Below, in pieces: positions 1 through 64,000 of a stretch of 64,000 nt of DNA (positions are counted from its first letter, which is position 1; each line of letters begins with the position of its first letter). Location of the stretch: NCBI RefSeq assembly GCF_002287075.1, contig NZ_NSKE01000013.1:1-64000 (forward strand), read 5' to 3'. The notes beneath the pieces are model-generated. The model had not been told where the DNA came from. It worked only from the letters and a program-made list of their open reading frames with translations, and did not search any database. The translations under genes and the position numbers were made by a program. This DNA comes from Fodinibius salipaludis (GTDB lineage Bacteria > Bacteroidota > Rhodothermia > Balneolales > Balneolaceae).

Positions 1-507
1 TCGGGGCTTGGGACCGTATGGGTGAGCGATATTACCTACCTGCCCAGTAGCGGGGGATGGTTATACCTTACCACGGTGATGGATTTGGGAGACCGACAAA
101 TTATAGGTTGGAATCTTAGCCGAACCCTTTCGGCCAAAGCCACCTCTGTTGCAGCCTTGACACAGGCGCTGGCAAGACGCCGACCGACGGATTCGCTGTT
201 GTTCCACTCCGATCGTGGTATCCAGTATGCTTGTGGGGAGTTTACCAGGTTGCTGGCAACAAACCGGATGACCCAAAGCATGAGCCGCAAAGGTAACTGC
301 TGGGATAACGCTCCCGCTGAAAGTTTCTTCAAGACGCTCAAAGCAGAGCTGCGAATGGATGGCACTTTTGCCAGTTACCGGGATGCCCGAAGTGCTATCT
401 TTGGATTTATAGAGCTGTGGTATAACAGAAAACGCTTGCATTCGGCCCTGGGCTACCAGACACCAGCCCAGACCGAACAACTATTAACAAAAAACCAAGC
501 TGCGTAA
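1..507 (+). pseudogene. IS3-family transposase OrfB, C-terminal part (cut by window start)
   Basis: This is the integrase-type (rve) catalytic half of an IS3-family transposase, which moves the element by DDE chemistry. The frame is open to base 1 (…TVWVSDITYL), so the gene starts outside the window. The GTG at 22 is an internal Val, not a start. The catalytic triad is visible: Asp in WVSDITY, Asp in HSDRGIQY and Glu in APAESFF. The conserved RLHSALGYQTPAQ tail is also present, so the C-terminus is intact. Whether the whole IS is complete cannot be judged from here. The element's right end probably lies in the 508-550 stretch. Confidence 0.85.
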
Positions 508-659
508 ATGACTTAACTCACTGTCCACTTTTTTGTTGCAATTCCAGAATGATACTAACCAAAATAGAATTTTGGATTGGGGTGGTTTTCCAGGACGGTG
601 GTGTAAGCTTCCCTGAAAGTTGACCGTTTGAAAGTAGAGAAAATTCACTACTTTCTATC

Positions 660-893
660 ATGAAAAAATCACGTTTTTGCGAATCCCAAATCATCTCGAT
701 CCTCAACAAACAAGAACAAGGGCTAAAAGTGGGAGCCATTTGCCGGGAGCATGGGATCAGTAGCGCCACCTTTTATAACTGGAAAGCCAAATATGGCGGT
801 CTTAGCGTAAGTGAGTTGGCTCGAATTAAAGAACTGGAGACCGAAAACCTGCTCTTGGCTACGAACGCTTTTTCCGGCGTTTTCACAAGTTAG
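660..893 (+). pseudogene. IS3-family OrfA (helix-turn-helix) fragment, 3' truncated
   Basis: The first ~64 residues match the HTH_Tnp_1 domain of IS3-type OrfA proteins, the DNA-end-binding part of the transposase. The segment runs from KKSRFCESQIISILNKQEQG through GISSATFYNWKAKYGG to the start of a leucine-zipper helix (RIKELETENLLL). The zipper stops near base 857 and the remaining residues (ATNAFSGVFTS) are unlike the family. From about 860 another frame continues as the tail of an unrelated gene. No OrfB follows. It is oriented like the upstream IS fragment but looks like a different, deletion-truncated element. Confidence 0.75.
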
Positions 894-1063
894 TAACTGA
901 GGAAGGAGTTAGTTTGCCTCCTAGTAATTTCAAATCTTTTGTACTTATGGGCATGCTATTTGCGGATCACGAGCAGGAGATTCTCTCAGTAAAACCACCA
1001 CAGTTTGTTATGAAAACATTGGCAACAGTAGGTAAAATACTGGGTTATCAACTTCCTGACTAA
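860..1063 (+). pseudogene. 3' remnant of an interrupted gene (C-terminal ~67 codons)
   Basis: Immediately after the truncated OrfA, frame 2 reads YERFFRRFHKLVTEEGVSL then PPSNFKSFVLMGMLFADHEQ and ends in GKILGYQLPD followed by TAA at 1061-1063. It has no start codon and protein-like composition (Lys/Glu, hydrophobic helices). I read it as the C-terminus of a gene whose 5' part was lost at the IS junction. It resembles C-terminal tails seen after small beta-barrel (cupin-like) domains, but I cannot name the family. It ends only a few bases before the attC-like site, as a cassette gene would. Confidence 0.5.
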
Positions 1064-1071
1064 GTGTAACA

Positions 1072-1198
1072 TATAACCCGCGCTATCAGCGGACAGGCCT
1101 CGCCATCTCCTTGCCTCCCTTACATTTATTAGATAACCTTTCATTTGTAAACAATTTCAACACTGTTGCGCCTGCCGGTTATGCGGAATGTCGTTATA
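1072..1198 (+). repeat. attC-like imperfect inverted repeat (candidate integron recombination site)
   Basis: A 127-bp stretch is bounded by TATAAC (1072-1077) and its reverse complement GTTATA (1193-1198). Inside, CCGC (1078-1081) pairs with GCGG (1183-1186) and CAGGC (1094-1098) pairs with GCCTG (1170-1174). Between the arms is a variable AT-rich region. It starts 8 bp after the stop of the preceding gene remnant. Outer TATAAC/GTTATA boxes, imperfect inner boxes and length near 120 bp recall VCR-type attC sites. No integrase gene is visible, so this is a candidate only. Confidence 0.35.
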
Positions 1199-1324
1199 CC
1201 GCTAAGTTTAACTTTAATCATCCTAAAATCTTACATAAGCTCATTTTGATAACTTATGAGAGGCTTTATTCAATGAGATTGCCATCATATCAAGAGTAAA
1301 TTTTAAAAATTACATCAATTAACT

Positions 1325-1710
1325 ATGAAGAAACTAATTACACTTTCATCACTAATCCTCATCTTTTTAATTGGAAATTTTGCTTTTACATCAAGTGATG
1401 ATCATTCTAATCGTTACACGATTATTACAGTAAACTCCTCTATAGAAGGTGAAAAGTTCATTTTGAAGGCAAATATTTTAATTGGGGCCTTAAACTCGAT
1501 GAACAAATAGAACCTCAGACAACACCCTTTAAAATTAAAATTGAAGAAGATAATTTTAATGCTTTATTCAAAAAGATTGAAGGAGAAGGAGATTTAATAA
1601 TTAATATACGGATGTATGAAAACGGAAAACTTACCTCATCAGGTAAATCATCAAAAGATGTCGGCATGTTTTTAAAATGTGGAAAAGAAATCATGGTCTC
1701 AGGATTATAA
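1325..1710 (+). pseudogene. Small secreted protein gene with a +/-1 frameshift
   Basis: The first frame (1325-1510) encodes a signal peptide (MKKLITLSSLILIFLIGNFAF) and about 40 mature residues. Near 1465-1475 the coding frame shifts: the other frame reads FNWGLKLDEQIEPQTTPFKI, continues through IEGEGDLIINIRMYENGKL and ends CGKEIMVSGL with TAA at 1708-1710. Joined, the product would be ~128 aa, secreted, of unknown function. The shift lies in the run GGCAAATATTTTAATTGG, so a single-base indel explains it. It may be true decay or a sequence error. Its position after the attC-like site suggests cassette cargo. Confidence 0.55.
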
Positions 1711-1754
1711 CTGTGGCATAATTATCAATTGTTAATTCTCTCTTATTCAAAGCG

Positions 1755-1766
1755 TTAGCGGTATAA
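1755..1766. repeat. 12-bp inverted copy of the attC-like right boundary
   Basis: TTAGCGGTATAA here is the exact reverse complement of TTATACCGCTAA at 1194-1205. The two copies bracket the frameshifted gene at 1325-1710, about 560 bp apart. This could be terminal inverted repeats of a small non-autonomous element or a degenerate opposite-facing cassette boundary. Confidence 0.4.
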
Positions 1767-1870
1767 TCCCTTTAAAAAGAGAAATGTCAAGCAGATAGTC
1801 CTCACCGAGCAGTTAAACCTGTAAGTCATTAATAATTCTGAGAACTATTGTATCAGAGTAATGTTAGTAT

Positions 1871-1895
1871 TAACTTTGAAATAAAAAGTACTTTT
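1871..1895 (+). promoter_or_regulatory. Promoter -7 element plus AAAGTACTTT palindrome (operator), copy 1
   Basis: TAACTTTG (1871-1878) fits the Bacteroidota sigma -7 consensus TAnnTTTG, and a TTG lies ~22 bp upstream. It runs straight into the perfect 12-bp palindrome AAAAGTACTTTT (1884-1895), which ends 1 bp before the ATG at 1897. From AACTTTG onward, 21 of 24 bases match copy 2 at 3072-3095. A palindrome over the likely start site suggests repression by a dimeric regulator, most simply the winged-helix protein encoded at 2525. Confidence 0.55.
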
Positions 1896-1896
1896 C

Positions 1897-2511
1897 ATGA
1901 AAGAAGAACAGGATTACATTCAAGATTTATCCGAGATACGTTCCATGATGGAGCGATCTTCCAAATTTTTGTCACTCTCAGGCTTGGCAGGCGTAATGGC
2001 CGGCACTTATGCCTTGACAGGAGCTTATATTGCTTATAGCATACTTGACTTTAACCCCGATAAAATCAGTTATAGTTCCCTTGATTCTTCAAGCTTGCCA
2101 ATGATTATTTTGTTAGCTATTGCTGTACTGATAATAGCAATAGGTACAGCAATTTTTCTTTCCTGGAAAAAAGCTGATAAAAGGGATGAAAATATTTGGA
2201 ATGTACCATCTCGACAAATGTTAACTAACATGGCAGTTCCCCTTACAACGGGTGGAATTTTTGTATTGATATTACTTTCACAAGATCTCATAGGATTAAT
2301 TGCACCATCAACCCTCTTATTTTATGGACTTGCCCTATTTACTGCCAGTAAATTCACCTACGATGACCTGAAGTATTTAGGCCTAATTCAGATAGGATTA
2401 GGATTGATGGGGGCTTGGCTTGTTGAGTATGGGTTACTCCTCTGGGCTCTGGGATTCGGAGTTTCCCATATAGTCTATGGTATTTATATGCATTTGAAGT
2501 ACGAAAGGTGA
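1897..2511 (+). CDS. Six-TM membrane protein paired with winged-helix regulator
   Basis: 204 aa, unknown function. A short charged N-terminus (EIRSMMERSSKFLSLSG) is followed by about six hydrophobic helices (residues ~23-48, 65-88, 108-130, 133-152, 157-175, 180-198). No catalytic motif is seen. The ATG directly abuts the palindromic operator, so the mRNA leader would be very short and lacks a clear Shine-Dalgarno. The conserved-looking N-terminus still supports this start. The wHTH gene follows 13 bp downstream, an arrangement I associate with Bacteroidota membrane-protein/regulator pairs. Probably an envelope protein whose expression the partner controls. Confidence 0.7.
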   Translation: MKEEQDYIQDLSEIRSMMERSSKFLSLSGLAGVMAGTYALTGAYIAYSILDFNPDKISYSSLDSSSLPMIILLAIAVLIIAIGTAIFLSWKKADKRDENIWNVPSRQMLTNMAVPLTTGGIFVLILLSQDLIGLIAPSTLLFYGLALFTASKFTYDDLKYLGLIQIGLGLMGAWLVEYGLLLWALGFGVSHIVYGIYMHLKYER

Positions 2512-2524
2512 AGATATTCTGCTA

Positions 2525-2824
2525 ATGAAAATATCAATCGATGATTTACATAAAGCATTTGAGAGCCGTGTCCGACTTGGAATTATGTCGGCATTAGCGG
2601 TTAATGATGGGCTCGATTTTACATCATTGAAAGATTTTTTAGATGTAACTGACGGAAATTTGGCAACGCATATTAAAAAGTTAGAAAAAGAAGGTTTCAT
2701 AGAGGTAGAAAAATCCTTTATCAACAATAAACCCAACACTACATACTACATGACCACAGAGGGGAAAAAGGCGTTTGAGGAACATCTCAATGTCTTGGAA
2801 GAGATCATTAAATCACAGAAATAA
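2525..2824 (+). CDS. Winged-helix DNA-binding regulator (ArsR/MarR-like, HTH_34 type)
   Basis: 99 aa, the size of a stand-alone winged helix. Residues ~5-80 read as helix-turn-helix plus wing: FESRVRLGIMSALAVNDGL, then FTSLKDFLDVTDGNLATHIK with the recognition helix, then a wing with ...NKPNTTYYMTTEGKKAF. It lacks the Cys/His metal sites of ArsR sensors and any ligand domain. It sits between two membrane-protein genes in one operon, and the shared AAAGTACTTT palindrome upstream of this operon and of 3124 is a likely target. Autorepression is inferred. Confidence 0.8.
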   Translation: MKISIDDLHKAFESRVRLGIMSALAVNDGLDFTSLKDFLDVTDGNLATHIKKLEKEGFIEVEKSFINNKPNTTYYMTTEGKKAFEEHLNVLEEIIKSQK

Positions 2825-2833
2825 TAAATCTAA

Positions 2834-3034
2834 ATGAAGATGGAAAAAGGTAATACTAAGAAACTGAAAATGCACTCCCTGCTATCTATACTGACCATTG
2901 TACTTGGGACAGTACTTTTAATATTCATGATAGTTGTAGAAGGTGAGCCGGGCGCCATTCCACTAATGCTACTTGTGGTCGGTATCGTATGGTACTTTAT
3001 TACTCGATATAAACTTCATTTACAGCACAGATAG
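2834..3034 (+). CDS. Small two-TM membrane protein
   Basis: 66 aa, third gene of the wHTH operon, 9 bp after the regulator. A basic N-terminus (KMEKGNTKKLKMHS) is followed by two hydrophobic segments at residues ~14-34 and 38-56 and a basic tail. No known domain. Function unknown; co-transcription with the wHTH gene is the only clue. Confidence 0.6.
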   Translation: MKMEKGNTKKLKMHSLLSILTIVLGTVLLIFMIVVEGEPGAIPLMLLVVGIVWYFITRYKLHLQHR

Positions 3035-3071
3035 TTTATCTATAAAGAAAGAGTAAAAAAATTTACGCCTG

Positions 3072-3095
3072 AACTTTGTAATTGAAAGTACTTTT
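3072..3095 (+). promoter_or_regulatory. Promoter/operator motif with AAAGTACTTT palindrome, copy 2
   Basis: AACTTTG (3072-3078), AAT, then AAAGTACTTT (3085-3094) match copy 1 at 1872-1895 in 21 of 24 positions with identical spacing. It lies 28 bp before the ATG at 3124. Such conservation between two otherwise unrelated leaders implies co-regulation of the two units. Confidence 0.55.
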
Positions 3096-3123
3096 AAATA
3101 ACAAATAAATAGAGACAATACCC

Positions 3124-3693
3124 ATGAACACAAATCACAAATTTTACCAATCCATAACCTTGTTAGCACTTACAACAGGATTTTTATTAATGATACCACT
3201 GATAGCAATGCAATTCACCGACGAAGTAGTATGGACTCTCTCTGATTTTATTTTAGCAGGAACCCTTCTGTTTGGTACCGGACTCACATATAAATTGGCA
3301 ACAAGAAATACCGGAGAAATTATCTACCGGATCGCTATCGGCTTTGCACTCTTCACAGGATTATTCCTCATCTGGGTAAACCTGGCCGTTGGTATCATTG
3401 GCTCGGAAGATAATCCCGTCAATTTATTATACTTTGGAGTATTTTTTCTTGGAATCATTGGTGCACTTATAGCCCGTTTTCAGTCACAGGGTATGGAACT
3501 AACAATGTTCGCAATGGCGCTTACTCAGGCTTTGGTGACTGTTATTGTGTTAATAGGTGGATTTTACCAGTCCCCTCCCAGCACAGTATTCCACATCATA
3601 AGCGTAAATGGATTTTTTATTACGCTATATATTCTATCGGCTCTACTCTTTCGATATGATGCAAAAGGTAATAAGTCAACTTCCACTATTTAA
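3124..3693 (+). CDS. Six-TM integral membrane protein, unknown function
   Basis: 189 aa with about six hydrophobic helices (residues ~10-30, 38-58, 70-92, 98-115, 122-145, 155-175) and short loops. The polar C-terminus is likely cytoplasmic. No family motif recognised. It follows the operator copy 2 and so probably shares control with the 1897-3034 operon. A role in envelope or membrane homeostasis is guesswork. Confidence 0.6.
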   Translation: MNTNHKFYQSITLLALTTGFLLMIPLIAMQFTDEVVWTLSDFILAGTLLFGTGLTYKLATRNTGEIIYRIAIGFALFTGLFLIWVNLAVGIIGSEDNPVNLLYFGVFFLGIIGALIARFQSQGMELTMFAMALTQALVTVIVLIGGFYQSPPSTVFHIISVNGFFITLYILSALLFRYDAKGNKSTSTI

Positions 3694-3948
3694 ATAGAAT
3701 ATTAAAACAACAGTCCCCCCTATTTTTAGGCTTTTTAACAAGCATTTGACAAGACTAATCAATAAGGGTATCCCGCTGTTTACTCAGTTCGGCATAATAG
3801 GTATCACATCCAGCTAAAAGCCAAGATATCTTTGTAATCGGATGTAGATTTATCACCTATTGAAAGATGACAAATCTCCTCTAATTGCAGATTCAAACGA
3901 AATGTCGTATCTATATTAATAATATTAATAAAATAGATTGAGGGAGAT

Positions 3949-4998
3949 ATGCATATTTCAAGACTATTAAAACGCCCGGCAGCATTTACAATAATAATAG
4001 CTTTAGTGCTATCGGGTATCATATCAATAACAGCTTGTAATAAGACCAACACAGGGAATGAAGGTACAGTAAAGGTAACTGCTACTCACGACGCCGAGGA
4101 CAATAAGCACGTATTTGAACTAAGCTCAAATGAAATCTCATCAGGTTGGACGACATTTCAGTTTAAAAACGCCTCAGGATATGACCACTTCTTCTTGATT
4201 TGGCAGATTCCTGAAGAAGGAATAAAATCTGCAAAATCCGCAGGTGAATCAATCCTTGACCATTGGTTCCGGGGGATTACTCAACCATTCCAGAAGGAAT
4301 TTAATCCATATATAAATGGAGAACTGGAATTTAATGAATTTACAGATAGTTTAGTCGCTATCATTTCGGAAAAAGCTCCCTGGTTTTTTGAGCCGGGTGC
4401 CCAAACAATGGGTGGCCCCGGATTTACTGCGGCCGGAGCAACATCCATAACTACTGTTCATCTGGAACCGGGGGAATATATTGTGGAATGCTACGTGAAG
4501 AATGAAGAAGAGATATTCCATTCGTATATCGGTATGCTTGAACATATCAGCGTTAATAATGAAACCTCCGATACTGAAGAACCGAACTCTACAAAAACTT
4601 TGACGATTTCTTCCACTAATGGAATTGAGCTCAATCAACCGTTGACCGAAGGAAGTCATACCATTGAAATACTTTTTAAAGACCAGAAAACGTACGCTCA
4701 CCTTCAAGGTCATAATGTGCAGTTAGTAAAATTAACCAATAAAGAAGATGAAGAACTGCTTGCCAATCTCTCAACCTGGATGGACTGGAGACAAGCCGGA
4801 AGCCTTGTAAACCGGGCTCCGGAAGATGCCACGTTTATGGGAGGTACGATGGAGATGACTGAGGGTGGAAAAGCCTATTTCCATGTTGATATAACCCCCG
4901 GAGATTATGCCTGGATTGCCGAAATACCTGATCCAGCTGAATATAATATGCTTAAAACGTTTACCATAACAGAAGAAAAAAGTAATCCTGAAAATTAA
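3949..4998 (+). CDS. Lipoprotein with two cupredoxin-like halves
   Basis: 349 aa. The N-terminal hydrophobic stretch ends in ITAC (Cys ~30), a lipobox, so it is anchored in the membrane from the periplasmic side. Residues ~40-200 and ~215-340 look like two related beta domains, each ending in a plastocyanin-like strand pair (LEPGEYIVECYVKNEE...FHSYIGM; ITPGDYAWIAEIPDP). The first keeps Cys and His in an order recalling blue-copper sites, but the second lacks them, so metal binding is uncertain. The 255 bp upstream holds no gene. Monocistronic. Confidence 0.55.
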   Translation: MHISRLLKRPAAFTIIIALVLSGIISITACNKTNTGNEGTVKVTATHDAEDNKHVFELSSNEISSGWTTFQFKNASGYDHFFLIWQIPEEGIKSAKSAGESILDHWFRGITQPFQKEFNPYINGELEFNEFTDSLVAIISEKAPWFFEPGAQTMGGPGFTAAGATSITTVHLEPGEYIVECYVKNEEEIFHSYIGMLEHISVNNETSDTEEPNSTKTLTISSTNGIELNQPLTEGSHTIEILFKDQKTYAHLQGHNVQLVKLTNKEDEELLANLSTWMDWRQAGSLVNRAPEDATFMGGTMEMTEGGKAYFHVDITPGDYAWIAEIPDPAEYNMLKTFTITEEKSNPEN

Positions 4999-5140
4999 AA
5001 TATCAGTACCGCTTATATAGATAAGGGTTGTCACAATCTAATATATGAGATCTTTCAAATTTGCAAGATGTGGCTCCTTAAATTTATAGATAGGGTTAAA
5101 ATTCTTCACGAGGAATTTAAAATGTTATAGAAATAAAAAA

Positions 5141-5163
5141 GGCAGCCTGTAAAACAGGCCGCC
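5141..5163. terminator. Bidirectional hairpin terminator between lipoprotein gene and katG
   Basis: GGCAGCCTGT and ACAGGCCGCC form a 10-bp stem (one G-U) around AAA. An A-run lies on the left and a T-run on the right. It lies in the convergent gap 4999-5228 and can stop both genes. Confidence 0.75.
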
Positions 5164-5228
5164 TTTCTATATATAGAACTTTTAAACCACTCCCGATTCA
5201 ACAAAAGAACCTTTAGTAGCTATAAGTT

Positions 5229-8222
<2,994 letters not shown>

Positions 8223-9344
8223 ATGACAAACTTTAAGATACCAATCATCACATTACTACTGCTCTTTGTTGGTACCAATATTTCCTTTTCACAAAGCAGT
8301 TGGGAGCCACAAACAAATATAACCGGATATATATCAACCGAAATTAACTATTTCGACGAACTCGAAGGATATGATTTAAATTATTCTGCCGCAGTATCAG
8401 AGGCCGGAATTTTAATGTCTTATCAACCCAAATCTAATTTCAGAATAAAAGGGGTATTCGTTTATCGCCCTAAGTTCGATATTGATCAAATGCTAAATGA
8501 GGCTTTTGGCGAGCTCACTATATCAGAAGAAATCAATTTTAAAGCTGGTCGGTTTCTTTTGCCACTAAGTCCTACAAACACCTATTATTACGCCCCTGTA
8601 AATACCAGCGCAACACTTCCTATCTTGGTAACAAATCACGAGTTTTATCCCGTTACTATCGATGGAGGCTCTTTTAACGGATCAATTGGATCAGAATTTA
8701 AAGTCAATTATGACTTTTTTGCCGGTGGGTTTATGAACTCTACTTGGTTAAGAACCGGGGCCGTTAGATTCTTCGGAGATGAAGTTAACTACTTTAAAGA
8801 TCAAATTGGTAGCAGCGCTACATTAGATCCATCCTATAGCAATACCTATAACTTTGGTTTTGGTGGTAGAGTAGGCTTTTCGTATAAATCAAATATTGAT
8901 GTTGGTTTTAGTACTTTCAAGCCTAATGATCAGGATGTTCCATTACTTATTGACGTCCCTGCCGGAGCCCTTGGACCAAATTCCCCTGCTACTCAAATAG
9001 TTCAGGAAAGCCTGTTTGAGAAGTTCAGTTATGGGGTTAACGTAAAATTTCAGTATAACAACACTAAATTAGTAGGCGAATATTGGTACTCTGACCTCAA
9101 AATAGACGGCAGTGCTACCGACTTGGAAGGAGGGTTTGTAGAACTCAATCACCGTATCAATAAGGTTACTCCTTATGTTAGATATGAAGATCAAAAAACT
9201 GCTGATGTTGATTACAAACGCTATACCGCAGGTGTCAACTACAAACCAAGTTTTACAAAAACATTTAAGCTTGAGTACATGCGGTACGAGCACTCCAGTG
9301 GTGACATCAATGGCTTTGTTGGTACATTAATTTACTCATTCTAA
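8223..9344 (+). CDS. Outer-membrane porin-like beta-barrel protein
   Basis: 373 aa. A signal peptide (cleavage near SFSQ, residue ~23) is followed by alternating amphipathic strands of an outer-membrane barrel, ending in an aromatic C-terminal strand (VGTLIYSF) as barrel proteins do. Motifs such as FKAGRFLLPLSPTN and repeated TAGVNY/LEYMRYE strands recall Bacteroidota porins. It is 19 bp upstream of a PstS-like gene, hinting that it passes the same solute, perhaps an oxyanion. The substrate is inferred only from context. Confidence 0.65.
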   Translation: MTNFKIPIITLLLLFVGTNISFSQSSWEPQTNITGYISTEINYFDELEGYDLNYSAAVSEAGILMSYQPKSNFRIKGVFVYRPKFDIDQMLNEAFGELTISEEINFKAGRFLLPLSPTNTYYYAPVNTSATLPILVTNHEFYPVTIDGGSFNGSIGSEFKVNYDFFAGGFMNSTWLRTGAVRFFGDEVNYFKDQIGSSATLDPSYSNTYNFGFGGRVGFSYKSNIDVGFSTFKPNDQDVPLLIDVPAGALGPNSPATQIVQESLFEKFSYGVNVKFQYNNTKLVGEYWYSDLKIDGSATDLEGGFVELNHRINKVTPYVRYEDQKTADVDYKRYTAGVNYKPSFTKTFKLEYMRYEHSSGDINGFVGTLIYSF

Positions 9345-9363
9345 TATCTAAAGCTACAGAAAG

Positions 9364-9789
9364 ATGAAAAATATTATAACAACATTATTGGCCATTATCT
9401 TGATTGCCTTTGCTACTGAAGCTACAGCACAGTCATTTGAAGTGATTGTAAATGAAGCAAATAAAACAGAAACAATTTCCAAAAAAGATTTATCTGAAAT
9501 TTTTCTGAAAAATAAAACCAAATGGGACGATGGATCATCCATCACTCCCGTAGATTTGAAAGCTAGTTCTGAAACACGGAAAGCATTTTCAAATGAAATT
9601 CTTGAACGGAATGTTGGTGCCATAAGAAGTTATTGGCAACAAGCAGCTTTTTCTGGTGCCGGTACGGCCCCCGTAGAGCGCTCAAGTGAAGCTGAAGTCA
9701 TCACTTTTGTAAAAAACAACCCCGGAGCTGTTGGTTATATATCTGAATCAACTGATGCTTCAGGTGTAAAAGTATTAACCATCAACTAA
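9364..9789 (+). CDS. PstS-like small periplasmic binding protein
   Basis: 141 aa. A signal peptide (to ~ATAQ, residue 23) precedes a single-lobe PBP_like_2 domain related to phosphate-binding PstS: VIVNEANKTETISKKDLSEI, FLKNKTKWDDGSSITPVDL and NNPGAVGYIS. The length is about half a full PstS, as in the small 'phosphate ABC transporter substrate-binding' homologues that lie away from pst permeases. No PstCAB genes are nearby; a porin precedes it and a chemoreceptor follows. A sensory or capture role is more likely than ABC transport. Confidence 0.7.
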   Translation: MKNIITTLLAIILIAFATEATAQSFEVIVNEANKTETISKKDLSEIFLKNKTKWDDGSSITPVDLKASSETRKAFSNEILERNVGAIRSYWQQAAFSGAGTAPVERSSEAEVITFVKNNPGAVGYISESTDASGVKVLTIN

Positions 9790-9802
9790 ATTCTAACTTC
9801 GG

Positions 9803-9864
9803 AGTGTACGGATCACAAGCACAATTCATTTTATAATATGAATTTGTGCTGTGATCCACACTCT
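9803..9864 (+). terminator. Long imperfect hairpin after the porin/PstS-like pair
   Basis: GAGTGT...GGATCACAAGCACAATTCAT folds onto ATGAATTTGTGCTGTGATCC...ACACTC with small bulges around a TTTATAAT loop. A weak T-rich stretch follows. It probably terminates or stabilises the porin-PstS-like mRNA ahead of the chemoreceptor gene. Confidence 0.55.
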
Positions 9865-9963
9865 ATTTATCATCGTAAGACAAAAGAAACGAAACAATTT
9901 GCCTGAAACAGGTTAAGGATACACCATAAAAGATTTTTTAAGCAACTTTAGGTCTATAGCACC

Positions 9964-11586
9964 ATGAATATTTTCAACAGTATAAAACTCAGGTACAAAA
10001 TTCTTGTCTTCCCCGCCATATTCATAATGGTAGTTGGAGTAATTTATTACACTACGCAATGGAGTAATGAATCTATTGGCAAAGAATTGAATACGGTACA
10101 GTACTCATACATTCCCTATAACGATCTGACCAATCGTATGGAGTCTACGCAATCCGAAATCCAGAAAAAATTTCAGGATGCAGTAGCTGCCCAAGATATA
10201 AGTATGATTGAAAGTACAGACGTATTAGAGGAAAAATTCCTGGAGCTGGCTGACAGTGCTAAAACAATAAAGGCCGATAATAATTATGTATTGCTGGATA
10301 GTACTATTCAGTCATTTAAGAAATACTACAGTACAGGTGCAAACGCATCTAAAATGATGATACAGCAGGATTACTCTGAAGAGGTTAGCAATAACGTCCA
10401 GGCGATGATCGATGAACAGAAAGTTCTTAAAGGCCTTTTAGGAAAGATTTCAAACCAAGAAGTAGATCAAGCGTTCGAAAACGCACGTGCCCAGTTGGCT
10501 GAGTTAAAAAAGACTATTAACCTCGTGTTATCCATTAGCCTCGGCTTGTTTATTGCCATATCCTTATTACTTTCACAAGCTATTTCTGGTGCTTTACGAA
10601 AAACAGTTAACAAGATTCGATCACTTTCAGAAGGTAATCTTGATATTGATATTCCTGAAAAATATCTGCGACGAAGAGATGAGATTGGTGATATCTCCCG
10701 AGCTTTAGAAAATCTTGTTTCTCAGTTCAGGGAGGTTATAATGGGGGTACAAAGAGAGTCGAATCAAATATCTGAAATCAGCCAAAATCTGGAAGCAACC
10801 TCAAATCAGATGGCCCAGGGTTCTAATGAACAGGCAGAATTTGTTGAGGAAATTTCAAGCACCATGGAACAGGTATCCGCAACTATCAACCAAAATGCTG
10901 AAAACGCCCAACAAACAAATAAAATTTCGCGAGAGGCCAATACCCGGCTAAATGAGGTAAGCGAAAAGTCAAGAGAAGTAATTGAAGCCAATAAAACCAT
11001 CACCGATAGAATTAATCAAATCAATGAAATTGCATTGCAAACCAATATTCTTGCACTGAATGCAGCCATTGAAGCCGCTCGCGCGGGTGATGCGGGCAAA
11101 GGATTTGCGGTTGTTGCTACTGAGGTTCAAATGCTTGCTGAAAAAAGTAAAACGGTAGGTAACGAAATTGTAGAACTTACACAAAGCGCCTATAAAAGAG
11201 CCTCAAATGCAGGAGAAGTGATGTCTGAAACTATTCCCAAAATGGAAAAGACATCAAACTTGGTTAGTGAGATATCTATTTCCAGCGAGGAACAAAGCAA
11301 AGGCGCTAATCAGGTCAATGACTCTATTCAACAGCTGAATACACTGGCACAGCAAAGTGCGGCCTCAAGTGAAGAACTGGCTGCTTCGGCTACCGAACTG
11401 AAGAGTCAATCTGAGCGTTTAAAAAAATCAATCGCCTACTATAAACTGAATGACCATGATTCGGCTTCCAGCCCGGGGTCACAGGATTCTCAGCAAAACT
11501 CACGTCCATTCGATAAAAAAAGGAGAAATGGTAGTAGTCCAAAAAAAGGAATACTCTCTTCAGGAATGAATGGTACCGGTAAATAA
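9964..11586 (+). CDS. Methyl-accepting chemotaxis protein
   Basis: 540 aa transmembrane chemoreceptor. TM1 is at ~13-30, a four-helix-bundle-like periplasmic sensor at ~31-184, TM2 at ~185-206, HAMP at ~207-260, and then the signalling coiled coil. The hairpin tip (EIALQTNILALNAAIEAARA then GDAGKGFAVVATEVQMLAEK) is the CheA/CheW-binding site. There is no NWETF-type CheR pentapeptide; the C-terminus is basic (KKRRNGSSPKKG). It lies 175 bp after the PstS-like gene, which might present ligand to it. No che genes are in the window. Confidence 0.9.
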   Translation: MNIFNSIKLRYKILVFPAIFIMVVGVIYYTTQWSNESIGKELNTVQYSYIPYNDLTNRMESTQSEIQKKFQDAVAAQDISMIESTDVLEEKFLELADSAKTIKADNNYVLLDSTIQSFKKYYSTGANASKMMIQQDYSEEVSNNVQAMIDEQKVLKGLLGKISNQEVDQAFENARAQLAELKKTINLVLSISLGLFIAISLLLSQAISGALRKTVNKIRSLSEGNLDIDIPEKYLRRRDEIGDISRALENLVSQFREVIMGVQRESNQISEISQNLEATSNQMAQGSNEQAEFVEEISSTMEQVSATINQNAENAQQTNKISREANTRLNEVSEKSREVIEANKTITDRINQINEIALQTNILALNAAIEAARAGDAGKGFAVVATEVQMLAEKSKTVGNEIVELTQSAYKRASNAGEVMSETIPKMEKTSNLVSEISISSEEQSKGANQVNDSIQQLNTLAQQSAASSEELAASATELKSQSERLKKSIAYYKLNDHDSASSPGSQDSQQNSRPFDKKRRNGSSPKKGILSSGMNGTGK

Positions 11587-11644
11587 TGAGAGTTTAGAAT
11601 GAAAAATTTTAAAGAGCGTAACTCAATCGAATAATCTATCCATT

Positions 11645-12235
11645 TTATCTCAGTTCAGGTGGATTCGGGGTGTTTCCTGCCATCCACGCATTCACCTGTT
11701 CAAGAGTTTCCCGATGAGGACGAACCGTCGGTCAATCCATTTTAGTTGGCTCAATATAAAGCTCCTTTTTCTGGTTACGTATCTCATTAAACGTCCTAAT
11801 CAACTTTACTTTTTGTTGATCTGAATAAAATTCATTTGCTCTTATTTCAGCCACTTCTTCTGCATGCTCAGCTTGGCTCTCTTGCAAATCATCGGCAATA
11901 TCCATAACAGACTGAATACGCTCTTTTACTTCGTCAAACCCTTCAATAGTCCAATCCAACGATTCCAACAATACTTTCCTCTCTTTAAAGAAGGCTTGGG
12001 CAACGTTATCATAGTCAGAAGCATTCGCCTTCATTTTCTTTTGTAACTTTGCAACTTCTATGCGGGTTCTAATCCAATCCTCAACCTTTTGATTAGTCAA
12101 TTGAAGCGAATCAGATAAGGAAACTACATTTCCGAAATAAAATGAATGGTCTACAGAAATAGCAGATAAAAACTCCTCGTTATTGGCTTCAAAAGCATTT
12201 AAACCGGATGAAAATGCGAAACGATTTACTGCCAA
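11645..12235 (-). pseudogene. Unknown protein gene with in-frame TGA and lost start
   Basis: The open part (11732-12235) encodes 167 aa, helical and charged, with no known domain and only a TTG as possible start. After EPTKMD comes TGA (11732-11734), yet the same frame continues as PTVRPHRETLEQVNAW, MAGNTPNPPELR and TAA at 11645-11647, clearly protein-like (TGA in place of TGG would give Trp). Upstream the frame shows a hydrophobic signal-like stretch (VLRVLWGLYFCLAV) without ATG. An ATG at 12305 opens a different frame (MKIKYAMLNVEHC). One nonsense change plus a 5' indel explain it. Recoding is possible but unsupported. Confidence 0.55.
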
Positions 12236-12448
12236 GCAAAAATAAAGTCCCCATAAAACTCTTAAAACAGTGCTCTACATTCAGCATTGCGTATTTAATT
12301 TTCATGTTAGTTTTAATCAATGATCACTATAATAATCGGAACTTGCGTATAAGGATTTAAAGAGTAGAGTATAAACGATTTTTGTTGATAATCCCTTATA
12401 ATAACTTTAAGACTTGTTATTGATACTGAATAAAATACAGAAATTTAT

Positions 12449-12907
12449 ATGAAGAAAATCGCTGGCTTACTGGTTTGGATTATAGTGTGTAGCTTAGCAG
12501 GGGTATTTGGGGCTCAGTTTGAACCCGGCACATGGTACGAATTATTACAAAAACCAAGATGGACACCCCCGAACTGGGTTTTTCCTGTCGTTTGGCCTAT
12601 ACTGTATATTATGATGGGCACTTCAGCCTGGCTCGTTTGGCGGATGGAATCGATCACCTTATCTGATTACGAATTCAAATGGTTTTTTGTGCAGTTGGGA
12701 CTCAACGCAATATGGTCATGGCTATTTTTTGGAAAACATTATATTTCAACCGGCTTGGCTGAAATTCTACTCTTATGGGTTGCCATTGCCTTTACCCTTC
12801 TTCTATTCTGGAAGAAAAATTGGATAGCCGGACTGCTTCTCGTCCCCTATCTGCTTTGGATTAGCTATGCTTCGGCACTGAACTTTGCGATCTGGCAACT
12901 TAATTAA
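12449..12907 (+). CDS. tspO: TspO/MBR family tryptophan-rich sensory protein
   Basis: 152 aa with five TM helices and the family signature FEPGTWYELLQKPRWTPP plus VVWPILYIMMG. TspO proteins bind porphyrins and cholesterol-like ligands and, in bacteria, modulate tetrapyrrole/photosensitive responses. Trp and Ala of the ligand pocket (WxxW, SWLFFG) are kept. It is 12 bp upstream of crtY, an association with carotenoid genes seen in other bacteria. The two are surely co-transcribed. Confidence 0.93.
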   Translation: MKKIAGLLVWIIVCSLAGVFGAQFEPGTWYELLQKPRWTPPNWVFPVVWPILYIMMGTSAWLVWRMESITLSDYEFKWFFVQLGLNAIWSWLFFGKHYISTGLAEILLLWVAIAFTLLLFWKKNWIAGLLLVPYLLWISYASALNFAIWQLN

Positions 12908-12919
12908 CCATCATTTTTT

Positions 12920-14083
12920 ATGCAGCAGTACGATTATATCATAGCAGGTGCCGGTGCATCGGGACTTTCCCTGGCCTGGAAAATGCTGCACTCCCCCCTA
13001 TCAAAAAAAAAGGTTCTCATCCTCGATCAGTCTCTAAGCCCATCACATGATAAAACATGGTGTTTTTGGGATGCTGAAGCCCCTCCTTTTGCAGATCTGA
13101 TTTATCGTAAATGGACAAAAGCAGAAATAAGTATTTTTGGAACTCGATCCATCGAACACCTAAACAATTATACCTACTACTGTCTGCGAAGCGTCGACTT
13201 TCAGAACCACATTCTAAATCAACTTACGGATCACTCTCATTTCGATCTGCTTGAAGCCCCTGTCAAGGAGCTATCATTTGACGGTAGTAATCCCACATTG
13301 CATACTGATACAAACACCTTTAAAGCAGACTATATTTTCCAGAGTTGCTTTAATCCCTGGGATAATACTAACAGTCAGCCTCGATATCCACTCTTGCAAC
13401 ACTTCTTGGGATGGGAGATTACCACATCAAAACCGGTTTTTGATGATAGTTTTTTCACCTTAATGGATTTTGATAAAACATTTGAAAGTGGAATAGCTTT
13501 CATCTACCTGCTTCCCTGGTCTAAAAATTCCGCCCTTATTGAATACACTATTTTTTCAAATACCCTACTTGAAAAAAAGAAATACGAGGAAAAAGTATCC
13601 CTATATTTAAGTAACCGATTTAAATTAAAGCCGGTTGATTATAGCATTAAACGGAAGGAGTTTGGCAAAATACCGATGGAAGATCGTCCCCATAAACCAT
13701 GGTATAAACCCGGGATACTCAATCTCGGTACGGTTGGGGGAGTCACAAAACCATCTACCGGCTACACGTTCAAACGCATCCAAAAGCAGACCGATCAAAT
13801 CGTAGAAAATTTACTTTCGGGGAGGGATTTACAACCGCAACCTCCATCTAAAAAACGATTTAAAGCATATGACCTTTGGCTGCTACATATTATAGATCGG
13901 CATCCCAAAGATGCCCTTCAAATTTTTAATCATCTTTTCAAAAATAACTCTCTGGATGATGTTTTTCGATTTCTTGCGGAGGAATCATCTATTCAAGATG
14001 ATCTGAAAATTATGAGCAGCGTCCCCCATGCTCCCTTCCTGAGAGCCATTTGGAAGACGCGCAGCCGACTACGAGAGATCTAA
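12920..14083 (+). CDS. crtY: Lycopene beta-cyclase (CrtY type)
   Basis: 387 aa FAD-dependent flavoprotein that closes beta-ionone rings on lycopene. The N-terminal Rossmann motif DYIIAGAGASGLSLAWKML, the DKTWCFWD segment and GTVGGVTKPSTGYTFKRI (C-terminal substrate motif) are typical CrtY features. The length matches bacterial CrtY, not the heterodimeric CrtYcd type. It is the only carotenoid gene seen here; crtB/crtI must lie elsewhere. Its stop (TAA 14081-14083) overlaps the stop of the convergent AI-2E-type gene. Confidence 0.92.
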   Translation: MQQYDYIIAGAGASGLSLAWKMLHSPLSKKKVLILDQSLSPSHDKTWCFWDAEAPPFADLIYRKWTKAEISIFGTRSIEHLNNYTYYCLRSVDFQNHILNQLTDHSHFDLLEAPVKELSFDGSNPTLHTDTNTFKADYIFQSCFNPWDNTNSQPRYPLLQHFLGWEITTSKPVFDDSFFTLMDFDKTFESGIAFIYLLPWSKNSALIEYTIFSNTLLEKKKYEEKVSLYLSNRFKLKPVDYSIKRKEFGKIPMEDRPHKPWYKPGILNLGTVGGVTKPSTGYTFKRIQKQTDQIVENLLSGRDLQPQPPSKKRFKAYDLWLLHIIDRHPKDALQIFNHLFKNNSLDDVFRFLAEESSIQDDLKIMSSVPHAPFLRAIWKTRSRLREI

Positions 14084-15168
14084 TCCCCTTCACTTTTTGC
14101 TGTTGATTCAGCGACTTGATACTCCGTACGATTTCCCAGCAGGTAACCGTATGGCTTAAGTCCGTCAACCTGATCAAATACACATTTCAAAATACCCAAC
14201 AGAGGCACAAATAATATCATCCCCGAAATACCCCACATTTGACCACCAATTACCAGTGCAACTAATGCCATAAAAGGATTAATACTTACTTGTGATCCAA
14301 TAACATTTGGAGTAATAAAGTTTCCTTCAAGAAATTGGACAATCGCAAATACGACAACCACACCAATGGGATTCAATAGTGAATCGGTAAACAAAAGTGC
14401 AAAAATGATTGCAGGCAGACTTCCAAGAATGATTCCTATGTAAGGAATAACCGCAAGGATAGCCGCAAATGCTGCAAAAAATAATACATGGTCAATACCA
14501 ACAATCCATAAACCAATTGCATTTAAAACACCCAATATTGTAATGACCGTCATCATCCCCACAATATATTTCTGTGTCACCGTTTGCACACTGTCTATCA
14601 CAGAATCAATGGCCTCATTTCTTCCATCCACGGCAGTATGCAAAAATGTGCGGTACATTTTTTTGTAATACATCATAAAAAACACGAAAAATGGTAGCAG
14701 CCCTAAGGTTGTAAAGACACTGGTTGTGGCTCCCAATACCGTACTTACATATTCCCCGCTTTTATTAATAGCCGTTTCAAGTCCCCGTTCTAAAAACTGC
14801 ACTTGTCGGTCGGGAGAAAGATTAAATGTAGACTCAAAAAACTGTATCAGATCACTGCTCATCGTCTGGATCTTGGCGTTGGCCTCGGGCAGGCGATCTG
14901 CAAACTGGATAAACTGTATCGAAAGCAACGACATAATACCACCCAAGATTACAGCAATTAATATAATACTGGTCAAAATTGCCAGAATCCTGTTAAACTT
15001 ATATCGTTGTAACCATGAGCTGATCGGATCCAGTAACATGGCGATAAGAGCAGCAAATGCAAGAGGCATTAAGATAAACTTCCCATACGATAAAATGATG
15101 AACAACAATATAGTCCCAAATAATATTATTGTTCCTTTCAACCAGATTGGAAAATCTTTTTTCATCAA
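14080..15168 (-). CDS. AI-2E family transporter (UPF0118 permease), copy 1
   Basis: 362 aa polytopic inner-membrane protein with about eight TM helices. N-terminal TM pairs are followed by a polar ~80-residue loop and the conserved C-terminal half (AVIPYIGIILGSLPAIIFAL; VQFLEGNFITPNVIGSQVSI; FVPLLGILKCVFDQVDGLKP). The family exports small molecules such as AI-2 or Na+/K+ ions; in a halophile-like host an ion role is plausible but unproven. The PIG-L gene lies 24 bp upstream on the same strand. A paralogue is at 54137. Confidence 0.88.
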   Translation of the reverse strand: MMKKDFPIWLKGTIILFGTILLFIILSYGKFILMPLAFAALIAMLLDPISSWLQRYKFNRILAILTSIILIAVILGGIMSLLSIQFIQFADRLPEANAKIQTMSSDLIQFFESTFNLSPDRQVQFLERGLETAINKSGEYVSTVLGATTSVFTTLGLLPFFVFFMMYYKKMYRTFLHTAVDGRNEAIDSVIDSVQTVTQKYIVGMMTVITILGVLNAIGLWIVGIDHVLFFAAFAAILAVIPYIGIILGSLPAIIFALLFTDSLLNPIGVVVVFAIVQFLEGNFITPNVIGSQVSINPFMALVALVIGGQMWGISGMILFVPLLGILKCVFDQVDGLKPYGYLLGNRTEYQVAESTAKSEGD

Positions 15169-15192
15169 TTACTCTCTATTAATGATTAGATA

Positions 15193-15903
15193 TTACGTAT
15201 CTAATTGATCTCCTAAATCAGTCAACGCTGGATCAAAATCCTCCTGAAATATTTCAAATGGCACCCTATATCCTACCTCTTCCTTAACATTACTATCCTC
15301 GATCACCTCTTGATACGTTTCATAACAATCGAGTGCGGATAAGAATTTTTGATAGTCGTCTTCATTAGCTTCAATCCAACAGTCAATATCGCCTTGTTTA
15401 GATGAGCTCAGATTAAACTTTCCTTCTCCCTCCTTTTCGCTGTAGTGGGTAAAAAATGCCAGTCGTTTAGGGTAATCAATTCCTTCTCGTTTTAAATCAC
15501 AATACACACTTTTAACCACCGCGTGACTTACCAGGTGATCCTCAAACCCACTGATACCATGAACGGCATAGGTTACTAATACATCCGGTTTTATGTACTG
15601 AACTTGTTCACGGATCACTTTTTCAATATCCGTGGGATCCATCTCCTTCAATCCGCTATCGGGAAGTTCCAATACCGTCATTCCATTCAAATCAAGGACT
15701 TTTTCGACGCACTGCATCTCTTTATAACGAATCTCCCCCATCTCCTTTTTATTGATTCCCAAGCGAAATCGCTGCTTGGTAGCCTCTCCTTTTGTAAGAG
15801 TAAGAAGATATACTTCATGACCTTTTCTGCGTTGGGCAGCTATTGCCGGTGCAGGACCGAATGATTCGTCATCGGGATGGGGAAAAACGTAAAGAATTTT
15901 CAT
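15193..15903 (-). CDS. PIG-L/LmbE family deacetylase
   Basis: 236 aa zinc-dependent N-acetyl-sugar deacetylase fold. The metal/catalytic motif HPDDESFGPAPA is at ~10-20 and a second metal His lies in the FEDHLVSHAVV region (~130). It differs from the BshB1 at 24641 in length and motifs, so it is not that enzyme. It is closest in style to generic LmbE proteins that process GlcNAc-containing lipids or thiols. Likely in one unit with the AI-2E permease downstream. Substrate unknown. Confidence 0.85.
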   Translation of the reverse strand: MKILYVFPHPDDESFGPAPAIAAQRRKGHEVYLLTLTKGEATKQRFRLGINKKEMGEIRYKEMQCVEKVLDLNGMTVLELPDSGLKEMDPTDIEKVIREQVQYIKPDVLVTYAVHGISGFEDHLVSHAVVKSVYCDLKREGIDYPKRLAFFTHYSEKEGEGKFNLSSSKQGDIDCWIEANEDDYQKFLSALDCYETYQEVIEDSNVKEEVGYRVPFEIFQEDFDPALTDLGDQLDT

Positions 15904-16014
15904 GACACGGGGTTTTTAATTAAACCATTTACATGATGTTAATCATAATTTTACTATCAGAAAACCCGAATATCAGTCCAAAGAAATTATTCCAAAAGTC
16001 GAAGCAATGGAAAC

Positions 16015-16752
16015 TTATGTAGTAGCTGCTTCTATTTGGATCTCCTCATTTTCTAAGACGGGATTCCCAACGTTCTCATCACTTTCAATTTTGCCGTCAC
16101 GAAGGCGAATAATACGACGGGCATGCTCGGCAATTTCCGGCTCATGCGTAACAACAATAATCGTATTACCCGATCGGTACAGCTCCTCAAACAGCATCAT
16201 AATCTCTTCCCCTGTTTGAGTATCGAGGTTACCTGTAGGTTCATCAGCCAATAAAATAGAGGGATTATTAACCAAAGCCCGAGCAATAGCTACACGTTGA
16301 CGCTGTCCACCTGAAAGCTCGTTCGGTTTGTGATCAATACGATCTCCCAATCCAACCCGCTCTAACGTTCTCGCGGATCGCTCATGCCGTTCAGCTGTTT
16401 TTATTCCCGAATAGATTAGTGGCAGTTCCACATTTGAAAGGCAATCAGTCCGTGGCAACAAATTGAAGGTTTGAAATACAAATCCGATCTCCCGATTACG
16501 AACTTCAGCGAGATCAGCATCATCAAACTGACTGACATCCTCTCCGTTTAAAATATAGGAGCCCGAAGTGGGCGTATCCAAGCATCCAATAAGATTCATC
16601 AACGTAGACTTTCCCGATCCGGATGGACCCATAATTGCAATATACTCATTCTCCAATACATCAAAGGTAACACCATCAAGAGCACGCACCTCCTGGGTCC
16701 CCATCTGATAAATTTTCGTTAAGTCCGCTACCTGAATTATTGGTTTTGCCAT
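16015..16752 (-). CDS. ABC exporter ATP-binding protein (MacB/LolD-like)
   Basis: 245 aa nucleotide-binding subunit. Walker A GPSGSGKS (~41-48), Q-loop [11 protein letters not shown], signature [15 protein letters not shown], Walker [13 protein letters not shown] and switch His [12 protein letters not shown] are all intact. A ~30-residue acidic tail ([16 protein letters not shown]) follows. It ends the adaptor-ATPase-side unit (7 bp after the adaptor gene). The matching FtsX-type permeases are at 22030-24496, so the exporter would be assembled from two gene groups. Energises export from the periplasm or inner membrane. Confidence 0.93.
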
Positions 16753-16759
16753 TCTACTC

Positions 16760-18139
16760 TTAATTTGAAGCCATTCCGCTAAACTTGTTGTTATTTATCT
16801 CCACCTTATCGCCATCCGAGAGCTCCCGGGATAGCATTCGGTAACTGCCGGTAACGATCTGCTCACCGGCCTCAACCCCTGATAACACCTGAATGTGCGT
16901 ATTATCACTGATGCCTGTTTTTACTTCCTTACGTCGTGCTTCGCCATCCTCTACAACAAACACCACTTTTCGCATATCTTCTTCAGGGATGATTAGATCT
17001 TCGTCAACATTGGTTGTATCACTTTCCGTAGTATCATTTTGTGCAGATCTGTTTTCATCCGCAAAATCACGCACCGTTACAGCTTGTATAGGTACCGAAA
17101 CGACATTACGGACCGTCTGTGTTTGCACATCGACCGTGGCAGACATTCCCGGCTTAAACGATGGAATAAATTCATCCTCCGGCATCTCTTCGGAAGCTTG
17201 CTGAACCAATTGTTTATCCCCAACCATATCAAGGTTGTGAGGTGTTGCTACCCGAATTTTTACTTCATAGTTGGTAACCTGCTCGTTCGTTCCCTCTCCG
17301 CTAATTTCTGCAGAGTTGGCTATTTCTGTAACAACACCGTTAAATGATCGTTCAGGATAGGCATCGACCTCAATATTTGCAGTATCTCCAACCGAAACAT
17401 TTACAATATCATTCTCATTAACCTGTACCTGAACTTCCATCTGATCCATATTGGCTATCCTAAGAAGTTCTGTTCCAATGGATTGGGTATTGCCCAATAC
17501 ACGTTCCCCAACCTCAACAGCTAATTTACTGATGGTCCCATCACGAGGTGATCGGATAATGGTTTTTTGCAACTCTTCTTTCGCCTGCTCAAGCTGGGCT
17601 TCACTGCTTTGTACCTGGTATTTTGCAGCATTAAAATTCGCCTTTTGAGCCTCATAATTTGTTTTCGATTGTACGTATTCTGTTTTCGAAATAGCTCCTT
17701 TTTCAAAAAGCTGCTTGTTCTGCTCATAAACCGATTCAGCTTCTAACAACGATGCACGGGCCTGTTCCATGCGCGCTTTTTGCGTGAGTAGCATGGCATT
17801 GGTTTCATCAATTCTGGCCTGATAAATATCAGGTTTTATTCGCACCAAAAGCTCTCCCTGCTTTACATAGTCTCCTTCCTTAATGGGGAGTTCTATAATC
17901 TCTCCGGATACTTCCGGACGTAAAATCACCTCTACTTCCGGCTGCATCTTTCCGGAAGCCGATACAATCTGTGTTATAGTTTTTAGTTTGGCTTCGGTAG
18001 CTTCAACATTCTTTGCTGCCGGTTCGCCCCCTATCCATCCCATCGTCTTACCTAATATAGCGCCTACTCCCAATAAAACGACGAGACTAATACCTACATA
18101 CAATAGCTTTTTTGTAGCTGACTTTTTCTTTTTTGACAT
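16760..18139 (-). CDS. Periplasmic adaptor (MacA/HlyD-like membrane fusion protein)
   Basis: 459 aa. An N-terminal TM anchor (~10-32) is followed by a lipoyl half-motif ([19 protein letters not shown]), a coiled-coil hairpin (~100-195, rich in Gln/Glu/Ala), the second lipoyl half ([20 protein letters not shown]), then beta-barrel and membrane-proximal domains. An Asp/Glu/Thr-rich insertion (~365-395) is unusual. It bridges the MacB-like ABC transporter to TolC. It lies between tolC (19 bp upstream) and the ATPase (7 bp downstream), clearly one operon. Confidence 0.92.
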
Positions 18140-18158
18140 TTTTTTTAATTCTATTCTC

Positions 18159-19526
18159 TTAATTTAATGACATTTCTTTATCTAATTTACCTATATAATA
18201 ATCCAAAAGCTTTTCTTGAAATATCAGATTATATAACGCCCGTGCATTATCTGACTGTGCCTGGATATAATTTGCATTAGCATCACTGAGTTCTATTAAC
18301 GTACTTGCACCAACATTATAGCGCTCTTGCTGTGTTTCATATGTTCTTTCAGCAGCCCGCAATGCTTTTTTTGTTGACTCCAACTCTTTTTGATACGACA
18401 AATAATCATTATAGGCCTGTGTGACTTCCTGAATTATTTGTAATCTCGTATTTTCTAATCCCAGCTTAGCATTTTTCAAATTTATCTTTGCTGTCTGTAT
18501 CTGGTTCATACGATTCCAATTGTTGAATATTGGAATATTTAACGATAACCCTATTGACGTTGTAAAATTTTGATCATAAAACTGATCACTGAAAGGAATT
18601 CCTCCGCCAAAATATTGATCGTTATATGAAGATGACAATCTCGCACTGGCACTTAAAGTAGGGAGTAGGTTATACCTTGCCTGTTTTAACTGAAGTTCAA
18701 GAGCCGTTAGATCTGCCATTTCACTTTTGAGATCAGAACGATTATCCAAGGCATTGGATATTAATTGGTCTACATTAAATTCTTGTCCTCCAACTTCAAT
18801 GTTACTATCAGCTTCAAATTCGGGGCTTACAAATTCATAATTACCACGGGGATCAATCTGCAACTGCCGGACCAGCGCAAGCCTGCTCATCTTTAAATTG
18901 TTCTCGCGCTGTGTCAGAGTTAACTCATTACTGGCTACTGTTGACTCCTGATTATACAAATCTACCGTAGGTCGAGAACCGACTTCTACTTGTGCCTTTA
19001 CCTGCTCCAACTGTTTTTGAGAAGCTTTAAGGTTTTCTTTGGCTATCTCCACCAGTTGCTCGTCCAAAAGGACCTGCAAAAAATTAGATGCCGCATTGAA
19101 AATCACATTTTCTTTGGCTCTTTGCAGACTCTCCTCAGAAGATAGCTTATCGGCCTTGCTTCTCCTCAGACTTAAAATATTTTCAAAACCATTAAATAAG
19201 GATACGTCAGCACTTAAGCTCCCGCTTAGTCCATTTGTTACATTATCTTCAAATACTTGTGTATCTCCCTGTCGAACCAACTGTTGTCCCCTTCTACTTG
19301 AGCCACTTAGATTCCCTGAAATTGAAGGGGCAAAATCAGCATATTCACTGAAAATTCCTTTTTCGGCAAGCTCTAAATTATTTGACGCCTGCTTAAGCTG
19401 ATAATTATTTTCCAAAGCTATATCAATGGCCTCTTGCAACGAAATTTTTTGAGGCTGCGAATCCTGAGCATGGGTAACAACACTCAACATTAATACACTA
19501 AATAATAAACAGATACCTTTACGCAT
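18159..19526 (-). CDS. TolC-family outer-membrane efflux protein
   Basis: 455 aa. A signal peptide (cleavage near THAQ, ~20) and two tandem OEP repeats (~30-215 and ~235-445) of long helices with two strands each form the trimeric outer-membrane channel. Repeat motifs ISLQEAIDIALENNYQLKQA and SAQLE/ERYNVGASTLIELSDA are typical. First gene of the TolC-adaptor-ATPase unit. The 108 bp upstream probably carries the promoter. Confidence 0.92.
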   Translation of the reverse strand: MRKGICLLFSVLMLSVVTHAQDSQPQKISLQEAIDIALENNYQLKQASNNLELAEKGIFSEYADFAPSISGNLSGSSRRGQQLVRQGDTQVFEDNVTNGLSGSLSADVSLFNGFENILSLRRSKADKLSSEESLQRAKENVIFNAASNFLQVLLDEQLVEIAKENLKASQKQLEQVKAQVEVGSRPTVDLYNQESTVASNELTLTQRENNLKMSRLALVRQLQIDPRGNYEFVSPEFEADSNIEVGGQEFNVDQLISNALDNRSDLKSEMADLTALELQLKQARYNLLPTLSASARLSSSYNDQYFGGGIPFSDQFYDQNFTTSIGLSLNIPIFNNWNRMNQIQTAKINLKNAKLGLENTRLQIIQEVTQAYNDYLSYQKELESTKKALRAAERTYETQQERYNVGASTLIELSDANANYIQAQSDNARALYNLIFQEKLLDYYIGKLDKEMSLN

Positions 19527-19634
19527 GTCGATAATTTGATTTTTTTAGGTTACAACTCGGGAGGTTACACGTTGAATGGTACAAATTGTTACAAATAGGA
19601 AAGGTTATTTTACGTTAAAAAATAAAACCCTTTT

Positions 19635-20024
19635 TTAACTATCCTTTTTGCCGTTGCTGGAAGAAAGATGCTCTTCGGCCTTGTCTTCAAGAATGTTCTC
19701 GACATATTCGGTAGCAAAATTTATAGCTTTACGGGTCGCAAGTCTCTTTAATTCAGATAAGAGTGCTCCGCTAAATTCTCCGACCTTTTCAGTTGATGAT
19801 GTAGATGATTTTCTATTCTTATGCCCCAACAAAAATCCTAATAACGCCGAGGCTCCCACAATAGGCAGAGGATGTTTTCGGATGATATTTTTAGGATCCA
19901 AACTATTACTTACATCTTCTCGAACCCGGTCAATAGAATTATCCAGCTCTCCCTGAATGTTATTTAATTCTTCTTCCAGCTCCTGCTTCTTTTTCTCCAG
20001 TTCATCAACTTTTTTCTGTGCCAT
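19635..20024 (-). CDS. Coiled-coil protein with DUF883/YqjD-like glycine-rich membrane segment
   Basis: 129 aa. The first ~45 residues are a charged coiled coil (KKVDELEKKKQELEEELNNI). Then RKHPLPIVGASALLGFLLGHKN, a short glycine-rich hydrophobic segment preceded by RKHP, resembles the C-terminal anchor of YqjD/ElaB proteins. A Ser-rich linker and an amphipathic tail follow. It ends a three-gene envelope unit with the holin-like and YqjD-like proteins. Probably inner-membrane associated; exact role unknown. Confidence 0.6.
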   Translation of the reverse strand: MAQKKVDELEKKKQELEEELNNIQGELDNSIDRVREDVSNSLDPKNIIRKHPLPIVGASALLGFLLGHKNRKSSTSSTEKVGEFSGALLSELKRLATRKAINFATEYVENILEDKAEEHLSSSNGKKDS

Positions 20025-20033
20025 AATAATATT

Positions 20034-20471
20034 CTATCCTTCGTTGGATTTTGAATGTGCTTTTTCCTCAATCTTCAAAGACTCTTCTTCGGTCTTCCCA
20101 TTCTGCTCAATTGATTTCATTAATTCGCTTTCAAATTGGTGCTGAATTTGCTTAAAAACGCTATCAGGTTTTAAGTACATAAACAATCCTCCAACCAGCA
20201 GTAATGGTATCGATACCACCACATATCCCAGGCTTTGGCTTTCCAACAGATCCCCAAGATAGATAGCCAGGGCAAATAACAGGAAACAGATCCCACCCAA
20301 AAGCAGAAAAATACCAATACCGCGCTGCACCGATGCAGCCATAATTCCGGATACAGCTTCTCCTATATTGAGCATAGTGAGCTCAATACGCTTTTCGAGA
20401 TATGATTTTAAGTCAGAGGTAATAGCTCGCAACCGCTTTCCCAACTCATCTTTCTGTTTGTGGCTACTCAT
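20034..20471 (-). CDS. Phage holin superfamily III / YqjE-like membrane protein
   Basis: 145 aa with the Phage_holin_3_6 (YqjE) layout: an amphipathic N-terminus (RLRAITSDLKSYLEKRIELT), two TM helices (~50-75 and 80-102) with a short turn, and a charged tail. It is not a lysis gene; such proteins accompany YqjD-type genes on chromosomes. It lies 4 bp after the 20476 gene and 9 bp before 19635, one operon. Confidence 0.8.
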   Translation of the reverse strand: MSSHKQKDELGKRLRAITSDLKSYLEKRIELTMLNIGEAVSGIMAASVQRGIGIFLLLGGICFLLFALAIYLGDLLESQSLGYVVVSIPLLLVGGLFMYLKPDSVFKQIQHQFESELMKSIEQNGKTEEESLKIEEKAHSKSNEG

Positions 20472-20475
20472 TACT

Positions 20476-20688
20476 TTAGTCTTCTGAACTGAACAACTTA
20501 CCTATTACATAACCAATCAATAATCCACCTGCTACACTTTTAACAGGATGTTTCCGGATTAGCTTTTCGGCTCGCAATTTTAGCTCCTCAACACGTTCCG
20601 CCAGCTCTTCATCTTCCACCATTTGACGACCGCGATCGAGGGCACTATCCAACTCTTCATTTAAATTTTCTAAAATTTCTTCATCCAT
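20476..20688 (-). CDS. YqjD/ElaB-like (DUF883) small membrane protein
   Basis: 70 aa. An acidic helix (NEELDSALDRGRQMVEDEEL) then RKHPVKSVAGGLLIGYVIGK, the DUF883-style anchor with a GxxxG-like core. E. coli relatives tether ribosomes to the inner membrane in stationary phase; that activity here is only analogy. First gene of the envelope trio. Confidence 0.75.
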   Translation of the reverse strand: MDEEILENLNEELDSALDRGRQMVEDEELAERVEELKLRAEKLIRKHPVKSVAGGLLIGYVIGKLFSSED

Positions 20689-20759
20689 GGCTTTAGTAAT
20701 CTTGTTAACGTAATAAGCTACTTCAGCTTAATTATAAGGAAATATGTGGACTTTAAATA

Positions 20760-22013
20760 TTACATATTCTGATTTTTAGCCTCAATCCAGCGTCCCATAT
20801 ACTTTGTGCTTTCAGCGGTATGGTGCCTAAGCATTTGACCGATAAAGTTTTGGGTACGATGCTCTTGGAGGTTTTTCTGAAGTTTGTTGATTTCCTCAAT
20901 TAACTGTTGATCGAAATCCGGTTCTACAAACTTATCCTTAAGGATTGAGAACCCATTTTCCTGTGCTTCATGCCACGCTTTTTCATCGGAATAAAGATTT
21001 CGTGCCGCAGCGGCAAATTCTTCTGGATGATCAGCAATGGTCCCGGCCCGATTATCTGTATCCCCAACCATGCCCTCTGCTCCCATGCTTGTTGTAACAC
21101 TCGGCGTTCCGCACTGCATAGCTTCTACTAACTTCCCTTTAAGTCCCGCCCCAAACCGAAGAGGTGCTAACAACACTTTGGCACTGGCTACAACCTGTTT
21201 CGCATCCTCTGCCCTACCTTTCACTAAGAATCCTTCTTCGGGGTTGTGCATCTGTTCTGCTTCCTGCGTAATATATGATCCATATATATGCAAGCATGCA
21301 TCAGGCAATTCCTTTCTAATCAACGGCCAAATCTTCTTTTTCAAATATCTGACCGCATCCATATTCGGAGAATGCCTGAAATTACCAATAGTTACAAAAT
21401 CTTTTCGGTCACTGAAATCCGGCAATCCATTCTTTTCATTCTCGGTCATTGGATCAAGCAGAAAAGGAACATATTGCAGTAAACTTCTATCTACATCGAA
21501 TACGTTTTGGAGAAGATCCATTTCGGCTTCAGAAATAATCAAGGACAAATCTGACCGAAAAATACTGGCTATCTCCCGTTTGGCATCTTTTGACGATAAT
21601 AGATCTTTGTTGGTACAGGGTTGGTTTTCTTTATGTGCTTTTTTTCGTGCTCTTCGCAAAAAATGCAAGTCTTCGGTATCCAGAATTTGTAGGGCATCCG
21701 GGCACTGCTCAGCAACACGCCATCCGAACTGCTCTTCGATCACAAATCGATCAAAAAGAACAGTAGAGGGATTAAGTTCTCTGACAAATTGATCAAAAGT
21801 TGAGCTATTCATCTTGATAGAAACCTGATCGACACCGATATCCTCCAAGTCACTCATATGTTCTGTTTCAGCAGCAGAACTTGCAAACGTTACTTCCCAT
21901 CCCTGATCTTTAAATAAATGGATCAACTCAAGCATACGTTTGCCTGCGGCCGAGGAGTTGGGCTCGGGCCATACAAAACCAATTATCAGAACATGCTGTT
22001 GATCAGCTTTCAT
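20760..22013 (-). CDS. Glycosyltransferase, GT4-like (Glyco_trans_1_4)
   Basis: 417 aa, GT-B fold. The N-terminal acceptor half starts LIIGFVWPEPNSSAAGKRML. The C-terminal donor half has the conserved nucleotide-sugar motif around AKVLLAPLRFGAGLKGKLVE, AMQCGTPSVTT and GAEGM, including the E(x7)E-like glutamates. Cytosolic; acceptor unknown. It sits 16 bp after the ABC permease genes and may be co-transcribed with them, which would link a glycan or glycolipid product to the exporter. Confidence 0.85.
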   Translation of the reverse strand: MKADQQHVLIIGFVWPEPNSSAAGKRMLELIHLFKDQGWEVTFASSAAETEHMSDLEDIGVDQVSIKMNSSTFDQFVRELNPSTVLFDRFVIEEQFGWRVAEQCPDALQILDTEDLHFLRRARKKAHKENQPCTNKDLLSSKDAKREIASIFRSDLSLIISEAEMDLLQNVFDVDRSLLQYVPFLLDPMTENEKNGLPDFSDRKDFVTIGNFRHSPNMDAVRYLKKKIWPLIRKELPDACLHIYGSYITQEAEQMHNPEEGFLVKGRAEDAKQVVASAKVLLAPLRFGAGLKGKLVEAMQCGTPSVTTSMGAEGMVGDTDNRAGTIADHPEEFAAAARNLYSDEKAWHEAQENGFSILKDKFVEPDFDQQLIEEINKLQKNLQEHRTQNFIGQMLRHHTAESTKYMGRWIEAKNQNM

Positions 22014-22029
22014 TATACAATAAAGAAAA

Positions 22030-23253
22030 TTATTCGTAGCGAAGGCTATCGATAGGATCTAAGCGGGCAGCTTTATAGGCAGGATATACTCCAAATAAAA
22101 GGGCAATGATAAACATACCAAAAAAGCCGGTCAATACCGCCCAGATCGGGATAACGGGTTCGGTTTCAATCCATATGGCCATACCATTACCGGCCAATAT
22201 TCCAAGCACAATTCCAATTAATCCGCCCAGCTGACAAATAAAAATCGTTTCGGTAAGAAACTGTGATACAATTGCTTTTTTCGTTGCCCCTACTGCTTTA
22301 CGAAGCCCAATTTCACGAGTACGTTCGCTTACAGATACGAGCATAATATTCATTACTCCGATGCCGGCTCCAAACAACGTAATACCTCCAATCACAAAAC
22401 CGACGGCATACAATATAAATGTAAATTGATCGAAGGTACCCGAAAGTGAATCATTGGTTTCAATTTCAAAATCATTTTCAGCACCAGGAGCCACTTTTCG
22501 AATAACCCGCATTACTCCGGTAATTTCATCCATAGCCGTTTCTATAAAATCCATAGCCGGAGCCTTAACCTGAATATCAATGTTGCGATTACCACCATAA
22601 ATCATAAGACCTGCGGTATAAGGAATCAGTAAAAACTCATCCTGCGACTGACCAAATACACTCCCCTTCTCATCTAAGGTCCCAATAATTCGGTATTGTT
22701 GTCCCGCTACTCGTATATTTTTACCAATTGGATTAACATTTTGAAACAGTTCCTGTTGGATATCATGGCCAATAATCGCTAATAATCTTCCATACTGTAT
22801 GTCTTCAGAACTAAAATTACGACCATCACGCAGTTCATAAGCATTATTATCAAGGTAATACTGATTGCTCCCAACCACTCTCACTGTAGGATCGGTTTCT
22901 TCATCACCATAAATAACTTTTGTTCTGTCAAACGTCTCATCGGGACTCACATTCTCAGCCAACCGTAACATTTCTTGTAATCGTTCGGCTGTTTCAAACG
23001 TAATATCCTGGCGATTTCGCACATTATCTGCCCTACCTCCCATCTGAACAGACGGCGTTTTAGATACGTTAATCACATCCCCTCCCATCACGCTCATTGT
23101 ATTCTGAAAAAAGTTGTCCAAAACCGCTACCGCTGTAGTAGAAACAATCACCGAAAATACTCCCACAACAAGAGCTAATAGGGTTAGCGATGACCGTAAC
23201 TTATTGGCCCAAAGAGAATCAAAAGCCTGTTTAAAAACTTCTTTAATATTCAT
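22030..23253 (-). CDS. ABC exporter permease, MacB/FtsX type (2)
   Basis: 407 aa. TM1 at ~18-45 is followed by a large periplasmic MacB_PCD domain (~50-250) and three C-terminal TM helices in the FtsX domain (~280-395), ending in the family tail PAYKAARLDPIDSLRYE. The motif GVMNIMLVSVSERTREIGLRKAVGA marks the coupling region. It is paralogous to 23255, 1 bp away, so the two probably heterodimerise with the ATPase at 16015. Confidence 0.92.
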   Translation of the reverse strand: MNIKEVFKQAFDSLWANKLRSSLTLLALVVGVFSVIVSTTAVAVLDNFFQNTMSVMGGDVINVSKTPSVQMGGRADNVRNRQDITFETAERLQEMLRLAENVSPDETFDRTKVIYGDEETDPTVRVVGSNQYYLDNNAYELRDGRNFSSEDIQYGRLLAIIGHDIQQELFQNVNPIGKNIRVAGQQYRIIGTLDEKGSVFGQSQDEFLLIPYTAGLMIYGGNRNIDIQVKAPAMDFIETAMDEITGVMRVIRKVAPGAENDFEIETNDSLSGTFDQFTFILYAVGFVIGGITLFGAGIGVMNIMLVSVSERTREIGLRKAVGATKKAIVSQFLTETIFICQLGGLIGIVLGILAGNGMAIWIETEPVIPIWAVLTGFFGMFIIALLFGVYPAYKAARLDPIDSLRYE

Positions 23254-23254
23254 C

Positions 23255-24496
23255 TTATTCGTACCTCAATGATTCTATGGGATCTGATTTTGCCGCACGA
23301 TAAGCCGGGATGAACCCAAAAACAAGGCCTACAATAGAACAGAGTACAATCGCTGCAATAACAACGCTGATATCAATGCTGGCCACAAATATCTGATTCA
23401 ATAACATACTCAGTGGATAGGAAATCAAGAGTCCTATCAATCCACCTATGAGACACATGATTACTGCCTCAATTAAAAACTGGTATAATATCTCCCACGC
23501 TTTGGCCCCCACGGCCTTTCGGATTCCAATCTCTTTGGTGCGCTCTCGAACTGATACAAACATGATATTCATTACTCCAATACCACCAATAATTAATGAT
23601 AGCGCCGTAAGACCTCCACCCACCATATAAAGACCGGCTTTAAATGAGGAAAGCTGGGCTTCAAAAGCTTGAGATTTATTCAATGCAAAATCATTATCCT
23701 CGGTGGCATCGAGACCGCGAAGCCGGCGCATTATGCCCTCTATCTCATACTCTCCCTCTTCCATAATCTCTTCATTCGGAAATTTTACGGCAATCTGGAT
23801 ATTGCCACGCAAACTAAAAAGTTGTCCATAGGCTTTAATCGGAGTTATAGCGCGCCGATCCATATCAGCCAATCCCAAAAACTTACCCTGTTTTTCTAAT
23901 AACCCAATCACCCTAAACCGCTGTCCGCCAATACGAATCTCTTCATTTAACGGATTTTCACGATCGAATAAATTTTCCGCCAACGTCGCTCCCAATATCG
24001 TTACCTTCGCTCCCCGTTGGATTTCTTCGGGGGTAAAAGCACGTCCCATTTCGATGTCCAGTCCTGCCGTATCAAAATATTTATCCGTAACTCCCGAAAT
24101 AAAAACACCATCTGCACTAACATCTTTGTATCGGATCGAGGTCCCCCGCGATGCCGATGCCGAAACAGCTGTTGCAAGACGACTCGACGCCCGGATATCC
24201 TCCACATAATCCAGCTTAATATCTCTGCGACTGCGATATTTCCACCATTCATAATTAGGGCCTCGATTCCACGGATGCTTTTCGACGTATACCACATCCT
24301 GCCCCATCATAGCCATGCTCTTATCAAATTCAGCATCCATACCATTACTCACAGCATTCATCAGCGTTACCATTACAATACCAATGATAATACATAACGT
24401 CGTCAGAAAGGACCGTGTTTTATTTATTCCCAAAGCACTTAAAGAAATCTTGAGCCCTTCCCAGCTGCTATTGATAAATCGACTTATCTTAGACAT
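23255..24496 (-). CDS. ABC exporter permease, MacB/FtsX type (1)
   Basis: 413 aa with the same layout as its neighbour: TM1 ~28-50, MacB_PCD ~55-265, three C-terminal TMs, IMFVSVRERTKEIGIRKAVG coupling helix and tail PAYRAAKSDPIESLRYE. First gene of the permease-permease-glycosyltransferase unit. The promoter should lie in the 144-bp divergent gap to bshB1. Confidence 0.92.
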   Translation of the reverse strand: MSKISRFINSSWEGLKISLSALGINKTRSFLTTLCIIIGIVMVTLMNAVSNGMDAEFDKSMAMMGQDVVYVEKHPWNRGPNYEWWKYRSRRDIKLDYVEDIRASSRLATAVSASASRGTSIRYKDVSADGVFISGVTDKYFDTAGLDIEMGRAFTPEEIQRGAKVTILGATLAENLFDRENPLNEEIRIGGQRFRVIGLLEKQGKFLGLADMDRRAITPIKAYGQLFSLRGNIQIAVKFPNEEIMEEGEYEIEGIMRRLRGLDATEDNDFALNKSQAFEAQLSSFKAGLYMVGGGLTALSLIIGGIGVMNIMFVSVRERTKEIGIRKAVGAKAWEILYQFLIEAVIMCLIGGLIGLLISYPLSMLLNQIFVASIDISVVIAAIVLCSIVGLVFGFIPAYRAAKSDPIESLRYE

Positions 24497-24640
24497 GCCC
24501 TAATATCAGGTTTATATTTATAACGTCTCTCTTACGAGCTAAAATTAAAATCGTTACAAGAAAATTAAGAATTTCATTTTTTTAGTGATCCCTCAAAATT
24601 CAGCTATATTATACGGTAAAATTGGAAGAAACTACATGAT

Positions 24641-25384
24641 ATGAAACTGGATATTTTGGCACTGTCTTCTCATCCCGATGATACTGAACTCTGCTGTGGA
24701 GGTACCTTGGCAGCACTCGCTAACAAGGGTAAAAAAGTAGGCGTTATTGATTTTACACAGGGAGAAATGGGCAGTCGTGGCACTCCCGAACAACGTTTGC
24801 AGGAAGCTCAAGATGCTTCCGATATTATTGGACTCAAAGTTCGAGAGAATTTAGGGTTGCCCGATACCAAGCTTAAAAGTACACGTGAATATCAGAAAGA
24901 AATAATCCAAAAAATTCGAAAGTACCGGCCGCATGTCTGTTTGGTGGGAGCTCCCTCCGATCGTCATCCCGATCACGGCAATGGAACCCAGCTGGCTTTA
25001 GATGCGATTTTCTTTAGCGGATTGACAAAAATTAAAACTTTTAACGATCAGGATGATCCACAAGAGCGTTGGCGCCCTTCGCATGTGCTTCATTTCATGC
25101 AGGATCGTCCCTTTGAACCAGATATCGTCTTTGATATTACTGATACCTTTAAAACCAAAAAAGAAGCTATTCTGGCTTTTGAATCACAATTTAACGTGCA
25201 AGATCCCGGCGACGAGCCTGAGACATATATCTCCAATGAGCAGTTTTTCGAGGGAATTGAAGCCCGTGCTCGACATTATGGTCATTTGATTGGAGCAACC
25301 TATGGGGAGCCGTTTAAATATCACAATGGACCGGTACCAATGGCATCCTTTGATGCTCTTTTTGAGACTGAACCAAGACGGTAA
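24641..25384 (+). CDS. bshB1: Bacillithiol biosynthesis deacetylase BshB1
   Basis: 247 aa LmbE/PIG-L enzyme that deacetylates GlcNAc-malate in bacillithiol synthesis. Motifs: SSHPDDTELCCGGTLA (zinc site and catalytic Asp), FTQGEMGSRGTPEQRLQEA (BshB1 hallmark) and PSDRHPDHGNGTQLA. The length and internal motifs match BshB1 rather than BshB2. Bacillithiol is the low-molecular-weight thiol of Firmicutes and many Bacteroidota, which supports the assignment of host group. Monocistronic; bshA and bshC are not in the window. Confidence 0.93.
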   Translation: MKLDILALSSHPDDTELCCGGTLAALANKGKKVGVIDFTQGEMGSRGTPEQRLQEAQDASDIIGLKVRENLGLPDTKLKSTREYQKEIIQKIRKYRPHVCLVGAPSDRHPDHGNGTQLALDAIFFSGLTKIKTFNDQDDPQERWRPSHVLHFMQDRPFEPDIVFDITDTFKTKKEAILAFESQFNVQDPGDEPETYISNEQFFEGIEARARHYGHLIGATYGEPFKYHNGPVPMASFDALFETEPRR

Positions 25385-25399
25385 AAGCAAGGAGTGAAA

Positions 25400-25430
25400 A
25401 GCGAGAAGAAAACATAATTCACTTCTCGCT
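25400..25430. terminator. Hairpin terminator overlapping the end of the inositol monophosphatase gene
   Basis: AGCGAGAAG and CTTCTCGCT form a 9-bp perfect stem, with outer pairing of TAAAAGCA and TGCTTTTA. It serves the convergent bshB1 and suhB-like genes. Its right arm lies inside the last codons (ARSEK) of the minus-strand gene. Confidence 0.65.
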
Positions 25431-26243
25431 TCGTGCTTTTATCTCCCCCTCACCAAAGTAGTTCGCTATTTCATCTAACAGAAATGTATGTACAGCAGAA
25501 TTTCCCGCTACAATTCGTTTACCAAAAAGCCAGTCATCGCCCCCCAACCAATCGGTGACTTCTCCGCCAGCTTCCTGAATAATTAAAGCTCCCGCTCCCA
25601 CATCCCATGGATTAAGAGCATACTCATAAAATCCCTCAAAACGTCCACAAGCCACACAGCATAAATCATAGGATGCTGCCCCTGCACGACGAACACCCTG
25701 CGTGTTCGTCATCAGCATACGAAAAAACTGCAAATAATTATCCACAAGACTTAAATCGTTATAGGGAAATCCCGTACCCACCAGCGCGTTAGCAGGATTA
25801 TCGAGCTTAGATACCGAGATCGGATTGCCATTCAAATAGGCTCCCTTATTCTTAATAGCGGTAAAACATTCATTCCCAGAAACTTCGAGCACCAATCCCA
25901 TTTTAGGTTCGCGATTTTCCCAAAGTCCGATCGACACGCAGTAAACCGGAAAACCATGCGCAAAATTTGTAGTCCCGTCAATGGGATCAATCAGCCAGGT
26001 TCGTCCCTCAGGCATTGTCTGTTCTGTGGATGACTCTTCAGCAAGGATATGATCGTCTGGAAACTCCTTTTTGATCACAGAAATTATTTCTTCTTCCGCC
26101 CTTACATCAGCTTCGGTAACGAGATCATTCTTACCTTTAAAATCAACCGAGAAGTTACTCTCCTTCTGATATTTTTTAATAATCCGAGCTGCCGATTCCG
26201 CAGCTTTCTTAGCAACGTTTAATTCTATAGTAAAATCAGACAT
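25419..26243 (-). CDS. Inositol monophosphatase family protein
   Basis: 274 aa Mg2+-dependent, Li+-sensitive phosphatase fold. Metal motifs: AEESS (Glu ~65-70), WLIDPIDGTTNFAHGFP (DPIDGT, ~84-92) and NPWDVGAGALIIQEAGGEVT (WDxxAG). Could act as inositol-1-phosphatase, 3'(2')-bisphosphatase or SuhB-like factor; the sequence does not decide. It lies 24 bp downstream of dnaG and is probably co-transcribed with it. Confidence 0.92.
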   Translation of the reverse strand: MSDFTIELNVAKKAAESAARIIKKYQKESNFSVDFKGKNDLVTEADVRAEEEIISVIKKEFPDDHILAEESSTEQTMPEGRTWLIDPIDGTTNFAHGFPVYCVSIGLWENREPKMGLVLEVSGNECFTAIKNKGAYLNGNPISVSKLDNPANALVGTGFPYNDLSLVDNYLQFFRMLMTNTQGVRRAGAASYDLCCVACGRFEGFYEYALNPWDVGAGALIIQEAGGEVTDWLGGDDWLFGKRIVAGNSAVHTFLLDEIANYFGEGEIKARSEK

Positions 26244-26267
26244 TCAGTAAAATTTAATCCGTATTTA

Positions 26268-28328
26268 TCACTCCTCACGTTCGTGCTTCATTTTATATTC
26301 AAATACCTTCTCTGAGACCTTTTTGGCAGCATCAGAATCCGGATCGGGAAACAGTTCATCAATCGGGGATTCCTGCAGCAATGTACGCTGACGTCCCGCC
26401 TCTTTCATCGCCTTCATCACTTTCTTGCGTTCGTCCTCTTCTTCGGATGAATTATAACGCTCGTATAAATCAACCTGCAGGCGATCCAGGTAATGAATTT
26501 TAAGCGCCTTTAGAGCACCTTTAGCCGTCCGATATTGGTTCTTATCTTTCTTGTACTGTACACCAATTTTCTCGTGGTGACGCTCACTGACGGAATGCTC
26601 TTCGAGCACAATTTCTCCCACCAGCTCAGGATAGGGATGCTCGCGCTCTGCATAGGCCTCGACCGAAACTTCTTTTTCATCTTTATAACGCTCTATGATA
26701 TCCCTATAAAACTCACGAAGCTGTTTATCCTCAAATTGCTGCTCGTTACATTGCGATCCGATATACCCAATCATATCCCGGTCATACATTAACATCAGGC
26801 GAATCAACTCCTTTTCATAATTGGGACGCTTCTTCGGTGGTTCGGGCTGGTTCTTTTTTTGAGGTTCGGTTGCAGGTTGGTCATTAAACCCAACCGAATG
26901 AGGTACCGGGGCCTGTGGCCGCTGGTCTCCGGCATCTTGTTGCTCCTCCTGCTGACGTCGCACTTCCCGCTCTTTTCTTCGTTTCTCGCGCTGACGAGCT
27001 TTCTTTCGTTCATCCTTCAGCTGTTTGCGGATTTTTCCCAGTTCATCAAAAAGCGCACGGTCACCAATTTTTGCTTTACTGTTCAAATGCTGCACATAGG
27101 TTTCGCGGGATACCTGATCGGGCATATGGGCAATACTTTCCAGGATCTCAGATATTACTTTCTTTTTCTCTGCCGGCGCCTCCCATCGTCCCTCATCTTT
27201 TGCTTTATGGATCTGATAGCTCAGAAAATCTTCTGACTCCTCGCGTTTCAATTCCAGGAATGAATCTTTCCCAAACTGACGCACAAACGAGTCCGGATCT
27301 TCCGCTTCGGGCAGATCCAGCAGTTTTACATCCATTCCCTCGCGCAGTGCTATATTGATGCCCCGTTTCATCGCACGCTGCCCGGCGGAGTCCGAATCAT
27401 AAATCATCGTAATAGTATCACCGTAGCGGTGCAGCAACTTCATTTGATCGGGCGTAAGAGATGTACCGCTGGATGCCGCCACGTTATTGATGCCGTATTG
27501 CTGCAGTGAAATTACATCCGTATATCCCTCAACCAGAATGACCTCGTCAGTCTTGCGAATATCATTCTTCGCAAAATTAATGCCGTAGAGCACCTTACTT
27601 TTATTATAGACTTTGGTCTGCGGGGAGTTGATATACTTGGCCGTTTTCTCTTTCCCAAGTACACGTCCCGCATAGGCAATAACTTTACCCGACGGATTGA
27701 AAATCGGGAACATTAATCGACCGCGAAAAGCATCATAATATCCATCCCCTCTGTTACTTGGCTTTATAAGTCCAGCTTCGAGCAGATATTCTTCATTAAG
27801 CCCGGAATCAAGCGCTGTTTTATACAATTTCTCGCCATCCGAGGGCGCATAGCCAAGACCATACTTTTGAATAATTTTCCGATCATATCCCCGTTCCTGA
27901 AGGTAATCCCGAGCTTTTTGCGCCTCCTTCGTTTCCATCAAATGACGGTAGAAAAATACCCCGGCATATTTAAGTGCGTGATAAATTCCCTCGCGCAAAT
28001 TGTGCTCTTCATCAAATTCTTCGGCATCCTCTTCGGGTAGCGAAACGCCGTACCGATCGGCAAGTGAACGCATCGCTTCCACAAAACCCACGCCTTCCAT
28101 CTCCATCACAAAATTAAAGACATCGCCCGATTCCCCGCAGCCAAAACACTTATAGATTCCCAGATCGGGCGTGACGTGAAAGGAAGGTGTTTTCTCATCA
28201 TGAAATGGACATAGACCTTTCCAGCTGCGTCCCGATCGCTTCAATTTCACATAGTCCTCCACCACCTCGACGATATCCGCCGCACCGCGTACCTCTTCTT
28301 TTTTTTCATCGGGAATCATGGTAGCCAT
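26268..28328 (-). CDS. dnaG: DNA primase DnaG
   Basis: 686 aa, slightly longer than typical (~600-650). The zinc-binding CHC2 domain carries C40, H43, C61, C64. The RNA polymerase domain follows with TOPRIM (~260-345: VILVEGYTDVISLQQYG Glu, YDSDSAGQ Asps). Residues ~430-500 are a Lys/Arg/Gln/Pro-rich, low-complexity linker that accounts for the extra length. The C-terminal helices (from ~505) are the DnaB-binding domain. Makes RNA primers at the fork. The upstream gap (28329-28584) has AT-rich inverted repeats. Confidence 0.97.
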   Translation of the reverse strand: MATMIPDEKKEEVRGAADIVEVVEDYVKLKRSGRSWKGLCPFHDEKTPSFHVTPDLGIYKCFGCGESGDVFNFVMEMEGVGFVEAMRSLADRYGVSLPEEDAEEFDEEHNLREGIYHALKYAGVFFYRHLMETKEAQKARDYLQERGYDRKIIQKYGLGYAPSDGEKLYKTALDSGLNEEYLLEAGLIKPSNRGDGYYDAFRGRLMFPIFNPSGKVIAYAGRVLGKEKTAKYINSPQTKVYNKSKVLYGINFAKNDIRKTDEVILVEGYTDVISLQQYGINNVAASSGTSLTPDQMKLLHRYGDTITMIYDSDSAGQRAMKRGINIALREGMDVKLLDLPEAEDPDSFVRQFGKDSFLELKREESEDFLSYQIHKAKDEGRWEAPAEKKKVISEILESIAHMPDQVSRETYVQHLNSKAKIGDRALFDELGKIRKQLKDERKKARQREKRRKEREVRRQQEEQQDAGDQRPQAPVPHSVGFNDQPATEPQKKNQPEPPKKRPNYEKELIRLMLMYDRDMIGYIGSQCNEQQFEDKQLREFYRDIIERYKDEKEVSVEAYAEREHPYPELVGEIVLEEHSVSERHHEKIGVQYKKDKNQYRTAKGALKALKIHYLDRLQVDLYERYNSSEEEDERKKVMKAMKEAGRQRTLLQESPIDELFPDPDSDAAKKVSEKVFEYKMKHEREE

Positions 28329-28372
28329 AGCAGGGAAATAATAACAGAAATGCTGATGATAATCATCCTTTT

Positions 28373-28500
28373 TAATTAGAAATTTACAACTACGAATTAA
28401 GAATTAAAGTAATAAACATATTCAGGGATGATAGTCCATACTGCTTCTTGCCCGGTTAAAACTGGTAATTCCCAATTCTAAATTTCTAATTCTTAATTCC
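28373..28500. repeat. AT-rich inverted repeat copies between dnaG and sucD
   Basis: ATTAGAAATTTA (28375-28386) is complementary to TAAATTTCTAAT (28479-28490), and GAATTAAGAATTA (28394-28406) to TAATTCTTAATTC (28487-28499). The units resemble the GAATTAGGAATT repeats at 52916-52957, so they may belong to one dispersed intergenic repeat family. The 256-bp gap holds nothing else recognised. Confidence 0.5.
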
Positions 28501-28584
28501 CCCTTAACTTTTGCCAAATCATGATGATGTCGGTATATTCCGAACGACTTAAGGAAATTATTTTAACTTAATTTAGGAAAGTTC

Positions 28585-29460
28585 ATGAGCGTACTTGTAG
28601 GTAATGATACTCGATTAGTTGTACAAGGAATTACCGGCAGCGAAGGAAGCTTCCACGCCGAGCAGATGATTGAATACGGTACCAATCTGGTGGCAGGGGT
28701 CACACCTGGGAAGGGTGGACAAGAGCACCACGGGCTCCCCGTTTATAATACGGTGGCCGATGCGGTAGAAAAAGAAGATGCCAATACATCGGTTATCTTC
28801 GTACCCCCCGCTTTTGCTGGTGATGCGATTTCTGAAGCTGCTTTTGCAGGAATAGAAACCATTATCTGTATTACGGAAGGTATTCCGGTTAAGGATATGG
28901 TTACCGCCAAGCAGATTGTTAACAGTCATGGAGCAACGCTCATCGGACCCAATTGCCCTGGTGTGATTACCCCGGGTGAAGCCAAAATTGGAATTATGCC
29001 CGGCAATATTTTTACACCTGGTAAAGTGGGACTCATCTCCCGATCTGGAACACTCACGTACGAAGCTGTTGACCAGTTAACCAAGGCCGGTCTCGGCCAA
29101 AGCACGGCAATCGGTATTGGCGGCGACCCGGTTATCGGAACCACACACACCGATGCCGTAAAACTTTTTGAAGCTGATGATGATACTGAAGCTATCGTAC
29201 TAATTGGAGAAATTGGCGGTACGGCCGAAGAGGAAGCGGCGGCTTATATCCAGGAAAATGTAGATAAACCGGTCGTAGCATTTATTGCAGGTAGCACAGC
29301 ACCTCCGGGCCGACGCATGGGCCATGCCGGTGCCATTATTTCTGGCGGTGAAGGCGGCGCTGATGCCAAGAAAAAAGCGCTTCGTGATGCCGGTGTTACG
29401 GTTGTTGACAGTCCTGCTGAAATAGGCATTACCCTTAAAAATCTTTTAGAAACAGCCTAA
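28585..29460 (+). CDS. sucD: Succinyl-CoA ligase, alpha subunit
   Basis: 291 aa, the exact family length. Rossmann CoA-binding half: [40 protein letters not shown]. Ligase half: [20 protein letters not shown] and the phospho-His loop [17 protein letters not shown]. Makes ATP/GTP from succinyl-CoA in the TCA cycle. The beta subunit (sucC) is not adjacent. A strong terminator follows at once. Confidence 0.96.
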
Positions 29461-29466
29461 CGATCC

Positions 29467-29501
29467 AACTCGTCCGATCATAACATCTGGTCGGACGAGT
29501 T
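29467..29501 (+). terminator. Rho-independent terminator of sucD
   Basis: AACTCGTCCGA and TCGGACGAGTT make an 11-bp perfect stem followed by TTTTTCTTT. Textbook intrinsic terminator 6 bp after the stop codon. Confidence 0.92.
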
Positions 29502-29526
29502 TTTCTTTATTACTATTTTCAGATTT

Positions 29527-29718
29527 ATGACCTACTTTATTTTTGGATTCGCAGTTGGGGTATTTGTCAGCGGATTAATTGAAAAGTATCACAAAAATGA
29601 AGCAACAAACTGGATAAATTCGTCATACCTTTTCCTGCTAAGTGGTATTACTTTTGTGATTTATATATACCTGGATTGGTCTACCCTGCAAATAGTTTTT
29701 GAGAACCTATTCTCCTGA
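29527..29718 (+). CDS. Small two-TM membrane protein, hypothetical
   Basis: 63 aa with two hydrophobic helices (~2-18 and ~35-52) joined by a polar loop containing HKNEATNW. It has an ATG and sits between the sucD terminator and the convergent amidohydrolase gene, whose 3' end it overlaps by 12 bp. No family recognised. It could be spurious, but hydrophobicity and codon use look genuine. Confidence 0.45.
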   Translation: MTYFIFGFAVGVFVSGLIEKYHKNEATNWINSSYLFLLSGITFVIYIYLDWSTLQIVFENLFS

Positions 29719-31248
29719 TAAGTCCCTGCCTTTCAATATTTGCCCTGTTCTTTTTTTATTAAATTCTCCCTCTTTCCGAACGAGGGTCCCATTTACCATA
29801 ATCCAGTTAAATCCCTCAGATAATTTATGAGGATTTTCAAATGTTGCCCGATCCTGAATTTCTTGGGGATTAAATATTAGCAAATCAGCTTTCATTCCTG
29901 TTTGTATCAACCCACGTTCTTCTAACCCAAGTGTTTTAGCAGGCAACCCGCTCATTTTATAAACAGCTTCTTCAAGGCTCAGCAATTCCTTTTCGTTTAC
30001 ATAGTACCGGATCATTTTAGCAAAACTCCCGTATCCGCGCGGATGACGCATCGTCGGACTCCCATCTGAGCTTACCATCACGCCTTCCCCCAACATCAGC
30101 CAATCCTGCAATCCTTGATCCATCACAAAATGAGCCGCGGAAGCTGCCTCGGGCCCCATCTCCATGAGCAAGTCAATCGCGGATTTGCTTTCTTGATCTG
30201 CAGCTTCTTTGAGTGTCAGTCCCGCAAATTTCCCGGACCCGAATAAAATAGCATCAGGGCCATTGCGCTGCTTTACTTTATTTTTCAAAAATTGACGAAG
30301 TACTTCGGGACGCTCCTGCAAAGCATTTTGCCACTCACTTTCGGTTTTTGCCCAATCGGGAAATACAATGCCAATTCCGGTAAAACTTGCCGAATATGGA
30401 TATACATCAGCAGTCATAGTAATTCCCAGGTCACGAAAACTATCAATATGATCCAGAACTTCCTCAGCCCGACCTTTCCCTTCTCCGTACACAACCTTCA
30501 AATGTGAAGCATGAACCGAGGCATATTCCCCCTGTTCAGCCAGCTCGTTTAGTGAAGCTTCAATCTTTGAATCATCTTCACTACGCATGTGACTCATGAT
30601 AATTCCATTCGCATCGCCAACAACTTTGGCAAGTTGTTCCAACTCATTCTCAGCAGCATACATACCCGGTACATACTCCAAGCCCGTACTCATTCCAAAT
30701 GTCCCAGCATCCAAATCAGACTGCAATAGGTTTTGCATTCGTTTTAACTCCTTTTGTGTGGGATCTTGTTTACCGACATTAACCTTAGAACGAATGCTTC
30801 CATGTCCCGATAACAGTGCTATATTTACCGCTGGATTTACTCCCTCAACTTTTGCAAACCAACTATTCAGCGCTCCAACATCCGGAGAAGAACCATCCTG
30901 TCCCAATACAATACTGGTTACGCCCATCGCCAAAAAGTTATGAAACTCGGGTGTTTCCAACGGATCGCCATGCGCATGCGGATCAATAAAGCCAGGAGTA
31001 ACAATTCTACCACTGGCATCAACCATATTTTCAGCTCGAATAGTATCCGCATTTACATCTCCGATATAGCCGATAGAATCACCGCGAACCAGTATATCAG
31101 CTTTGTAAGAGGGCTCTCCCGTACCATCCACAATAGTAGCCCCCGAAATATGCCAATCCCACTGCTGCTGTGCACAGACAGAATCAATTCCCAATACCCC
31201 AAATGCAAAAAGTAATACCGAAAGTTTTACGAATTTCTTCAAAATCAT
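29707..31248 (-). CDS. N-acyl-D-amino-acid deacylase-like amidohydrolase, exported
   Basis: 513 aa. An N-terminal signal peptide (to ~CAQQ, 27) precedes an amidohydrolase-superfamily TIM barrel flanked by a beta domain. Metal motif GFIDPHAHGDP (~95-105); VTSIVLGQDGSS, MSTGLEYVPGMYA (D-aminoacylase hallmark), ASHLKVVYGEGKG, and SSDGSPTMRHPRGYGSF (metal Asp) follow. The order matches D-aminoacylases, which free D-amino acids or act on D-dipeptides, here in the periplasm. Monocistronic. It may feed the D-amino-acid oxidase at 52955 (inference). Confidence 0.82.
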   Translation of the reverse strand: MILKKFVKLSVLLFAFGVLGIDSVCAQQQWDWHISGATIVDGTGEPSYKADILVRGDSIGYIGDVNADTIRAENMVDASGRIVTPGFIDPHAHGDPLETPEFHNFLAMGVTSIVLGQDGSSPDVGALNSWFAKVEGVNPAVNIALLSGHGSIRSKVNVGKQDPTQKELKRMQNLLQSDLDAGTFGMSTGLEYVPGMYAAENELEQLAKVVGDANGIIMSHMRSEDDSKIEASLNELAEQGEYASVHASHLKVVYGEGKGRAEEVLDHIDSFRDLGITMTADVYPYSASFTGIGIVFPDWAKTESEWQNALQERPEVLRQFLKNKVKQRNGPDAILFGSGKFAGLTLKEAADQESKSAIDLLMEMGPEAASAAHFVMDQGLQDWLMLGEGVMVSSDGSPTMRHPRGYGSFAKMIRYYVNEKELLSLEEAVYKMSGLPAKTLGLEERGLIQTGMKADLLIFNPQEIQDRATFENPHKLSEGFNWIMVNGTLVRKEGEFNKKRTGQILKGRDLSGE

Positions 31249-31390
31249 ACAATACTCTTTACTGAGATTAGCTTTAATGAATAAAACAAAATTTTACAAA
31301 TAGTATAAATACACAGCCTCAAAATGCTGATCTTTTTACGTACTTTTATTTGGTTCACACTCGTTATAATCATAATTTTTGCTTCTAATT

Positions 31391-31714
31391 ATGATCAAAC
31401 GTAGAATTAACATATCGACCGGGCTTTTGCTGATAATGCTTATGGGCATCAGCCTCTCATTTTCTACGTTACACTCCCACCACAACCTGGAGCTTCATAA
31501 CTCTTCAGAATTTGCTGATACAGGGCATTGCATCACCTCTGATGATATCCTTTGTCCTATTTGTGCCAATATCATTGAGCCCGATCTCCCCTCAATAAAC
31601 GAAGCGGGCACTACATTTTTCAATACTGGAGCACAAATAATACTTACTGATGATAACAAGCGATCAGGCTCTGTCACTACTACTCGTGGTCGCTCCCCTC
31701 CCGTTCTTGGTTAA
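31391..31714 (+). CDS. Small secreted His/CxxC protein upstream of metal receptor
   Basis: 107 aa from the ATG (an upstream in-frame TTG at 31379 exists). A signal/TM segment (~8-27) is followed by HSHHNLELHN, then DDILCPICANIIEPDLPS with a CxxC pair, and a basic end RGRSPPVLG. This resembles the small DUF2946-like proteins near copper/zinc genes. A partner copy, frameshifted, precedes the second receptor (34751-35042). It likely sits in the periplasm or membrane and binds a metal. Function inferred from motif and position. Confidence 0.6.
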   Translation: MIKRRINISTGLLLIMLMGISLSFSTLHSHHNLELHNSSEFADTGHCITSDDILCPICANIIEPDLPSINEAGTTFFNTGAQIILTDDNKRSGSVTTTRGRSPPVLG

Positions 31715-31797
31715 AAATCAGTCTTATTGAAAACATGGTTGAAGCATGATACTCGTGTTATAACCATATCCAACTTTCAGATATAAAACCAAGAACA

Positions 31798-32295
31798 ATG
31801 AATATATATACAAATTTTTCGACCAAACTGATTGCTATAACTTTTTCCGCTGTATTACTTTTTGCAGGATGTAGTAACCCCGCCAGCAATGACGACCACG
31901 AAGAACATTCCGAACCGCACAGTATCGAATTTGTCACGGATGGTAAAACCATCGTTACGTATGGTAGTGAGGTAAGTGGTCATTTTGATGTTGAGGAGCA
32001 AGATGATACCTCTTTAATTACTGCTAAATTCTTTGACGAAGATGGAAATGAAATCCATGGTGACGACCTTGACGATGAGTACTCTTTAGCATGGGAAATT
32101 GCCGATACCGACCATGCAGACATCGAACAGCATGACGATGATGGCCGCTGGAGTTTTCATATTGCAGGTAAAGCAGCTGGAGAAACGGTGGTACAATTCC
32201 TTTTACAACACGGAGATGATCATGCTGATTTTTATACCCCCGCTATTAACGAAAGTAACGCTATTAAAATTCACGTTGAAGAATCAAGCAATTAA
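31798..32295 (+). CDS. His/Asp-rich lipoprotein, putative metal binding
   Basis: 165 aa. The lipobox LLFAGC (Cys ~25) predicts lipidation. The mature protein starts with NDDHEEHSEPH and contains two related beta segments with more His/Asp clusters (ADTDHADIEQHDDDGRW, QHGDDHADFY). This composition suits Zn/Ni/Cu binding at the cell surface or periplasm. It lies 83 bp after the small CxxC protein and 88 bp before a ZnuD-like receptor, and is likely to hand metal to it. No catalytic motif. Confidence 0.65.
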   Translation: MNIYTNFSTKLIAITFSAVLLFAGCSNPASNDDHEEHSEPHSIEFVTDGKTIVTYGSEVSGHFDVEEQDDTSLITAKFFDEDGNEIHGDDLDDEYSLAWEIADTDHADIEQHDDDGRWSFHIAGKAAGETVVQFLLQHGDDHADFYTPAINESNAIKIHVEESSN

Positions 32296-32312
32296 GGGCA
32301 GATAATAAATTT

Positions 32313-32340
32313 AGGCCGGAGCATTTAAACCCTCCGGCCT
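32313..32340 (+). terminator. Hairpin after the His-rich lipoprotein gene
   Basis: AGGCCGGAG and CTCCGGCCT form a 9-bp perfect stem with a 10-nt loop. Only TTTC follows, so termination may be partial, allowing some read-through into the receptor gene. Confidence 0.6.
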
Positions 32341-32383
32341 TTCAGCTCATTTTCCTCACTTTTCTACAACGTTAAAGAATCTT

Positions 32384-34651
32384 ATGACATCATCTAATAA
32401 ATTATTCTGCCTATTATCGTTTTTAGGATTCTTACTGATTCTCCCCCCATTATCAAATGCATCCTATTCTCAAAATAGTACCATAGAAGGAGTTGTAATT
32501 GATAAAGAAACAGGTGATCCCATCAGCTATGCCTATTTATTTTTAGAAGGCATTAATCGCGGGCAAACCACACACAGCGATGGCACCTTTACGTTTAAAA
32601 ATATTCCCAGCGGAACTTATACCATTAAAATGCAGCGGATCGGCTACAAAACCCAATCCCAGACCATTGAGGTTCCAGCGAGCGATACGCTTAAAATCAC
32701 ACTGGAAATGACACCTACTATCTTAGACAATGAGGGCGTTGAAGTTTTTGGGCAACATGATCGCGGCAGTAGTAATCACTTGGAAAATGCGACTCAGAAT
32801 ATATCTGGCCAAAATCTGCGACAAAATCTCTCGTCCACCCTGGCCAATACGCTTGAAGATATTCCCGGGTTAAGTACCCGATCGATGGGCACAGCCCCCG
32901 GACGTCCCGTTATGCGTGGGCTGGGTGGCGAACGCCTGATGATCCTGGAAGATGGCGAACGTACCGGCGATGTATCATCACAATCCTCGGATCATGCAGT
33001 ATCGGTTGACCCTATGTCGGCCGAAGAAATTAAAATTGCCCGGGGGCCCTCTGCTTTAGAGTATGGCTCCAATGCCATTGGCGGAGTTATAAATGTCGTA
33101 AGAAATCAAGTTCCCTCAAGTATACCCGACCACCTCCATGGTACCGCAAGTCTACAGGGCGAAACCGTAAACACAGGATCAGCAGCAGGTATAGAATTTG
33201 GATTACCCCTGGGAAGTAATTTTTCTTTAAAAGCAGATGGTAATCTGCGATCTACCTTGGATACCAACACTCCTGCCGGTACGCTCGAAAACTCCGGGCT
33301 CTTCTCCTCGAATAATTCTATTGGCTTAGGATACATCAAACCCTGGGGACACGCAGGAATTTCTTCTAACATTTATTTGAATAACTACGGTATTCCACCT
33401 GATTCACTGGGCGGCCATCCCAATGGCGTGGATATTGAAATGGAGAAATTTCAGTTTAAAGGAACTTCCGAAATTATTTTAGATCGCCCCTTTTTACAAA
33501 AGCTGGAAGTCAACCTCTCGCACAAAAGCTACTTCCATCAGGAAATAGAATCCAGTGGTATAGTAGGAACAGAGTTTGGCGTTCTTACAACTAATGCTTC
33601 CATAAAAGCCGATCACAATACGTTCGCCTTCTTTGGTAAAGGCAAAATGGGTATTTGGGCTGAACAAAAAAACTACGCTGTGAATGGTACAAATACCCCT
33701 GATTCCGATTCGTACAGTTTATCGGCTTTCCTTATCGAAGAAAAAGATATCGGTCCCCTCCACCTTGAAGTTGGTGCTCGGTTAGATCACACCACTGCAA
33801 TGCCAGACGAAACAGAACATGAGTCGATTCAAGGTCGTCAAATCCGAGATCGAAGCTTTACAGCCCTGGCCACTTCGGCCAATGCGGTATATGATTTTGG
33901 AGACGGATTTTTTACCGGAGCCAGCGTCATTCATTCCTTTCGTGCTCCCTCCCAGGAAGAACTCTTTTCGCAAGGACCACACTTGGCATCCTATTCGTAT
34001 GAAGTGGGCAATCCCGATTTAGATCCCGAACGCGGGTTAGGTAAAGAAATCTATTTTCGGTACCGGAAGTCTAACGCTCGCGCAGAAATCACATTCTTCC
34101 ACAATAGATTCTTGAATTATAACTATGCGACAAATACCGGAAAACGCCGGCCCGAATTTTTAGGAGGTTATCCCATTTACCAGTTTACCGGAACCGAAGC
34201 AGTACTTTCCGGGATTGAATTTAACTCACAGCTTAAGCTAACTAACCATTGGGCCCTGTCAGCTTCAGCAAGCTACACCCACGGCAAGCGTAAGCTTTTC
34301 GAAAATGAGCAAACTAATTCCAGCGAAGAATGGAAACCGTTACCTATGATTCCACCATTTAAAGGAAATGTTGAGTTGTCTTATACCTATGAGAAGTTGA
34401 AAGTAGGAACGAAAACTAAAATTGCCGCCGCCCAAAAACGTACCGGAGAATTTGAAACTCCCACGGACAGCTACGCTATTTTTAGCTTTTTCAGCCAGTA
34501 TCGATTTGAAAAATGGGCCCTGCTCCATACCGTATCGTTAAACGCAAACAACATTTTTAATACTACTTATCGCGATCATCTCTCGCGCATAAAAGAGATT
34601 TATCCCCAGCCGGGACGTAATATCTCAATGCTTTACCGGGTGTATTTTTGA
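32384..34651 (+). CDS. TonB-dependent receptor, ZnuD-like (1)
   Basis: 755 aa. A signal peptide (to ~ASYSQ, 30) is followed by a carboxypeptidase-regulatory-like domain (~34-115, GVVIDKETGDPISYAYLFL), a plug (~130-245) and a 22-strand barrel ending GRNISMLYRVYF. The plug sequence TAPGRPVMRGLGGERLMILE, then DGERTGDVSSQSSDHAVSVD and RGPSALEYGSNAIGGVINVV, matches the ZnuD zinc-receptor style. Imports a metal, probably Zn, using TonB energy. The surrounding His-rich and CxxC proteins agree. The substrate is inferred. Confidence 0.88.
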   Translation: MTSSNKLFCLLSFLGFLLILPPLSNASYSQNSTIEGVVIDKETGDPISYAYLFLEGINRGQTTHSDGTFTFKNIPSGTYTIKMQRIGYKTQSQTIEVPASDTLKITLEMTPTILDNEGVEVFGQHDRGSSNHLENATQNISGQNLRQNLSSTLANTLEDIPGLSTRSMGTAPGRPVMRGLGGERLMILEDGERTGDVSSQSSDHAVSVDPMSAEEIKIARGPSALEYGSNAIGGVINVVRNQVPSSIPDHLHGTASLQGETVNTGSAAGIEFGLPLGSNFSLKADGNLRSTLDTNTPAGTLENSGLFSSNNSIGLGYIKPWGHAGISSNIYLNNYGIPPDSLGGHPNGVDIEMEKFQFKGTSEIILDRPFLQKLEVNLSHKSYFHQEIESSGIVGTEFGVLTTNASIKADHNTFAFFGKGKMGIWAEQKNYAVNGTNTPDSDSYSLSAFLIEEKDIGPLHLEVGARLDHTTAMPDETEHESIQGRQIRDRSFTALATSANAVYDFGDGFFTGASVIHSFRAPSQEELFSQGPHLASYSYEVGNPDLDPERGLGKEIYFRYRKSNARAEITFFHNRFLNYNYATNTGKRRPEFLGGYPIYQFTGTEAVLSGIEFNSQLKLTNHWALSASASYTHGKRKLFENEQTNSSEEWKPLPMIPPFKGNVELSYTYEKLKVGTKTKIAAAQKRTGEFETPTDSYAIFSFFSQYRFEKWALLHTVSLNANNIFNTTYRDHLSRIKEIYPQPGRNISMLYRVYF

Positions 34652-34750
34652 TCTAAAGAATGACCATAGATCGACTTTTGTTGTTCAACTTCAAAATCAA
34701 GCAATTTCTGTTTCAGTATTTTTAAATACTCAACTACACTACGCCCAACC

Positions 34751-35042
34751 ATAACGAACCGTCTATTCCTGCTTGTGGTTGGGCTATGTCTTATCGGGAC
34801 TTCATTCCACCTTCATAATAATATTTCCGGTTTCTCTGAGCAACACCAGCTTGAACACCATATCAGTCTCGACCAGCCGGATTGCCTGGCTTGCCTTCAC
34901 TTGATTCAAAGCCTTCCTTCTCAATCTCAAACAGGAAGCACCCTAAGCTTTCCAAGTCATACTTTTTTTTGACAGCCAGCGTTTTGCAACCAGCAATCAA
35001 TATATTCGCACCTCGAATAAGTCGCCACCAACCAACACATAA
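34751..35042 (+). pseudogene. Second small secreted His/CxxC protein gene, frameshifted
   Basis: The open frame reads NRLFLLVVGLCLIGTSFHLH, then HQLEHHISLDQPDCLACLHL with a CxxC pair, like the 31391 protein. It has no ATG; GTG 34775 would cut the signal peptide. The frame closes at TGA 34970-34972 just after an 8-T run. With one T fewer the reading continues HTFFDSQRFATSNQYIRTSN then KSPPTNT with TAA at 35040-35042, matching the SPP-type tail of the sister gene. One T-run indel, and perhaps a lost start, disable it or reflect sequence error. Confidence 0.6.
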
Positions 35043-35093
35043 CAATTAATACGCCATTCATTTACCAACTTATTTGAAACCAAATAATTTGTT

Positions 35094-37514
35094 ATGCTGC
35101 ATCGATTTAAAACGAAGACTCTACTATTTTTAGCTTTTTTATTAGCTACAGGCTTATTTACCTCATCTCTGTACGCTCAAAACCAATCCAATAATTCGGC
35201 CATTATTACGGGTACTGTAACAGGCTCCGATAGTACGCCTCTACCCGGTGTTAATATCGCATTTGCAGAACTGGGAGAAGGAACGTCAACAAAAAAAGAT
35301 GGAAATACCGGATAGAAAATCTCCCCTCCGGTATCTATTCTATTACTTTTTCTTTTGTGGGATACAATTCACAAATCCGGGAGGTTTCACTTCAGGATGG
35401 AGAAATCACTACCCTTAATGTCGCCCTTCAAAAACAAACCCTGCAATCAGAGACGATTACTGTAACCGGCACACCTATACGAGTCGGTTCCCCTTACAAC
35501 ACCCGCCGATGTGGATGTATTAACCGGCGGTACCAAATTTTCTCGTCAACAAACTTCGCTGGGAGCCTCACTCGAAGAACTGGCCGGGATTTCCACGATC
35601 TCAACAGGAAGCCAAACGGGCAAACCTGTTATTCGGGGACTCAGCGGTAGTCGTGTACGGGTCTTGGATGACGGAGCTGCCATGGACTACCAACAGTATG
35701 GTGTTCGCCACGGCCCCAATGTTGACCCATTCCCCTCGGAACGTATCGAAGTGGTACGCGGAGCCGCAAGCGTACAATATGGGTCGGACGCTCTGGGCGG
35801 AGCTGTCAATGTAATCCCCAACTCACTTCCAGACGCGGTCAATTCCGATCCCTTTCTGCAGGGGGAAACACTCGGTGAGTTTTCATCGAACAACAATGAG
35901 CTCGTCGGTGGATTGCACCTCAATGGGGCCACCGGACGCTGGGGCTTTACCGGCACCATCATCCGTCGCTCTGCCGGTAATATGAAAGCCCCCGACGTAC
36001 CTACTTTCCAGGAAAGTAATGACACCTCCGCTCCCAAGTTTTCGGGAGAATTAGATCACACCGACTATGATCAACTGAATGGTAGCTTCGGAATCGGCTA
36101 TAAAACGAACTTCGGGCAAATTTCCGGCGAAAATACTCGCTGGCAAAACAATCACAACTTTCTACTGCCCAACGGTCGTGGCCTTGGACAAAATTTAGAG
36201 AATATCTCCCTTCAAATTGAGAGAGACCTGGATCTCGGAAATTACTTTAAATTGAATCCCCAGTTTACTTATAGTCAAAACCTGCGTCAATCCAATCCTG
36301 GTGGGGCCAATGCTGAACCGCGAAACGAACTGCCTGATGAAGGTTTTGCAAACTTGGATATCTTGCTAAACAGCTATACTGCAAAAACGGACCTTCAACA
36401 TCCTGCTGTAGGCCCCTTCTCCGGTACTGTTGGTATTGAATATAAATACAAGAATCAGGATACCCGAGGAGATGAACCGTTAGTGCCTTCGGCCACTATC
36501 CAAAATATGGCAGCCTTTGTTTTTGAACAGGCCGAAATTAATAATCTAACTTTCTCATTTGGCGCGCGCCTTGACGCACGCTCTCAAGAAGCTGAACCAA
36601 ATGCTGATCTGAATCTGCCTGATGAAAATGCAGGGGAAACGAATGATGTACTCAGGCAATCTTATATGGAATTTAGCGGGTCGCTGGGTGCTACGTATCA
36701 ATTTTTCGAAGAATTTACTATAGCCACAAACATTGGACGCGGATTTCGCGCGCCGAGTCTATTTAACCTGCACGTGGATGGCGTTCACGGTGGTATTGCC
36801 GCCTACCAAGTCGGGAACCCATATCTGGATTCCGAGCGATCATTCAACACAGACTTATCACTCCGCTGGCGCTCCAAAAACGTGCAGGCCAAAGCTACCG
36901 TCTATCGCAATGCCATCGATAATTACATGTTTTTAGTTAATACCGGTGAATTTGCCGGATCGAATAACGACGGTCCCCCTATTTTGGAATTTGTGCAGGG
37001 TAACGCCCGATTAGTCGGAGCCAATGCTGATATTACAGCACAAATACTACCCTGGCTGCAATTATCAGGAACTTTTGAAACCGTTAACGGTCAAAACGTG
37101 GACGAAGACATTTCCGAAGTTGATGATCTGCCACTTTTACCGCCCACCAAACTAAGTGGCAAAGTAAAAGTTATGCGCTCATCAATAGGTGAGTTTGAAA
37201 ATGCTTTCGTTAGTATGGGCGTACAATATGCCTCCTCAAAAGAAGCAGCCGGACGCTACGAACCATTCTGGCAATTTGGCAATGCACCCCAATTTAGTGA
37301 CTTTGGGGTCGCCTCTACCGATGCATACACTTTATTTAATGCTATGGTCGGCGCTGAAATATCTCTCTGGGATCGCCCCATAGCACTTCAATTATCCGGT
37401 AATAATTTATTTAACAACGCTTATCGTGATTTCTTGGACACCTACAAGGGATATGCGTTAAGTCCCGGTAGAAATATCAGCTTTCGGGTTAAAGTTCTGT
37501 TTAATATTCTTTGA
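35094..37514 (+). pseudogene. TonB-dependent receptor, ZnuD-like (2), with two compensating frameshifts
   Basis: Start and end are in the same frame (would give ~806 aa), but ~180 bp in between are not. After KKDG (~35300) the frame needs one more A (GGAAATACC) to read KYRIENLPSGIYSITFSFVG; near 35478 one extra C (ATACGAG) must be ignored to give TPIESVPLTTPADVDVL. As written, TAG at 35313-35315 stops translation at 73 aa. Otherwise it is complete: signal peptide, CarboxypepD_reg-like domain, plug (SQTGKPVIRGLSGSRVRVLD; SVQYGSDALGGAVNV) and barrel ending GRNISFRVKVLFNIL. Real decay or assembly error. Confidence 0.75.
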
Positions 37515-37519
37515 TAATT

Positions 37520-37558
37520 AAAATTGGGAGCATCAAATCTGAGGGTGCTCTCAATTTT
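37520..37558 (+). terminator. Terminator after the second TonB receptor
   Basis: AAAATTGGGAGCA and TGCTCTCAATTTT form a 13-bp stem (one G-U) followed by TTATC. Ends the metal-receptor region. Confidence 0.8.
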
Positions 37559-37762
37559 TATCTCTACTTAAATTATCGACTGTTTCTTAACTACACTTTG
37601 TACTTCGTTACACCGATTCCTTAGATAAATATATCTACTTACTTCTTTACCATATTAATTAATAAAACAATAAAGCTTTCTGTCATGTTTTATCGGTTAA
37701 AATTAGCACTTCGAATTGTTTGTCCGTAATTTTTGGCTCACTACAAGCAGACAAAAGCTACA

Positions 37763-40222
37763 ATGGACAAAATCCATCATTACGAAATAAAACGCGAACT
37801 GGGGGCGGGACAGCACGGTACAGTTTATTATGCTACTGATACCCGACTCAAGCGGCCCGTTGTTATAAAAATTGTACACCCCGAGCGGGCCAAAGAGAAA
37901 CAGATTCGTGAGCAAATTCTGGAAGAAGCCCAAATTGCTTCGGCTATACAGCATCCCAATGTAAGTACTATTTACGAAGTCGGGGAATATGAAGAGCGTC
38001 CATATATTATTATGCAATATGTACCGGGACGTACCCTGGCCGAACTGCTCCAAGATGGCTCTTTGAACCTACAGTTTGCCTTGTCGATAAGTATCCAAAT
38101 TGCTGAAGGACTGGCTGAAGCTCATAAACTGGGGATATTGCATCGGGATCTAAAACCCGCCAATATCATGGTTACTGATGGTGGACTTGTCAAAATTCTT
38201 GATTTTGGTCTTGCTAAACGTCGGGAAATTTCCGAGATAGAGTCTATTACTAACGAAGAACAAACCAGCAATCAAACAAAGAAGTCATCGCAATTTGGAA
38301 CCACCGCCTATATGGCTCCCGAACAGTTTATAACGCTTCGTAGTAGCAACCAAAGCGATATCTTTTCGCTCGGCGTCATTCTTTATGAAATTGTCACGGG
38401 ACAACATCCATTTCTTTTTGATAATAATTCGCATGAGACCGATCTTATCAGAATAATTCGATCGGTAACCCCTACGGCTCCCCACAAGCTGAGTGAAAAC
38501 ATTCCAAAGCCGCTTAGTGAGCTTATAGTGAAAGCGCTGGATAAACAACCGAGTAATCGCTTTGAGTCTGTAACAGAACTTCACGATGCATTAAAAACAT
38601 TAATGAAAAGCATGGATTTTGAGAAGGGTATGATCCCGGGTGAACGTTCAGCCCTGTTACCCTCTCCCTCACCTTCTCAAACAAAAGATTCTGAAAAGAA
38701 AAATAATCGGAACAGTACGGGATTGATCTCAATGTTAACGGAATTTTTCCTGCAAAAAGATAGCCAGGATATCCCCGAAAATTCTATTGCCGTCCTTCCT
38801 TTTAAGCAAATTAGCGAAAATGGTAAAACCCAATATTTTGGATTAGCTATGGCCGACGCTATCGCTACCCGTCTATCCCAAAATGCCTCTGTAGTTATTC
38901 GTCCGCCGAGTACTTTCCTGTCCCTTTCCGATCAGTCGATTGATGATATCGAAGCGGGAAAAAAATTAGAAACAGAATATGTACTTACCGGATCATTTTT
39001 TAGCACGGATGAAGAATTTACCCTGAACTGGCAACTCATAAAAGTAACTAATAAAGAAATACAAGCCGGTAACACCGTTTCAATTCCATCCTTCGACCTG
39101 TTAAAAGTACAGAGTGAAATCACAGAGCAAGTTTTTGATACGCTTTTTAGTCTCGGCAAACTTGAACAGCGACATGAAAAAAGATCTTTTGATAACCTGC
39201 CTATTGACCTCTCAGAACAGTATCTGGAGGCACAAGCACTACTTTCCCGTTTTTTATGGGGCTCAAATAATCCTAAAGACCTTATTGAAGGTAGAGAAAA
39301 ATTCGAAGAGGTATTGGAACAGGCTCCCGATTTTGCTGCTGCTCATGCGGGTTTGGGCCGCACGCATCTGAACTATGTTACCAACGGTTATGGTGGTCCC
39401 ACTTATTTTATGAAAGCTCAGGGGCATTTGGGTAAAGCGCTCGAACTTGATCCCGACAATGTTGAGGCTAAACTACAGAGAGCCTATACTTTCCTTTGGC
39501 GGGGCGAAAAAGACCGCGCGCGTCGCGATATTCAGTATCTGCTAAAAAATGATGGCCGTAATACCGAGGTTTTACTTGGTGCTGGTATTATTGTACAACT
39601 TGACGGACTCCACCGTGAGGCTCTTCGCCTACTGGGCAAGGCATTGCAAAAAAATCCCGCTGCAGCAACTCAAATTTACAATCGCCGGGCACGGCTCAAT
39701 CACTATCTGGGACAGTTGGATCTGGCATGGCTTGAAGTTGATAAAGGATTAACCCTTGAACCCAAACACTCACTGTTACGAACTACCAAAGGATACCTAT
39801 TTTTTAGTGAAGAAGCTTATGAAAAGGCCGTGCCGGTCTTGGAATCGGTTATTGAAGAAGATCCTAATCGCCGAGTAACATATCCGACACTGGCAATGTG
39901 TTATGTGAAAAATGATCAGCCCGAAAAGGCACACGCATTAATTACCGATGAACTGCTAACCATTGCTGCAACAGATTGCGAAATGGCATTTCGTCTGGCC
40001 TCATATTTTGCCGTTGATGGCAACCATATCGAAGCCCTGCACTGGCTGCGCAAAGCTATTTATCTTGGGTATGAAAATTATCCCTGGATCAAAGAGAATC
40101 CCATCTGGAAGCCTCTCCGCAACAATGAAGAATTCAAAGAAATATTATCTGATCTGGAACGGGTTTTTACAACAAACCAAACCCGATGGATGAAATTTTT
40201 AAATGAATTCTGGGAAGAATAA
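37763..40222 (+). CDS. Soluble Ser/Thr protein kinase with TolB/FlgO-like and TPR domains
   Basis: 819 aa from the ATG (TTG at 37733 is also in frame). Kinase domain at ~4-275: GAGQHGTVYYA P-loop, VVIKIV Lys, HRDLKPANIM catalytic loop, DFGLAKR, TAYMAPEQF. Then ENSIAVLPFKQISENGKTQY starts the domain common in bacterial kinase/cyclase-TPR proteins (~335-470), followed by ~8 TPR-like helices (480-800). Relatives usually have a TM helix between kinase and TolB-like parts; none is seen here, so it should be cytosolic. Substrate unknown. Confidence 0.9.
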   Translation: MDKIHHYEIKRELGAGQHGTVYYATDTRLKRPVVIKIVHPERAKEKQIREQILEEAQIASAIQHPNVSTIYEVGEYEERPYIIMQYVPGRTLAELLQDGSLNLQFALSISIQIAEGLAEAHKLGILHRDLKPANIMVTDGGLVKILDFGLAKRREISEIESITNEEQTSNQTKKSSQFGTTAYMAPEQFITLRSSNQSDIFSLGVILYEIVTGQHPFLFDNNSHETDLIRIIRSVTPTAPHKLSENIPKPLSELIVKALDKQPSNRFESVTELHDALKTLMKSMDFEKGMIPGERSALLPSPSPSQTKDSEKKNNRNSTGLISMLTEFFLQKDSQDIPENSIAVLPFKQISENGKTQYFGLAMADAIATRLSQNASVVIRPPSTFLSLSDQSIDDIEAGKKLETEYVLTGSFFSTDEEFTLNWQLIKVTNKEIQAGNTVSIPSFDLLKVQSEITEQVFDTLFSLGKLEQRHEKRSFDNLPIDLSEQYLEAQALLSRFLWGSNNPKDLIEGREKFEEVLEQAPDFAAAHAGLGRTHLNYVTNGYGGPTYFMKAQGHLGKALELDPDNVEAKLQRAYTFLWRGEKDRARRDIQYLLKNDGRNTEVLLGAGIIVQLDGLHREALRLLGKALQKNPAAATQIYNRRARLNHYLGQLDLAWLEVDKGLTLEPKHSLLRTTKGYLFFSEEAYEKAVPVLESVIEEDPNRRVTYPTLAMCYVKNDQPEKAHALITDELLTIAATDCEMAFRLASYFAVDGNHIEALHWLRKAIYLGYENYPWIKENPIWKPLRNNEEFKEILSDLERVFTTNQTRWMKFLNEFWEE

Positions 40223-40441
40223 TGATTTTGTATTCGTAGAAAAAATGGCTGACAATAGCTCATAAATTATCTTTAGCAGCTATTAAGTAAATCCATTTAA
40301 AAACCTATATTAACATTTTAATTTCTGCCTCCGAAACATTTTCTTTACCACTACTAAATAAATAAAGAAATAATCAGGTTTAGCAGTCGTTGACGAACTG
40401 CTATACATCTAAAGCAAACACCAATTTTTTATAAATTTCAC

Positions 40442-41017
40442 ATGATTAATACCTTAAAATATCTTTCAGCTATTCTTTTGGCAGTCGCACTTATCGGATG
40501 CCAAAATGACTCAAACGAAGAAAACACACAGCAACAAGAAACTCAGCAGCAAGGACAGCTGGGACAAATGCAGCAAGAAGTTCCTGATGTTGATGTTTCT
40601 GATGAAGAAGCTGCCACCTTTGCAGATGCTGCAATGAGTGCACAACAGGTACAGATGCAGGCTCAGAAAAAAATGATGGGCATTATTCAGGAAGAGGGAC
40701 TTGATGTTCAAACTTACCAGAAAATTGCACAGTCACAGCAAATGGGCCAGGGAGATTCTACCCAGTTTAGTGAAAGTGAAATGAAAAAGTTTGATGCAGC
40801 TACCTCATCAATGGAAAAACTGCAATCTGAAATCAGAGATAGTGTAACAAAGGCTGTTGAAGATGCGGGAATGGAAATGCAGCGTTTCCAGGATATTAGC
40901 CGGGCTGCACAACAAGATTCTGCACTGCAGATGCAAATTCAGAAGCAGATCCGAAATAAAATGGGTGGCCAAATGCAGCAACAGCAACCTCAGCAGCAGC
41001 AACCGCCACAAAACTAA
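40442..41017 (+). CDS. DUF4168-type Gln/Met-rich lipoprotein
   Basis: 191 aa. Lipobox VALIGC (Cys ~20) followed by a Gln-rich linker. The helical DUF4168-like domain (~50-165) has two repeats of the form SDEEAATFADAAMSAQQVQM ... EEGLDVQTYQKIAQ and SEMKKFDAATSSMEKLQSEI ... DAGMEMQRFQDISRA. A Gln/Pro tail ends it. Anchored in the envelope; function unknown. Monocistronic with a strong terminator. Confidence 0.75.
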   Translation: MINTLKYLSAILLAVALIGCQNDSNEENTQQQETQQQGQLGQMQQEVPDVDVSDEEAATFADAAMSAQQVQMQAQKKMMGIIQEEGLDVQTYQKIAQSQQMGQGDSTQFSESEMKKFDAATSSMEKLQSEIRDSVTKAVEDAGMEMQRFQDISRAAQQDSALQMQIQKQIRNKMGGQMQQQQPQQQQPPQN

Positions 41018-41040
41018 GAAACAAGTCAGTTATAGGATCT

Positions 41041-41070
41041 AAAGTCCGCTGTAATTATTCAGCGGACTTT
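41041..41070. terminator. Bidirectional terminator between DUF4168 gene and histidine kinase
   Basis: AAAGTCCGCTG and CAGCGGACTTT form an 11-bp perfect stem with an 8-nt loop, followed by TTTTATTT. It serves both convergent genes. Confidence 0.88.
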
Positions 41071-41090
41071 TTTATTTGGAACAGTTTTCA

Positions 41091-42299
41091 TCAAGGCACT
41101 TTAACAAAAAAGGTTGATCCTTCGCCAACTTTACTTTCGACCTGGATATTACCGCCATGGGCTTCTACAATTTTCTTAGCAATAGCCAACCCCAGACCCG
41201 TACTTTTTTCTCCCGCAGTAGCCTCAACACTTATTTTTGCAAAGGGCACAAATAAATCATCGAGTTCCTCTTCGGGAATTCCCTGCCCTTCATCGTCAAC
41301 ATAAATAGTAATTGCTCCATCACTCTCCTCACAAATCCCCACTTCTATTTCTGTTTGAAGTTGTGAATATTTAATAGCGTTAGAGATTAAGTTGTCTAAC
41401 ACCTGCTGAAATTTATAGGCATCTATTGCTTTAACAACCGACTTATCAGGCAAGTTTGTAATAATAGAGATATTCTTTTTGGTGGCTGTCGGTCGGTTTA
41501 GTGATACAACTCGCTCGATAAACTCACCAATGTTCTCATCGTTTTTCTCCAAATTAATACTACCCGATTCTATAGCTGAAATATCCAGCATATCCTCAAT
41601 AATCCGCACCATATATTCACTGGACTCTTTAATCTCCTTTACCAACTGAAACTGATCATCCGTAAACATATTTTTCTCCTCATGGTCTTCAATCAAAAAG
41701 TTGGAATAATTCTGAATCAGCGTTAGTGGATTCCGCAAATCATGAGCCGCCATCCCCAGCATTTGATTTTTCAGCTCATTCAACTTTTCAAGCTCGGCTG
41801 TCCTTTTTGTAAGCTTCCGTTGCATATTGGCCAACTCATTATTTAGTCCGCTCATTTCATCATACATCCCCCACTCATCCTCTTTAGATTCTCCGGGCTT
41901 CTCTTGTTGCTCCTTCATATAGGCCCGCAATCTATTTACCGACTCGTTATTCATTTCCATCAGACCATTTAGAAACTGCTCGGTATCATCCGGATTGTCT
42001 GTTCCAATTAACAAGTTTTCACCATCAATCCGTATGCCAGAAAAGCCAAATAAGATAGTTTCGTCATCATTTGTTACATGCAATCCCCAGTTATAAGCTA
42101 CCTCATTTGTTTTAATTCGTTCAAGAAACTGATAGGCTTTAGAGATGCTGTCACTATCAAGGCCATCAACGAAAGTAGCCTGATCATCTATATTAAATGT
42201 AAATAGGTCATATGAATCATGAATCACCTTCTGCAGTATTCCATTATCATTTACAACAATAGCAATTCCTTTAGGAACGTTTTGGTTCTGTTTGATCAA
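41091..42299 (-). CDS. Sensor histidine kinase with PAS-like N-terminus
   Basis: 402 aa, soluble. A PAS-like domain (~10-120) and a coiled-coil linker (~140-190) precede HisKA (MAAHDLRNPLTLIQNYSNF, phospho-His ~200) and HATPase (N-box DNLISNAIKYS, G1 DDEGQGIP, G2 STGLGLAIAKKIVEAHGG). No receiver domain and no response regulator follow. Its start overlaps the stop of the B12-binding sensor gene by 4 bp, so the two are translationally coupled and probably form a sensor-kinase pair. Confidence 0.9.
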   Translation of the reverse strand: MIKQNQNVPKGIAIVVNDNGILQKVIHDSYDLFTFNIDDQATFVDGLDSDSISKAYQFLERIKTNEVAYNWGLHVTNDDETILFGFSGIRIDGENLLIGTDNPDDTEQFLNGLMEMNNESVNRLRAYMKEQQEKPGESKEDEWGMYDEMSGLNNELANMQRKLTKRTAELEKLNELKNQMLGMAAHDLRNPLTLIQNYSNFLIEDHEEKNMFTDDQFQLVKEIKESSEYMVRIIEDMLDISAIESGSINLEKNDENIGEFIERVVSLNRPTATKKNISIITNLPDKSVVKAIDAYKFQQVLDNLISNAIKYSQLQTEIEVGICEESDGAITIYVDDEGQGIPEEELDDLFVPFAKISVEATAGEKSTGLGLAIAKKIVEAHGGNIQVESKVGEGSTFFVKVP

Positions 42300-43357
42300 T
42301 TTGCGGTTAATTTATTTGCGGTTTCAATTGCATCATCTGCAGATTCTGCCCACCCATCAGCACCAATTTTTTTCCACAAGTCAGGTATCATTTTAAAAGG
42401 ATATCCTCCTACGATGATTTTTACATTATCAAGCTCACTTTCGTCTCGCAATGTTTGAATCAGGTCTTTGGCTGCGCTGATGTGTAACGGTATAGTAACC
42501 GAAATCGCCAATACATCGGCATTTTTTTCCTTAACAGATCTTATTAAATGCTTATCAGGTATATTCGCCCCCAAATAATGGGTATCCCACCCTTCCATCT
42601 CAAAGAAATCAGTAACCATTCTGATACCGATTTCATGAAGCTCATCAGCTACTGAACATGCAACCAATCGTTTATCACTTTTTTCCATTGCAAATATTTT
42701 GGGATACAACTGCGACATAATCAGCTGTGTTGCAGCGGTGCAATAATGTTCTTGGGCCACCATAATTTGATTCCTCTGCCAAAGGGCTCCAATCTCATAC
42801 TGCGTTTTTTGAAAAATATGCTCGTATATATCTTTTATCGATACTCCATCATCTACCAATTCCTCAATAAGAACTGCCGCTTTCTTACGCTTACCGGCCA
42901 GCAACAAATCCAGATAATTCCGGGCCTCATCAGTGAGAGGATCATCAGGATCAAAAAATGTTATCGGCTCTTCATCACTACTTTCTATAGAGGAGAGTCC
43001 ATCATTAATAAACGTAACCAGAATTGCTGCTTCTTCTTCCGGCAACACCTTTTTTATTGCTTCCCGGATAATTACAATATTATCAACGAGATCACCACTG
43101 GGAATATCCCGTTCTCGCAGCATCGTCCGTGCCCAGCCCAAGTAAGTATTAAACAGTTCTTTGCTATCAACACAAACGGCCTGCTCTAAGTAATCGAGGT
43201 GGTAAATGGTATCCTCATAGCACTTTTCCCGCCCCTCTTCACCATAGCACTCATCCAGCTCCGGATGGCGTTCAAAATGCATTGCCGTTACTAACTCAGC
43301 CAGCTCCTGTTTATGAGCTTTCAGTTGTTGTACAACTTTACGTTCAGATCCTGGCAT
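42296..43357 (-). CDS. B12-binding sensor protein with photoreceptor-type W-x9-EH motif
   Basis: 353 aa. Residues ~1-125 are a helical domain I cannot assign. Residues ~140-220 are a four-helix cap (B12-binding_2) with W193, nine residues, then E203-H204, the W-x9-EH signature of adenosylcobalamin light sensors such as CarH. Residues ~228-350 are the Rossmann cobalamin-binding domain with ELHEIG (lower-ligand His241) and KIIVGGYPF. No DNA-binding or methyltransferase domain is present. Coupled to a histidine kinase (4-bp overlap), it likely senses light or B12 and signals through it. Confidence 0.85.
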   Translation of the reverse strand: MPGSERKVVQQLKAHKQELAELVTAMHFERHPELDECYGEEGREKCYEDTIYHLDYLEQAVCVDSKELFNTYLGWARTMLRERDIPSGDLVDNIVIIREAIKKVLPEEEAAILVTFINDGLSSIESSDEEPITFFDPDDPLTDEARNYLDLLLAGKRKKAAVLIEELVDDGVSIKDIYEHIFQKTQYEIGALWQRNQIMVAQEHYCTAATQLIMSQLYPKIFAMEKSDKRLVACSVADELHEIGIRMVTDFFEMEGWDTHYLGANIPDKHLIRSVKEKNADVLAISVTIPLHISAAKDLIQTLRDESELDNVKIIVGGYPFKMIPDLWKKIGADGWAESADDAIETANKLTAN

Positions 43358-43367
43358 AGTTAGCTCT

Positions 43368-43667
43368 CTAAGAAGTTATATGATCAAAATAATTGAGCGT
43401 AAAACTACGTTTTACCATCTTTAACCCTTTGGGGATATTCTGATGCGATTCGCTGCGATGATTGTCGTGCCAATAGTGAAACGATTCCTCATCCTCCCAA
43501 TGGGTAATCAGCCAAAACTCTGCGGGATTATCCTTTGGTGAAATAACATTAAGTGTCACAAAGCTATCGGCATCCTCCACCAGCTCAGGACGTTTCCGAA
43601 AGGCCTCTCGCACTTCATCTTCCATATTATTACGCCCTTCAAATCTACTAATAGCCGTAAAGCCCAT
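43368..43667 (-). CDS. Antibiotic biosynthesis monooxygenase-family protein (HmoA/IsdG-like)
   Basis: 99 aa from ATG (in-frame TTG at 43679 is an alternative). Dimeric ferredoxin-like ABM fold: MGFTAISRFEG, then NPAEFWLITHWEDEESFHYW and a His-rich helix (HDNHRSESH). Such proteins degrade haem or oxidise aromatics, or act as small enzymes of unknown role. It lies 10 bp upstream of the B12 sensor, first gene of the operon. Haem degradation is possible but the key Asn/His pattern cannot be confirmed by eye. Confidence 0.75.
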   Translation of the reverse strand: MGFTAISRFEGRNNMEDEVREAFRKRPELVEDADSFVTLNVISPKDNPAEFWLITHWEDEESFHYWHDNHRSESHQNIPKGLKMVKRSFTLNYFDHITS

Positions 43668-43821
43668 AATATTTGCCAATAATTTTGCTGACTTTTCCTA
43701 AATGCTCCCTACCTAAAGACTAATCTCTTCTCAATCAATATAACATTAATAAAGTTTAATATTAAAACAGTGTGCCAACTATTCTATCTACAATCTTTTC
43801 GATAAAACACAATATACTATA

Positions 43822-44343
43822 CTACAGAGTGTCCCTTAATAACCATTCTGGAATAGAATTATCCTCTCGCTCGTTATTCCAGATTATATTAATAATCCAC
43901 CAGCGATTCTGATCATACACCAATTGAACACTATTTACTCCGCGTCGTGTTACTTCTCCATCTTCAGCCGACCTAATTTTATAAGCTGTCTGAACCGTAG
44001 CCATCTCTCCAAATTGAAATACCTCGCGTCCAATCTCCTCTTCCCAGAATCCATTCTCCTTAAAGTATTCATCATTGCGGTCGATATACTGATCAGGTGT
44101 CAATGATACATATCGCAAAGAGCCATCCTCAGCCTTACTTATCGTCCCCATATTTGCTCCCTCTTTATATAGCGAAGAAAACCGATCCCAGTCACGCTGG
44201 CCAGCCGGACCGGAAATCACATCGTACAGAGCCGTAATTATTCCATCAATACTGCCAACATCTTCTTCATTAGCCTGTTGTCCGTAAGTAACACTGCTTA
44301 AAGTTAGTAGGAAACTTAAAATTGAACCGTAAAAAACTTTCAT
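43822..44343 (-). CDS. Secreted NTF2/SnoaL-like protein
   Basis: 173 aa from MKVFYGSIL, whose signal peptide (cleaved near TYGQ) marks this ATG as the start rather than the ATG 60 bp upstream. The mature part has a cone-shaped NTF2-like pattern: DVISGPAGQRDWDRFSSLY, then GEMATVQTAYKIRS and VNSVQLVYDQNRWWIINIIW. Fold only; substrate unknown. It is upstream of the ABM/B12/kinase operon on the same strand with a 142-bp gap, so co-transcription is uncertain. Confidence 0.7.
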   Translation of the reverse strand: MKVFYGSILSFLLTLSSVTYGQQANEEDVGSIDGIITALYDVISGPAGQRDWDRFSSLYKEGANMGTISKAEDGSLRYVSLTPDQYIDRNDEYFKENGFWEEEIGREVFQFGEMATVQTAYKIRSAEDGEVTRRGVNSVQLVYDQNRWWIINIIWNNEREDNSIPEWLLRDTL

Positions 44344-44572
44344 AATAGTATGAGCTATTTGTTTTTGGATGGTAATGAAATTTCCCAGAGAGGTAACAAG
44401 CAAGGTACATCTAAATTCAATTTTATCGGAACGTTATTTTCACTCATTTTATTTACAATCCATGCACTAAAACGTTAATCAACATAGCAAAACAATCTCT
44501 ACCAAAAAGAAGCAACCTCTTCTAAAAGACCTTAACCTCTATGTAATCTTTGGCATCACGCTTTCAGCGGTA

Positions 44573-45667
44573 ATGGGCGTTTCCAGTATTGCCCCCGCCC
44601 TGCCAAAAATGGCGAACGTCCTGGAAGTCTCGAACGAACGTATCGGACTGCTTATCACCGCATTTACCATTCCCGGCATGTTTTTAACGCCCTTTTTAGG
44701 GGTATTTGCCGACCGCATCGGACGTAAAGTCATTCTGGTGCCCTCATTGTTTATTTTCGGAATCGCCGGAACGGCCTGCGCTTTTGCCACAGATTTTACC
44801 TGGCTCCTTATCCTCCGATTCATTCAGGGAATTGGCGGCGCTTCGCTCGGAGCGTTGAATGTCACCCTGATTGGAGATCTTTATGAAGGCAACCGTCGGG
44901 CAACGGCAATGGGATATAACGGCAGCATACTCAGCGTGGGTACCGCAGCATATCCGGCCATCGGTGGTGGACTGGCACTGTTGGGATGGTTTTATCCCTT
45001 CTTTCTAACGCTGATAGCTATTCCAGTAGGTTTATTCGTATTAGCCAAACTGGATAATCCCGAACCCGATAATCACCAAAACATTAAGTCGTACCTCGGT
45101 GATATCCTCAACGCACTCAAATCAAAAACAGTCATCGGACTCTTTGCCGCAAACTTTCTTACGTTCATTATCCTGTACGGAGGTTACCTGACATACTTCC
45201 CGATATTACTCGACGAACAGTTCAGCAAATCATCACTGGTTATTGGGATTATGTTATCCGGCTCATCACTTATTACAGCCTTCGCCTCTTCACAGCTGGG
45301 CAATTTAACCAGGCGATTTGCTGAATCCACGCTTATTATTACAGCAGCTTTTCTCTATTTCGGTGTATTTTTAAGCATCCCCTTTATCGAAAATATCTGG
45401 CTTTTTACTCTGCCTATTATCGTATTTGGATTTGCGCAGGGTATTAATATCCCCAGTATATTAAACCTGCTTACCCATCAGGCGCCCAAAGAATATCGGG
45501 CAGCATTCTTATCGGTCAACTGGACCATTATCAGAAGTGGTCAGGCGGTCGGACCCTTTCTTTTGGGATTAGTGTATGGAGCTTTTGGTCTTAATGGCAC
45601 ATTTTGGATATCAAGCACTGCAGCACTCTGTTTTATCGCGGTAGGCTTTCTGATGATTCGCCCCTGA
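44573..45667 (+). CDS. MFS transporter, start codon unclear
   Basis: 364 aa from the first ATG, but that would cut TM1: the same frame continues upstream to 44471 (STKKKQPLLKDLNLYVIFGI just before it) without any ATG, GTG or TTG. The real N-terminus is therefore ~25-30 residues longer, with a non-standard start or an upstream indel. Twelve TM helices in two halves; motif A GVFADRIGRKVILVPSL between TM2 and TM3 and a second-half FGFAQGINIPSILNLL. Likely drug or sugar efflux; substrate unknown. Divergent from the NTF2-like gene. Confidence 0.85.
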   Translation: MGVSSIAPALPKMANVLEVSNERIGLLITAFTIPGMFLTPFLGVFADRIGRKVILVPSLFIFGIAGTACAFATDFTWLLILRFIQGIGGASLGALNVTLIGDLYEGNRRATAMGYNGSILSVGTAAYPAIGGGLALLGWFYPFFLTLIAIPVGLFVLAKLDNPEPDNHQNIKSYLGDILNALKSKTVIGLFAANFLTFIILYGGYLTYFPILLDEQFSKSSLVIGIMLSGSSLITAFASSQLGNLTRRFAESTLIITAAFLYFGVFLSIPFIENIWLFTLPIIVFGFAQGINIPSILNLLTHQAPKEYRAAFLSVNWTIIRSGQAVGPFLLGLVYGAFGLNGTFWISSTAALCFIAVGFLMIRP

Positions 45668-45955
45668 GCAGTAAAATAATCCTCAATAAAAAAGAACCCC
45701 GAGAGTATCCGTCCCGGGGCTCTGTGCTTTAGGTTTCAGCATTTAGGAGTGAATAGAGTATCTAGTTGGCTAACTAGATGATCTAAAGAGACAATAATAG
45801 TGCGTTCTGTTTTCAAGAGTATGGCAAACCCCTTTTGTTACAAAAAAATTATCTTACCATATTACCTGTACACTCAGGCTTAAGGAACAAATAATTCTGT
45901 CTGCGATATCAGTTATCACAACAATTCATCAATAACCTTAACTCGGCCGCCAAGA

Positions 45956-46825
45956 ATGACCTTTCCAAAGTATATATCTGTGATTCTATTAACGTGTGCA
46001 CTCTTTTTACTGGATGGATGTGCGGCCCTTGAAGATTTATCCAATTCTATTCAAAAACCAAAACTTTCGGTAGAGAATGTCCGCGTCAGTGATTTCAATT
46101 TTGAAGAGATGGAACTCACCTATGATATAAAAGTTGATAATCCGAATGCGCTATCGGTAAAAATGCTGGCCTACGACTATAATCTTGATATCAATGAAAA
46201 TACCCTTGTAAACGGGAATCAGAAGAAAGAGCTTGCTATCGAGGCTTCGGGAGCCAGTACGTTCCAGGTTCCAATGCGGCTTAATTTTGCTGATGTATAT
46301 CAAAGCGTACAAAATCTGAGAGATTCAGATGAAGCAACCTACAGCTTTTTGAGTAACCTAACCTTTGATCTGCCTGCCCTCGGAAAAACCAACGTACCCG
46401 TAAGCAAGAAAGGGCAAATTCCACTGTTGAAAACACCTGAAATAAGTCTTGAAGATTTTGAAGTTACGGGAGTTAATTTCAGCAGTGCCGATATCAACCT
46501 GCAACTGAGTTTTGATAATCCCAACAGTTTTGGGATTGACGTTAATGCTCTTAATTACGATTTGATAATTAATGGAGATCAATGGGCCGACGGCACGGCA
46601 CTTAGGGGCACAACTATCGAGGAAAAAGGTGTCACCATGCTCAACATCCCAATCTCGCTGAATATTTCCCAGATGGGGATATCAGCCTACCGGCTGTTGA
46701 CCGGCGGCGAAACCTTTGATTACCACATAAAAGGTAATTTTGATCTCAATGCCCGGCACGAGCTACTCGGCCAAACCACCTTCGACTTTCTACGCTCCGG
46801 CAATTTATCACTGCCGCCAAACTAA
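45956..46825 (+). CDS. LEA type 2 (WHy domain) lipoprotein
   Basis: 289 aa. Lipobox LLDGC (Cys ~22) then two tandem WHy/LEA14 domains (~37-150 and ~155-285), each with the NPNALS/NPNSFG motif: MELTYDIKVDNPNALSVKML and DINLQLSFDNPNSFGIDVNA. LEA-2 proteins are linked to desiccation and osmotic stress, which suits a salt-adapted host. 29 bp upstream of ogt, probably co-transcribed. Confidence 0.85.
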   Translation: MTFPKYISVILLTCALFLLDGCAALEDLSNSIQKPKLSVENVRVSDFNFEEMELTYDIKVDNPNALSVKMLAYDYNLDINENTLVNGNQKKELAIEASGASTFQVPMRLNFADVYQSVQNLRDSDEATYSFLSNLTFDLPALGKTNVPVSKKGQIPLLKTPEISLEDFEVTGVNFSSADINLQLSFDNPNSFGIDVNALNYDLIINGDQWADGTALRGTTIEEKGVTMLNIPISLNISQMGISAYRLLTGGETFDYHIKGNFDLNARHELLGQTTFDFLRSGNLSLPPN

Positions 46826-46854
46826 ATCCTAATCTGAAGCAGAATCTCACATCA

Positions 46855-47331
46855 TTGTCAAAAGATTATACTACATACGCACCATCCCCTTTAGGTACTC
46901 TTCAAATAACAGCTGAGGAGAACGGACTTACTGCCATCAACTATACCGATAATCCCGCGACGGAATCTTCGAATAAGCACCAACATCCTGTGCTTACAAA
47001 AACGGTTGACCAATTGAATGCATACTTTGACGAACAAAGAAAAGCATTTGACCTCCCATTAGTTTTAAAAGGAACTGATTTTCAGCAAAAAGTCTGGAAA
47101 CAACTTCAACAGATTCCCTACGGACAAACGATAACCTACAGCGAGTTAGCCAATCGGCTCGGGGATCCCCAAAAAGCGCGGGCTGTGGCCGGTGCCAATG
47201 GAATGAATCCCCTCCCAATAATCATTCCCTGCCATCGTGTTATCGGTGCTGATAACAAACTGACGGGCTACAGCGGTGGCATTCAGCGAAAGGAATTTCT
47301 CCTAAAGCTTGAGGGGGCACTTCTTCTTTAA
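46855..47331 (+). CDS. ogt: Methylated-DNA--protein-cysteine methyltransferase (Ogt)
   Basis: 158 aa, starting from TTG (no upstream ATG in frame; SKDYTTYAPSPLG fits the family start). The C-terminal DNA-binding domain has FQQKVWKQLQQIPYGQTITY, a recognition helix and the active site PIIIPCHRVIG with the acceptor Cys. Removes O6-alkyl groups from guanine in a suicide reaction. Lacks an Ada N-terminal domain. Confidence 0.94.
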   Translation: MSKDYTTYAPSPLGTLQITAEENGLTAINYTDNPATESSNKHQHPVLTKTVDQLNAYFDEQRKAFDLPLVLKGTDFQQKVWKQLQQIPYGQTITYSELANRLGDPQKARAVAGANGMNPLPIIIPCHRVIGADNKLTGYSGGIQRKEFLLKLEGALLL

Positions 47332-47629
47332 TTTTGACGACCTATATTTCCAGTTCAGGACAAGTTACAATATCAAGCGTCTACATTTAATGCTGAACTA
47401 ATATGTCACCCTGAACTCGTTTCAGGATCTAAATACATACCTTTTAAAAAGATGCTTAAACCCCGAATAGTCGGGACGCATCAAACCAAAAGGGATCCCC
47501 CAATCTCTTTTACTGTCAAAAAATGTACCCATAGGCATATTTTATTTATCATCATTTAAAATCTTTTACTGTCATCCCCTGCATCTGATTATTACATTCC
47601 ATTAAATATTAATTATTGATACAAGACTC
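47332..47629. other. Intergenic region with REP-like palindromic sequence
   Basis: 298 bp without a gene. At 47405-47432 CACCCTGAACTCGTTTCAGG resembles the dispersed 'tcaccctgaacttgtttcagg' palindromes found between genes in many bacteria. CTTTTACTGTCA occurs twice (~47508 and ~47562). The promoter of the amidohydrolase gene should lie at the right end. Confidence 0.5.
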
Positions 47630-49228
47630 ATGACCAAATACGCAGCTCCGATAGCATCACTTCTCTTAATATTTATGATTGGTGTTGGTATCACCAACGC
47701 CCAGATACAGGAAGCTCCTGATCGAACTGTGGGTGAAGGGCCCTATGATCGCATGATCATCCGTGGAGTAACCCTTGTTGACGGTACCGGCTCACCACCG
47801 CGCGGTCCGGTTGACGTGGTCATCGAAGGTAATCGAATTACATCCATACAATCGGTAGGATACCCCGGCGTACCTATTAATGAAGATCAACGTCCACAAG
47901 CCGACGAGGATACCAAAATCATTGACGCAGAAGGCATGTACCTGCTGCCAGGTTTTATTGATATGCACGCACACACCGGCGGAGAAGCTCAGGGAACGCC
48001 TGCCGAATATGTATACAAACTCTGGATGGCACACGGCATTACCACCGTTCGGGAACCGGGCTCTTTTAACGGGATAGACTGGACACTGCGCCAACGCGAT
48101 CGGAGTGCCGAAAACAAAATAACGGCCCCACGTATTTTTCCCTATATCGGTTTTGGGATGGGACATGAGGGTGAAATAACATCCCCGGAGGAGGCCCGTG
48201 ACTGGGTACAAATGATTGCCGATAAAGGAGCAGAGGGTATTAAGTTTTTTGGGGCTGCTCGTCCTGTGTATAAAGCTGCAATTGAAGAAGCGAACAAACT
48301 GGGGCTCGGCACCATGACTCACCACGCCCAAACGCGCGTTGTATACAATAATGCGCTTGAATCTGCTCGACTGGGACTCACAAGCATCACCCACTGGTAC
48401 GGCATCCCCGAAGCGCTGTTTACCGATCAACAGATCCAAGACTATCCCGCCGATTACAATTACAATAATGAGCAGCACCGGTTTGAAGAAGCTGGCAAAC
48501 TTTGGAAGCAGGCCGCCGAACCATATAGCGACAAATGGAACAGCGTGATGAATGAGATGCTGGAGCTGGATATTACATTGAATCCAACCTTTACGATTTA
48601 TGAAGCCAGTCGCGATTTAAGTGCTCAACGTCGCGCCGAGTGGCACGAAAAATATACGCTGCCCTCACTCTGGGAGTTTTATAAACCCAATAGAATATCT
48701 CACGGATCCTATTGGATAAACTGGGGAACAGAACAGGAAATTGCATGGAAAGAGAACTTTGACCTTTGGTTTGAGTTTGTCAACGAGTTCAAAAATCGTG
48801 GTGGCCGCGTTACGCTGGGCTCTGATGCTGGTTATATCTATAAATTGTACGGTTTTGGATATATCCAAGAAATGGAAATGCTGCGAGAGGCCGGCTTTCA
48901 TCCACTGGAAATATTTCAGTCGGCTTCCCTAAAAGCAGCTGAAGTACTCAATATGGATGATCAGCTTGGAACCATCGAAGTGGGAAAACAAGCCGATATG
49001 GTACTGGTGGATGCTAATCCCCTTGAAAACTTGAAAACGCTTTACGGCACCGGGGCCGTACATGTCAACGAAAATAATCAGCCAGAACGAATTGGAGGCA
49101 TTGAATATACCATCAAAGACGGTATTATTTATGATGCCAAAAAGCTGCTTGAAGATGTAGAAGAGATGGTTAAAAAGTCGAAGGAAGAAAAAAATTACGA
49201 AATAACACAGCCTGGACTGGATTATTAA
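47630..49228 (+). CDS. Exported amidohydrolase family protein
   Basis: 532 aa. Signal peptide (to ~TNAQ, 25), then a metal-dependent hydrolase barrel: IRGVTLVDGTGSPPRGPVDV, GFIDMHAHTGG (HxH ~107-110), GAEGIKFFGA (near the bridging Lys position), TMTHHAQT (metal His), GGRVTLGSDAGYIY (metal Asp) and the C-terminal beta-domain GTIEVGKQADMVLVDANPL. Imidazolonepropionase/prolidase-like exported enzymes share this order. Substrate unknown; not close to the D-aminoacylase at 29707. Confidence 0.85.
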   Translation: MTKYAAPIASLLLIFMIGVGITNAQIQEAPDRTVGEGPYDRMIIRGVTLVDGTGSPPRGPVDVVIEGNRITSIQSVGYPGVPINEDQRPQADEDTKIIDAEGMYLLPGFIDMHAHTGGEAQGTPAEYVYKLWMAHGITTVREPGSFNGIDWTLRQRDRSAENKITAPRIFPYIGFGMGHEGEITSPEEARDWVQMIADKGAEGIKFFGAARPVYKAAIEEANKLGLGTMTHHAQTRVVYNNALESARLGLTSITHWYGIPEALFTDQQIQDYPADYNYNNEQHRFEEAGKLWKQAAEPYSDKWNSVMNEMLELDITLNPTFTIYEASRDLSAQRRAEWHEKYTLPSLWEFYKPNRISHGSYWINWGTEQEIAWKENFDLWFEFVNEFKNRGGRVTLGSDAGYIYKLYGFGYIQEMEMLREAGFHPLEIFQSASLKAAEVLNMDDQLGTIEVGKQADMVLVDANPLENLKTLYGTGAVHVNENNQPERIGGIEYTIKDGIIYDAKKLLEDVEEMVKKSKEEKNYEITQPGLDY

Positions 49229-49337
49229 TTACTTTTATGATGTAGCGTTGTTAAAAAATAAGATTCAAATTTATATTTGAGGTAACAAAATCCTTACTAT
49301 TCATAATCCAATTAAATTGCTAAAGGTCTTTACTATT

Positions 49338-49802
49338 ATGAAAAAATCGTTACTTGCGTTTTTATTTTGTGGATTATTATTGGTATCGGTTGAAACTGTT
49401 CATGCTCAAAATTCAGACCTTGGTGTAGGTGCAGTAATAAACAACCCTTCAGGACTCAGCGCTAAATACTGGCTCAATGATGATATTGCCGTAGATGCAG
49501 CTTTTTCGTTCGCGATAGCTGAGAACTTTTCGGAAGTATATCTCCATACTGATGTCCTAAAACATACTGATACGATTAACTCCGAAGCGTTAGAACTCTA
49601 CTACGGGATGGGGATGCGACTTTTATGGAGCGACATCAATAATGACTTAAATACAGGACTTCGCTGGCCGGTCGGTACAGAATATTCTATTGCAGACTCT
49701 AATGTGAAGAGCTTTATTGAACTTGTGCCCACTTTAGATTTTTCACCTGACGCCAGTTTTTTCTTCGGAGGAGCTGTTGGCGTACGCTTGTATTTGAATT
49801 AA
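49338..49802 (+). CDS. Small outer-membrane beta-barrel protein
   Basis: 154 aa from MKKSLLAFL (a TTG 21 bp upstream is less likely). Signal peptide to ~VHAQ (23), then alternating strands (VGAVINNPSGLSAKYWLNDD; LYYGMGMRLLWSD) ending ...GGAVGVRLYLN, about eight strands. Resembles small OmpA/OmpW-like barrels. Function unknown. Confidence 0.65.
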   Translation: MKKSLLAFLFCGLLLVSVETVHAQNSDLGVGAVINNPSGLSAKYWLNDDIAVDAAFSFAIAENFSEVYLHTDVLKHTDTINSEALELYYGMGMRLLWSDINNDLNTGLRWPVGTEYSIADSNVKSFIELVPTLDFSPDASFFFGGAVGVRLYLN

Positions 49803-49835
49803 CCACTGTCCTATCATCATACTTATTAGATATTT

Positions 49836-50210
49836 ATGAGTAAAAGGGTTAAAAAGAAAGCAGAAGAACTCCATGTTGATAAAATAAAGCGACATATTTT
49901 TATCTGTGCCGACCAAACCAACCCTAAATGTTGCAAAAAAGAGATAGGTCTTAAAGCATGGGACTTTCTTAAGAAAAGGCTACGCGAACTCGGACTGGAT
50001 GGCGCCGGCGGCATCTATCGCACTAAAGCAAACTGCCTGCGCATCTGCAAAAAAGGCCCCGTTGCAGTTGTTTATCCGGAGGGAACTTGGTATCACTCCT
50101 GCAAACCCGACGTATTGGAACAGATTATTCAAAAGCATCTCATTCAGGGCAATCCTGTTCAGGAGTATATGTTTGCTGAGCAGCCGTTAACCCCATCTGC
50201 AGAAGATTAA
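49836..50210 (+). CDS. (2Fe-2S) thioredoxin-like ferredoxin domain protein
   Basis: 124 aa. The thioredoxin-like ferredoxin fold starts [20 protein letters not shown] and carries the Cys set FICADQ..KCC near the N-terminus and [20 protein letters not shown] later, which hold a [2Fe-2S] cluster in this family. An electron-transfer or cluster-storage role is likely; partners are not evident. It stands alone, 33 bp after the barrel gene. Confidence 0.85.
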
Positions 50211-50317
50211 CAGAAGTTTATTTTTAATAATTTTTATTGATCCCTGGCTTGAGTAATTTGAGTTCTATTTGCACATACTTTGTTTGGGGTTAAATAACTT
50301 AATTTTTGCCAAATCCT

Positions 50318-51934
50318 ATGCAACGCTATCAAAAAGTTTTGATTGGCGTACTTGTCACTGTTTTAATACTCATTGGCGGTATCCAAGTTTATTTAAGCTT
50401 TTATCTCGATAAGCAGTTAAAAAAGACCACCGTTGAACGTTTTCATAAAGCAACCGATGGTTCATACGATCTCGAAATTGGTGACCTTGATCTTCAACTT
50501 CTGAGTCGAAAAATTTCACTGTCAGATATTACCCTTACAACAAAAAAGGAATCAGAAACCAATGTCCGAGTAGTATTAGAACACTTCGATATATCTGGTA
50601 TTGGATTGTTCAAGCTTCTGTTTTGGAATGAACTCAGGCTTCAAGAAGTTGATCTCATAAATCCCGAAGTACATGTAACGACCTCTGGAACAGATACCTC
50701 TGCCCAAGATCAAGAATGGAGTAGCCCTTCCCGAAAAGCTTCTGAAAGTGTCCTAAAAGTGTTGAATCAGCTTTCCATTCCTAAGTTTAGTATCACCGGA
50801 CTTTCTCTACAGTACAGCCGCGCCAATCTACCTTTTAATCCCCTGCTCTCAATTCCTAATAGTGATATCACCTTATCAAATATTACAATCGACTCAACAT
50901 CACTAAAGGACCATCGCATAATTCCCGCTGAGAATATCGAAGTAGCCTTTCAAGATCTACGGTTGCAATCACCTAACGAGCTGTATGAAATTTCGGCCTC
51001 CCAATTAGAATTTTCATCTTCTAATTCGGTGATGGTAGTAAATGAACTTTCCGTAATACCGAAACTTGAAAAAGTAGCCTTCTCTGAAAAAGTCGGCCAT
51101 GAAATTGATCGTATTGATCTTGGTATCCAACAAATAAAATGGGAGAAAATTGATATAAATCGGGCAAACAGCGCTGAAGGCATTGCCGCAGGACTTATCA
51201 ATATCACAAATGCGGATTTAGACATTTATCACGATAAACGTCCCCCTGAACCGGCAAAGAGTAACAAACCTCTACCCCAGGAAATTATTCGGGGTATCCC
51301 TTTTCCAATTGCTCTTGATAGCATCCGTATTGTTGACAGTAATATTCGTTATTCCGAGCGGCAACCCAAAACAGAAAAAGAGGGATATATTGAATTTTCC
51401 AATCTATCCGCAACTTTAACCAACCTTACCAATATCGAAACCCGCTGGGATGACGGTAAGATACCTACTTTGCATGCTAAAACTGATGTTATGGAGCATG
51501 CCCAACTTGATGTGAAATTTACTTTTCCTATAGCTAACGGGGAAAACCGTCAGGAAATTAAGGGAACTCTGCAGCCAATGGATATGCAGCCGCTAAATAA
51601 CGCCTTGGAACCTCTTGCATTTGTACGGATTGATGAGGGACGTATTCTCGATCTTGAGTTCGATATGAATCTCTCGGAAAAGCAGGCCGGTGGCACCCTT
51701 AACTTACAATACCAAGATCTTAAGATCTCACTTCTTGATAAGGAAGGCTCTGAAGAGAATTTTGGTGATAAAGCGAAATCACTTCTGGCGAATACTTTCA
51801 AAATTAAATCAAATAATAAGGGAGAAGATCTACGGATAGCAAAAGTTGATTTTGAACGGATCGAGCATAAATCCGTTTTCAATTATTGGTGGAAAAGCTT
51901 ACTCTCAGGTCTTAAAGAAAGTATTGGTCTTTAA
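50318..51934 (+). CDS. AsmA/DUF748-like envelope protein
   Basis: 538 aa from MQRYQKV (in-frame TTG at 50306). One TM helix (~8-28), then a long beta-rich periplasmic region with repeated LxxxxVDLINPEV and ISLSDITL patterns typical of AsmA-like/DUF748 proteins that bridge the inner and outer membranes. Related proteins move phospholipids; that is by family only. No transporter partner nearby; the racemase gene follows 27 bp later. Confidence 0.75.
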   Translation: MQRYQKVLIGVLVTVLILIGGIQVYLSFYLDKQLKKTTVERFHKATDGSYDLEIGDLDLQLLSRKISLSDITLTTKKESETNVRVVLEHFDISGIGLFKLLFWNELRLQEVDLINPEVHVTTSGTDTSAQDQEWSSPSRKASESVLKVLNQLSIPKFSITGLSLQYSRANLPFNPLLSIPNSDITLSNITIDSTSLKDHRIIPAENIEVAFQDLRLQSPNELYEISASQLEFSSSNSVMVVNELSVIPKLEKVAFSEKVGHEIDRIDLGIQQIKWEKIDINRANSAEGIAAGLINITNADLDIYHDKRPPEPAKSNKPLPQEIIRGIPFPIALDSIRIVDSNIRYSERQPKTEKEGYIEFSNLSATLTNLTNIETRWDDGKIPTLHAKTDVMEHAQLDVKFTFPIANGENRQEIKGTLQPMDMQPLNNALEPLAFVRIDEGRILDLEFDMNLSEKQAGGTLNLQYQDLKISLLDKEGSEENFGDKAKSLLANTFKIKSNNKGEDLRIAKVDFERIEHKSVFNYWWKSLLSGLKESIGL

Positions 51935-51961
51935 CTCTGTTTTTGAATTAAATCAGAAAGT

Positions 51962-52924
51962 ATGTCAGAAATACCCACATTTAAACAAATTCAGAAAGCA
52001 TATCTTAAAATACGTGACAAGGTTCATCGCACAGCAGTGTTAAAGAGTCAAAAGGTAAATAAACGAGCAGGTGGAGAGCTTTTTTTCAAATGCGAAAACT
52101 TTCAAAAAGTAGGCGCTTTTAAATTTCGCGGTGCAACCCATGCGGTGGGAGAACTACCTGAAGAAAAAGCACAAAACGGCGTTGCCACACACTCCTCCGG
52201 CAACCATGCCCAGGCTGTTGCACTTGCCGCCAAACAGCGTGGTATCCCGGCTCATATTGTGATGCCCGAAAATGCCCCAAAGGTAAAAGTACATGCCGTT
52301 CGAGATTACGGAGCTGATATCACGTTTAGCAAATCCACCCAAGAGGCCCGGGAATCGACATTGGAAACGGTAATTGATGATACTGGTGCTGCATTTATAC
52401 ATCCCTATAACGATCCGAACATTATTATGGGTCAGGGAAGCGCCGCTATCGAGCTACTGGAAGACCAGCCGGATCTGGATATCATACTGGGCCCTGTTGG
52501 AGGGGGAGGATTGATCAGCGGTACGGCCATTGCTGCTTCGGGGTTTTCACCCGATACCAAAGTCATCGGCGTTGAGCCTGAAGTAGCGAATGACGCCTAT
52601 CTCTCATTCAAAACGGGAGAACGTCACCCGATTCAAAGCACTGACACCGTGGCCGACGGACTACGTACATCACTCAGCGAGCTGACATTTAGCTGTATAC
52701 AAGAACACGTGGATGATATTGTAACCGTTTCCGAGCATGAAATTATTGACTCGATGCGGTTTATTTGGGAACGGATGAAAATTATTATTGAACCATCAAG
52801 TGCTGTTCCGGCTGCTGCGGCTTTTAACGACAAAGTTAATATTGAGAACAGAAAAGTCGGAATTATCATCAGCGGTGGCAATATGGATTTGGATACGCTG
52901 CCCTGGCAGAATTTTGAGAATTAG
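51962..52924 (+). CDS. Serine racemase / threonine-serine dehydratase (PLP fold II)
   Basis: 320 aa. PLP Lys lies in FQKVGAFKFRGATHAVGEL (~55). Phosphate and substrate loops: ATHSSGNHAQAVALAAKQRG and LGPVGGGGLISGTAIAASGF. It lacks the C-terminal ACT domain of IlvA, and its length matches serine racemase and threo-3-hydroxyaspartate dehydratases. Activity could be racemisation (L-/D-Ser) or deamination. The next gene is a D-amino-acid oxidase, which favours a D-serine or D-amino-acid role. Its 3' end is part of a 14-bp tandem repeat. Confidence 0.88.
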   Translation: MSEIPTFKQIQKAYLKIRDKVHRTAVLKSQKVNKRAGGELFFKCENFQKVGAFKFRGATHAVGELPEEKAQNGVATHSSGNHAQAVALAAKQRGIPAHIVMPENAPKVKVHAVRDYGADITFSKSTQEARESTLETVIDDTGAAFIHPYNDPNIIMGQGSAAIELLEDQPDLDIILGPVGGGGLISGTAIAASGFSPDTKVIGVEPEVANDAYLSFKTGERHPIQSTDTVADGLRTSLSELTFSCIQEHVDDIVTVSEHEIIDSMRFIWERMKIIIEPSSAVPAAAAFNDKVNIENRKVGIIISGGNMDLDTLPWQNFEN

Positions 52925-52957
52925 GAATTGAGAATTAGGAGTTGAGAATTAGGAATG
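52916..52957 (+). repeat. Three 14-bp tandem repeats spanning the racemase stop and oxidase start
   Basis: GAGAATTAGGAATT, GAGAATTAGGAGTT and GAGAATTAGGAATG follow head to tail. Copy 1 contains the TAG stop at 52922-52924; copy 3 ends with the ATG of the oxidase (52955). The AGGAG in copy 2 can serve as ribosome-binding site. The unit resembles the AT-rich repeats at 28373-28500. Confidence 0.85.
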
Positions 52958-54118
52958 GCTGATAAAATTATTGTCATCGGAGCCGGTGTTTCCGGAATCA
53001 CAACTGCACTTACACTACAACTTCTGGGATATAACACAGAAATTGTTACCGATAAAACAGTTTCTGATATATCCCACAAAAACAAATATCCCGAATTTGC
53101 GAGCCTGTTTCCTTCGGCTTCGGTTATCCCCCACTCTGTTTATTCCAACCGGCTTGAAGAGCTATTTAAACAGTCGCAAGCCTTTTTTTATGAGCTACGC
53201 AAGCGGACCTTTCCAGGACTGACAACCCATAAACATTTTGAGGTTTTTGAGTTCGAGGCCGACCGCCCCGGTTACTGCGATTGGATGCTAAACTTTTCTC
53301 CTATTGTCGATTTGACCGAAACTGAAGTGCCCCAAAGATCTGATAATCAACCGCTCTATGGTTGGGTTTTTGACTGCATCTTTGCGGATTGGTCGCTCTA
53401 TTTTCCTGCTCTTACTGCACTATATCGACAAAGCGGAGGAACCATCACAAAACAAAAACTGGAGCAAGAAGATATTTCTAAATTACCCTCTGAAGTTATT
53501 ATCAACTGCAGTGGTACCGGCGGACCTCTACTGTTTGATGATCCCAGTGAAGATCAGCTGATTATGCGTGGTCACCTGTTGCATAAATCCGAGGCTCCAT
53601 TAATTACAAACAATACCGGTGAAATCATTTCATACAATTACATGCCTCAACCTGATGTGTATTCCGACGTTGATGGAAATGCCTGCGATGTGTATTGCTA
53701 TCCCCGAAAAGATGGATGGATACTCGGAGGCAGCCGGCAGGCTGGTAAATTGGGTCAACAGCAGTGGAATACAAGTAGCGATGGGGATTACTATGAAATT
53801 GACGACATCAAATTTCCGAAGCAGATCATCGACCTAAATAATGAGATCCTCGATAACACTTATGGATTATCGCTTGAATACTCTCAACAACTTACTCCAA
53901 CGGTAGGCGTTCGATATATCCGGAGTACCGACCAAGGTTTACGACTGGATCAAGAAACAATTTCGGGCAAAACGGTCTATCATAATTATGGGCATGGAGG
54001 AGCAGGTGTTACGCTGTCATGGGGCACCGCCCTACATATTGCCCAACAGTTAACGTCCCGATCGTCCTCAGAATTACAGGATTTGTTACAACAACAGATA
54101 GCAAAATCGGGCTCATAA
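52955..54118 (+). CDS. D-amino-acid oxidase family FAD enzyme
   Basis: 387 aa, DAO fold. FAD motif VIGAGVSGITTALTLQLLGY (~6-25); the acid-binding Tyr/Arg region (~VRYIRSTDQGLRLDQE) and the C-terminal FAD loop HNYGHGGAGVTLSWG are typical of D-amino-acid/D-aspartate oxidases. It oxidises D-amino acids to keto acids, NH3 and H2O2 (removed by enzymes such as KatG). It follows the racemase/dehydratase gene with the repeat in between, clearly one operon. Confidence 0.9.
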   Translation: MADKIIVIGAGVSGITTALTLQLLGYNTEIVTDKTVSDISHKNKYPEFASLFPSASVIPHSVYSNRLEELFKQSQAFFYELRKRTFPGLTTHKHFEVFEFEADRPGYCDWMLNFSPIVDLTETEVPQRSDNQPLYGWVFDCIFADWSLYFPALTALYRQSGGTITKQKLEQEDISKLPSEVIINCSGTGGPLLFDDPSEDQLIMRGHLLHKSEAPLITNNTGEIISYNYMPQPDVYSDVDGNACDVYCYPRKDGWILGGSRQAGKLGQQQWNTSSDGDYYEIDDIKFPKQIIDLNNEILDNTYGLSLEYSQQLTPTVGVRYIRSTDQGLRLDQETISGKTVYHNYGHGGAGVTLSWGTALHIAQQLTSRSSSELQDLLQQQIAKSGS

Positions 54119-54136
54119 TGTAATATCTAACACGCT

Positions 54137-55213
54137 ATGGAAGCATATCCTCTGGCCTTACGATACCTGATTCGGTTGCTACTTTTTTTTGCAGTCATTG
54201 GTACCTTAATTATTACCAAACAGCTGCTGGTACCACTGGCCCTTGCAATCCTATTTTCCTATTTATTATACCCCTCTGCTGAAAAACTCGAACAAAAAAA
54301 CATTCCCCGAATTGCTACAAACTTCATACTAATTATCGGCTCTATTGCTATTGTAACGGGGGCGGCTTATGGAATCATCTTATTAGTTGCCACTTTTACA
54401 GATAATCTGCCTGCTATTAAAGACCAGATAGATAATAATATTACTCAATTCCGATGGGCATTGGGACGTACATTTGGCGTGACCGCCGAACAGCTCGATT
54501 CCATTGTAGAAAGCATAAAAGGATCGGGGCAATATATTGCACAATTTTTTACCGGGACTGCCAATACCATTCTCACCGTTGGTTTGATTCCCGTTTATAC
54601 GTTTCTACTACTATTCTATCGGGATAAATTTCGCACCTTTATTAAAATGTTGGTACCCGAAAGCGAGAAAAACATAGCACAAAGTATTATTGACCAAGCA
54701 GCTGAAGTGGTACCCCGATATCTAAAAGGACTCTTTATCGTATTCTTAATTTTAATCGTTATTAATAGCCTTGGATTTTACCTTATCGGGATTGAATATG
54801 CACTGCTGGTGGGTTTAATTGCTGCTATTTTCAACCTCATCCCCTACTTGGGTACCGTTATTGGCTACGGTATTGCTTTTCTGTTTGTCTTGGCTACGCA
54901 ATCTCCGACACTGGCCTTAGGCGTATTTGCCCAATTTTTTGTTGTTCAGTTCATCGAGAATAATATTCTAACACCCAATATCACCGGATCATACGTCCAA
55001 ATTAATCCACTGGTAACCATACTTGCTCTAATTGCCGGCGGTATGATCTGGGGACTACCCGGTATGTTTATGGTGATTCCCTATTTAGCCATCCTTAAAA
55101 TTGTCTGCGAAAATATTGAAAGCCTAAAACCTGTAGGATACCTGCTTAGCACAAAGGGAACCGAAAAACATTCTCTGACTCTAAGAGAAGTGAAAGATAA
55201 GCTCAGCTGGTAG
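54137..55213 (+). CDS. AI-2E family transporter, copy 2
   Basis: 358 aa, same architecture as the 14080 paralogue (N-terminal TM pair, ~80-residue loop, GLIPVYTFLLLFYRDKFRTF, FNLIPYLGTVIGYGIAFLFV, ENNILTPNITGSYVQINPLV). Eighteen bp after the D-amino-acid oxidase, so possibly co-transcribed. The substrate (ions or small metabolites) is open. Confidence 0.86.
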   Translation: MEAYPLALRYLIRLLLFFAVIGTLIITKQLLVPLALAILFSYLLYPSAEKLEQKNIPRIATNFILIIGSIAIVTGAAYGIILLVATFTDNLPAIKDQIDNNITQFRWALGRTFGVTAEQLDSIVESIKGSGQYIAQFFTGTANTILTVGLIPVYTFLLLFYRDKFRTFIKMLVPESEKNIAQSIIDQAAEVVPRYLKGLFIVFLILIVINSLGFYLIGIEYALLVGLIAAIFNLIPYLGTVIGYGIAFLFVLATQSPTLALGVFAQFFVVQFIENNILTPNITGSYVQINPLVTILALIAGGMIWGLPGMFMVIPYLAILKIVCENIESLKPVGYLLSTKGTEKHSLTLREVKDKLSW

Positions 55214-55329
55214 CACTCTCCTTAAAAGAAGGGTTTACAATCCCATCCGACCGCTGAATTTACCTGTCTAATATCCCCATCAGATGGCAAACTCAGCCAT
55301 CCAATGGGTTTTGCAAAGGGTTCTTAAAA

Positions 55330-55668
55330 TTAATTATACACCTGTTTTTCAGCACAATCCGGGCAATCCAACCAGTTTTCTGATGGCATCTGCGGCAGTG
55401 CTTTGGGGCTGCTCCCCTTCTCAAAAACTGGGCGATACAGCACATCACCTTTTTCATGAGACTCCCCACAACTGTGGCAGCTTTCCTCACCATCGAGTTC
55501 TTTAGGGGTATAGCCTGCTATAACCCAACCCTCGTGACCGGCATGAACGGCAAGACTTTCCAGTGCCGCACGGACTGTTTGTGACTTGTTACCACTGTAA
55601 AATTTACCGGCTAATTCCTCCAGTAATTTTACCGTATCGTCATCGAGTGTAAAGTTTAACCGTTTCAT
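55330..55668 (-). CDS. Ribbon-helix-helix protein with C-terminal zinc ribbon
   Basis: 112 aa from the ATG that overlaps the merC stop (ATGA). The N-terminal RHH (MKRLNFTLDDDTVKLLEELA ... NKSQTVRAAL, ~1-45) binds DNA as a dimer. The C-terminal half carries CHSCGESH and DCPDCAEKQ, two CxxC pairs of a zinc ribbon. The fusion suggests a metal-sensing repressor for the membrane gene it is coupled to. I know no characterised member of this layout. Confidence 0.7.
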   Translation of the reverse strand: MKRLNFTLDDDTVKLLEELAGKFYSGNKSQTVRAALESLAVHAGHEGWVIAGYTPKELDGEESCHSCGESHEKGDVLYRPVFEKGSSPKALPQMPSENWLDCPDCAEKQVYN

Positions 55669-56051
55669 ACTTCGCAACCTACTTTGTGTTTATTTTGATG
55701 GAATCTATAATTAAACCAGTGTCCGGTTACCAGCAATGCACTCCCCGCCATCGTTACCAGAGACTCTCCCCATAATCCTAACCATTCATGAAAAATCCAG
55801 GCCAGTGCTACTATGACCAATCCCGAATACAACAAAACCGGGATACGCCGAGCCAAATTGTTGGTTCGTAATGCAAAAATTACAGTCGGAACGATAAGCA
55901 AAAATAAAAGCGGATGGGTCCAAAAGTGAACTGATTCAGCTACCGGCCAAAGGGGCAATAGTGCTATTGCAACCGGAAAGAATAAGCAGTGTATAGCACA
56001 TAAACCTGAAAGGGTAATACCTATCTCATCCCAAAAAGATTTTGAAAACAA
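55665..56051 (-). CDS. MerC-domain membrane protein
   Basis: 128 aa, four TM helices (~10-30, 38-55, 62-82, 86-105). The family Cys/His motif GLCAIHCLFFPVAIALLPLW is in TM1. MerC proteins import Hg2+ in mer operons, but chromosomal copies outside mer probably handle other metals. No merA/merR is nearby; the coupled RHH-zinc ribbon gene and a zinc-related locus elsewhere point to zinc or copper. Confidence 0.8.
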   Translation of the reverse strand: MFSKSFWDEIGITLSGLCAIHCLFFPVAIALLPLWPVAESVHFWTHPLLFLLIVPTVIFALRTNNLARRIPVLLYSGLVIVALAWIFHEWLGLWGESLVTMAGSALLVTGHWFNYRFHQNKHKVGCEV

Positions 56052-56232
56052 AAGATGTATAATTGGTTAGATTCTTAATGTGTATTAAGATACACACTTA
56101 CTGCTTTTTTTACAAATTTTTGATACAAACGACTGACAAAAAAATTATTTGCAAAAAAATTCACAACACGGTTTCATAAGTTCTACAAAATTCTATTTTA
56201 AGAGTAATTAATCTTTAATAAACAGTATCAAA

Positions 56233-58110
56233 ATGTTAGCCAGTAAAAGAATTTTTATCCTATTGGGCGTTGTTCTATTAACGCTGTACTTAACAGTTCC
56301 CTCCTTTGCCCAGGAGAACAACTTTTCCAGCAAAGATTACGAAAAATCACAGTTTGATATTGAAATGCGTGATGGCATCAAATTACATGCTGTCGTGTAT
56401 GCCCCTAAAGACACTACGCAGGACTATCCCATTCTGATGAAACGAACGCCCTATAGCTGCCGTCCCTATGAAGAAGGAAAAGTTCCGGAACGCATCATGC
56501 ATAATCCACACCTGCAGAAAGAGGGGTTTATCTTTGTATGTCAAGACGTTCGCGGACGTTGGATGTCGGAAGGAGATTATACGACAATGACACCAAACCG
56601 TGAAGATCCTGATAAAATTGACGAAAGTTCTGATACCTACGACACCGTAGAATGGCTCATCAATAACATCCCCAATAATAATGGGAAAGTAGGACAATGG
56701 GGTATCTCCTATCCCGGATTTTATACTACGGCCGGATTACCTGATGCACATCCCGCTATGGCCGCATCTTCACCACAGGCCCCCATCTCAGATTTCTTTT
56801 TTGATGACTTTCACCATCACGGAGCCTACCTCATGAGTTACTGGTACGTAACCCCTCTATTTGGGATACAGCACGAAGGCCCCACCGATACCGCTTGGTA
56901 CAATTTTACCGATACCGGTACACAGGATGGCTACTATTTTTATGAGAGTATAACACCTCTTTCTAAGGCAGATAAATATTACTCTGAGGAAAACTTCTTC
57001 TGGCAGGAGCTAAAAACCCATCCCAACTATGATGAGTTCTGGCAAAGCAGAAATATTCTTCCGCACCTTAAGGATATTGATCACCCGGTAATGACGGTTG
57101 GTGGCTGGTTTGATGCCGAAGATCTGTATGGGCCGCTTAATACTTATCGATCAATCGAAGAGAAAAATCCGGATACAGAAAACACTATTGTTATGGGACC
57201 CTGGAGCCACGGCCAATGGGCCAGCGGTAATTCTCATCAATCAGTGGGGGAAATTTATTTTGGAGAGGGCATCTCTGCGTTCTATCAAAAAGAGATTGAA
57301 TACCCATTCTTTATGAAACATTTGAAAGGCACTGATACCAAAGAGCTCCCCGAAGCCTATATGTTTGATACCGGCAAAAAGTCATGGAGTACATTTGACC
57401 ATTGGCCGCCCAAAAGAGTGCAACAGGAATCATGGTATATTCACAGTGATGGCGATTTAAACAGTAAAAAACCAAATAATACCAACCAAAAATATACCGA
57501 GTATAAAAGCGATATTGATAATCCGGTGCCCTATAAAGAAGAAAGCGAACTCGTTTTTATTCCCCAAGATTATATGACCGACGATCAGCGGTTTGCCTCC
57601 CGACGTCCCGATGTAGTTACTTTTGAAACTGAAGTATTGGAAGAAGATGTGACCCTTGCCGGTGATATCCTTGCCGATCTCTTTGTTTCAACCTCTGGTA
57701 CTGCTTCGGATTGGGTTGTTAAATTAGTAGATGTATATCCTCCCAGCATCGAAGAAAATGAACATACACCTAAAAATGTAGAGTTTGATAACTATCATCA
57801 GATGGTGCGCAGTGAAGTTATGCGTGGACGTTTCCGTGATAGTTATGAAAATCCTGAGCCTTTTAAACCCAACAAGGTTACCAATATTGAACTCCCCCTG
57901 CAGGATGTGTATCACACTTTTAAAAAAGGTCATAAAATCCAGATACAGATCCAGAGTACCTGGTTCCCGCTCGTGGACTTAAATCCCCAGAAATACGTAC
58001 CCAATATTTTTGAAGCTGATGAAAATGATTTCCAAGATGCCATTCAGCGTATTTACCACAGCTCTAAATATCCTACTTCCATCGATGTGAAAGTTTTAGA
58101 GAAGAACTAA
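56233..58110 (+). CDS. CocE/NonD family alpha/beta hydrolase, exported
   Basis: 625 aa. Signal peptide to ~SFAQ (25), then a S15-type X-Pro/CocE hydrolase domain (~35-330): oxyanion Tyr region MKRTPYSCRPY, nucleophile in VGQWGISYPGFYT (GxSxxG), Asp in GGWFDAEDLYGP and His in GPWSHGQWASG. A C-terminal jelly-roll (~400-620) completes the family layout. Probably a periplasmic ester or amide hydrolase such as a glutaryl/alpha-amino ester hydrolase. Monocistronic. Confidence 0.9.
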   Translation: MLASKRIFILLGVVLLTLYLTVPSFAQENNFSSKDYEKSQFDIEMRDGIKLHAVVYAPKDTTQDYPILMKRTPYSCRPYEEGKVPERIMHNPHLQKEGFIFVCQDVRGRWMSEGDYTTMTPNREDPDKIDESSDTYDTVEWLINNIPNNNGKVGQWGISYPGFYTTAGLPDAHPAMAASSPQAPISDFFFDDFHHHGAYLMSYWYVTPLFGIQHEGPTDTAWYNFTDTGTQDGYYFYESITPLSKADKYYSEENFFWQELKTHPNYDEFWQSRNILPHLKDIDHPVMTVGGWFDAEDLYGPLNTYRSIEEKNPDTENTIVMGPWSHGQWASGNSHQSVGEIYFGEGISAFYQKEIEYPFFMKHLKGTDTKELPEAYMFDTGKKSWSTFDHWPPKRVQQESWYIHSDGDLNSKKPNNTNQKYTEYKSDIDNPVPYKEESELVFIPQDYMTDDQRFASRRPDVVTFETEVLEEDVTLAGDILADLFVSTSGTASDWVVKLVDVYPPSIEENEHTPKNVEFDNYHQMVRSEVMRGRFRDSYENPEPFKPNKVTNIELPLQDVYHTFKKGHKIQIQIQSTWFPLVDLNPQKYVPNIFEADENDFQDAIQRIYHSSKYPTSIDVKVLEKN

Positions 58111-58154
58111 AATGATATCATAATCAGGATTAGACATTTTCGCTATCAAATACA

Positions 58155-58180
58155 GAAGGCTTCGAATAAACGAAGCCTTC
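58155..58180 (+). terminator. Terminator of the CocE gene
   Basis: GAAGGCTTCG and CGAAGCCTTC make a 10-bp perfect stem with loop AATAAA, followed by TTATAATTAT. The 276-bp gap to the next gene (convergent) holds nothing else. Confidence 0.85.
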
Positions 58181-58386
58181 TTATAATTATAACTGTCTTC
58201 ACGAGCCTACCAAAGTTTCCATTGGGATATTTAAGTGCAGTCCCAATCATTGTTTCCCATGCAGAATTTAAAACAAAAGAGAGTCCCGAATTGAAATTTG
58301 GGCCTCTCTGAATGTGAAAACCGCTAAATATGCGACCGGATTTTTTCCAAGTCAACCTGTTATTTTTGGCAGCTCATTACTCTGCG

Positions 58387-58797
58387 TCACGTTATCGGAA
58401 TACTTTTCTCGCGTAATGCAGCAATAAGCTCCTCCTTATTCATTTGAGAGTAACCGTCAATCTGCTCCTTCTTAGCTCGCTCGTATAACTCTTCTTTGGT
58501 CCACTCCTCAAAAGAAGTAAGTTTTTTTGCTTTTTTCAGAACGTCCTCACTTTTGTTTTTTGCTTCTTCGCTAAGTTCGTTAAGGTTTTCTTTTGTGGAT
58601 TCGGTCCTCTTCTTCAAATAGTTCTGGATTTCGGTAATATCATTGCTGATCGTTTTCAAGTATTCATCGCCTTTTTGGGATATCTTTTCCCGGGTTTTAG
58701 TTCCTTTATTCGGAGCAAAAAGTAAACCCAGTACTACACCCCCGACCATTCCAGAAAGTGTACCAATAAGTATCTTATCGAACTTTGAATTTCCCAT
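58387..58797 (-). CDS. YtxH-domain protein with SAP/Rho-N-like tail
   Basis: 136 aa from MGNSKFDKIL (upstream ATGs give an implausible N-terminus). The YtxH anchor ILIGTLSGMVGGVVLGLLFA (~7-26) then PNKGTKTREKISQKG and a coiled coil (~40-95). The last 35 residues (SFEEWTKEELYERAKKEQID, MNKEELIAALRE) form a Rho_N/SAP-like helix pair. General-stress proteins of this type are membrane associated. Last gene of a small stress cluster. Confidence 0.7.
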   Translation of the reverse strand: MGNSKFDKILIGTLSGMVGGVVLGLLFAPNKGTKTREKISQKGDEYLKTISNDITEIQNYLKKRTESTKENLNELSEEAKNKSEDVLKKAKKLTSFEEWTKEELYERAKKEQIDGYSQMNKEELIAALREKSIPIT

Positions 58798-58837
58798 AAT
58801 AGATTTCACAATTTTATATGTTCTGATTAACGGAATC

Positions 58838-59206
58838 TTATTTTCTAACAAGCTTTTGCGGACGCTCATAGCCATAGTGCTTATACACATTGTCTATAAA
58901 TTCAGACCTTGCTTCCATTGGCCAATTGTCTTTATCAAAACCTGGAGCATTTTCCAGCTTTTCTTTTGTCACATCCATTTTAATAATGTGATCGTCATCT
59001 TTTCTTATAAAATGGAGCGCCTGCATAGGTACAGCAAAATACTTATCTCCCATACCTAAAAATCCTCCGAAAGAAAGTACGGCATATTCAATATTGCCCT
59101 CTTCAAGATTAATCATCAGGTCTTGAATTTTACCAATATCTTCGTTCCGATTATTCTTTACTTTTGTTCCCGTTATTGCCGTGGCTGATAACATGTTATT
59201 CATCAT
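58838..59206 (-). CDS. PRC-barrel domain protein
   Basis: 122 aa. PRC-barrel (~7-80): TKVKNNRNEDIGKIQDLMIN, AVLSFGGFLGMGDKYFAVP. Small beta-barrel of unknown ligand, common in stress operons beside DUF892 and YtxH genes, as here (41 bp before YtxH, 44 bp after DUF892). Confidence 0.85.
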   Translation of the reverse strand: MMNNMLSATAITGTKVKNNRNEDIGKIQDLMINLEEGNIEYAVLSFGGFLGMGDKYFAVPMQALHFIRKDDDHIIKMDVTKEKLENAPGFDKDNWPMEARSEFIDNVYKHYGYERPQKLVRK

Positions 59207-59250
59207 GGTTTTATCCTCTTTTATTAGGTTTTTTGTGGTGTTGTAATTGT

Positions 59251-59769
59251 TTAAACTTTTGCTTTCATATTCATCATCTCAACAGCAAGATCAGTAAGCT
59301 TTTCGTCGGCGTTTCGCTCCTCTTGTAAAGATTGTTCCAGCAGACGAGCCGCTTCTCTATATCCGAGTACTTTAGCGTATTCAACTACCGTTCCGTAGGC
59401 TGCAATCTCGTAGTGCTCCATGCGTTGTGCGTTGGCTATGAGTCCCGCATCGCGAATATTCCTTTCTGTATCCTCATTAATAAATGCTTCGGCTTCAGAA
59501 ATTAACCCTTTCATTCCCTTGCATGTTTCACCTGTAACATGAGTGTTAAACTCGCTCCCGATATTTTTTAAACGCTCAACATGCACTTCGGTTTCCTCTA
59601 AGTGATATCTAAATGCCTTCTTCAACTTATCACTGAAGGCATGTTCAATCATTTTAGGAAATGCAGCAATAATTTGATTTTCGGCGCTATAAATATCTTT
59701 TAGCTGATGTTCAAAAAGGTCTTCTAAATTTTTTAAAGTACTCATAATTTCCTCAGTGATAGATTCCAT
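59251..59769 (-). CDS. DUF892 / YciF-like ferritin-like stress protein
   Basis: 172 aa (a second ATG at residue 9, MSTLKNLEDLF, is equally good). Four-helix ferritin-like bundle with di-iron ligands: LFEHQLKDIYSAENQI (Glu), ETEVHVERLKNIG (ExxH), NAQRMEHYEIAAYGTVVEYA (ExxxxYxxA) and LQEERNADEKLTDLA (ExxxDxxL). Stress-induced; in E. coli YciF is starvation/osmotic controlled. First gene of the three-gene unit. Confidence 0.88.
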   Translation of the reverse strand: MESITEEIMSTLKNLEDLFEHQLKDIYSAENQIIAAFPKMIEHAFSDKLKKAFRYHLEETEVHVERLKNIGSEFNTHVTGETCKGMKGLISEAEAFINEDTERNIRDAGLIANAQRMEHYEIAAYGTVVEYAKVLGYREAARLLEQSLQEERNADEKLTDLAVEMMNMKAKV

Positions 59770-60266
59770 TTCTTGACAACTAATACCTTATATATCACCG
59801 AGTACTAAAAGGTTCCTTAAATAATTAATTTCATTGAATTTACTACAAGAAAAGATACCTCGGAATGACATCCTTAAAATGATTTCCATAATGATTATTT
59901 AATTGGTACTCTATCCAATATAAAAAAGCCCAAAATCGGAACCTTTTTGATATAAAGTACAATTCTTTTATTCCTCTGAATCTCTACATTGACCTAAAAC
60001 AAATACTTGGATTCAGCTTATTAGAAATAACGATATCATATCCTATTTGTGATAGTTACACAAGTGTAACAACAGGTTGAAGTAACGGATGGTCGGATGA
60101 AAGAAGCAGTATCACAATGATAGATCCCAACCACCAAAATTGCTGACGAAAAGCTTCCTCTCTCTTTCTGATTTATACCTTGGGAAGATGAAATATGAAC
60201 TCTTTAAAAATAAAAAAGCCCCGATAAAAATCGGGGCTCAAAGTTATCGTGCGTTAAAGCAGCTAC
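59770..60266. other. Intergenic region upstream of the stress unit
   Basis: 497 bp without an ORF. A perfect 16-bp palindrome GTTACAC-AA-GTGTAAC sits at 60055-60070. The aconitase terminator is at 60217-60238. The stress-unit promoter should lie near 59770-59900. No RNA gene recognised. Confidence 0.6.
60217..60238 (-). terminator. Terminator of the aconitase gene
   Basis: AGCCCCGAT and ATCGGGGCT make a 9-bp perfect stem around AAAA; on the minus strand it is followed by a T-rich run (AAAAAATAAAAA on plus). Stop codon of aconitase is 28 bp away. Confidence 0.88.
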
Positions 60267-62231
60267 TTAGCCTGCTTTTTTCTTCGCTTTAAAGCGATTG
60301 ATAACGCCACCGTGCAGAACGGCTTCTTTCTGCCGCTCACTAAACGTATGCTTAACGGTATATTTCTTTCCTTTAGTCTTATTGTGGATGACAACTTCGT
60401 TACCATTTTTAATAGCTTCTCGAATGTCATTCACTTCCAGGATATCTCCCTGATCGATGTCTTCGTAATCCGCATCGTTGGCAAACTCTAAGGGCGGAAT
60501 TCCGAAGTTGATCAGGTTTTGCCATCCAATACGAGCATAGCTTTTAGCAATTACAGCCTTCATACCAAGGTATCGAGGTGCAATAGCTGCGTGCTCGCGA
60601 CTGGAGCCCTGAGCATAGTTTTCACCGGCAATCACAACATGTCCGCCGTGCTCTTCTTTAGCTTCCATAGCACGATCGTGGAAGTTTTCATCCACAACAT
60701 CGAGCGTAAACTTGCTAATTTCAGGGATGTTGCTACGGAAAGGAAGCACTTCAGCTCCGGCCCGCAGAATTTCATCCGTTGAAATATCATCGCCCATTTT
60801 CAGCAGAACGGGAACATCAAAATCTTTGAGCTCATCAAAGTCGGGCATGGTTGAAATATTCGGCCCCTTCTTGATTTCGCCGCGCTCTTCTTTCGGCTTT
60901 GGAGGCGTCAACATTTCCGTATTAATATGAATTTCTTGAGGATGTTCGAACTTGGGATATCTCATATTATAAAGATCCTCAAGATCACGGGGATCGGTGA
61001 TCTTACCCGTCAGTGCCGAAGCTGCCGCTGTTTCAGGACTTACTAAGAACACTGAATCTTCAGGCGTTCCTGAGCGATCCGGGAAGTTACGCGGCACAGT
61101 ACGCAGGCTGTTCTGCCCTGATGCCGGCGCCTGCCCCATCCCGATGCAACCGTTACAGCCGGCCTGGTGAATACGTGCACCGGACTGTACCAGGTTAAAC
61201 ATCACATTATTCTTAACCATATTCTCAATGATCTGTCGCGATGTAGGATTGATATCCCAGGATACATTATCATCAACCGTTTTATCCTTTACGATCTCAG
61301 AACAGATCCAGAAATCACGATATCCCGGATTGGCAGAAGATCCAACATAAGATTGATAAATGTCCTGTCCTTCAACTTCACGAACCGGTACAACATTACC
61401 GGGGCTACTGGGCAGGGCGATTAGTGGCTCAACATCATCGAGTACAAGCTCTTCATACTTATGATATTCGGCCCCTTCATCGGCCTTAAGCTCAACAAAT
61501 TCGTTCCCACGCTCTTGGGTCTCCATAAAACGATGCACTTCGCCGTCGGCAGGAAATACCGTACTGGTAGCGCCCATTTCGGTACCCATATTAGCAATTA
61601 CATGCCGATCCATCGTAGAAAGATTTTTCAATCCTTCGCCAAAGTATTCAATAACATAACCGGTAGCACCATCAACGTCGTAGCGACGTAACATTTCGAG
61701 TACAACATCTTTGGCACTTACCCAATCAGGTAAATTCCCTTTAATTTCAACACCCAACACTTTAGGCATTTTGATATAGAGAGGTTCACCGGCGATTGCA
61801 AAAGCGACATCCAACCCACCCGAACCAATTGCGAGCATGCCCATACATCCGGCTGCCGGGGTATGACTGTCAGATCCAGCCAGCGTTTTACCCGGAATTC
61901 CAAACCGTTCGGTTTCAATCGGGTGGCTTACCCCGTTCCCGGGACGACTAAACCACATACCAAATCGTTCAGCAGCGGACTTCAGAAATACGTGGTCATC
62001 AGGATTTTTAAAGTCCGTTTGTATCAAGTTATGATCGACATATTGACACGACAATTCGGTCTGTGCCTCATCCAATTCCATGGCTTCAAGCTCAAGCATC
62101 ACCATCGTACCGGTGGCATCTTGCGTGAGGGTTTGATCAATTTTAAGACCAATTTCCTGGCCTGGAACCATTTCACCATCAACGAGATGGCTTTTAATTA
62201 GTTTCTCAGTAACATTAAGTGGTTTACTCAT
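60267..62231 (-). CDS. acn: Aconitate hydratase
   Basis: 654 aa, the shorter 'putative aconitate hydratase' (Aquifex/Bacteroidota) form rather than the ~890-aa AcnA/AcnB. Active site pieces: SHTPAAGCMGMLAIGSGGLD, the [4Fe-4S] Cys pair in HQAGCNGCIGMGQAP plus an earlier Cys (WICSEIV), and the swivel domain with YAQGSSREHAAIAPRYLG. Interconverts citrate and isocitrate in the TCA cycle. Transcribed alone; divergent from the HU genes with 234 bp between. Confidence 0.95.
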   Translation of the reverse strand: MSKPLNVTEKLIKSHLVDGEMVPGQEIGLKIDQTLTQDATGTMVMLELEAMELDEAQTELSCQYVDHNLIQTDFKNPDDHVFLKSAAERFGMWFSRPGNGVSHPIETERFGIPGKTLAGSDSHTPAAGCMGMLAIGSGGLDVAFAIAGEPLYIKMPKVLGVEIKGNLPDWVSAKDVVLEMLRRYDVDGATGYVIEYFGEGLKNLSTMDRHVIANMGTEMGATSTVFPADGEVHRFMETQERGNEFVELKADEGAEYHKYEELVLDDVEPLIALPSSPGNVVPVREVEGQDIYQSYVGSSANPGYRDFWICSEIVKDKTVDDNVSWDINPTSRQIIENMVKNNVMFNLVQSGARIHQAGCNGCIGMGQAPASGQNSLRTVPRNFPDRSGTPEDSVFLVSPETAAASALTGKITDPRDLEDLYNMRYPKFEHPQEIHINTEMLTPPKPKEERGEIKKGPNISTMPDFDELKDFDVPVLLKMGDDISTDEILRAGAEVLPFRSNIPEISKFTLDVVDENFHDRAMEAKEEHGGHVVIAGENYAQGSSREHAAIAPRYLGMKAVIAKSYARIGWQNLINFGIPPLEFANDADYEDIDQGDILEVNDIREAIKNGNEVVIHNKTKGKKYTVKHTFSERQKEAVLHGGVINRFKAKKKAG

Positions 62232-62465
62232 AAATATTTTTGGATTTATTTCCGCTGTATAGTTGATTACACTAAAGTAAAATTCTTTGAAAATCGTTTC
62301 TTAAAATACCAGACGAAAGCCCTTTTCTTCAAGTAAATGCACAAGAAATAATAATTTATACATATTCTAAGCTATAGGTAGAAATATATACTTAGTTTTT
62401 AAAGTTTTTTTTCTTAATTAACAGTACTTCTTGAGCTTTAAAGATAACTTGAATTCAATCTTCAC

Positions 62466-62759
62466 ATGAATACGAGCGATGTAGTAGCAATGCTTGCCAA
62501 AAATTGGGATATGACGCAAGCTGAAGCACGTAAATTGTTAGATGCTATTACACAGACATTAAATGAAAATATTGCTTCTGGCAATTCTTTCTCAATACCA
62601 AAATTGGGAACGTTTGGTACTACTACTCGAAAAAAAAGAACATCATATAATCCCCACTACGAGCAGTACATGAAGCTACCCCCAAAACGGGTTGTTGATT
62701 TTAATCCCAGCAAGGGACTAAAAGAAGACTTAAAACAAGTGGATATTGACGATGAGTGA
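62466..62759 (+). CDS. HU family DNA-binding protein
   Basis: 97 aa. HU/IHF fold: VVAMLAKNWDMTQAEARKLL, FSIPKLGTFGTTTRKKRTSY and the DNA-clamp arm NPHYEQYMKLPPKRVVDFNP. The tail is short and acidic. It organises the nucleoid as a dimer, possibly with the HU domain of the next protein. Its stop (TGA 62757-62759) overlaps the next start by 8 bp, so the two are translationally coupled. Confidence 0.92.
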   Translation: MNTSDVVAMLAKNWDMTQAEARKLLDAITQTLNENIASGNSFSIPKLGTFGTTTRKKRTSYNPHYEQYMKLPPKRVVDFNPSKGLKEDLKQVDIDDE

Positions 62760-64000
62760 AAAAGTCACATTTGGAGAACTTATTGAGTCGATTGCTGAAG
62801 AAACGGACAACAGCAAGCAATTCACTCATGATTTTCTCAAGGATTTTGTGGACGTCATCAATGGCGGACTCGAAGAAGATGGCAAAGTAAATATTGCCGG
62901 CTTTGGAAAGTTTAAACTTCAACGCGTGGATGAGCGTGAAGGATACAACCCGCAAACCCAGGAGAAAATAACGATTCCGGCTCATAACAAAGTGATTTTT
63001 AAGCCATATAAAGATCTGAGAGAGCTGGTCAATGCTCCCTATGCACATATGGAGCCTCAGCTGATAGAAGATGAGGAAACCGAATCTTCTATAAAAGAGA
63101 CTTCTTCCCCCGATCAACAGCCGGTAGAGTCCAAAACAGAAGAATCGGGTACTGAGCGTGATAACAAAACCGATCCTGAAGTTGAACAATCGGAACAAAA
63201 ATCAGAGCCCGACACTACCGAAATTTCCGAAGAGCAAGAACTCAATGAGGACGATTTTATACCTACTGCTCCTCCTACCTCGCACAAAAAAGAGAGGGAA
63301 GATATATTCGGCAATGAAAATAAGCCAGAAAAAGAACAGGAATCTCCTTTTGATTTTGGAGGAATACAAGATTCAGATGAAGATACCATACCGACCTCAA
63401 CTACCGGACCTTCGGATGAAGTTAAAGATGATGTCAATGATGATGGAGATGTCGTTGAATTCAATGCTACCCAATCGGATGAGGAAGATGATCTCCTTGC
63501 AGATTTCATCCGCTCAGAAGAGCAAGAACAGCAAGAGGAACCCTCTAAATATTTAGCAGAGGAAGAAGAACCTGAACCAGAAAAAAATAAACCAGCTGAA
63601 AGTGAAGAAGAAGCGGATGAGTTCGTCCTATCAAACGAGGAAGATGACAAAGAGGAGGAACGAACTAAGTCTGAAGAAGAAGTTTTAGCCGAGGAAGTTG
63701 AAAAGCTTGAAGAGATTGCTAAGGATTTAAAAAAGTATCAACCAGATAAGTCTGACACAACAGATGAGAAGGACCCCCTCCCTACTGCTGCAACAAGTCG
63801 TAGATCCGAACGAAGTTCTTCATTTGCATATGTGGCAGCAGCTGTAATTATTTTACTGCTTATTACAGGGGGAGCTTGGTATTACAGTACGTTACCTACA
63901 AATGACACCTTAATTTCTTCATCTGAAGAAACAGCGACCTCGGCTGATGCTACCAACCAGCAAGATGATAGCAATCAGCAACAATTAGCGGAGCAACAAG
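62752..64000 (+). CDS. HU-domain protein with acidic linker and TM segment (3' end outside window)
   Basis: At least 416 aa, cut by the window end. ATG at 62752 overlaps the HU stop codon. Residues ~1-90: HU fold (VTFGELIESIAEETDNSKQF, NIAGFGKFKLQRVDEREGYN, NKVIFKPYKDLREL). Residues ~95-345: very acidic, disordered, Glu/Ser/Asp-rich. Then a basic patch (SRRSERSS) and a TM helix at ~358-376 (VAAAVIILLLITGGAWYY), after which the frame is still open with a Gln/Ser-rich start of a periplasmic part. N-in/C-out by the positive-inside rule: a nucleoid-to-membrane link is likely. Confidence 0.88.
   Translation, partial: MSEKVTFGELIESIAEETDNSKQFTHDFLKDFVDVINGGLEEDGKVNIAGFGKFKLQRVDEREGYNPQTQEKITIPAHNKVIFKPYKDLRELVNAPYAHMEPQLIEDEETESSIKETSSPDQQPVESKTEESGTERDNKTDPEVEQSEQKSEPDTTEISEEQELNEDDFIPTAPPTSHKKEREDIFGNENKPEKEQESPFDFGGIQDSDEDTIPTSTTGPSDEVKDDVNDDGDVVEFNATQSDEEDDLLADFIRSEEQEQQEEPSKYLAEEEEPEPEKNKPAESEEEADEFVLSNEEDDKEEERTKSEEEVLAEEVEKLEEIAKDLKKYQPDKSDTTDEKDPLPTAATSRRSERSSSFAYVAAAVIILLLITGGAWYYSTLPTNDTLISSSEETATSADATNQQDDSNQQQLAEQQ

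Follow-up and report, generated by a model that had tools for sequence, protein, structure and literature searches.

A stretch of 64,000 nucleotides from Fodinibius salipaludis (contig NZ_NSKE01000013.1, referred to here as the window) contains a compact operon, the middle gene of which is, judged from its sequence, that of a photocobilin (a photoglobin-B12 protein) of the globin-first group. It is flanked by the gene of an ABM-domain protein and by that of a PAS-histidine kinase, and the reading in which a photocobilin sensor works with this partner kinase and owes its bilin to the ABM protein is considered reasonably probable as a whole; the domains, residues, operon structure, conservation and gene fusions on which it draws are all read from sequence. 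The gene arrangement given in the sequence-only reading, with three minus-strand genes in the order ABM protein, B12 protein and PAS-histidine kinase, a gap of 10 bp and an overlap of 4 bp, was reproduced in every detail. The ATG at 43667 is the most likely start of the ABM gene, because homologues start there, and the terminator-like hairpin beyond the kinase gene would mark the end of the operon (Table 1). Promoter-like matches at the locus were fewer than the shuffle expectation. An Rfam scan of the whole window returned no RNA family at gathering score, and thus no cobalamin riboswitch was found in it. Upstream of the module, 43822-44343 (-) encodes a secreted 173-aa protein of no Pfam family, and an ORF of similar size occupies the same place in two other loci (L005 and L006). 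On the other side, 40442-41017 (+), convergent with the kinase gene, encodes a Gln-rich DUF4168 protein with a lipoprotein-like signal.

Table 1. Positions of the genes, domains and key residues of the module in the window
Feature	Position	Strand	Remarks
ABM gene	43368..43667	-	99 aa from ATG; a TTG 12 nt upstream is also open
B12/globin sensor gene	42296..43357	-	353 aa; order globin, B12 cap, B12 Rossmann
Phycobilisome-type globin (photoglobin) domain, residues 7-116	43010..43339	-	PF00502, 30.2 bits (cut-off 22.2)
C46-Y-E-D49 motif	43211..43222	-	Cys at the phycobiliprotein attachment position; Asp equivalent to SasPcob Asp270
W75, equivalent of bilin-contacting SasPcob Trp296	43133..43135	-	Invariant, 77/77; role from PMC10979010
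B12-binding four-helix cap, residues 146-217	42707..42922	-	PF02607, 56.3 bits
W193-x9-E203-H204, AdoCbl photoreceptor signature	42746..42781	-	Conserved in 77/77; aligns with SasPcob W61/E71/H72
B12-binding Rossmann domain, residues 231-344	42326..42667	-	PF02310, 79.8 bits
E239-L-H241-E-I-G244 (ExHxxG), lower axial ligand His241	42626..42643	-	H241 and G244 in 77/77; E or D at 239
H270, equivalent of SasPcob His137 (contacts the other protomer's bilin)	42548..42550	-	Alignment
PAS-histidine kinase gene	41091..42299	-	402 aa, TTG start
PAS domain, about residues 5-104, probable sensor docking site	41988..42287	-	AF2; PAS-fold matches
Coiled coil around LNNELANMQRKL, residues 149-176	41772..41855	-	Nearly invariant in the kinase family
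H186, HisKA phospho-acceptor	41742..41744	-	Invariant in the kinase alignment
Terminator-like 11-bp stem	41041..41070		3' of the kinase gene, between convergent genes

The sensor and its homologues

All three Pfam domains of the 353-aa sensor (Phycobilisome, B12-binding_2 and B12-binding) scored above their cut-offs. The globin domain had been absent from the description in the sequence-only reading; it aligns in sequence to allophycocyanins and photocobilins, is all-helical in the AF2 model, and its presence at the N-terminus of a B12 protein is the reason for considering the latter a photocobilin. The W-x9-EH and ExHxxG motifs that had been pointed out were both found, and so was the lack of a DNA-binding domain in the Pfam scan, the N-terminus being the globin. 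An AdoCbl light sensor, as first proposed, is still the best-supported reading, but not in the form of a CarH-like sensor made of B12 domains only. A CarH-like transcription factor was discarded, as no MerR-type DNA-binding domain was found in the Pfam scan. Among proteins of solved structure, the photocobilins 8J2W, 8J2X and 8J2Y are nearest in sequence, and structure prediction agreed: the AF2 model (pLDDT 93.8, pTM 0.89) gave its best structural matches with 8J2Y and 8J2W (Z 26.7 and 26.6, 1.8-2.0 Å), matches that span the B12 part (residues 139-353) only, given that aligners follow sequence order and the domain order differs.

A single scan provided 80 homologous loci, 77 of them full-length and 75 with sequence downstream. 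Residues W75, W193, E203, H204, H241 and G244 are invariant in the 77 full-length proteins, D49 is kept in 74 and Cys46 in 21. The W-x9-EH signature appeared in 4 of 1,045 unrelated ORFs of at least 150 aa, so its occurrence by chance has a low likelihood, and only a single one of the more distant homologues lacks it. In SasPcob, biliverdin is bound by Asp270 and Trp296 together with His137 from the other protomer, and the B12 site comprises Trp61, Glu71-His72 and His108 (PMC10979010). By alignment (numbering offset 6), the former correspond to D49, W75 and H270 in the F. salipaludis protein, where all three biliverdin-contact residues checked are therefore present, and the latter to W193, E203-H204 and H241. 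Position 270 is His solely in close Balneolota relatives and mostly Ser elsewhere. In the globin alignment, C46-x-x-D49 falls on the allophycocyanin chromophore motif CLRD; the photoglobin motif has been given as CXQD (PMC10151467). W193 is followed by Gln, which SasPcob also has there, and not by the His that serves CarH as a second ligand, so no bis-His light state of the CarH kind would be expected.

That the protein might be a corrinoid shuttle of a methyltransferase system is very improbable. It shows a generic NCBIfam similarity to MtgC/MtbC and shares its fold with 3EZX, one of its structural matches; nevertheless, the score of 78 bits lies far below the curated cut-offs of 350-370, the signature is replaced by F and LI in the corrinoid protein 4JGI, and no methyltransferase family was detected among the scanned neighbours in the window or among the most frequent neighbour families elsewhere. 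The MtgC/MtbC assignment was thus rejected on family score and signature, and the homologues did not turn out to be constant members of a methyltransferase pathway, an outcome that the sequence-only reading had named as fatal to its proposal.

Sensor homologues were found in Balneolota, Bacteroidota, Acidobacteriota, Chloroflexota, Planctomycetota, Paenibacillus and several archaea, among other phyla. Those in archaea and anaerobes (Methanolobus, Lokiarchaeota, Bacteroidales, Thermodesulfobacteriota) bear on a different explanation, in which the protein would use B12 chemistry to sense the level of cobalamin, oxygen or the redox state instead of light, and would relay this to the kinase. Many anaerobe homologues, some of them archaeal, are accompanied by neither an ABM protein nor a canonical haem oxygenase, and a supply of bilin, or of light, is doubtful for them. 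Against this explanation, which we regard as improbable, count the invariance of W-x9-EH in the 77 close homologues, anaerobes included, and its presence in all distant ones but one, as well as the fact that the characterised proteins combining B12 and globin domains respond to light (PMC10979010). Methanolobus and Lokiarchaeota have photocobilin genes in which the AdoCbl signature is complete (L063, L030, L064, L073 and L084), and the two genomes checked (L030 and L063) contain no typical ABM protein and no canonical haem oxygenase.

A distant globin-B12 group (L133, L134, L136-L138, L153-L156, L159, L161, L163, L165, L168, L169, L171, L173 and L176) was also observed, many members of which have Trp at position 46 and lack Asp49, in a region where the alignment is uncertain. 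Neither a kinase nor an ABM gene was found in the flanks fetched for this group, which may be a subfamily that differs in its ligand or its output.

The partner kinase

The product of the last gene had been described as a PAS-histidine kinase, and this held: HisKA (59.4 bits) and HATPase_c (93.4 bits) were identified by Pfam and the PAS domain by predicted fold. No Pfam PAS model matched the N-terminus, which AF2 predicts as a PAS fold with fold matches up to Z 12.4 and PpsR at 11.7. The linker that follows contains an LNNEL-x-N-x-QREL sequence, nearly invariant in the alignment of the kinase family.

A kinase gene lies next to the photocobilin gene in 68 of the 75 homologues with downstream sequence, across bacteria and archaea. 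This figure comprises 67 ORF-based cases, plus three kinases found on recheck in another frame (L027, L033 and L049), minus two Adhaeribacter cases that have only the PAS/coil part; the distance to the sensor gene was 60 nt or less in 61 of the 67 ORF-based cases. Among the members of the kinase set, HATPase was present in 64/64, HisKA in 59/64 and a receiver domain in 8. In four Hymenobacteraceae (L010, L012, L021 and L043; Adhaeribacter, Rufibacter) what is left of the partner is the PAS domain and the coiled coil, with no kinase domains. The best evidence that separate sensor and kinase cooperate comes from Planctomycetota, in which single chains of about 800 aa (L148:160-2544, L149:1315-3726 and L150:148-2544) combine photocobilin, histidine kinase and receiver: a complete photocobilin (residues about 5-350) is followed by the LNN(E/S)L coiled coil, the very segment found in the separate kinases, and then by HisKA, HATPase and receiver domains.

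The proposal that output passes through the coupled kinase is, in view of the adjacency and of these natural fusions, the best-supported reading, and it is quite likely that the sensor regulates the kinase, control of the kinase being here what we infer. The statement that no response regulator is adjacent proved right for the flanking genes scanned within the window, none of which carries a Pfam receiver domain, but does not extend to other genomes, where 19 of 55 genes flanking the module encode receiver domains. Because of these flanking receivers, and because some partner kinases are hybrids, the cognate response regulator is likely an orphan encoded elsewhere.

The ABM protein and the bilin

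The ABM protein (PF03992, 39.5 bits), previously taken for a generic monooxygenase, is placed instead by profile matches near the IsdG-type haem-degrading enzymes, and may plausibly serve the bilin site. A profile built from 26 operon ABM copies matches the HmoB, MhuD, IsdI and IsdG structures in the PDB, the top match being the uncharacterised TT1380 (1IUJ). The HmuQ model was matched by all 26 copies, with that of the window staying below the NCBIfam HmuQ equivalog cut-off (25 bits versus 130). The Asn-Trp-His triad of the IsdG family is incomplete: Trp and His are kept as invariant W70 and H79, and the catalytic Asn is replaced by an invariant Ser11 (numbering from the TTG). The IsdG-family members tested need all three residues (PMC5557675).

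Of 59 related genomes, 6 carry this ABM type, and each of these has a full photocobilin; the 51 genomes that have no full photocobilin are all devoid of the ABM type. In 199 Acidobacteriota, both strong ABM matches adjoin a photocobilin. Two loci scored as lacking ABM on the basis of ORFs (L052 and L055) proved on recheck to have the gene. The two distant photocobilins L160 and L164, with a C-x-E-D motif, come with a diverged ABM gene at an overlap of 4 nt. Two Acidobacteriota loci (L135:2499-3797 (-) and L140:461-1459 (+)) encode, beside the photocobilin, a fusion of the ABM domain with a PAS-type output protein, the output of the L135 fusion being GGDEF. Decayed ABM genes lie beside intact photocobilins in L006 (upstream of 6001), L092 (1306-1479) and L019 (5827-5979), which retain the sensor and Cys46; hence, ABM can be lost.

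Presence of ABM was also compared with the residues of the bilin site in 119 sequences, three of which, with ABM relics, were set aside. Cys46 was found in 23 of 35 sequences with ABM versus 2 of 81 without, and D49 in 35/35 versus 55/81. The significance of the raw Cys46 counts (p about 2e-13) was not accepted, since relatedness leaves seven supported contrasts; on a tree built without column 46 these gave 5 to 0 (p about 0.06), a first, smaller set having provided only three supported contrasts. That ABM presence tracks Cys46 is, at the sequence level, suggestive only. Adjacency to photocobilins, the association with Cys46, the diverged overlapping copies and the fusions to PAS outputs are the grounds for assigning the ABM protein to the sensor module, either as an enzyme or as a subunit.

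As an enzyme, it would form or load bilin from haem, for which the chances appear about even. No canonical haem oxygenase was found in the F. salipaludis genome, and one was present in only 3 of 30 photocobilin genomes; these three have no typical ABM protein beside the sensor, although one of them (L034) has a diverged ABM there. The alternative, in which the ABM protein has a structural or regulatory role as a subunit of the same photocobilin-kinase light sensor (for instance, as a haem- or bilin-binding adaptor) and bilin comes from elsewhere, is a possibility of lesser weight. The invariant Ser in place of the catalytic Asn, the fusions to PAS-GGDEF and PAS proteins and the loss of the gene where the sensor persists would fit such a role, whereas the invariant Trp and His of the triad, the profile relation to haem-degrading enzymes and a genome devoid of canonical haem oxygenase would not.

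It is somewhat unlikely that the sensor uses AdoCbl only, responding to green or blue light with a globin that is a relic or has a structural role only and carries no bilin in the cell. AbDPcob, whose globin is similar, is a weak binder of biliverdin and still responds through AdoCbl (PMC10979010), and 27 of the 30 photocobilin genomes have no canonical haem oxygenase. Such a sensor is difficult to reconcile with the retention of Asp49 and Trp75 in nearly all close homologues, with Cys46 and H270 in the F. salipaludis protein, and with the tracking of Cys46 by ABM.

Proposed mechanism and related systems

The photocobilin reading can be formulated as follows, its chromophores and photochemistry being taken by analogy from characterised relatives. 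The sensor would bind AdoCbl in its C-terminal B12 domain, and the genome encodes a cobalamin adenosyltransferase, so the cell can make this cofactor. A linear tetrapyrrole would be bound in the N-terminal globin, where Cys46 may attach it covalently. When either of the two pigments absorbs light, the Co-C bond would break, the adenosyl group would leave, and the B12-domain dimer would then change or separate; in characterised proteins the bond is broken by light, directly or via excited bilin, and the B12-domain dimer rearranges (PMC10979010). With no output of its own, the sensor would act on the neighbouring kinase, probably via the PAS domain and the conserved coiled coil, changing autophosphorylation and phosphotransfer to an unlinked response regulator. 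The ABM protein would most likely form or load the bilin from haem, in the way that BphO supplies bilin from haem to bacteriophytochromes. Several observations weigh against the whole: the ABM protein is devoid of the required Asn, independent ABM-Cys46 changes are few, three relatives keep the sensor and Cys46 with a decayed ABM gene, homologues exist in anaerobes and archaea, AbDPcob binds biliverdin poorly, and the flanking genes scanned carry no receiver domain. A more elaborate version, in which the IsdG-like enzyme, with Ser for Asn, makes a dedicated bilin, perhaps other than biliverdin, that becomes covalent at Cys46 and with AdoCbl tunes the kinase in trans, is put forward tentatively and with low expectation. 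If true, a photoreceptor would here obtain its chromophore in a way that is new, and the two-component B12/bilin photosensory route would be the first to be demonstrated.

Photocobilins are a known family, described in 2022-2024, including their prediction as signalling bundles. The layout had been thought new; the sensor type is not, but no description of the three-gene arrangement was found. In the literature searched, which did not include Schneider et al. 2022, photocobilins and histidine kinases appeared together only in an optogenetics review, unlinked, and no ABM or IsdG gene was mentioned with photoreceptors of this kind. In that 2022 work (CSBJ 20:261), pairs of globin and B12 domains were reportedly predicted to sense light as units linked to domains of signal transduction (the photoglobin-B12 bundle), a likeness to the module described here; the work may describe the kinase neighbourhood. 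We know of no IsdG-type partner described for the bundle, nor of any established cellular target for stand-alone photocobilins. The 2024 description shows only their capacity to act through protein contacts (PMC10979010). The operon itself, the fact that it is conserved in both bacteria and archaea, and the fusions that occur in nature point to the PAS-histidine kinase as a photocobilin target, which is directly testable. Were the ABM protein to make bilin, this would explain how a second pigment is loaded in organisms without canonical haem oxygenase, and would provide a compact gene set for green/red light control in bacteria.

With SasPcob and AbDPcob (8J2W/8J2X/8J2Y; Zhang et al. 2024, PMC10979010) the sensor shares a globin and a CarH-like B12 domain in one chain and the W-x9-EH and E/DxH motifs, together with the biliverdin-contact Asp, Trp and His of SasPcob. 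It differs from them in its Cys at the bilin site, in an output that is a separate PAS-histidine kinase and not a fused GGDEF domain, and in the IsdG-like gene of its operon; the domain order is reversed with respect to the crystallised photocobilins, with the globin first, an arrangement mentioned, from models, in the same work. CarH and LitR have in common with it the AdoCbl-binding signature and fold, but their MerR DNA-binding domain is absent here. AppA and AerR, acting with PpsR, are a precedent for a B12-type domain that acts on a PAS partner, and both the AppA/AerR and PpsR types were among the fold matches of the module proteins. The likeness to AerR/AppA with PpsR/CrtJ is one of analogy and fold only, as their partner is a DNA-binding repressor and not a histidine kinase. 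The bphO-bphP bacteriophytochrome operons also have a putative haem-degrading gene beside a bilin photoreceptor kinase system, but in F. salipaludis there is no GAF-PHY sensor, and an IsdG-like ABM protein takes the place of the PF01126 haem oxygenase.

Finally, the window contains a lycopene cyclase gene at 12920-14083 (+), so the organism probably makes carotenoids, whose synthesis is a possible light-controlled output.
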